A stretch of 34,712 nucleotides of DNA, taken from Bacteroidales bacterium. GTDB lineage: Bacteria; Bacteroidota; Bacteroidia; Bacteroidales; UBA932. Under the pieces are notes generated by a model, which worked only from the letters and a program-made list of their open reading frames with translations, searched no databases and was not told the origin of the DNA. A program made the translations under genes and the position numbers. This document shows positions 1-34,712 of the stretch, in pieces. Position 1 is the stretch's first letter. Every line of letters starts with the position of its first letter. The stretch lies in the NCBI GenBank assembly GCA_015060225.1, contig SUYX01000019.1, positions 1-34,712 of the forward strand, given 5' to 3'.

Positions 1-45
1 TGGTACTGCTTGTCTTTTTAATCGCTTGGCCATTACACTTTCCAT
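1..45 (-). CDS. 5' end of an unidentified gene leaving the window
   Basis: An ATG at 45 on the minus strand opens 15 codons that run off the left edge (MESVMAKRLKRQAVP). A purine-rich stretch, AAAGAGG, lies about 8 bases before the ATG and could be a ribosome binding site. The peptide is basic and carries no recognisable domain. It lies just beyond the terminator of the exported-protein operon, so it is probably a separate transcription unit. Too short to identify. Confidence 0.4.
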   Translation of the reverse strand, partial: MESVMAKRLKRQAVP

Positions 46-67
46 AATTTTTCCTCTTTAAATGTAT

Positions 68-100
68 AAAAAATAACTCGAATCTTATGACCCGAGTTAT
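68..100 (-). terminator. Intrinsic terminator of the exported-protein operon
   Basis: Read on the minus strand, an 8-bp perfect stem (ATAACTCG / CGAGTTAT, at 93-100 and 73-80) is followed directly by a run of six T. It starts 4 bases after the stop codon of the gluzincin gene, the last gene of the minus-strand operon. Confidence 0.8.
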
Positions 101-103
101 CAT

Positions 104-922
104 TTACACAATTTTATGGATAGTGTCCCCTTTTTCAAGAGACTGCAGTCCACCCGGATAAAATGAATCTAAAAGAGATGACACCTTGTCGTCTCTTTTT
201 CTTTTTTTGAGAACCACTACAAGTTCACCCATCCTATCCGTAGCAAGGTTCTCCATAAGTACGGCAACAATTACATGGGCAAGCGAATAGCATGTCTGCC
301 CCTCATTCCTGTGCATCTGGGAGAACTCCTTTTGTGTAAAATCCAGGAACTTGGAAAGATTAAGGTCTCCAAGCATAATCATGGTCTTCACTTTCCCTCT
401 GTCTGCATGCGGAAATTCGCTAACTACACCGCTCTTCTTCACCCTAAGGGCTCCAAAGTGCTCAGCCAGCCCTTCATTCAGCCATACAGGAGCAAACATT
501 GACCCAGAGAAAAGCATTCCAGTAAAATGGTGGCTCATCTCATGGTATATAAGCGATATTGCAGCATCAGTACCATGCTCCATACCCAGAACCACAGCCA
601 TTTTGCGGGCGGGCATATATACTCCACCAATACCTCCTCCCATGGTTTTGTCATGAGGTTGTTCTATGTATCTCTGGTCGCCGGGATACAGGCTCCTCAT
701 GTACCGGTAGCCCTCCTTTTTTGACTTGAACACCTTCAGTTCCACATCTATGCTCCCATTAAGGCCAAGTGCAGAATAATACCCACCCATATAACCCATC
801 ATGGACTCAATCTTCTCTACCGCCTTTTTGGGAAGGGGATCTCCCGTATAGGTTATCCTCACTTGGCTGAAGGAAACTGTCGGGATAAAAAACAACAATA
901 TGGAAAGGATAAGTATTTTCAT
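104..922 (-). CDS. Secreted gluzincin-type metallopeptidase
   Basis: The 272-residue product starts with a signal peptide (hydrophobic residues 3-18, SFSQ cleavage region) and is predicted to act in the periplasm or outside the cell. The zinc motif HEMSH (127-131) is followed by NEGLAEHF (149-156), whose Glu150 would be the third zinc ligand. This HExxH...NEGxAE layout is that of Peptidase_MA-like (M1/collagenase-related) gluzincins. The substrate cannot be deduced. Its ATG overlaps the TGA of the upstream M23-like gene by four bases (ATGA), so translation is probably coupled. It is the last gene of the operon. Confidence 0.75.
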   Translation of the reverse strand: MKILILSILLFFIPTVSFSQVRITYTGDPLPKKAVEKIESMMGYMGGYYSALGLNGSIDVELKVFKSKKEGYRYMRSLYPGDQRYIEQPHDKTMGGGIGGVYMPARKMAVVLGMEHGTDAAISLIYHEMSHHFTGMLFSGSMFAPVWLNEGLAEHFGALRVKKSGVVSEFPHADRGKVKTMIMLGDLNLSKFLDFTQKEFSQMHRNEGQTCYSLAHVIVAVLMENLATDRMGELVVVLKKRKRDDKVSSLLDSFYPGGLQSLEKGDTIHKIV

Positions 923-1749
923 TTTTTCTTTTTTAGGTATCTTTTCTGCTCGGATTTTGACATCTCCTGCATGATGAGGGCATCATCTTTTACAGCAGAG
1001 TATTTCACCCCTTTTTCAAGCTTTACATCTCCCTTGTCTGTTCTAAAATATGGGGTAATCTGTGAATATGGATAACTTTTTGGCTTATCAGCATGAAAAA
1101 GGTTCTCATCGAGGAAAAACACCGAGAACGACACACCGCCCATGTGGGCCAGCCCTATAGGCTCACCAACCTTAACAGTTGAACCGGCATCTACAAACCT
1201 CTTTGAAAGGTTAAGGTATGCACCAAAAGTGTCATCCTTATGGTATACCAACAGACCGTTCTCAAAATCTGAACTGCACACCATCCCGCCTCGGGCCGCA
1301 TATACGGTATCTGCATAATTGATCTTGAAAAAGTACGAGCGCATCCTCTCCCTTGGATCTATCATCCATTCAACCTCCGTGCCCTCGGCCACCGGCATAG
1401 CGTACACAAATGCGGGATTCAGGTCTTTTGGAAACTTGCCTCTGTAGAAGTAATATGTATTCTTGCTGAACGGATCATCCGGAGCACTCCTCTTCTTTGA
1501 GTAGACAGTATTCTTACCCGGAAACACTGTATAGAACTTCTTGTTATCAATTACATACAGCAGATACGGGCACCTGTCGTTATTGTAATAATTCAACTGC
1601 ACAATATTGTTGTCGTGCTCAGAAAGCTCCCATACCCCCGTGATTGTCATCTTGGGATACTTCAACAACTGGTACATGGTCTGGGCCTGAAGAGCCTGTG
1701 CAGCACACAGGAAGAACAGTGCCAATACGGCAAAGAAAAACTTTTTCAT
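919..1749 (-). CDS. Exported M23-like protein lacking the catalytic residues
   Basis: This 276-residue protein has a signal peptide (about 1-22, cleavage near ALQAQ). Residues about 148-212 follow the beta-barrel pattern of M23/LytM peptidases: VYAARGGMV, then LLVYHKDDTFGAYLNL, then VKVGEPIGLAH, then GVSFSVFFLD. The positions that carry zinc ligands in active M23 enzymes (HxxxD, then HxH) read as GGMV...and FSVF, so the domain appears inactive. Known degenerate LytM domains act as binding or activator modules, and that is the inferred role. The 14-base gap to the upstream gene and 4-base overlap with the downstream peptidase gene place it in the operon. The N-terminal 140 residues are not recognised. 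Confidence 0.65.
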   Translation of the reverse strand: MKKFFFAVLALFFLCAAQALQAQTMYQLLKYPKMTITGVWELSEHDNNIVQLNYYNNDRCPYLLYVIDNKKFYTVFPGKNTVYSKKRSAPDDPFSKNTYYFYRGKFPKDLNPAFVYAMPVAEGTEVEWMIDPRERMRSYFFKINYADTVYAARGGMVCSSDFENGLLVYHKDDTFGAYLNLSKRFVDAGSTVKVGEPIGLAHMGGVSFSVFFLDENLFHADKPKSYPYSQITPYFRTDKGDVKLEKGVKYSAVKDDALIMQEMSKSEQKRYLKKKK

Positions 1750-1763
1750 ATTACGTGTAATTT

Positions 1764-2408
1764 TTATTCAACCTTTGTAAGAGTCATATCAGCCGGAACT
1801 GTGAAGTACTTTACATTTTTATCATACTTATAGTATGGCTGCCTTGTAATAATTCCATTTTCATCTTTTTTATAAAATTCTCCACCCAATGGATCAGTTG
1901 GCTGAATATGAAATAATAATTGGTTAGGATTAGATGGGATACGTTTTAATGTAGAGTATCCCGAATCTGCAGACCAATGTACAACCTCTCCATCTTCATT
2001 CTCTTCTATAGCTACATTTATAGGATCTGTATGCATAATCTTAAGTTCGCCAAGAGAGACATTTAACGTAGAATTACCTGTTGGCCAATTGTAAAACCTT
2101 AATTCTCCTTTACAGCCCCATCTTTTATCATAATCATCTTTATCCACTTGATTTATACAGTCATATTGTGTTATTCCATCCTTAACATACTTCCACCCTC
2201 CAACTAAAAAATGCATTGGACTAGGAGTCCTTCCAATTGTACTTACATATGTTACTTCTTTAATCTTAATAATGAATATTTCATTTTCTGTCTCATATTT
2301 CCAAGTGCCTATAAAATTGCTAAAATCATATAATTTAGTTTCTTGAGCAAATATGCTTCCAGAAATCAACATAAATAAAGAAATTATTAGAGTGCTAACG
2401 GTTTTCAT
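1764..2408 (-). CDS. Exported lipocalin-like protein (DUF6705-like)
   Basis: The 214-residue product has a clear signal peptide (residues 1-22, ending IFAQ). It is followed by NFIGTWKYETENEIFIIKIKE, a beta-rich start that resembles the DUF6705 lipocalin-like proteins of Bacteroidota. The rest is beta-strand-like and contains two Cys (in DCINQ and WGCKG) that could form a disulfide. No catalytic motif is seen. It begins 5 bases after the stop of the JAMM-like gene and is tightly packed in the operon. Function unknown; the family name is from memory of similar sequences. Confidence 0.6.
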   Translation of the reverse strand: MKTVSTLIISLFMLISGSIFAQETKLYDFSNFIGTWKYETENEIFIIKIKEVTYVSTIGRTPSPMHFLVGGWKYVKDGITQYDCINQVDKDDYDKRWGCKGELRFYNWPTGNSTLNVSLGELKIMHTDPINVAIEENEDGEVVHWSADSGYSTLKRIPSNPNQLLFHIQPTDPLGGEFYKKDENGIITRQPYYKYDKNVKYFTVPADMTLTKVE

Positions 2409-2413
2409 ATCTT

Positions 2414-3493
2414 CTAATTATTACATGTATTATTAATAAACAAATCTGATTCTGATTGTACGTCATTCAAATATTGTGAAACAATTACCCCATTTTCAAC
2501 TTTATGGAGAGAATAACGGAATCCCAAAATATTTTGTGAAGCAAAGGAAAGAAACTGCACAAATGCTTCCTCAAAAGAGCTAAAAGGAACACCTAGCATT
2601 TTATTATATTGTTCCGTTAATTTTGTATCAAATTGCGTCTTCCCATCAATCTTTGTCACAATACCATTGTTTATTAACTCCTTTATCCTATCTAAATCTT
2701 CTATTTCCATTACCATAAAATATTTTGGCGTAACAATTATATTACGAAAGTCCTCTGCATCAGAATCATTAACTGAATTATCTCTAAATCTCATATATAG
2801 TTTTGTTAAATCAGCTATTGATGGATATGCTACATCTTGGTGCGTATGAACGACTTCCAAAGTATTCGCTAAGATAGGTAGATTAACTGATCCTTCTTTC
2901 CCATCTTTATGATAAAACCCATCTAATGTTCGCACATAGCCGTATTCTATTGCTTTCACAGCATTGGTATCAATCATATTTGTATACCTCATCAAATCAT
3001 CATAACTCCTTACGGCCTTTGCAAGTCTACCACACAGAGAATTCTTGTGTCTAAAAATCGCCCTCAGTGCATAATTCTTGTCAATATTTGGTATCGTCAG
3101 AGATGAGCTGGAACTTATAATATCTCCTCTCCATCCTGCAAATACAAAATTATCATCAGGAATAGCAACTAGGGTAATTGTTGTATCTTTCTTATAATTT
3201 CCAGCTCCACTAACTAATCCACCTCCATCTATACTTACGGATATGCTATAGTGTGTAGTTAATTCATCTTCATCTTCACCACCACCTTCTCCATCCTTTC
3301 TACACTCTCCATTACAACCTATTTCCCCGCAGTACTCACAGCGGCCATCCGGATCATCACATTGGCACGGCTCATATCCACATACAGGGCAAGCGAAAGG
3401 ATTGCACTCGCACTCGCTCTCCAATCTACCGCACTTATCACAGTAATCCTCTTTAGGTGTAACTATAATTCTTCCTCCCACGCATAAATACAA
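2414..3493 (-). CDS. Cys-rich/InlB-repeat/JAMM-like protein; probably the C-terminal part of the upstream lipoprotein
   Basis: This frame has no signal peptide and opens only with TTG, 31 bases inside the preceding gene. Residues 18-65 hold Cys knuckles (CDKCG, CPVCG, CEYCG plus CxC pairs), probably zinc-binding. Residues about 82-148 form an InlB B-type repeat (GGLVSGAGNYKKDTTITL... FAGWRGD). Residues about 180-290 resemble a JAB/JAMM domain: Glu183, then HTH at 216-218, Ser225 and Asp228, with six rather than the usual seven residues between His218 and Ser225. Bacteroidota lipoproteins as I remember them carry these parts in one polypeptide behind the type of N-terminus found in the upstream frame, which points to one interrupted gene. 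If so, the product is a surface lipoprotein. Confidence 0.65.
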   Translation of the reverse strand: MYLCVGGRIIVTPKEDYCDKCGRLESECECNPFACPVCGYEPCQCDDPDGRCEYCGEIGCNGECRKDGEGGGEDEDELTTHYSISVSIDGGGLVSGAGNYKKDTTITLVAIPDDNFVFAGWRGDIISSSSSLTIPNIDKNYALRAIFRHKNSLCGRLAKAVRSYDDLMRYTNMIDTNAVKAIEYGYVRTLDGFYHKDGKEGSVNLPILANTLEVVHTHQDVAYPSIADLTKLYMRFRDNSVNDSDAEDFRNIIVTPKYFMVMEIEDLDRIKELINNGIVTKIDGKTQFDTKLTEQYNKMLGVPFSSFEEAFVQFLSFASQNILGFRYSLHKVENGVIVSQYLNDVQSESDLFINNTCNN

Positions 3494-4233
3494 TTCTCAC
3501 ACATACCATACTCTACATATATAAGACCTGATTTACCACACTCCTGGCATATTCCAGGCTCACTATTACCATAGGAAGACTTTGTGCCCTGTACTTTAAG
3601 AAAGCTGAACCCGGATAACGGCGCATTAATTGGCGCATCATCTGTTCTACGGACATATACTACACTCCTTTCTCCATTAAGATACTGAAAGATATTTACA
3701 ATCTCTCCCTCAAGCGTAGAAACCACCATAAAACCGGTAAAATCCTTATGGGATCCCATATAAGAAAATGCGTCACTTTGGGGATTATTGTCACTATCTT
3801 TACCAAGCACTGTTACCACCATCTGGCGATTGCTTGTATTTTCGCCTTGCGAGAATTCCTGAATTACCAAAGAACTTTTCATTGTCACCACATCATGTTC
3901 TGTGGCATTTTCTTTAAGCAGTACACCACCCACAATAGAACCTGTGTTAAGCGGAACCTCATAGGTTCGGGCCAGCTTGCTTGGAAACTGAACCTCATGA
4001 TATGTAGCCTTATCCCACTGCGGCACCAGAATCTCATTATAATCAATTGAAGACTTAACTGATCCACCTCCAGTACCCGGCAATCGCAAATCAGTTGCAT
4101 GCTCCATATGGAAATGTTTGGCCTGCTCTAGAGTAAATGTATTGTTCTGTTCTGGCATTGCTCTATCAGCTTCACACGATATTGCCAAGAAGGCAAGAAT
4201 TATACCAAAGTATTTATAAAATTTTATTTTCAT
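3463..4233 (-). CDS. Lipoprotein, probably the N-terminal part of a frameshifted larger gene
   Basis: This 256-residue frame starts with a lipoprotein signal (lipobox LAISC, Cys20). It continues with a beta-rich domain seen in Bacteroidota surface lipoproteins (QWDKATYHEVQFP, FTGFMVVSTLEGEIVN). The last 30 residues begin a Cys-knuckle segment (CQECG at 229-233, CENC at 245-248) that breaks off at a TAG. The next frame continues with the same type of Cys knuckle. Inserting one A at 3469-3470 would read EEEIIVT and join the two into a protein of about 606 residues. Its ATG overlaps the stop of the small peptide gene upstream by four bases. Confidence 0.7.
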   Translation of the reverse strand: MKIKFYKYFGIILAFLAISCEADRAMPEQNNTFTLEQAKHFHMEHATDLRLPGTGGGSVKSSIDYNEILVPQWDKATYHEVQFPSKLARTYEVPLNTGSIVGGVLLKENATEHDVVTMKSSLVIQEFSQGENTSNRQMVVTVLGKDSDNNPQSDAFSYMGSHKDFTGFMVVSTLEGEIVNIFQYLNGERSVVYVRRTDDAPINAPLSGFSFLKVQGTKSSYGNSEPGICQECGKSGLIYVEYGMCENCIYAWEEEL

Positions 4234-4352
4234 AGTTTCAACTCTCCTATATATACTTCATTATCATTAATGATCAGTTCTATTACAGATGCACCTGCAT
4301 TAAGATGACATACGAACAATGCCACCAGCAAAAAATAAAATCTTTTCATCAT
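4230..4352 (-). CDS. Small exported peptide, 40 residues
   Basis: A double ATG at 4352/4349 opens a 40-codon frame. It starts MMKRFYFLLVALFVCH, a short positive N-region and hydrophobic core ending in LNAGAS, typical of a signal peptide. The mature part would be only about 20 acidic residues, ending GELKL. Its TGA overlaps the ATG of the lipoprotein gene (ATGA), the layout of translational coupling. A TAnnTTTG box lies about 25 bases upstream, so this would be the first gene of the operon. It could be a true small secreted peptide or a leader cistron that sets translation of the lipoprotein. Confidence 0.55.
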   Translation of the reverse strand: MMKRFYFLLVALFVCHLNAGASVIELIINDNEVYIGELKL

Positions 4353-4377
4353 GTAATTTTTTTAAATATTAGTTTCA

Positions 4378-4385
4378 CAAAATTA
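4378..4385 (-). promoter_or_regulatory. Candidate Bacteroidota promoter (-7 box) of the exported-protein operon
   Basis: The minus strand reads TAATTTTG, matching the Bacteroidota -7 consensus TAnnTTTG. Transcription would start near 4371, leaving a leader of roughly 20 bases before the small peptide ATG at 4352. No clear TTG lies at the expected upstream distance. Confidence 0.5.
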
Positions 4386-4490
4386 CAGGGCTGAAAGATG
4401 AAAAATAGAATTTCAAGGGCATTAAAACCTTACACTTTTACAAAATGCGCATTTTATAACCTACTCATTTTATGAATATTACAACCACAC

Positions 4491-4523
4491 TAAAAAAGGT
4501 GTAAGAAAAAAATCTTACACCTT
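4491..4523 (-). terminator. Intrinsic terminator downstream of the TPR-HTH regulator
   Basis: A perfect 10-bp inverted repeat (AAGGTGTAAG at 4496-4505, CTTACACCTT at 4514-4523) with an 8-base loop is followed, on the minus strand, by a T-run. It sits about 130 bases past the stop of the regulator gene and upstream of the operon promoter. The rest of the 4353-4654 gap holds only the promoter and AT-rich sequence. Confidence 0.7.
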
Positions 4524-4654
4524 CAAAATCCAGTCAGAACTTCACCTCATAATTAATTGATTATCTGCTAATTACCCCCCCCTTCCAGAATTACTTTCAC
4601 ATCCACTTGTAAGGATATATAAAGCTACCACTTAACTACCTAAAATAGTGCAAC

Positions 4655-6307
4655 TTACCAGATATACATCAAATAGTTTTCTTTATATGGAGAATTAAGG
4701 GCATTGATTTTTGCCTTTAATCTTGATTTCTTGGTATACACATTCTCCATTGAAAGATTAAGAATAACTGATATCAGAGTGGCATCAAAGCCTATAATGC
4801 AATAGCAAATGAATCTCATATCATCATTTGACAGTTTAGGCAAATCTCCCCTTAAATGAAGTATTATATTATCCAGTTCCGCATTAATCTTATTCTCCAA
4901 CTGGCTATGCAGTTTCTCGTCTGAACTTATGTTTGCAATCAGTTTTTCAACTTTCCGATAAATATGATCCTTTACATCTTTTTTGCCTTGCTTTGTCAGA
5001 TAGGTTAGACACAAATCTCCTATTGTTGTGAATTGTTTTTTGTACACCTGCGAAAACGATGCTCTCAAGACATTCAGTTTACTGTTATGCTCATCAATTT
5101 GCGCATCATAATCGGCCAGCTTTTTGCTGGCGTTTTCATACATATCAAGATACGTCTCCATTGCCCGCTGCTTCTTTCTGTTGATAAAAATCAACTTTAA
5201 GATAACTGCAGACAATATCATTGCCACAGCGAGTATTACCAGTATAAGTGACATAACTTTTATTTTCATCTCCATTTTGGTTTTCTCAGCCTCTGAAGAG
5301 TAATAATCCTTTAACGCGTTATCGGTGGTATTGGAAAGCAAACTGTTTATTTGCTTTTCATATCTCTTAGAGCTGTTCTCCAGATACTCCAATGCCAACT
5401 TGTTATCTCCTCTATGTTTATAAATTAGATATTGCCAGTAATTAAGGTCACTGACACCCAGTTTTGCCAACTGTTCAATTATGGAGTCACATTCATCAAT
5501 TCTACCTGCAAGTTGCAATGCATACGCATATACGCAATACAGATCTGCCGTTAGTGTCCGTTTATATTCATTGGATATTCTGCCAAGCAATTCTATAGCG
5601 CCTTTTGGATCAGGATTGGGAGATAAGACCTTCAGCCTTGCATAATTCCCTAAATATACCGCCATAGACACACTGTCTTCCTCTAATAAAGCTACTGACT
5701 CATTATATAGAGAATCCGCTTTATCAAACTCTCTTGCGTTAGCATAGCCCATGGCTAATTTCCCTTTAGTAATATTGAGTAACCTTACATTCCCCAAAGC
5801 TTCAAATAAGCTATACGCCTTGAGTGCATATTCTATCTCTTTTTTAGCATTCCCTGTTTTACTGTAAACAGATGCAAATGCATTGTATAGCCTGCCTATC
5901 GCCAACTTAAATTTTACATCGCCCACAAATTCCTCTCCCCTTGTATATTCAATGGCTGCCTTGTCAAGATTCCCCTCATTTGCATAAATCCTCCCCATAT
6001 AGTAATGCATCAGCAGCCTGTCATCCGCTGAGCCGTGTTTTGAATAGTACTTCACAGCTGGGGCAATGATGGAATCGGTGGTGAGGTCTATGTAGTTTTT
6101 GTCAAGGGCCATGGAGTGGAGCAGGGCGTGCTTCGCTTTGGCTCTTGGGGAAAGGAGATTGTCGGGAGTAATATTGCGAATCTCCTCCAGTGCCCTTTTG
6201 GGGTCCTCCTCTATGTATGATTCTATTTCCTGCAGGCGGCTATAGGTGCCTTTGCTGCATGACAGCAGTGTGATTGCTGCAATTAGTATTGGTATAAAAT
6301 GTTTCAT
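4655..6307 (-). CDS. TPR - transmembrane - LuxR-like HTH regulator
   Basis: The 550-residue product starts at the ATG at 6307; the longer frame upstream overlaps the AAA gene and is unlikely. Residues 1-17 form a lipoprotein-like signal (LLSC). TPR-like helical pairs span about 60-330 (for example LLMHYYMGRIYANEGNLDKAAIEYTR). A membrane helix lies at about 351-375, a charged coiled coil at 378-415, and a C-terminal HTH at about 490-535 (DDMRFICYCIIGFDATLISVILNLS...VYTKKSRL). This is the layout of Bacteroidota membrane-anchored TPR regulators, thought to sense a periplasmic signal and act on DNA in the cytoplasm. The target is unknown; the exported-protein operon just downstream is a candidate. 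The start lies 7 bases after the AAA gene stop, so they are probably co-transcribed. Confidence 0.75.
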   Translation of the reverse strand: MKHFIPILIAAITLLSCSKGTYSRLQEIESYIEEDPKRALEEIRNITPDNLLSPRAKAKHALLHSMALDKNYIDLTTDSIIAPAVKYYSKHGSADDRLLMHYYMGRIYANEGNLDKAAIEYTRGEEFVGDVKFKLAIGRLYNAFASVYSKTGNAKKEIEYALKAYSLFEALGNVRLLNITKGKLAMGYANAREFDKADSLYNESVALLEEDSVSMAVYLGNYARLKVLSPNPDPKGAIELLGRISNEYKRTLTADLYCVYAYALQLAGRIDECDSIIEQLAKLGVSDLNYWQYLIYKHRGDNKLALEYLENSSKRYEKQINSLLSNTTDNALKDYYSSEAEKTKMEMKIKVMSLILVILAVAMILSAVILKLIFINRKKQRAMETYLDMYENASKKLADYDAQIDEHNSKLNVLRASFSQVYKKQFTTIGDLCLTYLTKQGKKDVKDHIYRKVEKLIANISSDEKLHSQLENKINAELDNIILHLRGDLPKLSNDDMRFICYCIIGFDATLISVILNLSMENVYTKKSRLKAKINALNSPYKENYLMYIW

Positions 6308-6314
6308 GGCTGTT

Positions 6315-7526
6315 TCAGTATAAAAAACCAAGCATCCATAATGGGATTTTTGCTCCGTCCGGCATATCCCAATCATCGGCAAAAACATATGAATCCTTAA
6401 CACCCGCAATCTGCGAGAAATTTTTACTTCTCCCTCCTATTTCCAAGGTATATTTATTATCTACCACAAAATCACCTTGAGCCTTTCCATACTCTACATG
6501 ATGACATTCAGCAAGGCTATTAATGGCAAAAGATTCACGTGCTGTTCCTATATCAACCCTCCCAGGAGAAAGAGCATATAAGAGATTAGGATTTTCCAAA
6601 TATACTTTATCCGGTTTAGACAGTTTGCCCAGTTTCTTCTTATCTGAATAGAGTAAATTCAAAACCTTTGCATCTCCCAGATATTTTAAATACTCAACAA
6701 CTGTATCTCGGCCTATTTCTAAAGTACCAGCCAGCCTATTGGCATTCAGCTCAAACGGCACTTCCTCGGCAATAAGCTTTACCAGAGCCTGAATCTTTCT
6801 AATATTAGCCACTCCTACATTGCAAATTTGCGGCAGCTCTGTCTCAATAATATAATTTACAACCTGTTCAATACGGGTATAATACTCATCTTGTCCTTCA
6901 AACAAAAAAGGATAGTAGCCCTTTTCCAAATATTCCTTAAAAAGAGCTATGGGCTTACATTCAGATGTCACGTTCTCCCACAAATCATACGGACGCGCCA
7001 GGATATCCTCCAATGTCCACACTGGAAATTCCAAGCCATGATAGAATTTCAGGGCCTCGCGGAATGACAAGCCAGGCATCGTATATTTTATAGCACGACG
7101 AGAGAGATCTGCATCGCCTTCTTTAAGTTTAAGCAGAGACGAACCACTCACAATGAGTTTCAATGATGGGAACAATTCATATATCTCCTTAATCTCTCTA
7201 CTCCAATCCGCAGTTCCTGACTTGTATTTGTGAATTTCATCAACAGCAAGCAACTCCCCTCCATGAATATAAAATTCCTCCGCTAAACCAACTAAAGTTC
7301 TGGTAGAGAAATCTATTGTATCCGCAGAGCAATAAAGGACCCTCCTGTCTCCGGGATGGTAATTTTGCTTAATATATTGCTTGATCAGCGTAGATTTTCC
7401 TACACCCTTCGGCCCCACAATGCTTATAATTTGCGCATTCCAATGAATCTGCCCCATCTTCTCCCGGACAATTTTCATAGATGTGTTAGCCAACAGCCTG
7501 TCGTGTTTTCTGAATAGTGCATCCAT
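6315..7526 (-). CDS. AAA-family ATPase with DUF4143-like C-terminus
   Basis: From the ATG at 7526 the product is 403 residues; 42 further upstream codons in frame would extend through the promoter and are rejected. Walker A is GPKGVGKST (about 38-46), Walker B is LLAVDEIHK, and a sensor-like VSGSSLLKL follows. The C-terminal part (GDFVVDNKYTLEIGGRSK) fits the DUF4143/PD-(D/E)xK-like end of the AAA_14 group. Such ATPases are common and often mobile in Bacteroidota, and their physiological role is not established. A promoter lies just upstream, and the TPR regulator follows after 7 bases. Confidence 0.8.
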   Translation of the reverse strand: MDALFRKHDRLLANTSMKIVREKMGQIHWNAQIISIVGPKGVGKSTLIKQYIKQNYHPGDRRVLYCSADTIDFSTRTLVGLAEEFYIHGGELLAVDEIHKYKSGTADWSREIKEIYELFPSLKLIVSGSSLLKLKEGDADLSRRAIKYTMPGLSFREALKFYHGLEFPVWTLEDILARPYDLWENVTSECKPIALFKEYLEKGYYPFLFEGQDEYYTRIEQVVNYIIETELPQICNVGVANIRKIQALVKLIAEEVPFELNANRLAGTLEIGRDTVVEYLKYLGDAKVLNLLYSDKKKLGKLSKPDKVYLENPNLLYALSPGRVDIGTARESFAINSLAECHHVEYGKAQGDFVVDNKYTLEIGGRSKNFSQIAGVKDSYVFADDWDMPDGAKIPLWMLGFLY

Positions 7527-7544
7527 AACATCAAATTTACACTC

Positions 7545-7575
7545 CAAAGATATAAATATTGTTGCGCCAAACCAA
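7545..7575 (-). promoter_or_regulatory. Bacteroidota promoter of the AAA ATPase gene
   Basis: On the minus strand, TTG (7573-7575), a 20-base spacer and TATCTTTG (7545-7552) match the TTG-N19-21-TAnnTTTG promoter model. The ATG at 7526 follows about 18 bases after the -7 box, which supports that start. Confidence 0.65.
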
Positions 7576-7671
7576 CACTTTTTATAAAATATTGCTGCTT
7601 GCGCGCAACACTTTATCTCTACAACCATAACTCCCTGCCCATAGAATCCCATTGTTCAAAAAAAATTTAAG

Positions 7672-7679
7672 TACCTTTG
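7672..7679 (+). promoter_or_regulatory. Candidate promoter of lolD-trmN6
   Basis: TACCTTTG matches TAnnTTTG and lies 19 bases before the lolD ATG. A TTG at 7652-7654 is 17 bases upstream, a little closer than the usual spacing. Confidence 0.5.
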
Positions 7680-7698
7680 TAAATCAAAGCAGCAGAAT

Positions 7699-8406
7699 AT
7701 GATCCAACTGGAAAACATACACAAATCATTCGGAGACCTTCAGGTGCTCAAGGGGGTATCCCTGCAGGTGGCCAAGGGGGAAGTGGTAAGCATTGTGGGA
7801 GCCAGCGGCGCGGGCAAGAGCACCCTGCTCAACATCATGGGTTCACTTATGAAACCGCAAGGAGGAAAAGTGAAGATTGCAGGCACAGACATTTTTTCTC
7901 TTCCCGACAAATCCCTTGCAGCCTTCCGCAACAGGGAGATAGGGTTTGTGTTCCAGTTCCATCACCTGCTGCCGGAGTTTTCTGCGCTGGAGAATGTTGT
8001 GATGCCGGCCCTGATAGGTGGTGCAAAGTGGGGGAGCAAAGAGGTTGAGGCAAGGGCAAGAATGCTGTTGGAGGAACTTGGTGTGGGGGGAAGACTTTCC
8101 CATAAACCCGGCCAATTGAGCGGCGGTGAGCAGCAGAGGGTAGCCATTGCCAGGGCGCTGATGAACAACCCGGCAGTTCTGCTTGCAGACGAGCCGTCGG
8201 GAAACCTCGACAGCCGCAACAAGGAGGAGCTGCACAAACTTTTCTTCATGCTCCGCGAAAAATACAACCAGACAATTGTAATAGTAACCCACGAGATGGA
8301 ACTGGCCCGCATGTGCGACCGCTGCATTGAGATGAAGGATGGGGTGATTGTGGGCTCTGGAAATGGTGCCAAAAATGCGGAGATTCAGCCAATTGCACAG
8401 ATGTAG
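7699..8406 (+). CDS. lolD: ABC transporter ATPase, LolD-like
   Basis: This 235-residue cytoplasmic ATPase would power a LolCDE/MacB-type complex, in LolD's case the release of lipoproteins from the inner membrane. All ATPase motifs are intact: Walker [10 protein letters not shown] (34-42), Q-loop Gln86, signature LSGGEQQR (140-147), Walker B LLADEP (161-166) and the switch His198. The sequence [10 protein letters not shown] after the D-loop and the QFHHLLPEF stretch are typical of LolD. No LolC/E permease is adjacent; the MacB-type permease at 25580-26881 is far away. It is followed after 18 bases by trmN6, probably one operon. Confidence 0.85.
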
Positions 8407-8424
8407 AGGAGGTTTTGTAGCGCT

Positions 8425-9318
8425 ATGGGAACTTTCCGTTTCAAACAGTTTGAGGTGGTGCAGGAGCATTCTGCCATGAAGGTAAACACAGACGCCGTGC
8501 TCCTTGGGGCATGGATGAGTGTGAGCGGCGCCGCCGGTGATGGCAATGATGCCGCAGGCATTCCATTGCGTGCGCTAGATATTGGCACCGGAACTGGAGT
8601 GATTGCCATGATGATTGGGCAGAGGATGGCCAAAGCTACCGCCCCACTTTCAGAAATCCACGCTGTGGAAATTGATTCCGTCGCCTGCAAGGATGCTGCT
8701 GCAAACTTTGCCACTGCACCATGGGAGGGAATTACCTTTCACCTGCACGGAAAATCACTACAGGAGTTTGCCGGGGATATGGTTGCTGATAGTGCCGCAA
8801 AATTCAACCTCATTGTATCAAATCCCCCCTACTTCATTTCATCACTAAAAAATGACTCAGCAGCCAAGACTATGGCCCGCCATACCGACACCCTTTCCCA
8901 GAGGGAACTGCTGTTCCACTCTACCGTGTTATTGGCAGAAGGGGGTATTTTTGCCGTCATCCTGCCGGTTGCCGAGGGTGAGGAACTGCTGCGCAAGGTG
9001 GAATTTATGGCACAGGCGGCGGTGAACCATTGTAAGGAGGCGACTATCCATTGTGAGACTACGGTGAATAAGGAGACCGGGGATACCCATAACACCCGTA
9101 ATACCGAAGATGCCGGCCAGGTGGCCCTATTCCCCTCCCGCATCTGCTACGTGCACACCACAGAGCGCAAACCTGCCAAACGACTGATGCTGGAATTTGT
9201 GAAATGCCACCCTTCCGCAAGCCCAACCCTGCAGCGTGAACAACTTGTAATGATGAGCGGCGGAGTCTACACCCAGGAATACACCTCCCTGGTAGGTGAC
9301 TACTATCTGTGGGGGTAA
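8425..9318 (+). CDS. trmN6: tRNA1(Val) (adenine(37)-N6)-methyltransferase-like
   Basis: This SAM-dependent methyltransferase is predicted to modify A37 of tRNA-Val. The N-terminus FRFKQFEVVQEHSAMKVNTDA is typical of TrmN6/YfiC. The SAM loop is LDIGTGTGVI (51-60), and the catalytic motif NPPY is at 133-136, followed by the family's ARHTD...LS segment. At 297 residues it is longer than the usual 240-250; extra material seems to lie at about 36-48 and 205-228 and is hydrophilic, low in complexity and rich in Thr/Asn. A strong GAGGAGG site precedes the ATG. Its stop abuts the stop of the convergent ORF6N gene. Confidence 0.85.
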   Translation: MGTFRFKQFEVVQEHSAMKVNTDAVLLGAWMSVSGAAGDGNDAAGIPLRALDIGTGTGVIAMMIGQRMAKATAPLSEIHAVEIDSVACKDAAANFATAPWEGITFHLHGKSLQEFAGDMVADSAAKFNLIVSNPPYFISSLKNDSAAKTMARHTDTLSQRELLFHSTVLLAEGGIFAVILPVAEGEELLRKVEFMAQAAVNHCKEATIHCETTVNKETGDTHNTRNTEDAGQVALFPSRICYVHTTERKPAKRLMLEFVKCHPSASPTLQREQLVMMSGGVYTQEYTSLVGDYYLWG

Positions 9319-9897
9319 TTATTTCTTGAATCCTATCTTCTGCCTCTCTTTCAGGCCATCATTCTCTTTTTGCTTTGCAACCAATTGGGAGAGTGCCAAA
9401 TAAATATCATCCAACTCCTGCTGCATGTCCTCAGAAAGGTCACTCACTGCATCTGCGTTATCTTTGCAACACTGCTCAATTTGCAGCATACGCTCTTTGA
9501 ATTCCGTCAATTCAGATGTAACCGCAGATATTGAGAAAGCAAAACTACGCATAGTTACAAATGCGCGCATGATTGAAATATTTATTTGTATTGCCGTTTT
9601 ACTGCGAAGAACCGATGACAGCATAGCTACACCTTGCTCTGTAAAGGCCAGAGAACTATATCTATTGCCTCCTGATTTTGAGGTCACAAATTGTGACCTC
9701 ACACTGATTTCCAAAGACTTACACTCAGTTTGAGTTAACATGAACATAAAATCTTCAGGAAATCTCTCCAAATTTCTCCTTACAGCTTGATTCAAAACTT
9801 TCGTTTCTACCCCATACATCTGGGCCAAATCCCTATCAAGCATAACCCTCTGCCCGCGGATCTCATAGATTTTACTTTTAATAACCTCAAGGTCCAT
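9319..9897 (-). CDS. ORF6N-domain protein
   Basis: The ATG at 9897 gives 192 residues; a TTG four codons upstream is less likely. The N-terminus (IYEIRGQRVMLDRDLAQMYGVETKVLNQAVRRNLERFPEDF, in part) is a clear ORF6N domain, a DNA-binding domain first seen in phage regulators and common on Bacteroidota chromosomes. FTEQGVAMLSSVLRS is also typical. The C-terminal third is helical and probably coiled-coil. It is more AT-rich than trmN6, which would fit acquisition from a phage or mobile element. The function is unknown. No convincing promoter was found. Confidence 0.85.
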   Translation of the reverse strand: MDLEVIKSKIYEIRGQRVMLDRDLAQMYGVETKVLNQAVRRNLERFPEDFMFMLTQTECKSLEISVRSQFVTSKSGGNRYSSLAFTEQGVAMLSSVLRSKTAIQINISIMRAFVTMRSFAFSISAVTSELTEFKERMLQIEQCCKDNADAVSDLSEDMQQELDDIYLALSQLVAKQKENDGLKERQKIGFKK

Positions 9898-10081
9898 AAT
9901 TATATGCAATTATTCGTTCTGCAATACTACCAAGAGAAATCTGAAACCTATGCCATAATCAGCAAAAGTATCTTCCCGACAGCAAACTTTTTCTCTTTTT
10001 AAAAAATTTTACGCTGTTTACGCTGATTTTATGCCCAGGCAGCCGCATTTTTCCTCCGAGGTCACATAAATGCATTCATTT

Positions 10082-10417
10082 GTGCCCGAAGCACCGAAAA
10101 ACACCTCCGCGGGCACAGAAACATACCAAAATGTGCCCGCCTGCTCCCGGGTGGGCACGCCAAGGCACCAAATCGTGCCCGAAGCACCGAAAAACACCTC
10201 CGCGGACACAGAAACATACCGAAATGTGCCCGCCTGCTCCCGGATGGGCACGCTGAGGCTACAAAACGTGCCCGGAGCGCCGAAGAACACCTCCGCGGGC
10301 ACGGAAACACACCGAAATGTGCCCGCCTGCGCCCGAGTGGGCACGCCGGGGCAGCAAATTGTGCCCAGGGCATCGGAAAAGCAACGAGCGGGCACGGAAT
10401 CTCATCAGAATGTGCCC
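10082..10417. repeat. Tandem array of 93-bp units, each holding a 51-bp module
   Basis: Units begin with GTGCCC at 10082, 10175, 10268 and 10361, a period of exactly 93 bp. Each unit is a 51-bp module plus a 42-bp module; the fourth has only a diverged 51-bp module. GTGCCC and GGGCAC recur in opposed orientation within each unit, so the array can fold into several hairpins. Because 93 is a multiple of three and stop codons are missing, long frames stay open on both strands; I do not regard them as genes. The remainder of the 9898-10501 gap holds a TCCCGACA octamer at 9974, another at 10432, and the EF-G2 terminator. Confidence 0.9.
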
Positions 10418-10445
10418 ATAGCACCGGAAGTTGTCGGGACCAAAC

Positions 10446-10474
10446 AAAAAAACGGCACGCCGTAAAGCGTGCCG
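10446..10474 (-). terminator. Intrinsic terminator of the EF-G2 gene
   Basis: The minus strand reads CGGCACGC, a 6-base loop, GCGTGCCG and then seven T. It lies about 30 bases past the stop of the EF-G2 gene. Confidence 0.85.
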
Positions 10475-10501
10475 CGTATGTCCATCGGGAAGAGAGTACC
10501 G

Positions 10502-12655
10502 TTACTCGTCTTTCTCCTCTGCCTCGTATGCTTTCAGAAGTTTCTCCTGAACATCTGAAGGTACCTGCTGGTAATCTGCAAAGTCCATTGTGAAGGTTGC
10601 TCTACCGCTGGTAAGTGAACTTAGTGTTGTTGAGTATTTGTAAAGCTCAGCAAGTGGAACTCTTGCCTTAAGAACCTCAAATCCTTTAACGCTGTTCATA
10701 CCCTCAATCATTGCACGACGGTTCTGAAGGTCACTCATTACATCACCCATATAATCACTTGGCACCAATACCTCTACATTGTAGATAGGCTCCATAATTT
10801 TTGGACCTGCTTTCTTGAACGCCTCTTTAAATGCATTACGTGAAGCAAGTTTGAACGCCATCTCGTTTGAATCTACCGGGTGCATCTTACCATCGTAAAT
10901 GAATACTCTGATATCACGTGCATAAGAACCTGTAAGAGGGCCCTCGTTCATCTTCTCCATAATACCTTTTAGGATTGCAGGCATGAAGCGTGCGTCAATT
11001 GCACCACCAACTATACAGTTGTAATACTCCAATTTGCCACCCCACTCAAGCGGATACTCCTCTTTGCCTTTTACGTTAAGAACCATCTCCTGACCGTCAA
11101 CTTTGAATTTGTTGGTCTCTGGAGCCCCCTCATAGTAAGGCTCAATCAACATATGTACCTCACCAAACTGGCCTGCACCACCTGACTGTTTCTTGTGGCG
11201 GTAGTCTGCAGTTGCAACTTTGGTAATTGTCTCACGGTAAGGGATTCTTGGAGCGAACAGGTCAACCTCAATCTTATGGGTATTTGTAAGCTGCCATTTA
11301 AGGATATTGATATGGTGCTCACCCTGACCGCTGATAATTGTCTGTTTCAACTCTTTTGAATACTCTACCAAAATTGTTGGATCCTCTGCATTGGCTTTGT
11401 TAAGAATCTCGCCCAATTTCTCCTCATCTTTCTCAACTTTAGCCTTGATGGCTGTACGGAACTTAGGTGCAGGGAAGTGTGTAGGCTCAAATACATACTC
11501 GCAACCAGGGGCACAAAGTGTCTGTCCGGTCTTTACTGACTTAAGTTTTACTGTACATGCAATGTCACCGGCCATCACCTCAGAAACTTTCTCACGTTTC
11601 TTGCCTGCCACTGCATAAATCTGTGCAATTCTCTCTTTTGCACCGGTCTCAGGATTTACAACATCCATACCCTCAGTAAGCTTACCGCTCATTACCTTAA
11701 AGTATGAAACATCTCCCAAGTGCTGCTCCTGGGCAGTTTTGTATACGAAAATTGAAGTAGGGCCGTTTGAATCAACCTTTACAGTTTTACCATCCACAAG
11801 TGCGTTCTCAACTTTGTCTGGAGTAACACCTGCATTGATTGTAAACTCCATGATACGTTTTACACCAATGTCTTTCTTTGCAGACAAACAGAATACAGGA
11901 AGGATGTCACCCATCTGCATACCAATCTTCATACCTGCCCTGATCTCATCCTCAGTAAGCACACCCTTGTCAAAGAATGTCTCCATCAATGTCTCGTCAT
12001 TCTCAGCTGCCATCTCAACAAGCTGCTGCTGCAATGCCAAAGCCTCCTCTTTATACTCCTCAGGAATCTCAAATGACTCACGGGTACCGTTCTCATCCTT
12101 GAATTTGTACATTTTCATTTTCAGAACATCAATAAAAGTGTCAAAGTCAGGACCTGGGTTAACTGGGTACTGTACAAGAACCACTTTGTTTCCAAATGTA
12201 GCCTTCAAAGAGTCTATTGTTGCCTGCCAATCCTGTTTCTCGTTGTCAAGCTGGTTTACAGCAATGATAAGAGGTTTCTGATGTTTTACAGCGTGACGTG
12301 CAAAAATCTCTGTACCAACCTCAACACCCTGAGTTGCGTTTACAAGGAGGATACCGTTCTCAGCAACTGAGAAAGCTGAATATACACCGCCCACGAAGTC
12401 GTCCGAGCCCGGAGTATCAATGATATTGAATTTTGTATCAAGGAACTCAGTATATAGAAGTGTAGAATAAATTGACCTCTGGTAAATCTGCTCAATCTCG
12501 GTGTTGTCACTCATTGTGTTCTTCCCCTCAACTGTACCTCTTCTCTCAATTACCTTTCCCTCAAACATCATTGTCTCAGCGAATGTGGTTTTTCCCGATT
12601 TGGAACTACCCAACAACACCACATTACGCACATTACTGGTATTATAAGTTTTCAT
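10502..12655 (-). CDS. fusA2: Elongation factor G paralogue (EF-G2 type) without catalytic histidine
   Basis: The 717-residue protein has the EF-G layout: G domain with P-loop GSSKSGKTT (16-24), DTPGSDDF (80-87) and NQLD (134-137), then domains II-V, including KKQSGGAGQFGEVH and the LTGSYARDIRVFIYDGK segment. In canonical EF-G the switch II motif is DTPGHVDF, and its His positions the water for GTP hydrolysis; here it is Ser84. The overall sequence resembles the Bacteroides thetaiotaomicron EF-G2, reported to support translocation without GTP hydrolysis. The inferred role is a ribosomal translocase for starvation or slow growth. It has its own promoter and terminator and is divergent from an HTH regulator. 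Confidence 0.88.
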   Translation of the reverse strand: MKTYNTSNVRNVVLLGSSKSGKTTFAETMMFEGKVIERRGTVEGKNTMSDNTEIEQIYQRSIYSTLLYTEFLDTKFNIIDTPGSDDFVGGVYSAFSVAENGILLVNATQGVEVGTEIFARHAVKHQKPLIIAVNQLDNEKQDWQATIDSLKATFGNKVVLVQYPVNPGPDFDTFIDVLKMKMYKFKDENGTRESFEIPEEYKEEALALQQQLVEMAAENDETLMETFFDKGVLTEDEIRAGMKIGMQMGDILPVFCLSAKKDIGVKRIMEFTINAGVTPDKVENALVDGKTVKVDSNGPTSIFVYKTAQEQHLGDVSYFKVMSGKLTEGMDVVNPETGAKERIAQIYAVAGKKREKVSEVMAGDIACTVKLKSVKTGQTLCAPGCEYVFEPTHFPAPKFRTAIKAKVEKDEEKLGEILNKANAEDPTILVEYSKELKQTIISGQGEHHINILKWQLTNTHKIEVDLFAPRIPYRETITKVATADYRHKKQSGGAGQFGEVHMLIEPYYEGAPETNKFKVDGQEMVLNVKGKEEYPLEWGGKLEYYNCIVGGAIDARFMPAILKGIMEKMNEGPLTGSYARDIRVFIYDGKMHPVDSNEMAFKLASRNAFKEAFKKAGPKIMEPIYNVEVLVPSDYMGDVMSDLQNRRAMIEGMNSVKGFEVLKARVPLAELYKYSTTLSSLTSGRATFTMDFADYQQVPSDVQEKLLKAYEAEEKDE

Positions 12656-12721
12656 ATTAGTTAAAAATGTATTTAAAGTGTTTTTATTTAATTACTTATC
12701 TACTTTATGAAAAAGCGGTTT

Positions 12722-12752
12722 CAAATTTAAAAAAATTTTTTCTAAGATGCAA
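12722..12752 (-). promoter_or_regulatory. Bacteroidota promoter of the EF-G2 gene
   Basis: On the minus strand, TTG (12750-12752), a 20-base AT-rich spacer and TAAATTTG (12722-12729) fit the promoter model well. It leaves a leader of roughly 60 bases before the ATG at 12655. Confidence 0.7.
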
Positions 12753-12763
12753 CGCATTATAAC

Positions 12764-12788
12764 AAATACCACCTTTCAGGTGTTATTT
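12764..12788. promoter_or_regulatory. Near-perfect palindrome between EF-G2 and the HTH regulator
   Basis: Two 11-base arms, AAATACCACCT and AGGTGTTATTT, pair at 10 of 11 positions around a 3-base centre. The site lies just upstream of the EF-G2 -33 element and 53 bases before the HTH regulator ATG. Its size and place suit an operator for a dimeric regulator, possibly the adjacent HTH protein. That link is inference. Confidence 0.45.
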
Positions 12789-12828
12789 TACAACCTATAA
12801 GATGTTTATCCCATACCCTTTTGGGTCA

Positions 12829-12836
12829 TATTTTTG
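12829..12836 (+). promoter_or_regulatory. Candidate promoter of the HTH regulator
   Basis: TATTTTTG matches TAnnTTTG but ends only 5 bases before the ATG at 12842. If used, the transcript would have little or no leader. Confidence 0.35.
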
Positions 12837-12841
12837 TTGTA

Positions 12842-13210
12842 ATGAAAAAGAACGGCTCAATAAAACAAAAAATATATGAGATCCGGCGCAGCAAAGGGAT
12901 TTCCCAGGAGAAAATGGCCAGTCTCATTGGTGTGGCCCTCAACTCATACAGGAAGCTTGAACGTGGGAAAACCTCTCTTGTAAATGAAAAGCTGTGGGAC
13001 ATCGCCGATGCCCTTGGTGTGTCTGTCAAAGAGCTTGTACTTAAAGAAGATATCAATACAGGATCATCTCTTGCAGATATGGAAAGGGAAAAATTCCTGG
13101 CAAAAATCACCAGCCTTGAGGAAGAAATAGCAACCCTCAAACAGTGTGTTACCCTACTTAACGAAAAAAACGAGAGCTATATAAAAAACAGGGGATCCTC
13201 CTACCAGTAA
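12842..13210 (+). CDS. Cro/C1-type HTH regulator with C-terminal coiled coil
   Basis: The ATG at 12842 gives 122 residues. Residues about 8-63 form a classic HTH_3 ([21 protein letters not shown]...[11 protein letters not shown]). Residues about 80-112 ([31 protein letters not shown], in part) have heptad spacing and should dimerise as a coiled coil. It resembles small Xre-type regulators of Bacteroidota. It is divergent from EF-G2 with a palindrome between them, so self-regulation or control of EF-G2 is possible. rnhB follows after 28 bases. Confidence 0.85.
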
Positions 13211-13224
13211 CAGCAAAAAAACAT

Positions 13225-13232
13225 TACTTTTG
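13225..13232 (+). promoter_or_regulatory. Candidate promoter of rnhB
   Basis: TACTTTTG matches TAnnTTTG and ends 6 bases before the rnhB ATG at 13239, which would give an almost leaderless mRNA. No TTG lies at the usual upstream distance, so read-through from the HTH gene is the alternative. Confidence 0.4.
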
Positions 13233-13238
13233 CAGTAC

Positions 13239-13844
13239 ATGGAAAATAGAAGACTGTTACCATATCTTAATCCCGACGGATTTGAAGCAGGGTGTGACGA
13301 GGCAGGACGGGGCTGCCTTGCCGGGCCGGTGTACGCTGCAGCTGTTATCCTTCCAAAAGACTTTTACCACCCATTGCTTAACGATTCCAAGCAACTTACC
13401 GCCAAACAGAGGAAACAGCTCCGACCCATCATTGAGAATGAAGCTCTTGCATGGGGAGTATGCGCCGTACAACCGGAAGAGATAGACCGTATAAACATTC
13501 TGAAAGCCTCAATAAAGGGGATGCACGGTGCCCTTGACAAACTTCATATACGTCCTGCCCATATCCTGGTGGACGGCAACAGGTTCTACAAATATGGGGA
13601 TATCCCTCACACCTGCGTGGTAAAGGGAGATGCCACCTACGCAAGCATAGCCGCCGCATCTGTACTTGCCAAAACCTACAGGGATGAATATATGCTTGAG
13701 ATTGCTGCAGAATACCCCCAATACGGCTGGGACCGCAACATGGCTTACCCTACAAAAGAGCATAGGGCCGCCATTGAAAAATATGGCGTTACCCCATATC
13801 ACAGACTGAGCTATAAACTGTTGGAAGATCCTACATTGTTTTAG
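13239..13844 (+). CDS. rnhB: Ribonuclease HII
   Basis: This enzyme cleaves the RNA strand of RNA-DNA hybrids and removes single ribonucleotides from DNA. The ATG at 13239 is preferred to a TTG nine bases upstream and gives 201 residues, the usual length. The four acidic catalytic residues are visible: Asp20 and Glu21 in GCDEAGRG, Asp112 in ILVDG, and Asp131 in [23 protein letters not shown] is also a family hallmark. The stop overlaps the stop of the convergent glycerate kinase gene. Confidence 0.95.
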
Positions 13845-15136
13845 AGGGCAAGTTGCTCAAGCAAAGCTGCCGCATCCCGCATACATACTTCCAGAGGATA
13901 CCCCAACGATGCTATTGAACGTACCTCCACTTTGGTTTGCATTTGCCCGGAAAGGGCATTCATCTCCAGCTGCGAAAGCTTGTTCACTCCACAAAATATC
14001 ATGACAGGCCTCCTGTACTCCTGCGCAAGTGTAATAACTCCGCTTACCACTTTACCACTAAGACTCTGAGAATCAAGGCTCCCCTCTCCAGTAACTACAA
14101 GATCAGCCCACTTTACACTCTCCTCCAGAGATGTGATGCGGGCAAAAAACCTCCACCCCGGTACAAGTGACGCACCCAAAAAGGCAACTCCGGCATACCC
14201 TACACCGCCTGCAGCTCCCGCACCCGGCTGTTCCTTGCATGATTGCCCAATCCCCAAACATTTTTCAGCTGCAGCTGTAAACCATCTCTTCCCCTCCTCC
14301 AATTCTAAAAGGGCATCAGAATCCGCCCCCTTCTGAGGTGCATAAACCGCAGTGGCACCATTTGGTCCAAGAAGAGGATTAACCACATCACAAATCACCT
14401 CCACATTCCCCCACCTCTTTATTTCCGGCCCCTTTATCCCGACAATTCTTTTCAAGTCCCCGCCACAAACCGGTACCGGCAACAAATCTCCTGCAGCATC
14501 AGTAAAAAGATATCCCAAGGCCTGGAGCATCCCCGCACCACAATCATCGGTAGCACTGCCACCAATAGAGAGAGTGATGGAAACAGCACCTCTGCCTGCA
14601 GCATCGAGAATCACCTCCCCCAAACCATATGTGGAGGTTCTCAGCGGATTGCGCAACCATGAATCCAATTGTGCCAGACCGCACACCCTTGCCATCTCAA
14701 TGAAAGCCGACACATTCCCGTCCTGTTCATACATCAGGTATTCCACAGGGCGCCTCACCCCTACCGCATCAGCCGCCTCACACTGCACCCTTCTCCCATT
14801 TGCCACACTCTTCCCGATAACCTCAAGGCTCCCGTCTCCACCATCGGCAATCTCCACCATCCGGAACTGCACACATCCGTTCCCCAAACCGCCACAATCG
14901 GCCGCAGGGGAACAAATATCCCCCAGAATGTTCCCCGAACCGCCACAATCGGCCGCAGGGGAACAAATATCCACCATTTTGTGCCCATCTGCACCACCTT
15001 GGGCACTCCCGGCACCCGAAAAGTGCCTCTCCAACCCGCGCCGGATGGCCTCTGCTGCCTGTGAAGAGGTCAAACTCCCCTTGAATTTGTCGGGAGCAAT
15101 TAGGATTTTCTTTATGTTTTGGTTTTGAGTTGCCAT
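13841..15136 (-). CDS. glxK: Glycerate kinase carrying an in-frame repeat insertion
   Basis: This is a glycerate kinase of the GarK/GlxK family (PF02595), which phosphorylates D-glycerate. Signs are [20 protein letters not shown] near the start, [54 protein letters not shown] and [17 protein letters not shown]. At 431 residues it is about 45-50 longer than the family's usual 375-385. The excess lies between the first helix (RRGLERHF) and IADGGDG and contains the segment [11 protein letters not shown] twice. This corresponds to the 51-bp repeat at 14885-14986. The insertion sits where family members have a short surface link, so the enzyme may remain active. Confidence 0.9.
14885..14986 (-). 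repeat. Two 51-bp repeat modules inside glycerate kinase
   Basis: On the minus strand two consecutive 51-bp units (14986-14936 and 14935-14885) share a 33-base identical stretch. The first starts GGGCACAAAATGG and continues to TTTGTTCCCC. The unit length and starting sequence match the intergenic array at 21942-22071. It is carried in frame as 17-codon units. Confidence 0.85.
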
Positions 15137-15149
15137 TTTCTTACTTTTG
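15119..15149 (+). promoter_or_regulatory. Bacteroidota promoter of the S46 peptidase gene
   Basis: TTG (15119-15121), a 20-base spacer and TACTTTTG (15142-15149) fit the model. The ATG at 15187 follows after about 37 bases. The -33 element lies inside the start of the divergent glycerate kinase gene. Confidence 0.7.
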
Positions 15150-15186
15150 TGGGGTTAAGGAATAAAGTTTAAATATAGATATTTTT

Positions 15187-17283
15187 ATGAAAAAATTAGG
15201 ATTTTTATTGGTTGCTGCCATTCTTTTGGGCTCAGCCCCTTTGAAGGCAGATGAGGGTATGTGGTTGCTCCCTTTGCTGGAGAAACTCAACATCAAGAAA
15301 ATGCAGGAGATGGGATGCAAACTCTCTGCAGAAGATATTTACAGTATCAACAATTCCAGCCTTAAGGATGCAATTGTACATTTTGGAGGTGGATGTACCG
15401 CCGAGATTGTTTCAGACAAAGGTCTCCTGTTTACAAACCACCACTGCGGTTACGGCAGCATTCAGGCTTTGAGCACAGTTGAGCACGATTATCTTAAAGA
15501 CGGCTACTGGGCAATGAACCTGAAGGAGGAGCTTCCTGCCAAAGGTTTGAGCGTAACTTTTGTAGACAAATTTGTGGATGTTACAGAGCGCCTGAACAAG
15601 GCCGTTGCCAAAGCAAAGAATGAGGCAGACTACAAGAAACGTTGGGACAAGGAAATTGCAAAAATCAAAGAGGAGGCTGTGAAGGCAGACCCTACTTTGG
15701 ATGCAAGGGTTACAAGCTTCTACAATGACAACATGTACCTTCTTATCACCACCCGTACTTTCAAGGATATCCGTTTTGTAGGTGCACCTCCTTCATCAAT
15801 CGGCAAATTCGGTGCCGATACAGACAACTGGATGTGGCCAAGACATACAGGTGACTTCTCTGTTTTCAGAATCTATGCAGACAAAAACAATAACCCTGCA
15901 GAGTACTCTGAGGAGAATGTCCCTTACACCCCAAAACAATCTCTGAAAGTTTCCCTGAAAGGTGTTAAGGAGAATGATTTTGCAATGATCATTGGCTTCC
16001 CTGGCCGCACTACCCGCTTCATGAGCAGCGAGGAGGCATTGGAGACCCAGAAGATCAACAATGCAATCAGCATCTATGTACGTGGCGAGAAACAGGATAT
16101 CTGGATGAACGACATGCTTGCAGACCCTAAAGTGAGAATCCAGTATTCAAGCAAATATGCAGGTTCTTCAAACGGCTGGAAGAAATGGATGGGTATGAAC
16201 GAGACCTTTGACAAGTTGAACATTGTTGAGCGCAGGGCCGCTGAGGAGAAAGCATTCAACGAGTGGGTTGCTGCAGATCCAAAACGTGTTGAGAAATACG
16301 GCACTGCTGTTGAGACAATCAACAACACCATTAAGGAGAGAGCTGAGTACGCATACGTTTACAGATATTTGAGCGAGACCCTTTCTGCAATTGAGCTTAT
16401 CAGGGCTCCACAGAGGGCACAGCGCGGTGGAACAAGACAGGCGTTCTACAAGGATTACTCTGCTTCTACAGACCGCAAACTTGCAAAAAGGATGATTGCA
16501 ATTTACAAGGAGAAGGTTGACCCTAAATACCATCCTGCATTCTTTGCAACCATTGACAGCCAGTTTGGAGGAAACATTGATGCTTTTGTAGATAATTTGT
16601 TTGACACCTCCGTTTATACCAGCCAGGAGAAATATGATGCTGCAGCAAAAGAGGCTGCCACTGCAGGCAAGAATCTCTCTGACGATCCTGTAGAGGCTCT
16701 AAGGGCAGACTTGCACATGGTTTCAGGGAAGGTGATGCCTAAGCTGCTTCAAAGTTCAGCTGTAATAAACAAGGCCAAAAAGGCATATGTTGCAGGTACC
16801 CTTGAGATGATGGGCGACAATGCTTCATACCCTGATGCAAACTCAACCATGCGTCTCACTTACAGTAAGGTACTTCCTTATTCTCCAAAAGATGCTGTTA
16901 TCTATGACTATGTAACCACCTTGGACGGCGTAATGGAGAAAGAGGATCCAAACAACTGGGAATTTGTAGTTCCTGAAAAACTTAAGGAGTTGTGGAAAGC
17001 CAAGGACTTTGGCGAGTATGCTCTTGAAGACGGAAGAATGCCTGTATGCTTCCTCTGCAACGGTGATATCACCGGCGGAAACTCAGGTTCCCCTGTATTG
17101 AACGATAAAGGTGAACTCCTTGGACTTGCATTTGACGGCAACTGGGAGGCAATGAGCGGCGACGTCATCTTTGAGCCAAGCCTACAGCGCTGTATCAACG
17201 TGGATATCCGCTATGTACTGTTCATCATAGACAAATTCGGCGGAGCAGGCTATCTGTTGGATGAGATGAATATTGTAAGATAA
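15187..17283 (+). CDS. S46 family dipeptidyl peptidase, DPP7-like
   Basis: This 698-residue serine peptidase has a signal peptide (1-21) and should act in the periplasm, cutting dipeptides from oligopeptide N-termini. The chymotrypsin-fold residues are visible: His86 in TNHHCGYG and the nucleophile Ser635 in GNSGSPV. Full length and the end (CINVDIRYVLFIIDKFGG) are typical of S46. Gly651 in LAFDGNWEAMSGD sits where DPP11 has Arg (which selects Asp/Glu) and DPP7 has Gly, so a preference for hydrophobic P1 residues is inferred. It has a strong promoter and is followed by a repeat array. Confidence 0.93.
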   Translation: MKKLGFLLVAAILLGSAPLKADEGMWLLPLLEKLNIKKMQEMGCKLSAEDIYSINNSSLKDAIVHFGGGCTAEIVSDKGLLFTNHHCGYGSIQALSTVEHDYLKDGYWAMNLKEELPAKGLSVTFVDKFVDVTERLNKAVAKAKNEADYKKRWDKEIAKIKEEAVKADPTLDARVTSFYNDNMYLLITTRTFKDIRFVGAPPSSIGKFGADTDNWMWPRHTGDFSVFRIYADKNNNPAEYSEENVPYTPKQSLKVSLKGVKENDFAMIIGFPGRTTRFMSSEEALETQKINNAISIYVRGEKQDIWMNDMLADPKVRIQYSSKYAGSSNGWKKWMGMNETFDKLNIVERRAAEEKAFNEWVAADPKRVEKYGTAVETINNTIKERAEYAYVYRYLSETLSAIELIRAPQRAQRGGTRQAFYKDYSASTDRKLAKRMIAIYKEKVDPKYHPAFFATIDSQFGGNIDAFVDNLFDTSVYTSQEKYDAAAKEAATAGKNLSDDPVEALRADLHMVSGKVMPKLLQSSAVINKAKKAYVAGTLEMMGDNASYPDANSTMRLTYSKVLPYSPKDAVIYDYVTTLDGVMEKEDPNNWEFVVPEKLKELWKAKDFGEYALEDGRMPVCFLCNGDITGGNSGSPVLNDKGELLGLAFDGNWEAMSGDVIFEPSLQRCINVDIRYVLFIIDKFGGAGYLLDEMNIVR

Positions 17284-17314
17284 TTATTTTCTTCCCGACA
17301 AATCCCCGGATGCC

Positions 17315-17465
17315 TGCGGTTCAATTGGGATGGGATCCTTCCCGGAAACCCAACCTGTTGAAATGGAATCCCCCGGAAGCAGTGCGGTACAATTGGATTG
17401 GAATCCCTCCCGGAAACCCAACCTGCTGAAATGGAATCCCTGGAAACACTGCGGTACAATTGGAT
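17315..17465. repeat. Tandem array of 67-68-bp units between the S46 gene and mrp
   Basis: TGCGGT-led units start at 17315, 17383 and 17450 (periods 68 and 67); the third is partial. The shared core includes CCCGGAAACCCAACCTG and TGAAATGGAATCCC. The array is bracketed by TCCCGACA octamers at 17293 and 17473 in opposite orientation. Confidence 0.85.
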
Positions 17466-17495
17466 GTGATACTGTCGGGAACAGACAATTTGGAA

Positions 17496-18662
17496 ATGAC
17501 AACTTCAGAAATTCTTGATGTGCTGGGTGGTGTTATCCACCCGGCTTTTGACAAAAGCATAACAGAACTCGGCCTTGTAGAGGATGTAAAGGTTGAACCC
17601 CTCAAGGATGCTGTAGGAAATGAGATTCCCGACAGCTGCAAGGTGAAGTTCAAACTGGTATTCAAATCTCCCGATGCCCTTGCCGGTGCGTTGAAGAAGG
17701 CTTGTGAGGAAGCCATCTGCTCAGCATGGCCTGGGACAAAAGTGAGCATCATTGAGATGGTACGCGAGGGTGCCGCCCCAAAGAAAGCCAAGAAACTTGA
17801 ACTTGGACAGGAGCAGCTTGAGACTGTCGGGAAGATAATTGCAATTGCCTCAGGAAAAGGCGGTGTGGGCAAATCTACAGTTTCTGTAAACCTTGCAATT
17901 ACCCTCGCCAAAATGGGATACAAGGTTGGATTGGCAGATGCTGATGTCTATGGACCTTCAATCCCTAAAATGACCGGCACAGAGGGTGCTGTTCCCGATG
18001 TGGAATTCATATACGAAGACGGGTACTCAGACCACGGCGAGGCTGCCATTGCAGACCAGGACGCATCGGGGAACCCTATGGGGAAAAACCCTCATGGAAA
18101 GACAATTGGAGAACTGATAATACCTGTAGAGAAATTTGGTGTAAAATGGATGTCAATCGGATACTTTGCACGCCCTGAACAGGCCCTTATCTGGAGGGGT
18201 GCAATGGCCTGCAACGCCCTTAAACAGATGACCCTGCAGGTGAAATGGGGGGAGCTTGACTTCCTGTTGCTGGATCTTCCTCCTGGTACAGGTGATATCC
18301 ATATAAGCATGGTACATGACATTCCATTGAACGGAGCCATAATTGTTACCACTCCTCAGGCTGTAGCTTTGGCCGATGTGGAGAAGGGAATAAACATGTT
18401 CCGCAACAAGGACATCAACAAACCAATCTTTGGACTGGTTGAGAATATGGCCTGGTTTACCCCAACAGAACTGCCGGAAAACAAATACTACATCTTTGGA
18501 AAGGACGGCGGAAAACAGATGGCTGAAAAATATGATGTTCCGCTTTTGGGCCAGATTCCTCTGGTTCAGGGCATACGCGAATGCGGAGACGAAGGCATCC
18601 CTGCCGCAGTGAGCGCCGGTCCGGTATTTGATGCATTTGTAGAAATTGCAAAAGTGCTGTAG
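17496..18662 (+). CDS. mrp: Mrp/NBP35-type P-loop Fe-S cluster carrier
   Basis: The ATG at 17496 gives 388 residues; the 12 codons upstream begin at a TTG inside the repeat and are rejected. Residues about 1-90 form a MIP18/DUF59 domain ([18 protein letters not shown]). A ParA-like ATPase follows with P-loop GKGGVGKST (120-128), [12 protein letters not shown] and [13 protein letters not shown]. Mrp/ApbC proteins bind and transfer Fe-S clusters. The CxxC that usually follows ENM is absent here: the stretch reads [21 protein letters not shown] recall this as common in Bacteroidota Mrp proteins. A hydrophilic segment (about 182-208) appears longer than in most relatives. Confidence 0.92.
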
Positions 18663-18664
18663 AC

Positions 18665-18698
18665 CAGTCACCGGAACCGGTGCAGACGGTGGTGACTG
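18665..18698 (+). other. Hairpin directly after mrp
   Basis: CAGTCACC (18665-18672) and GGTGACTG (18691-18698) form a perfect 8-bp inverted repeat starting 2 bases after the mrp stop, with a small inner ACCGG/CCGGT. There is no T-run, so it may protect the 3' end or be part of the local repeats rather than a classical terminator. Confidence 0.35.
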
Positions 18699-18747
18699 AA
18701 GGTGACCACTGGAGACGAGCGACTGAAGGTAACCACTGGAGGCGAGT
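18694..18747. repeat. Two 27-bp direct repeats
   Basis: Two adjacent units starting GACTGAAGGT (18694 and 18721) differ at only a few positions. They share GGTAACC-like sequence with the array that follows. Confidence 0.7.
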
Positions 18748-18810
18748 GGTGAACGGTGGTGGCTCACATGCGGTATCCTACCAGTTTCGCTAATTTGCTC
18801 AGTGTCCACT

Positions 18811-18970
18811 GGCAGCATCCAGCGGTATCTGGCAGCATCCGGCGGTAACCGGCAGCATCCAGCGGTAACCGGCAGCATCCGGCGGTATCTGGCAGCATCC
18901 GGCGGTAACCGGCAGCATCCAGCGGTATCTGGCAGCATCCATCGGTAACCGGCAGCATCCGGCGGTAACC
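18811..18970. repeat. Eight 20-bp tandem repeats
   Basis: Eight consecutive copies of GGCAGCATCCRGCGGTAWCY, all exactly 20 bp with no spacer. Variation is restricted mainly to positions 11 and 18-20 of the unit. No cas genes or spacers, so not a CRISPR array. Confidence 0.95.
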
Positions 18971-18988
18971 GGAACTGCAATAATAAAG

Positions 18989-19124
18989 AGCGCCAAGCCG
19001 ATACGAACATGCATCTAAGCGTGGAGTGTCTGCTTGGCGCTTTTATGTTCTCATCGGGATACTTCAGCTACCCGATGCGAACAACACAATACACTCTGGA
19101 TCACTTTTTTGTTCTCATCGGCTT
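18989..19124. repeat. REP-like palindrome cluster, RAYT downstream side
   Basis: Nested inverted repeats: AGCGCCAAGC (18989-18998) with GCTTGGCGCT (19032-19041), perfect over 10 bp, and TGTTCTCATCGGG (19046-19058) with CCCGATGCGAACA (19071-19083), 12 of 13. An outer pair, CAAGCCGATACGAACA and TGTTCTCATCGGCTTG (ending 19124), encloses them. Confidence 0.7.
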
Positions 19125-19183
19125 GAATTACAATTTCCCCAGCAAAAATACCACCTGTCATAATGCACTACCAGTAGCCACCC

Positions 19184-19384
19184 GCACCCCTGCCACCACT
19201 CGATGGCATTTCCACCATGCACTGGATTTACACCGCCTTCTGATAGCATTTCCGTCAATCATCCGGCACCCCTGCCACCACTCGATGACATTCCTACCAT
19301 GCACTGGATTTACACCGCCTTCTGATAGCATTTCCGTCAATCACCCGGCACCCCTGCCACCACTCGATGACATTTCCACCATGG
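19184..19384. repeat. Tandem array of 82-bp units
   Basis: Units starting GCACCCCTGCCACCACTCGA lie at 19184, 19266 and 19348, a period of exactly 82; the third is cut off after about 37 bases. It lies between the REP-like cluster and the 3' end of the RAYT gene. Confidence 0.9.
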
Positions 19385-19429
19385 CAATGCACCTCCACTT
19401 CGGTTACCGGATTTTACAGAGCTGCCGGC

Positions 19430-20464
19430 TCAAACATACCCTTTCAGCACTTCAACATTTAAATAAAGCATTCTTGAAATCTGTTTTACGGTAGCGGCAT
19501 ACTCATACCTGAGCTTGCGGGCAATTGCAAGTCTGGCGTTGATGCCAAGGGAATCCAGATCGCCGGTACCATACATTTCAAACGCAATACGGGTGACAAT
19601 GGGCCGGAGGAATTTGTCGGGAATAAAAGTGCTGTGGCCGCTGCTGAGAAGTTCATCAACCTTTCCCTCCAGTTTTTTGGACAGGTAGTAGAGGTATCTG
19701 TTTGGCGTCTTGAAAAGTTCCTCAACCTCATGCAGTTGCAGGAAATTCCAGGGCAGAATCATCCCATTTTCATCTATCACCCAATCTGACGGCAACTCTG
19801 CCCGGCTCCCCAAACATTGCCAACGTTCCCTAACGGTGAGATCTCCAAGTTTCCGGTATTGCAAATGTCGCCCTACATGCTGCAGATGCGGTTGCATCTC
19901 CACAACCTTATGCCCATTGCAGCGGGTCGGCAAAGGCTCAACCTTGCCGGACAGTTCCTCACGGTGCAGATGCGGTTGCACAGTAGCAGATGATACTCTG
20001 ATATTGCCGTTGCCCGGGAATGGCTGTCCATCCTCCCTGAAAAGATATCGGGAAGAACCCCAAAGATACTCTGTAGGGAGAGCTCCAAAACCCGCCGCTA
20101 TGGGGTTGCGGTCTATATAACATATTGCCTCCATGAGGCTTTCCTGCGAGAGGATTGGTATTATTTTGGAATCCAAACCTTTAAGATATCCTTTGGTACC
20201 ATATTTTGTAGAGATGTATTTTCCCGACAAGTTTTTGTATTTGTTCACGAAATCTTTGCATGCAGGTTGTGTGCCGCAACACACAAAGTGCACATGATTG
20301 TCCATTAAGACAAATGAATAAAGTTGTACCCCAGTGAGGTATGAACAAATTGCTGCACGGTTTACCCCCCGAACAAAATCCTCGGTATCCTTGAACATCC
20401 AAGGCAATTGGTTACCGTCTGTACATACATGAAAAAATCTGCAGCTGCTGAAACTATCCACCAT
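19430..20464 (-). CDS. REP-associated tyrosine transposase (RAYT), Y1 HUH family
   Basis: The ATG at 20464 gives 344 residues; a GTG nine codons upstream is possible. FHVCTDGNQLPWMFKDTEDF and the HUH motif HVH (57-59, in LMDNHVHF) mark the Y1_Tnp domain. Candidate catalytic tyrosines are Tyr75 and Tyr82 (NKYKNLSGKY). CYIDRNPIAAGFGALPTEYLWGSS is the usual RAYT signature. A C-terminal helical/HTH region (LAIARKLRYEYAATVKQISRML) should bind DNA. A Gln/His-rich middle segment (about 160-205) carries QPHL twice, from a 16-base direct repeat 84 bp apart (19881-19896, 19965-19980). RAYTs are single-copy genes thought to mobilise REP palindromes. Confidence 0.85.
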   Translation of the reverse strand: MVDSFSSCRFFHVCTDGNQLPWMFKDTEDFVRGVNRAAICSYLTGVQLYSFVLMDNHVHFVCCGTQPACKDFVNKYKNLSGKYISTKYGTKGYLKGLDSKIIPILSQESLMEAICYIDRNPIAAGFGALPTEYLWGSSRYLFREDGQPFPGNGNIRVSSATVQPHLHREELSGKVEPLPTRCNGHKVVEMQPHLQHVGRHLQYRKLGDLTVRERWQCLGSRAELPSDWVIDENGMILPWNFLQLHEVEELFKTPNRYLYYLSKKLEGKVDELLSSGHSTFIPDKFLRPIVTRIAFEMYGTGDLDSLGINARLAIARKLRYEYAATVKQISRMLYLNVEVLKGYV

Positions 20465-20543
20465 AATCCCATGAAATATAGGGCCACACACTCCTTTCTC
20501 CCAATCCCACCCAGGCCCGTTTGGCGGATAAATTGAAGTATTG

Positions 20544-20574
20544 CAAAGTTTGGAATTATTTTTGGCGATTGCAA
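20544..20574 (-). promoter_or_regulatory. Candidate promoter of the RAYT gene
   Basis: On the minus strand, TTTG, a 20-base spacer and AAACTTTG fit the model except for one base (A for T in the first position of the -7 box). Confidence 0.4.
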
Positions 20575-20630
20575 ATGTTTTTTGTGCTTTTATTTAGGTA
20601 TCAATTTGTTAGAGTAGTTGATGAGCCATG

Positions 20631-20753
20631 CCGATGCGAACATGAATTGGCTCCACAATGCAATGCAGTGTTCGCATCGTACTGCTAAGAAATACCGGTG
20701 AGAACATCAACCACGCAGAAACATGCATCTGGGACACATCGCTGTTCTCATTG
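20631..20753. repeat. REP-like palindrome cluster, RAYT upstream side
   Basis: CGATGCGAACA (20632-20642) and TGTTCGCATCG (20669-20679) form a perfect 11-bp inverted repeat with a 26-base loop. A second pair, TGAGAACA (20699-20706) and TGTTCTCA (20743-20750), follows. The cores match the cluster on the other side of the RAYT gene. Confidence 0.7.
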
Positions 20754-20795
20754 ACTTGGGCAATAGGAGACCGTAAAGAAACAGAGGTCACCAGG

Positions 20796-20973
20796 CCGCA
20801 GGGATGCCAGAATCACCCGACCGCGGAGACGCCAGGATTACCAAGGCCGCAGGGACACCAGAATCACCAGACCGCGGAGACGCCAGAATCACCAAGGCCG
20901 CAGGGACGCCAGAATCACCAGGCCGCAAGGGCACCAGAATCACCAAGGCCGCAGGGATGCCAGGACCACCTGG
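20796..20973. repeat. Tandem array of alternating 25/26-bp units (51-bp dimer)
   Basis: Seven CCGC-led units start at 20796, 20821, 20847, 20872, 20898, 20923 and 20949. They alternate between a GGCCGCAGGGA type and a CCGCGGAGACG type, so the true period is 51 bp. The array lies just beyond the 3' end of rsmA. The open frames across it are not regarded as genes. Confidence 0.9.
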
Positions 20974-21061
20974 GCTAAGGGTAGGCCGGTGCCAAAGGAA
21001 TACCGGCGCCGACGGGGTTACTGCGGGCGACAAAGGCAAAACCGACTGGGCAAAGGCAGGA

Positions 21062-21880
21062 TCAGGCTGTGACCAGCTGGACCAGTTCCACAAACTGCTC
21101 CACTGAAAGCTGCTCTGGACGGAGTTCCATGAGAGCGGCAAGAGGCTCCGGGGTATTGTCTGGAGTAAAGTTGCGGCCCAACTCTGCGAGGATTGGTTTA
21201 ATTGAGTTGCGGATGGTTTTGCGGCGCTGGTTGAAACAGGTTTTCACTACTTTCTTAAAGAGCGCTTCATCGCATCCCAATGAGGTGCGGCTGTTGCGTA
21301 CCAGGCGGATTACACCGCTTTTTACTTTTGGAGGGGGTACAAATACATGCTCAGGAACTGTAAAGAGGTACTCTATGTTGTACCATGCCTGGAGCAATAC
21401 GGAGAGTATCCCGTAGGATTTGTTCCCCGGGCCGCTGGCAAGGCGTTCTGCCACCTCTTTCTGGAGCATGCAAACCACCTGGGGAATGGTCTCCTTATAA
21501 TCCAGCACTTTAAAGAAAATCTGGGAAGAGATGTTGTACGGGAAGTTTCCTATTACGGCAAATTCTCCGGAAAATATCTTCTCAAGCGGAACCTGCAGGA
21601 AATCCCTCTGCTGAAGGGAATAAAGCATCTGCGGGTAAGTTTTCTGAAGATACTCAATGGATTCTGTATCAATCTCACACACCTCCAACTTTATCTGAGG
21701 ATTCTGCAGCATATACTTGGTAAGGACACCTGTACCGGGGCCTATCTCCAGTACCTGCAGCTGCCTGCCATCTTCTGCCGGAAGTATAAGTCCTCCAACT
21801 ATCCTTTGTGCTATTGATTCATCTGCAAGAAAGTGCTGTCCCAACCCTTTCTTGGCTTTTACTCCATATTGTGTTGCCAT
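21062..21880 (-). CDS. rsmA: 16S rRNA (adenine1518-N6/adenine1519-N6)-dimethyltransferase
   Basis: RsmA (KsgA) dimethylates two adenosines in helix 45 of 16S rRNA during 30S assembly. The 272-residue length is standard. The N-terminus KKGLGQHFLADESIAQRIV, the SAM loop EIGPGTGVLT (45-54) and the catalytic NFPYN motif are all present. The C-terminal part has the usual FNQRRKTIRNSI helix. Its ATG lies 6 bases after a TAnnTTTG box. It is divergent from aspS across the 51-bp repeat array. Confidence 0.95.
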   Translation of the reverse strand: MATQYGVKAKKGLGQHFLADESIAQRIVGGLILPAEDGRQLQVLEIGPGTGVLTKYMLQNPQIKLEVCEIDTESIEYLQKTYPQMLYSLQQRDFLQVPLEKIFSGEFAVIGNFPYNISSQIFFKVLDYKETIPQVVCMLQKEVAERLASGPGNKSYGILSVLLQAWYNIEYLFTVPEHVFVPPPKVKSGVIRLVRNSRTSLGCDEALFKKVVKTCFNQRRKTIRNSIKPILAELGRNFTPDNTPEPLAALMELRPEQLSVEQFVELVQLVTA

Positions 21881-21886
21881 AATTCA

Positions 21887-21894
21887 CAAAGGTA
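21887..21894 (-). promoter_or_regulatory. Candidate promoter of rsmA
   Basis: The minus strand reads TACCTTTG, ending 6 bases before the ATG at 21880, suggesting a leaderless or near-leaderless transcript. No -33 TTG at the expected distance. Confidence 0.45.
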
Positions 21895-21941
21895 ATAAAA
21901 ATTGTTGCACCTGTGCCGCGGAGAAGAGAAAGTTCCCTCCG

Positions 21942-22071
21942 GGGCACATTTCGGTGCATTTTTGTTCCCACGGAGGGAATTTGCTGCCTTCCGGGCACAA
22001 AATGGCGGGGTTTTGTTCCCGCGGAGAGAATTTGCTGCCACTCGGGCACATTTCATGGGGAATTTGTTCCC
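21942..22071. repeat. 51-bp repeat array between rsmA and aspS
   Basis: GGGCACA-led units start at 21942, 21993 and 22044 (period 51); the third stops after 28 bases, and a decayed unit precedes the first. Unit 1 matches the 51-bp module of the 10-kb array (its reverse complement) at about 35 of 51 positions without gaps. Unit 2 matches the glycerate kinase module at 24 of the first 28. The remaining part of the 21881-22182 gap holds the two divergent promoters. Confidence 0.88.
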
Positions 22072-22107
22072 TATAGCAAAAAATGCTCACAATCTTCATT
22101 TTTTTAT

Positions 22108-22115
22108 TACTTTTG
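22108..22115 (+). promoter_or_regulatory. Candidate promoter of aspS
   Basis: TACTTTTG matches TAnnTTTG, leaving a leader of about 60 bases to the aspS ATG. No clear -33 element. Confidence 0.45.
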
Positions 22116-22182
22116 TAGGTTGTGCGCATTGCGAGAATCAGGCAGAACAACACGAAAAGGCAAATATTAAAATTCTACATAT

Positions 22183-23952
22183 ATGTACAGAACACACACC
22201 TGCGGTGAACTCCGCATTTCTAATGTTGGCCAGGTGGTTACTTTGGCCGGATGGGTACAGAGAGTACGCAAGATGGGATCTCTCAACTTCATTGATTTGA
22301 GGGACCGTTATGGAATTACACAATTGGTTGCAGATGAGCACAACAAGGAGGTTAATGACCTTGTTGAGAAGATGGGAAGGGAGTGGGTTATCCAGGCCAA
22401 GGGCGAGGTAATTGAGCGTCAGAGCAAGAACAGCAAGATTGAGACTGGTGAGATTGAGATAAAGCTGCATGAAGTTACCGTGCTTAATGCTGCAGTTACA
22501 CCTCCTTTTACCATTGAGGAGAATACAGATGGCGGTGAGGAGATAAGGGCACAGTATAGGTACTTGGATTTGCGCCGCGCACCTCTAAAAAGGGCGTTGG
22601 AACTCAGACACAAAATGGCTCATGAAGTGAGAAACTACTTGAGCAATGTAGGATTCATGGAGATTGAGACCCCATATCTCATTAAATCAACCCCTGAGGG
22701 TGCAAGGGATTTTGTGGTTCCAAGCCGTATGAACCCCGGCGAGTTCTACGCTTTGCCTCAGAGCCCGCAGACTTTCAAACAGCTTCTGATGGTTGCAGGT
22801 TATGACAAGTATTTCCAGATTGTACGCTGTTTCAGGGATGAGGATCTCCGTGCAGACCGTCAGCCTGAGTTTACCCAGATAGACTGTGAGATGTCTTTCG
22901 TGGAGAGAGAAGATATTCTCAACACTTTTGAGGGGTTGGCAAAGGCATTGTTCAAGAATGTACTTGGCAAAGAAATCCAAGGGGATTTCCCAAGAATCTC
23001 CTATGCAGATGCAATGGAGTTCTACGGAAGCGACAAGCCTGATATCCGTTTTGACATGAAGATGAATACCGTAACCACATTGCTCCAGGGCAACGGTTTC
23101 TCTGTATTTGATACTGCAGAGTATATTGGTGCCATTGTAGCAAAAGGTTGTGCAGGATACACCAGGAAACAGTTGGATGAGCTTACCGAGTGGGTAAAAC
23201 GCCCTCAGGTAGGTGCAAAAGGGTTGGTTTATATCAAACTTAATCCCGACGGAATCAAATCTTCAATTGACAAATTCTACACCCCTGAGCAGCTTAAGGC
23301 AGTTGCCGACAAGATTGGTGCGCAGGAGGGTGACCTTATCCTGATGTTATCGGGAGAAAAGAAGAAGATGCAGGGTGCCCTTGGAACATTGCGTCTTGAG
23401 ATGGGTAACCGTTTGGGATTGAGGGACAATTCTGTTTATGCACCTCTTTGGGTTTGCGATTTCCCTCTATTGGAGTGGGATGATGAGACCCAGAGGTTCT
23501 ATGCTATGCACCATCCGTTCACTGCCCCTAAACCTGAGGATATGGAGAAATTCTTCAGCAACAGGAAGGAAGATCTTGAGCAGGTGAACGCAAACGCATA
23601 CGATTTTGTTCTTAATGGTACTGAGGTTGGCGGCGGTTCTATAAGAATCCACGATTCCAAAATTCAGGAGCGCATGTTTGAGGTTCTTGGCTTCAGCAAG
23701 GAGGATGCAGATTACCGCTTTGGCTTTATTATTAACGCATTCAAGTATGGTGCACCTCCTCACGGCGGTATAGCATTCGGCTTTGACCGTTTCTGCTCAC
23801 TGTTCGGTGGCCAGGAGACAATCAGGGACTACATTGCATTCCCTAAGAACAATATGGGCCGCGATGTAATGCTTGATGCTCCAAGCCTTATTGACAATGC
23901 ACAGATGGAGGAGCTGTTCCTTGTAAGTACAGCAAAAAGGGAGGAGAAATAA
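22183..23952 (+). CDS. aspS: Aspartyl-tRNA synthetase, bacterial type
   Basis: This class II synthetase charges tRNA-Asp. The 589-residue length fits the bacterial type, which has a GAD insertion domain. In order: OB-fold anticodon domain ([23 protein letters not shown], in part), motif 2 ([18 protein letters not shown]), the GAD region (about 280-400) and motif 3 (GIAFGFDRF). The residues after RVRK read MGSL, closer to discriminating enzymes such as E. coli (LGSL) than to non-discriminating ones (HGG), so tRNA-Asn mischarging is not expected; this is inference. A terminator-like hairpin follows. Confidence 0.96.
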
Positions 23953-23978
23953 TTTACCCTACAATTGATAATCACTTG

Positions 23979-24011
23979 CATGGAGCTCCTTTAAAAGAAG
24001 GGGGCTCCATG
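23979..24011 (+). terminator. Hairpin terminator after aspS
   Basis: Arms 23979-23992 (CATGGAGCTCCTTT) and 23998-24011 (AAGGGGGCTCCATG) pair over 14 bp with two G-U pairs and a 5-base loop. Only three T follow, so termination may be partial and allow read-through to the next gene. Confidence 0.55.
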
Positions 24012-24034
24012 TTTAAAATATGAGGAGAGATATT

Positions 24035-24478
24035 ATGAGTATGGAACAACAGATTCAGCAGGATATTAAGGCGGCTATGCTTGCCAAGGAGAAGACCCGT
24101 CTTGAGTCTTTGAGGGCCATTAAAGCGGCAATCCTACTTGCCAAAACTGCAGACGGCTCGGAGAGCATTGCAGATGAGGCTGTAGTAAAGATTATTCAGA
24201 AACTTGTAAAACAGCGCAAGGAGACAGCTGATATTTACAGGCAGCAGAACCGCGAGGAACTGGCCGCACAGGAACTTGCAGAGGCTGCAGCAATGGAGGT
24301 TTACCTTCCAAAACAGCTCTCTGAGGAGGAGCTTGAGGCTGAGCTTAAGAAAATTATTGCACAGGTTGGGGCAACAGGTCCACAGGATATGGGCAAAGTA
24401 ATGGGTACCGCTACCAAAGCTCTTGCAGGGAAGGCTGACGGAAGGGCAATTTCTGCACTTGTAAAGAAACTTCTGTAA
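24035..24478 (+). CDS. GatB/YqeY domain protein
   Basis: The ATG at 24035 is preferred because GAGGAGAGA lies 5-13 bases before it; the frame opens 15 bases earlier. The 147-residue product is a YqeY-type protein: DIKAAMLAKEKTRLESLRAIKAAIL at the start, then YLPKQLSEEELEAELKKII and MGKVMGTATKALAGKADGR. The family resembles the tRNA-binding tail of GatB, but its role is unsettled. It follows aspS, a setting that would suit a tRNA-related function, and precedes the DUF2027 gene by 3 bases. Confidence 0.9.
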   Translation: MSMEQQIQQDIKAAMLAKEKTRLESLRAIKAAILLAKTADGSESIADEAVVKIIQKLVKQRKETADIYRQQNREELAAQELAEAAAMEVYLPKQLSEEELEAELKKIIAQVGATGPQDMGKVMGTATKALAGKADGRAISALVKKLL

Positions 24479-24481
24479 TCC

Positions 24482-25576
24482 ATGAAAATAGGAGACAGGG
24501 TAAAGTTCCTCAACCAGACCGGTGGAGGAATAGTTGTGGGATTCAGCAAAAAGGGATGGGTAACTGTTGAGGATGACCAGGAGGGATTTGAGATACCTGT
24601 TCCGGAGAGGGAATGTGTTGTAGTTGAGGAGAATGCAGTAGCTGCAGAAAAGAAGAGCATACAGACAAAGGACGGTGACAAATTGAATGTGGCTCTCGCC
24701 TATTCACAGGCAGGGACCGGGTTCATCTGTACAATGGCAAATGAGTGCAACTACTCCTTCCTCGTTACATATACCGTTTCCAGTCTTACCCTTTTTGCAG
24801 GTGAAATACTTCCATATGAGCGCAAGGAGCTGTTCCGGTTCACCAGAGAGAATCTGAACGATTTCTCAAAGAAGGTTCTCATAAGGGCAATCCCCTTCAA
24901 AAAGGGGACAGGGATAAATAAAAGTGTTACTGCCCAACTCAAGCCTGTTATTGAGAAGGAGTTTGTGCTGGACCCGCTCAATCTGCTTAAGGACGGGATG
25001 TACAGGGAGAATGATTACACTCCACACAAATCATACATCATAACGCTTGTAAACGAGAATGTAAAGGAGCTCCCCCTCCTGCAGAACAATGAAGATGACA
25101 GGCTCAGACAGGCCCTGAAGGAGAAGTTTGAAGGGGAGATAAAATCTTCCTCTTCCGCCTCAGGCAATGCTGCAGGAAATCCACAGGGAAAGAAAGACGG
25201 TGCAGGGAGAGCTTTCATAAACGGAAGATGGATTGAAGTTTCCGGGAAGAACAGGGAGGAGGCTGAGGAAAAGGCTCTGATAAAGACTTCTGCTCAAGGA
25301 ATACTTGAAGTAGACCTGCATGCATCTGCCCTTCTGGAGACTACAGCCGGTATGGACAATACAGCCATTCTCAAATACCAGATGGAGAAATTCAATGAAG
25401 CCATGAAGGGAGTACTGCGCAAAAAGGGGACAAGGATAGTGTTCATCCACGGCAAAGGTGACGGGGTACTGCGCAAGGCTATCATCACAGAGCTGAAGAA
25501 CAAGTACCCTGCCTGCAAATGGCAGGATGCCTCCTTTAAGGAGTACGGCTACGGAGCTACAATGGTAACGGTATAG
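24482..25576 (+). CDS. DUF2027 and Smr domain protein
   Basis: The 364-residue protein starts with a KOW-like beta segment (IGDRVKFLNQTGGGIVVGF) and a DUF2027 domain (about 1-190). A linker rich in Ser, Ala and Gly follows (about 218-245). A C-terminal Smr domain (about 275-364) has the DLH motif (in VDLHASALL) and HGKGDGVLR. Smr domains, known from MutS2, are nuclease or nucleic-acid-binding modules that act in ribosome rescue or DNA repair. This domain pair is typical of Bacteroidota; the function is not established. It begins 3 bases after the YqeY-like gene and is convergent with the permease. Confidence 0.9.
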   Translation: MKIGDRVKFLNQTGGGIVVGFSKKGWVTVEDDQEGFEIPVPERECVVVEENAVAAEKKSIQTKDGDKLNVALAYSQAGTGFICTMANECNYSFLVTYTVSSLTLFAGEILPYERKELFRFTRENLNDFSKKVLIRAIPFKKGTGINKSVTAQLKPVIEKEFVLDPLNLLKDGMYRENDYTPHKSYIITLVNENVKELPLLQNNEDDRLRQALKEKFEGEIKSSSSASGNAAGNPQGKKDGAGRAFINGRWIEVSGKNREEAEEKALIKTSAQGILEVDLHASALLETTAGMDNTAILKYQMEKFNEAMKGVLRKKGTRIVFIHGKGDGVLRKAIITELKNKYPACKWQDASFKEYGYGATMVTV

Positions 25577-25579
25577 CAG

Positions 25580-26881
25580 CTATTTGCTGTTTATTGCATC
25601 TACAGGGTTGAGGCAAGCGGCGGTCCATGCAGGGACAAGCCCGGCCATCAACCCTATTATTGTTGATATGAGTACTCCCCAAAAGATGTTTGCAGCAGAG
25701 AGGGTAAGGGTAAATCCACCTCCCGACGGTACAAGCAATACTCCCAACAGCACCAGCAATATGCCTATTGTCCCTCCAGCAACTGCCAGTACAGCCGCCT
25801 CAACCAGGAACTGCAGCATAATGACATATTTTCTTGCGCCAAGGGCCTTCTGAATCCCAATAATATTGGTCCTTTCCCTTACGGATACAAACATGATATT
25901 GGCTATTCCAAAGCCCCCTATAAGGAGAGAGAATCCGGCAATTATCCACCCCACCACATTTATCATGGAGAATACCTCTCCTACACTTTGGGTGATGAGA
26001 GTCATTGTATTTATTGAAAAGTTATTTTTCTGCCCTGGGGCAAGACGCCTGTGCCCCCTCATAAGAACCCTCAGCTCATCTTTCAGTTCCTGCTGCTCCA
26101 CCCCCTCTTTTGGAAGTGCATAAATGGAGTTGGATGCCCAACGTGGATTTACAAGCATATAACGTCCGAAGTTCAACGGAACATATACGGCATAATCCAT
26201 ATTGCCTATGCTTACCATGCTCTCCCCTTGCTTTTCCATTACCCCAACCACAGTAGCAATGGCAGGACCAACTTTCAATTTCTTTCCTACAGGATCCTCC
26301 TCTTCAAAAAGGGATGAGGCAATTTCTGCACCAATGACTGCAACCGCAGTGCCACGCGCATCCTCATCGGGAGTGAAGTAACGGCCTAAACGCATTGAGA
26401 ATCTGGTAATTGCATTGTAATTATGGGTAATGCACTCCACATTTGCGTTATTGACCGATTTCCTTCCATAACGGATGTTGTAGGAGGTTGATATGGAAAA
26501 AGCTATCTCCTTGCTTGCTATGGAATTTTCAGTGAGAAACTTGTAGTCTTCATATGAGGTTTCCGGCCTGCGCATATACTCCCACCACTTGAACTCCACC
26601 GTCATATCCTCATTCCTCTGGTCATCCTCTCCCACAAAAGGCCACTGGCTCACCATCACCACATCGTTGCTCATACTTTCAAATCCCCTGCGGACATTCT
26701 CCTGCAGAGCATCAATTGCGGTAAAGATTGCAACAATCGAGAAAATTCCCACACTCACCCCAAAAAGTGAAAGGAATGTCCTGAACTTGTCTCCCGACAA
26801 CTGGGAAAATGCAAAGGATACACTTTCCCTGAACAGTTTCACAAAAATTACGGTTTCCCTATATAGCCTTTCCAACGCCAT
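25580..26881 (-). CDS. MacB/FtsX-type ABC transporter permease
   Basis: This 433-residue inner-membrane protein has one membrane helix near the N-terminus (about 33-58: FRTFLSLFGVSVGIFSIVAI), a periplasmic MacB_PCD domain, and three helices at the C-terminus with the FtsX signature (FGIANIMFVSVRERTNIIGIQKALGA, in part). It needs an ATPase partner that is not adjacent; lolD at 7.7 kb is one candidate. A strong GGAGGGGAGG site precedes the ATG. It starts 23 bases after mutS and is probably in its operon. The substrate is unknown. Confidence 0.9.
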   Translation of the reverse strand: MALERLYRETVIFVKLFRESVSFAFSQLSGDKFRTFLSLFGVSVGIFSIVAIFTAIDALQENVRRGFESMSNDVVMVSQWPFVGEDDQRNEDMTVEFKWWEYMRRPETSYEDYKFLTENSIASKEIAFSISTSYNIRYGRKSVNNANVECITHNYNAITRFSMRLGRYFTPDEDARGTAVAVIGAEIASSLFEEEDPVGKKLKVGPAIATVVGVMEKQGESMVSIGNMDYAVYVPLNFGRYMLVNPRWASNSIYALPKEGVEQQELKDELRVLMRGHRRLAPGQKNNFSINTMTLITQSVGEVFSMINVVGWIIAGFSLLIGGFGIANIMFVSVRERTNIIGIQKALGARKYVIMLQFLVEAAVLAVAGGTIGILLVLLGVLLVPSGGGFTLTLSAANIFWGVLISTIIGLMAGLVPAWTAACLNPVDAINSK

Positions 26882-26904
26882 AGCCTCCCCTCCAAATGAA
26901 TTGT

Positions 26905-29568
26905 TTATCTCTTGAGCCCAAGTTTCTCCTTAAGCTTCCTTATTGCATCAAAAGCATCCAACGGCGACATTGTATTTATATCCATCGCCTTTATGGTATC
27001 CCTCAAATCACAAAGGAGCGGATCCTCAAGCTGGAAGAAAGAGAGCTGCAAATTGTCTGCCACACTGCTTTTCTTCTTTTTTGAAACCAGTCCCTTGCCT
27101 GTTTTTCCCACTGCAGGGCCATCCCCGGAAGCAGCAATCTGTGCCCCTTCCTCCTTTTTCTCAAGCATATTGAGGGTTCTCTGTGCAGAATCTACAACGG
27201 CTTGAGGCATACCTGCCATCCTTGCCACATGTATACCAAAGCTGTGTGCCACACCTCCCTGGCAAAGCTTTCTCAAAAAGATTACATTATTCTCTACCTC
27301 CTTTACGGATATATGCCAGTTCTTTACCCTCGGATATATCTCCTCAAGCTCATTGAGTTCATGGTAATGTGTGGCAAAAAGTGTTTTGGCCCTCTCCCTG
27401 TGCTGGTGTATATACTCCACTATAGCCCATGCAATTGACATGCCGTCAAAGGTACTTGTACCTCTTCCTATCTCATCCAGGAGAATGAGTGACCTCCCGG
27501 AAAGATTGTGCAGGATGGTTGAGGTCTCTGTCATCTCCACCATAAAAGTGGATTCACCCCGGGAGATGTTGTCAGAAGCCCCCACCCTGGTAAAGATTTT
27601 GTCCACATAACCTATCTTTGCACTCCGGGCAGGAACAAAGCTGCCCACCTGCGCCATAAGCACTATAAGGGCTGTCTGCCTGAGCAGTGCACTCTTACCC
27701 GCCATGTTAGGGCCCGTAAGTATTATTATCTGCTGGGTATCACTGTCAAGCCATATGTCATTTGCCACATACTCCTCCCCCGGCTCCATCAGCGTCTCAA
27801 TGACAGGATGGCGTCCCTGCTCAATCTCAAGCTTGTAGCCGTCATCCATATGCGGCCTGCAATAATTGTTGGCACAGGCCAATGCAGCAAACCCCACAAG
27901 ACAATCAATACATGCAAGGGTATTGCAGGTTTTCTGGATATGCGGTATCTCCTTCTGTATGGCCATCACAACCTGCTGGTAAATCTGCTGCTCCAGTGAA
28001 ATTATCCTCTCCTCTGCACCAAGAATCTTCTCCTCATACTCCTTAAGTTCCTGCGTAATATATCTTTCTGCATTTACAAGGGTCTGCTTGCGGATCCAGT
28101 CGTCGGGAACCTTGTCCTTATGGGTGTTCCTCACCTCAAGATAATATCCGAAGACATTATTGTAACTTATCTTCAAAGATGGAATCCCTGTCCTCTCACT
28201 CTCCCTCTGCTGTACCTGCAACAGATAATCCTTGCCATGACGTGCTATCTGACGCAGCTGGTCCAGTTCTTCATTCACCCCATCTGCTATAATGTCACCC
28301 TTGCCAAATGCATTCGCCGGCTCCGGCAACATATGCTTCCCGACAAATTCATACAATTCATTGAAAAGGATTATCCCCTCTCCAAGCCTTGCAGACTCAC
28401 CCCCCAATTCCCTACACAAATCCTTTACCGGCTCCATCTGTCCAAGCCCCCTTTTGAGCTGGACAATTTCCCTTGGAGCAATCTTCCCGGCTGCTGCCCT
28501 TGAAATTATCCTCTCCAGATCCCCAATATTGGAGAGATACCCCTGAATCTGGTCTATCGCACCCGAATTGGCAACAAACTCCTCCACTACCGAATGTCTC
28601 CTTCCTATCTCCTCCAGATCCTTCAGCGGCATTGTAAGCCACTTGCGGAGCATTCTGGCCCCCAATGGAGATGAACACTTGTCCATAACATCCAGCAAGG
28701 CCACCCCCTCTTTTCCTGCAGACGAACTGAAGATTTCCAGATTGCGGAATGTAAAGCGGTCCATCCATACAAAGCTCCCCCTGTCTATCCGGGAAAGGGA
28801 ACACAGATGTGCCACTCCGGTATTCTGGTTCTGCTCCAGATAGAACAGGATTGCTCCGGCAGCAGTAGTTCCCAAAGTCAGGTTCTCAACTCCAAATCCT
28901 TTAAGGGAGCTGATTGAGAACTGTTTCTTGAGCTTGTCCTCACAGGCCTGCGGAACAAAAGCCCATTCATCCATGGCTGAAAGATACCAATTGTTGCCGA
29001 ACCTCTCCCTGAATCCAGCCTGATATCCTTTCTGAAGCACTATCTCCTTGGGGGCAAAGTTTGAAAGGAGCACCTCAATGTAATCCAGTGTACCCTCAGC
29101 AACCTTGAACTCCCCTGTAGAGATATCCAGGAAAGCCACTCCCCCTTTATCTCCCTTAAAATATACTGCCCCAAGGAAGTTGTTCTCCTTTTGGGCCAGG
29201 AGCTGCTCGCTGTATGCAATGCCGGGTGTAACAAGTTCCGTAACCCCTCTTTTTACTATCTTTTTTGTAAGTTTTGGATCCTCCAGCTGGTCACATACTG
29301 CCACCTTGTAACCTGCCCTCACCAATTTTGGGAGGTAGGTTTCTATGGAGTGATGGGGAAATCCCGCCAGTTCCACATGCTGTGCTGAGCCATTGGCCCT
29401 TTTTGTAAGAACTATTCCAAGCACCTTACTTGCAATTATGGCATCATCCCCAAATGTCTCATAAAAATCTCCCACTCTGAACAGCAGCAGGGCATCGGGA
29501 TGCTTGCTCTTTACTTCAAAGTACTGTTTCATCAGAGGAGTCTCAACTATCTTCTTTCTCTCAGTCAT
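26905..29568 (-). CDS. mutS: DNA mismatch repair protein MutS
   Basis: MutS recognises base mismatches and recruits MutL. The ATG at 29568 (MTERKKIVE) gives 887 residues; an ATG 11 codons upstream lies ahead of the promoter box at 29590-29597 and is unlikely. The mismatch-reading motif is GDFYETFGDDA (Phe35, Glu37). The ATPase has TGPNMAGKS and DEIGRGTST, followed by FATHYHEL. The C-terminal end (PLDAFDAIRKLKEKLGL) is the usual oligomerisation region. The gene is divergent from the glycosyltransferase operon. Confidence 0.97.
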   Translation of the reverse strand: MTERKKIVETPLMKQYFEVKSKHPDALLLFRVGDFYETFGDDAIIASKVLGIVLTKRANGSAQHVELAGFPHHSIETYLPKLVRAGYKVAVCDQLEDPKLTKKIVKRGVTELVTPGIAYSEQLLAQKENNFLGAVYFKGDKGGVAFLDISTGEFKVAEGTLDYIEVLLSNFAPKEIVLQKGYQAGFRERFGNNWYLSAMDEWAFVPQACEDKLKKQFSISSLKGFGVENLTLGTTAAGAILFYLEQNQNTGVAHLCSLSRIDRGSFVWMDRFTFRNLEIFSSSAGKEGVALLDVMDKCSSPLGARMLRKWLTMPLKDLEEIGRRHSVVEEFVANSGAIDQIQGYLSNIGDLERIISRAAAGKIAPREIVQLKRGLGQMEPVKDLCRELGGESARLGEGIILFNELYEFVGKHMLPEPANAFGKGDIIADGVNEELDQLRQIARHGKDYLLQVQQRESERTGIPSLKISYNNVFGYYLEVRNTHKDKVPDDWIRKQTLVNAERYITQELKEYEEKILGAEERIISLEQQIYQQVVMAIQKEIPHIQKTCNTLACIDCLVGFAALACANNYCRPHMDDGYKLEIEQGRHPVIETLMEPGEEYVANDIWLDSDTQQIIILTGPNMAGKSALLRQTALIVLMAQVGSFVPARSAKIGYVDKIFTRVGASDNISRGESTFMVEMTETSTILHNLSGRSLILLDEIGRGTSTFDGMSIAWAIVEYIHQHRERAKTLFATHYHELNELEEIYPRVKNWHISVKEVENNVIFLRKLCQGGVAHSFGIHVARMAGMPQAVVDSAQRTLNMLEKKEEGAQIAASGDGPAVGKTGKGLVSKKKKSSVADNLQLSFFQLEDPLLCDLRDTIKAMDINTMSPLDAFDAIRKLKEKLGLKR

Positions 29569-29589
29569 ATCATTTGCATTGGCAGATAG

Positions 29590-29597
29590 CAAAATTA
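29590..29597 (-). promoter_or_regulatory. Candidate promoter of mutS
   Basis: The minus strand reads TAATTTTG, matching TAnnTTTG, 21 bases before the ATG at 29568. It decides the start in favour of that codon. Confidence 0.5.
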
Positions 29598-29611
29598 ACA
29601 TTTTTTTTGGT

Positions 29612-29619
29612 TACTTTTG
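29612..29619 (+). promoter_or_regulatory. Candidate promoter of the glycosyltransferase-yfhO-fabK-like operon
   Basis: TACTTTTG matches TAnnTTTG and ends 12 bases before the ATG at 29632. It is back to back with the mutS promoter. Confidence 0.5.
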
Positions 29620-29631
29620 TGACATACGAAA

Positions 29632-30975
29632 ATGAAAAAAGCACTGATAATAACATATTACTGGCCTCCAAGCGGAGGTTCAGGTGTACAGAGGTGGCTG
29701 AAATTTGCCAAGTACCTGCCAAAATATGGTTGGGAGCCTGTCATATATACCCCCCTCAACCCGGAGGCCAATACAGAAGACCCTGCCCTTTTGATGGATA
29801 TAGCCCCCAATACTGAGGTTATAAAGAGAAAAATATGGGAACCCTACAGTTTTTACAAATCCCTGTTTGGAAAAAAGGGAAGTTCATCTGACGGTGGAAA
29901 ACATATAAAGGCCAACCTTATAGGCTCAGACAATAAAGGGTTGGGGCACAAGCTTTCAATGTTTGTACGGGGCAATTTCTTTATCCCCGATCCACGCTGC
30001 TTCTGGATAAGGCCAAGTATAAAATATCTTGTAAAGTATCTCAAAGAGCACCCGGCAGATGTAATTGTAAGCACAGGCCCCCCACATTCAATGCACCTGA
30101 TTGCAAAAGGGGTAGCCGAAGCTACAGGGATAAAATGGGTAGCTGATTTCAGGGATCCTTGGACAGAGATATTCTATTTCAAGCACCTTGAGCTCTCCGG
30201 CTGGGCATACAAACGCCACCGTGCTCTGGAACAGAGCGTGCTGGACACGGCTGATGTTGTGACAGTAGTTTCCCGAAAGATGCAGGAGGATTTTGCAGCA
30301 CGCACCACCACTCCTGTAAAGGTTATCACCAACGGGTTTGACCATGCAGATTTTGGGAATGCAACCGGCTCAGACGGGAACATTCCGGATATTGGTATCG
30401 GGAAGAGAGCATTCTCCCTGATACATACTGGGATTTTTGTAGACAACGGCAATCCCCACCTCCTGTGGGAAGTGCTTGGAGAGAAGGCTGCTGACAACCC
30501 GCAGTTCAAGGAGGATCTGCAAATTCGCCTTATGGGACAAATTGATGCCTCCGTACTGCAGGGGATAGAGAAAGCCGGACTGAACGGCAATCTCATAAAT
30601 ATGGGATACCGTCCGCACAATGAAGTGGTGCTTTGGCAACAGAAGGGAGAGGTTCTGCTGCTCCCGTTGCGAAAAGAACCGGAAGCGGCTGCAATCCTTA
30701 CGGGAAAGTTTTTTGAATATCTGGCCAGCGGAAGGGAAATACTTGCATTCGGCCCTGTAGATGGAGATTTGGCAAAGGCTTTGCAGGAAACTGCCAGCGG
30801 ATCAATTGTTGATTTTTACGATAAACAGGCAACCCGCAGGGAGATTGACCGCCTGTATGAAGATTTTTTGGCAGGAAAAGGGAAGTATGACAACGGCAGA
30901 AAGCCCCTTTCTGATGCAGTGATGAGATATTCCAGGGAATATCTGACCGGTGAAATGACTAAATTATTTGAATGA
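29632..30975 (+). CDS. Glycosyltransferase, GT4-like
   Basis: The 447-residue protein begins ITYYWPPSGGSGVQRWLKFAKYL, the Gly-rich acceptor loop of GT4-type (GT-B fold) enzymes. It contains VSTGPPHSMHLIAKG, WVADFRDPW and VVSRKMQEDF, then a C-terminal donor half with LLLPLRKEPEAAAILTGKFFEYLASGREIL, which includes the usual Glu of the family. It probably transfers a sugar to a lipid-linked or surface glycan. No other glycan genes are nearby apart from yfhO, so the pathway is unknown. Confidence 0.85.
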   Translation: MKKALIITYYWPPSGGSGVQRWLKFAKYLPKYGWEPVIYTPLNPEANTEDPALLMDIAPNTEVIKRKIWEPYSFYKSLFGKKGSSSDGGKHIKANLIGSDNKGLGHKLSMFVRGNFFIPDPRCFWIRPSIKYLVKYLKEHPADVIVSTGPPHSMHLIAKGVAEATGIKWVADFRDPWTEIFYFKHLELSGWAYKRHRALEQSVLDTADVVTVVSRKMQEDFAARTTTPVKVITNGFDHADFGNATGSDGNIPDIGIGKRAFSLIHTGIFVDNGNPHLLWEVLGEKAADNPQFKEDLQIRLMGQIDASVLQGIEKAGLNGNLINMGYRPHNEVVLWQQKGEVLLLPLRKEPEAAAILTGKFFEYLASGREILAFGPVDGDLAKALQETASGSIVDFYDKQATRREIDRLYEDFLAGKGKYDNGRKPLSDAVMRYSREYLTGEMTKLFE

Positions 30976-30976
30976 T

Positions 30977-33541
30977 ATGAAGAAGTATTTGAAGTACCTT
31001 ATTCCCATTGCGGCATTCGTGGTTATTGCTTATGGCTATACACCACAAGTACTGCAGGGAAAAATTGTAGACCAGAGTGACATATCCAGCTGGGAGGGGA
31101 TGGCAAACGAGATTGTCACCCATAACAAGGCCAATCCCGACAACCGCACACTTTGGACAAACTCAATGTTCTCAGGTATGCCGGCAACCGGCATATCAGT
31201 AATATATGAGGGTGATTTTACAAAATACATCTATGATGCACTGTTTGCAGGGGCACGCCCTGCCAGCTACCTCCTCATCAGTCTTATAGGAGGTTATCTC
31301 CTTATGCTTGCATTTGGGGTGAACATGTGGCTGGCAGCACTCGGTGCCATTGCCATAACATTCTGCTCGTACAACATGCAGATAATACAGGTGGGGCACA
31401 ATGCCAAGATGGTGGCAATCGCATTTATGCCATGGGTATTGGGGGCCATTGTTTATGCATACCGCCGCAATGCCTTCTGGGGTGCACTGCTTTTTGCCTT
31501 TGCCCTGAGCTTCCAGATAAAGGCCAACCACCCTCAAATTACATACTATCTTGCAATGATTATCCTGGGGTTCGGCATCTGGCAATTGTGCAAGGCGATA
31601 AAGGAAAAAACCCTTCCTGCCTTCTTCCGCACCAGTGCCATTGTGCTCGTTGCAGGTCTGCTTGGAATAGCCACCAATGTGAACCACTTGTGGCCAACAT
31701 ATGAATATGCCCAGCACACAATGAGGGGTGGTTCGGAACTTCTTCCCGACGAACCTGCACAGGAAACTGCAGCAGCTCCCGGAAAGAAAAGCCGCAGCGG
31801 TCTGGATCTTGAATACGCTACACAATGGTCATATGGCATTGAGGAGACAATGAACCTTATGATTCCAAACTTTAACGGAGGAGCTTCGGCCGGAGCTCTG
31901 GACCGCCAAAGCGATACTTACAAGGCCCTCAAACAGGGAGGATACCAGGGAGCTGAACAAGTTATCAGACAACTTCCACTATACTGGGGCCCACAGCCGT
32001 TTACAGCCGGACCAATGTATATGGGTGCTATAACAGTATTCCTGTTTGTACTTGCATTCTTTGTGCTCAGAAGCGGACTCAGATGGTGGGTAGCCGGTGT
32101 TTCAATTATTGCACTGATGTTGGGATGGGGATACCATATGATGCCTGTATCCGAGTTCTTCTTCAATTGGGCCCCTTTGTACAACAAGTTCCGTACTGTA
32201 TCAATGATACTTGTGATACTGCAGATACTTTTGCCTATGATGGGTGTACTTGCCGTAAACGAAATTCTTTTTGGAACAGAATACCCAGGAAAAGGGGAAC
32301 GTGTAAAGAAAGGGATGTGGTGGGCATTGGGCCTTACCGCGGGCATTTGTGCAGTATTTGCCGTAATTCCCTCGCTTGCAGGAAGTTTCATCAGCCCGTC
32401 TGACGGACAGCTTCCAGGAGAGATTGCCGTTGCACTTGCAAATGACAGGGAATCTCTTTTGAGCAGTGATGCATGGAGAAGCCTTCTGTTCATTGTTGCA
32501 GCCGCTGCTGTAATTGTATTGAGCTGGAAATACAGGAAACTCAAACCTGCAACAGCTGCAATTCTGCTTGCAGCCCTTGTATTGGTTGATTTGTGGAGTG
32601 TTGACAAACGATACCTCAATGACTCCCATTTTGTATCAAAGAAGGAGTTCAGGAACAACTTTGCAAAACGTCCTGCAGATGACATGATTCTTGAAGATAC
32701 AGACCCTCACTACAGGGTACTTGACCTCTCTGTAAACACATTCAATGATGCATATACAAGTTACCACCACAAGACAATTGGAGGCTACAGCCCTGTAAAG
32801 CTGCAGCGCTACCAGGATCTTATTGAGAGGAACATCACCAAGGAGATAGGAGCCATAGCAGCAGAGTTTGGAAATATCCAGACCATCGATGATGCTGAGA
32901 ATGCTTTGACATACCACCCTGTACTGAGTATGCTCAATACCAAGTATATTGTAATAAACGGGAATGTAGCCCCTGTGGAGAACAAATACAGGTTGGGCAA
33001 TGCATGGTTCGTGAGAAACATCATACCTGCAGGCAACGCCAATGAAGAGATAAAGGCCCTTGCAGCCATAAATCCTGCAACAGATGCTGTCATTTCCAAG
33101 GAATTCCTTACCGGAGAGAATTTCCTTGCCCTGGCGACTTCCCAAATGATGCAGGGAGATGGAGCCGGGATAGCGGACATGTCTCTGAATAACTTTATAG
33201 AACTGGAAAGTTATGCTCCTAACAAGCTGGTCTACAACTATTCAAGCAACAAGGCCCAGATAGTGCTGTTCAGCGAGGTATATTATAATCCTGGATGGGA
33301 AGCCACAATAACCCCTACTGCCGGTGGTGAGGGCAGAAAACTGGATATTTTTAGGGCCAACTGGATTCTCAGGGGGGCAATTGTCCCTAAGGGTGACTAC
33401 AAAATTGAATTCACCTTTAATCCTCCTTGCTTTGAAAAGGGAGAGATGTACTCAAGAATTTCGTCGGGATTACTGATATTGCTCCTTTTGGGTGGAATTG
33501 GTATTGCAGCATGGAAAAAGAAGGGAGATAAAACTGAATAA
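30977..33541 (+). CDS. YfhO-family polytopic membrane protein
   Basis: The ATG at 30977 lies one base after the glycosyltransferase stop; a TTG three codons earlier is less likely. The 854-residue protein has an N-terminal helix, then many membrane helices up to about residue 540 (for example LLISLIGGYLLMLAFG and WLAALGAIAITF), a large soluble domain, and a final helix (ISSGLLILLLLGGIGIAAW). This is the YfhO layout; some Gram-positive members glycosylate lipoteichoic acid, and the family resembles GT-C transferases. Together with the preceding glycosyltransferase it suggests glycan assembly at the membrane. The substrate cannot be inferred. Confidence 0.85.
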   Translation: MKKYLKYLIPIAAFVVIAYGYTPQVLQGKIVDQSDISSWEGMANEIVTHNKANPDNRTLWTNSMFSGMPATGISVIYEGDFTKYIYDALFAGARPASYLLISLIGGYLLMLAFGVNMWLAALGAIAITFCSYNMQIIQVGHNAKMVAIAFMPWVLGAIVYAYRRNAFWGALLFAFALSFQIKANHPQITYYLAMIILGFGIWQLCKAIKEKTLPAFFRTSAIVLVAGLLGIATNVNHLWPTYEYAQHTMRGGSELLPDEPAQETAAAPGKKSRSGLDLEYATQWSYGIEETMNLMIPNFNGGASAGALDRQSDTYKALKQGGYQGAEQVIRQLPLYWGPQPFTAGPMYMGAITVFLFVLAFFVLRSGLRWWVAGVSIIALMLGWGYHMMPVSEFFFNWAPLYNKFRTVSMILVILQILLPMMGVLAVNEILFGTEYPGKGERVKKGMWWALGLTAGICAVFAVIPSLAGSFISPSDGQLPGEIAVALANDRESLLSSDAWRSLLFIVAAAAVIVLSWKYRKLKPATAAILLAALVLVDLWSVDKRYLNDSHFVSKKEFRNNFAKRPADDMILEDTDPHYRVLDLSVNTFNDAYTSYHHKTIGGYSPVKLQRYQDLIERNITKEIGAIAAEFGNIQTIDDAENALTYHPVLSMLNTKYIVINGNVAPVENKYRLGNAWFVRNIIPAGNANEEIKALAAINPATDAVISKEFLTGENFLALATSQMMQGDGAGIADMSLNNFIELESYAPNKLVYNYSSNKAQIVLFSEVYYNPGWEATITPTAGGEGRKLDIFRANWILRGAIVPKGDYKIEFTFNPPCFEKGEMYSRISSGLLILLLLGGIGIAAWKKKGDKTE

Positions 33542-33542
33542 C

Positions 33543-34478
33543 ATGAACAGGATTTGCGAATTGTTTGGAATTGAGCACCCTATAATTTCTGGAGGAATGG
33601 TGTGGTGCAGCGGATGGCGTCTTGCATCTGCAGTGAGCCTTAACGGAGGACTTGGACTTTTGGGGGCAGGGAGCATGCATCCCGACAATCTCCGCCATCA
33701 TATAAGGTGCTGCAAAGAGGCACTCAAGGGCGATGCCCCAGGAAACAGAACCGGAAGGGATCTCCCTTTTGGTGTTAATGTTCCATTGCTCTATCCTCAG
33801 ATTGATGAACTGATGGAGATTCTGGTTCAGGAAGGGGTGAAGATTGTATTTACTTCTGCAGGCAGTCCAAAAAAATGGACTCCATATCTTAAAGAGCTCG
33901 GCATCACCGTTGTACATGTGGTCTCAAGCAGCACATTTGCAAAAAAATGTGAAGAGGCTGGTGTGGATGCCATTGTTGCTGAAGGATTTGAAGCAGGAGG
34001 TCACAATGGAAGGGAAGAAACAACAACCCTTTGCCTTATTCCGGCTGTACGCAAAGCTACATCACTACCTCTCATTGCAGCGGGCGGCATTGCCATCAAA
34101 TGCCAGATAAAGGCTTGTGAAGCACTTGGAGCAGAAGGGGTACAGATTGGAACACGCTTCGCTTTGAGTGAAGAGAGCTCTGCCCATGAAAATTTCAAGC
34201 GCCACTGTATGGGACTCCCTGAAGGAGGCACAAAACTGCTCCTTAAGAAACTTGCACCGGCCCGCCTTGCCCAAGGAAGTGAATTTACTGCAAATGTAGC
34301 ACTGATGGAGGAGAACGGAGCATCCAAAGAGGAACTTGCAGCATACCTTGGAAAAGGACGTGCCCGCAAGGGAATATTTGAAGGGGATATAAACGAAGGA
34401 GAGATAGAGATTGGACAAATATGCTCTATGGTAACAAAAATTGAATCTGTAGAGGAGATATTCAATGATCTGATATAA
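33543..34478 (+). CDS. FabK-like enoyl-ACP reductase / nitronate monooxygenase family
   Basis: The ATG at 33543 lies one base after the yfhO stop and gives 311 residues. This is an FMN-binding TIM-barrel enzyme: HPIISGGMVW at the start, LGLLGAGSM, AEGFEAGGHNG with His154 (the FabK catalytic His position), LIAAGGIA and GVQIGTRFALSEES. FabK (last step of fatty acid elongation) and nitronate monooxygenase share this fold and cannot be firmly separated by eye; AEGxEAGGHxG and the ending favour the FabK side. Last gene of the operon. Confidence 0.85.
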   Translation: MNRICELFGIEHPIISGGMVWCSGWRLASAVSLNGGLGLLGAGSMHPDNLRHHIRCCKEALKGDAPGNRTGRDLPFGVNVPLLYPQIDELMEILVQEGVKIVFTSAGSPKKWTPYLKELGITVVHVVSSSTFAKKCEEAGVDAIVAEGFEAGGHNGREETTTLCLIPAVRKATSLPLIAAGGIAIKCQIKACEALGAEGVQIGTRFALSEESSAHENFKRHCMGLPEGGTKLLLKKLAPARLAQGSEFTANVALMEENGASKEELAAYLGKGRARKGIFEGDINEGEIEIGQICSMVTKIESVEEIFNDLI

Positions 34479-34512
34479 AAGTATCATAAAATAATTTGGT
34501 GATACAATTCTT

Positions 34513-34541
34513 AAGGGAGGCTGACCGCCTCCCTTTTTTTT
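34513..34541 (+). terminator. Strong intrinsic terminator of the glycosyltransferase operon
   Basis: AAGGGAGGC (34513-34521), a 5-base loop, GCCTCCCTT (34527-34535), then eight T. It lies 34 bases after the FabK-like stop. Confidence 0.95.
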
Positions 34542-34648
34542 GTGTTTGCCTGTAAAAAATAAACCACCGTTTTTTCTATGCACATAAGTGAACAAAGACT
34601 AAAACAAAACTTACAGTAAACACTATTTATTAACCTAAAATTTATTTT

Positions 34649-34712
34649 ATGTTCATTCACAAAAGTCTTGGTCGTTCATTGCGTCTAGCAGTGATGACTC
34701 TTGTGGCTATGA
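34649..34712 (+). CDS. 5' end of an exported protein leaving the window
   Basis: An ATG at 34649 opens 21 codons to the window edge (MFIHKSLGRSLRLAVMTLVA and onward). The basic start and hydrophobic stretch look like a signal peptide, as in many TonB-dependent receptors of Bacteroidota, but nothing more can be said. No TAnnTTTG box was seen in the preceding 100 bases. Confidence 0.5.
   Translation, partial: MFIHKSLGRSLRLAVMTLVAM

Follow-up and report, generated by a model that had tools for sequence, protein, structure and literature searches.

RAYT-linked dyad repeats with a constant spacer as a probable REP/BIME-like family in gut Bacteroidales

Three repeat loci in a 34,712-nucleotide contig of a Bacteroidales bacterium (the whole stretch analyzed here, hereafter the window) belong, with a probability of roughly three in four, to a REP/BIME-like family of repeats in gut Bacteroidales, built of 28-bp dyads and tied to the RAYT lineages that would mobilize them. 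The element is a short two-armed DNA carried around a tamed transposase gene in these bacteria. Arrays of dyads flank some RAYT genes, which encode Y1/HuH transposases, and within one RAYT group the half-site differs from lineage to lineage at a constant 16-bp spacing. Mobilization by the RAYT itself we infer. If true, this reading would account for one class of the tandem repeats that uncultured gut Bacteroidales carry.

One dyad at three loci

Sequence comparison reduces the unit common to the three loci (Table 1) to a 28-bp dyad, GGGMAC-N16-GTKCCC. Linkers of 23 bp between neighboring dyads produce a 51-bp period, and those of 14 bp a 42-bp period. The initial annotation had described a 51-bp module shared by all three loci and alternating with a separate 42-bp module at the first; the sharing stands, but the second module dissolves into the identical dyad with a 14-bp linker. 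On opposite strands, the best ungapped match between loci 1 and 3 is 37 of 51 (mean 26.8 and maximum 29 in 40 dinucleotide shuffles), and that between loci 2 and 3 is 24 of 28 (shuffle mean 16.9, maximum 19), so that both pairs score above every shuffled sequence. Loci 1 and 2 match at only 20 positions over 28 bp, equal to the shuffle maximum of 20, and this pair is therefore linked by geometry, not by letters.

Table 1. Repeat arrays and associated genes in the window
Feature	Position	Strand	Description
Dyad array 1	10082..10417		Six exact dyads: 10111, 10153, 10246, 10297, 10339, 10390; linkers 23 and 14 bp
Glycerate kinase gene	13841..15136	-	PF02595, E 1.5e-97; array 2 in frame
Dyad array 2	14879..15006		In glycerate kinase gene; exact dyads 14908, 14959; linkers 23, 23, 14
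RAYT-like gene	19430..20491	-	NHVH and YIDRNP motifs; no Pfam family at 1e-3
Dyad array 3	21942..22071		Between divergent rsmA and aspS (Pfam); exact dyads 21942, 21993, 22044; linkers 23

Array 1 is intergenic, downstream of an EF-G-like gene, and has a decayed half-site at 10204, with more decayed ones visible by eye leftwards to about 10031. Array 2 has the N-terminal DKFKG stretch of the kinase on one side and its ADGGDGS stretch on the other, and differs from species to species (17 of 30 kinase loci compared). Known RNA families gave no match in the window at the gathering threshold.

Throughout the genome, the pattern GGGMACN{10,26}GTKCCC was counted 52 times, against 8 for a reversed-pattern control, and N is 16 in 48 of the 50 matches listed. 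A spacer of 16 bp likewise occurs at least 328 times in 114 other stretches listed, where no other value exceeds 5 occurrences apart from 58 (37 times), a value set by the outermost pair when two dyads are joined by a 14-bp linker. (This histogram, like the counts of unlike halves and of RAYTs in dyad-selected stretches given below, includes L117, L130, L149, L182, L189 and L197.) The 16-bp spacing is not due to chance.

A canonical REP foot, GT[AG]G, was considered for the GGGMAC family and rejected, since the linkers are not enriched for it: among 146 distinct 23-bp linkers GTAG occurs in 6 (shuffle mean 19.5) and GTGG in 24 (29.7), and among 24 14-bp linkers GTAG occurs in 5 (shuffle mean 2.2, maximum 8). 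These counts cover linkers, not dyad interiors, with L117, L130 and L149 omitted. The sister half-site GTGGAC does include GTGG.

Distribution of the family

The earlier suggestion of a dispersed repeat family is borne out by further copies in the same genome, in congeners and in other Bacteroidales. GGGMAC dyads are present in 11 of 39 congeneric genomes, and a genome scan placed 108 of 114 stretches, among the matches listed, in Bacteroidales or Bacteroidia; L117, L130 and L149 come from other phyla and are likely chance matches. Array sizes in the scan stretches are biased, because these were selected for dyads. By a longest-ORF heuristic, 11 of 16 arrays in the genome itself are intergenic, as are 73 of 126 in the other stretches listed (L117, L130 and L149 omitted). 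A two-dyad pattern found no stretch in viral_contigs that would indicate phage carriage; this pattern must begin with GGGCAC, and pure GGGAAC arrays would therefore escape it. The description of the repeats as neither IS-like nor CRISPR-like was fair, but the family is REP/BIME-like.

RAYT lineages and their half-sites

Which RAYT do the arrays answer to? The initial annotation had raised the gene at 19–20 kb as a possible mobilizer, and this is not supported. No recurrent dyad was found flanking it, the closest dyad being that of locus 3, 1,450 bp off; it sits in a different RAYT clade; and the congener G024 retains all three array sites, yet lacks this gene at the syntenic place. The window RAYT is thus probably not the partner of these dyads. 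For another RAYT of the same genome (G000:C28), two arrays enclose the gene. The repeat lies on both sides of the RAYT gene at G008:C57 as well, and flanks 7 of 8 RAYT ORFs on both sides in the dyad-selected stretches. We infer that the partner of the window arrays is the GGGMAC RAYT lineage, represented in this genome by C28, and not the window RAYT.

The HuH histidines and the catalytic tyrosine align in all nine RAYTs compared, as does Y[VIT]NRN, and NHxH is found in eight (L204 has THLH). The top fold match is 4er8, whose entry title reads REP-associated tyrosine transposase bound to REP hairpin, and which we take to be the E. coli-type complex. Pfam Y1_Tnp matched weakly in 5 of 9 (E up to 1), NCBIfam matched one of 9 (IS200/IS605 transposase, E 3.1e-4), and when the RAYT profile was run against PDB sequences the best transposase rows reached E 0.87–0.92.

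The dyads that flank related RAYTs share the 16-bp spacer and have other half-sites, namely TGTCAC, GGTGCA, GTCCAC, TGTGCA and ATCCAY, of which TGTCAC and GGTGCA were then detected genome-wide at N16 in carrier genomes. GGGAAC and GGGCAC half-sites adjoin different RAYTs. In the comparison of half-sites by RAYT, the half-sites were taken from those same loci, and only zeros therefore carry weight. RAYT and own half-site occur together for TGTCAC in G000 and G024, for GGTGCA in G015 and for GGGMAC in G000 and G008. Against such pairing, G024, with an assembly 87% complete, has 116 GGGMAC pattern matches (control 13), yet no GGGMAC dyad lies within 1.5 kb of any of the six RAYTs examined there. 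Several G024 contigs begin or finish within such arrays. Dyads at N16 for which a matching RAYT is not known include, among the matches listed, 2 of 5 in G024 and 2 of 3 in G008 for GGTGCA, and 3 of 3 in G022 and 3 of 4 in G015 for TGTCAC.

A first RAYT tree left five dyad-flanked RAYTs unclustered (5 changes; shuffled mean 4.8). In a second, the dyad label clustered (3 changes vs 9.2 shuffled), with rows chosen for dyads and a label omitting L293, L297 and L309, although a GGGMAC dyad lies close to each of these three. A 12-row clade of the first tree is not intact in the second. (L304, a 25-aa fragment, was omitted from both trees, and L283, L289, L311, L314 and L318 also from the second.) No recurrent perfect dyad was found at L282, L294 and L296, 3 of the 12 clade rows; at L280 the dyad count was no better than a mirror control, and L312 and L314 have masked flanks in this search.

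What reads the dyad?

Dyads with matched halves fold via their arms (-4.4 and -6.0 kcal/mol). The halves are unlike in 95 of 371 dyads, however, which makes full pairing impossible, and when a single dyad of this kind was folded the arm pairing did not form. Blocks of A/T adjoin the arms and sit mid-linker, at positions that in our own reading are roughly in helical phase. All of this, together with the rigid spacing, would suit double-stranded sites for a host protein (a nucleoid protein, gyrase or a regulator), with binding selection keeping the spacing and RAYTs merely lying among the arrays. We consider this unlikely, since the half-sites vary from RAYT to RAYT, even inside one genome, which is not to be expected of one host protein.

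Ordinary minisatellites, growing by slippage in 51-bp arrays with the dyad in the unit by chance, would agree with the many other tandem repeats in this genome and with an array copy number that varies between species. They are nevertheless very improbable: seven unrelated half-sites, and distant single loci too, all show the 16-bp spacing, and between loci the unit sequences diverge while the half-sites are kept.

The repeats had also been thought to spread in a manner that preserves the reading frame. Frame preservation is a by-product. Units of 52 bp occur in related families, and lengths divisible by three are as common outside long ORFs (149 of 159) as inside them (46 of 47; L117, L130, L149, L182, L189 and L197 omitted). 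A translated 17-residue peptide repeat, kept as coding, can hence hardly be credited. In its favor, both 51 and 42 are divisible by three, some arrays are in frame within genes, and one frame, read by eye, puts the variable letters of the half-sites on third positions. Against it, translation of the unit in the kinase uses a different frame from that one, and most arrays of the genome are intergenic.

For the RAYT-linked family, the following course may be envisaged. A RAYT would recognize both half-sites of its own dyad, and would cleave and join them, probably as single-stranded DNA. Copies would thereby be seeded at dispersed sites, mainly between genes and at times in tolerant protein stretches, with tandem copying or recombination then altering the array length. 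A broader reading, which we put forward only tentatively and think rather doubtful, is that RAYT lineages of a single Bacteroidales genus keep their repeat architecture almost constant (a dyad of 28 bp, a spacer of 16 bp, a period of 51 or 52 bp) and exchange the 6-bp half-site, giving several orthogonal transposase–address pairs per cell. As part of that reading, a RAYT dimer might recognize the dyad in duplex form, as the rigid spacing and the unlike halves suggest; the recognition known for Y1 transposases is that of a hairpin.

Comparison with known systems

The BrickBuilt MITE of Porphyromonas gingivalis (PMC4596501) is likewise a dispersed intergenic element of Bacteroidales with tandem units, but its 23-nt unit has no spacers and lies within a leader and a tail with inverted ends; its abstract mentions no RAYT. 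REPINs of Pseudomonas fluorescens (PMC3116915) are similar in that a pair of inverted repeats, associated with a RAYT, is probably what moves, but they are described as having conserved ends of 16-bp scale and a unit length of 71 or 110 bp, whereas here only 6-bp half-sites are conserved in a 28-bp unit. Closer in host is TnpAY1 subclass 2.6, or RAYT group 5 (PMC6006769), from Bacteroidetes, in which "atypical secondary structures" flank the genes without a GT[AG]G foot and have further copies in the genome. Its motifs are given as NH[LIV]H and YIH[QN]NP, and, compared by description only, the latter differs from the Y[VIT]NRN found here; neither a dyad geometry nor a half-site code appears in the text found of that source. 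Among titles and abstracts of open-licence papers, neither the GGGMAC dyad nor a half-site code was found, which is weak evidence of absence.

The GGGMAC arrays are BIME-like arrays of REPtrons, and so of a known kind; the fixed spacing and the RAYT-specific tag are new. As in the REPtrons and BIMEs with TnpAREP (RAYT) of the E. coli and Stenotrophomonas type, in the portions available of PMC2817692 and PMC8266576, a RAYT gene is flanked by tandem arrays of short inverted repeats and linkers, dispersed copies are mostly extragenic, repeat and RAYT accompany each other in several of the genomes compared, and the fold is the same. Unlike them, the GGGMAC family shows no enrichment of a GT[AG]G foot in its linkers, its arms are 6–7 bp with a fixed 16-bp spacer, and the half-site is wholly altered between related RAYTs while the spacing stays constant. 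RAYT–repeat recognition is known in vitro for only a few GTAG-type pairs, according to the part of PMC8266576 available. The transposase-and-tag pairs described here look like a natural matching set, differing in one 6-bp word at constant spacing, in which sequence comparison and domain swaps could locate the recognition residues.

The dyad and its spacing

What do the three repeat loci have in common? The initial annotation suspected a single module behind them, and this is now identified. The arrays at 10082-10417, inside the glycerate kinase gene and in the rsmA-aspS gap (loci 1-3) of the window, which is contig C40 of a 2.15-Mb, 86% complete MAG (G000), share one unit, in which exactly 16 bp separate GGGMAC from GTKCCC and a linker of 23 or 14 bp follows. 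At the genome's own loci, a gap of 16 bp was counted in 48 dyads, with linkers of 23 (n = 35) and 14 bp (n = 6). In the 114 stretches listed from elsewhere, it was counted in 328 dyads, with linkers of 23 (154), 14 (46), 24 (12), 22 (6) and 15 bp (4). Since dyad spacing is rigid and the linker slightly loose, the dyad is taken as the functional unit. Letters vary between the 6-bp arms, or half-sites; A/T-rich blocks adjoin the arms and recur halfway along the 23-bp linker. We read these repeats as REP/BIME-like arrays of Bacteroidales RAYTs (REP-associated Y1/HuH transposases), with fixed spacing and a lineage-specific half-site, and put the probability of this at about 75%.

Is the dyad read as a hairpin or as duplex DNA? 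In favour of a hairpin, dyads whose halves match pair their arms on folding (-4.4 and -6.0 kcal/mol), and like halves occur in 276 of 371 dyads, against 243 expected if halves were independent (the copies themselves are non-independent). On the other hand, the halves are unlike in 95 of the 371, and the one of these that was folded did so without arm pairing.

Distribution and turnover

A two-dyad pattern is present in 11 of 39 genomes from the genus, and its control in none of them; some of the 11, such as G018, have 17-bp spacers. A wider scan, with one genome per species, gave at least 114 stretches with the pattern. Bacteroidales or Bacteroidia account for 108 of those listed; many of these records carry titles naming the rumen, omasum, cecum or colon of ruminants. 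The six from other phyla may be chance matches. The suggestion of a dispersed repeat family is supported.

Eleven of the source genome's 16 arrays are intergenic (between convergent genes in five cases, tandem in five, divergent in one), four lie inside ORFs and one overlaps an ORF end; the coding share of these stretches is 87%. The 126 arrays in the other stretches listed divide into 73 intergenic, 42 inside ORFs and 11 at ORF ends. (Genes were called by a longest-ORF heuristic, leaving out L117, L130 and L149, stretches from other phyla.) Array-bearing genes in the source genome include glycerate kinase, one gene with an MGMT-type domain and one with a helix-hairpin-helix domain. The dnaG ORF begins with a further array, which probably lies upstream of the true dnaG start.

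From about 22.05 to 10.03 kb the window has a syntenic counterpart, contig C31 of G024 (80-88% identity). All three array sites are kept there and dyad numbers differ (5, 5 and 10, the outer two arrays running into contig ends). A comparison of 17 kinases shows exact dyads in G000 (2) and G024 (5). Units in G006, and perhaps in G022, are related but decayed; the other kinases have no dyad units. From these comparisons, the array places are old and copy number is labile.

Features and their positions
Feature	Location	Observation
Hairpin	window 10453-10474	strong, beside a run of A (of T on the minus strand), 3' of an EF-G-like gene; judged by eye to be its terminator, with array 1 beyond
68-bp tandem array, 2.6 copies	window 17301-17470	before an Mrp-like gene; missing from G024, junction exact to the base in BLAST blocks
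Two tandem arrays, 27-bp and 20/60-bp units	window 18694-18972	about 300 bp; about 115 bp in G024
RAYT segment with 82-bp and 25/51-bp tandem arrays	window 19126-21060	absent from the syntenic G024 contig, which has 43 bp where the window has 1,935; either insertion in the window genome or loss in G024
Dyad array in a helix-hairpin-helix domain gene	L212 3060-3138	array in frame, outside matched domain
Dyad array in an MGMT-type DNA-binding domain gene	L214 2159-2288	array in frame, outside matched domain
RAYT, source genome	C28	GGGMAC dyads: 9 upstream, 5 downstream
RAYT	G008:C57	GGGMAC dyads: 5 upstream, 2 downstream
RAYT	G006:C107	GGGMAC dyads: 2 upstream
RAYT	G018:C13	GGGMAC dyad: 1
RAYT	G061:C5	GGGMAC dyad: 1

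RAYT genes beside the arrays

With the window's RAYT (19430-20491, minus strand) as query, relatives were found in 29 of the 39 genomes, and 42 loci with flanks were inspected; GGGMAC dyads are close to five. The window's own RAYT had been raised as a possible mobiliser, which is not supported: its nearest dyad, locus 3, is 1,450 bp away, and its segment is missing in G024. On a first tree, the five GGGMAC-flanked RAYTs were unclustered (5 changes, shuffled mean 4.8), those of G018 and G061 falling in a separate clade where a 52-bp period is typical (6/8 rows).

Eight RAYT ORFs lie in the 114 listed dyad stretches; all have dyads within 1.5 kb, seven on both sides, the stretches having been picked for dyads and one ORF being identical to the G008 RAYT. 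On a second tree, GGGMAC-labelled RAYTs need 3 changes against 9.2 with shuffled labels, rows being partly picked for dyads and the label omitting L293, L297 and L309, which have a GGGMAC dyad nearby. Two of the eight (L099, L115) are without the expected motifs and have very long branches there. Left out were L283, L289, L311, L314, L318 and L304, a 25-aa fragment also off the first tree.

Half-sites across RAYTs

Recurrent inverted 6-mers were counted in 1-kb RAYT flanks, with a threshold of four or more. In a 12-row RAYT clade (support 96/94 on the first tree, not intact on the second), nine rows reached it, in register with an inner gap of 16 bp and with seven different half-sites between them. 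Among the rows from G000 and G024, L280 is a close relative of L285, and L281 of L288. Outside the clade, only L305 and L315 reached four, at other gaps. The mirror-repeat control reached four in L280 only, which is therefore not clean. The table of half-site by locus is diagonal, with zeros at 16 other spacings; as half-sites were drawn from the same loci, only the zeros carry weight. Most clade rows have a period of 51 bp, the GTCCAC pair 52/104; no recurrent perfect dyads occur in the 51-bp arrays of L282, L294 and L296.

Genome-wide counts provide an independent test. TGTCAC dyads have N16 in 6/6 matches in G000 and 12/12 in G024, two and four of them, respectively, far from the RAYT. For GGTGCA in G015, N16 holds in 28 of the 31 matches listed, at eight places (control 0). 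Other counts speak against exclusiveness: TGTCAC-N16 occurs in G022 (3/3) and G015 (3/4) within differently composed repeats, and GGTGCA-N16 in G024 (2/5) and G008 (2/3), among matches listed.

G022 and G015 have TGTCACGACT...CGTGACA dyads at N16. One of these is some 1 kb away from a distant RAYT relative (L311, G022:C60), and a different RAYT group may share the geometry. Within the genus, G007 shows a further fixed geometry, its GGTGCA dyads having a 13-bp spacer in five of seven matches listed. The G007 RAYT L315 (contig C32) has an array of 52-bp units, each built on a perfect stem of 10 bp with a loop of 9 nt; this hairpin is far stronger than that of GGGMAC.

Reading frame

Does frame preservation mark the spread of this repeat, as first suggested? 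Unit lengths are indeed divisible by three in 46 of 47 cases inside ORFs of at least 900 nt, but equally commonly elsewhere (149 of 159; L117, L130, L149, L182, L189 and L197 left out). The architecture accounts for the 51-bp length, which only makes in-gene copies tolerable. Frame-keeping REP insertions are already described for RAYT subclass 2.4 (PMC6006769).

Comparison with known systems

By analogy with REPtrons, a RAYT would bind its own dyad and cleave and join single strands, and copies of a mobile repeat may have been seeded by such action on the dyad. The geometry, the flanking of RAYT genes, the matching of half-site to RAYT and the transposase fold are observations of this analysis, whereas binding, cleavage and mobility are inferred. 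REP/BIME arrays with their RAYTs are known already; what is new here is the fixed spacing and the lineage-specific half-site.
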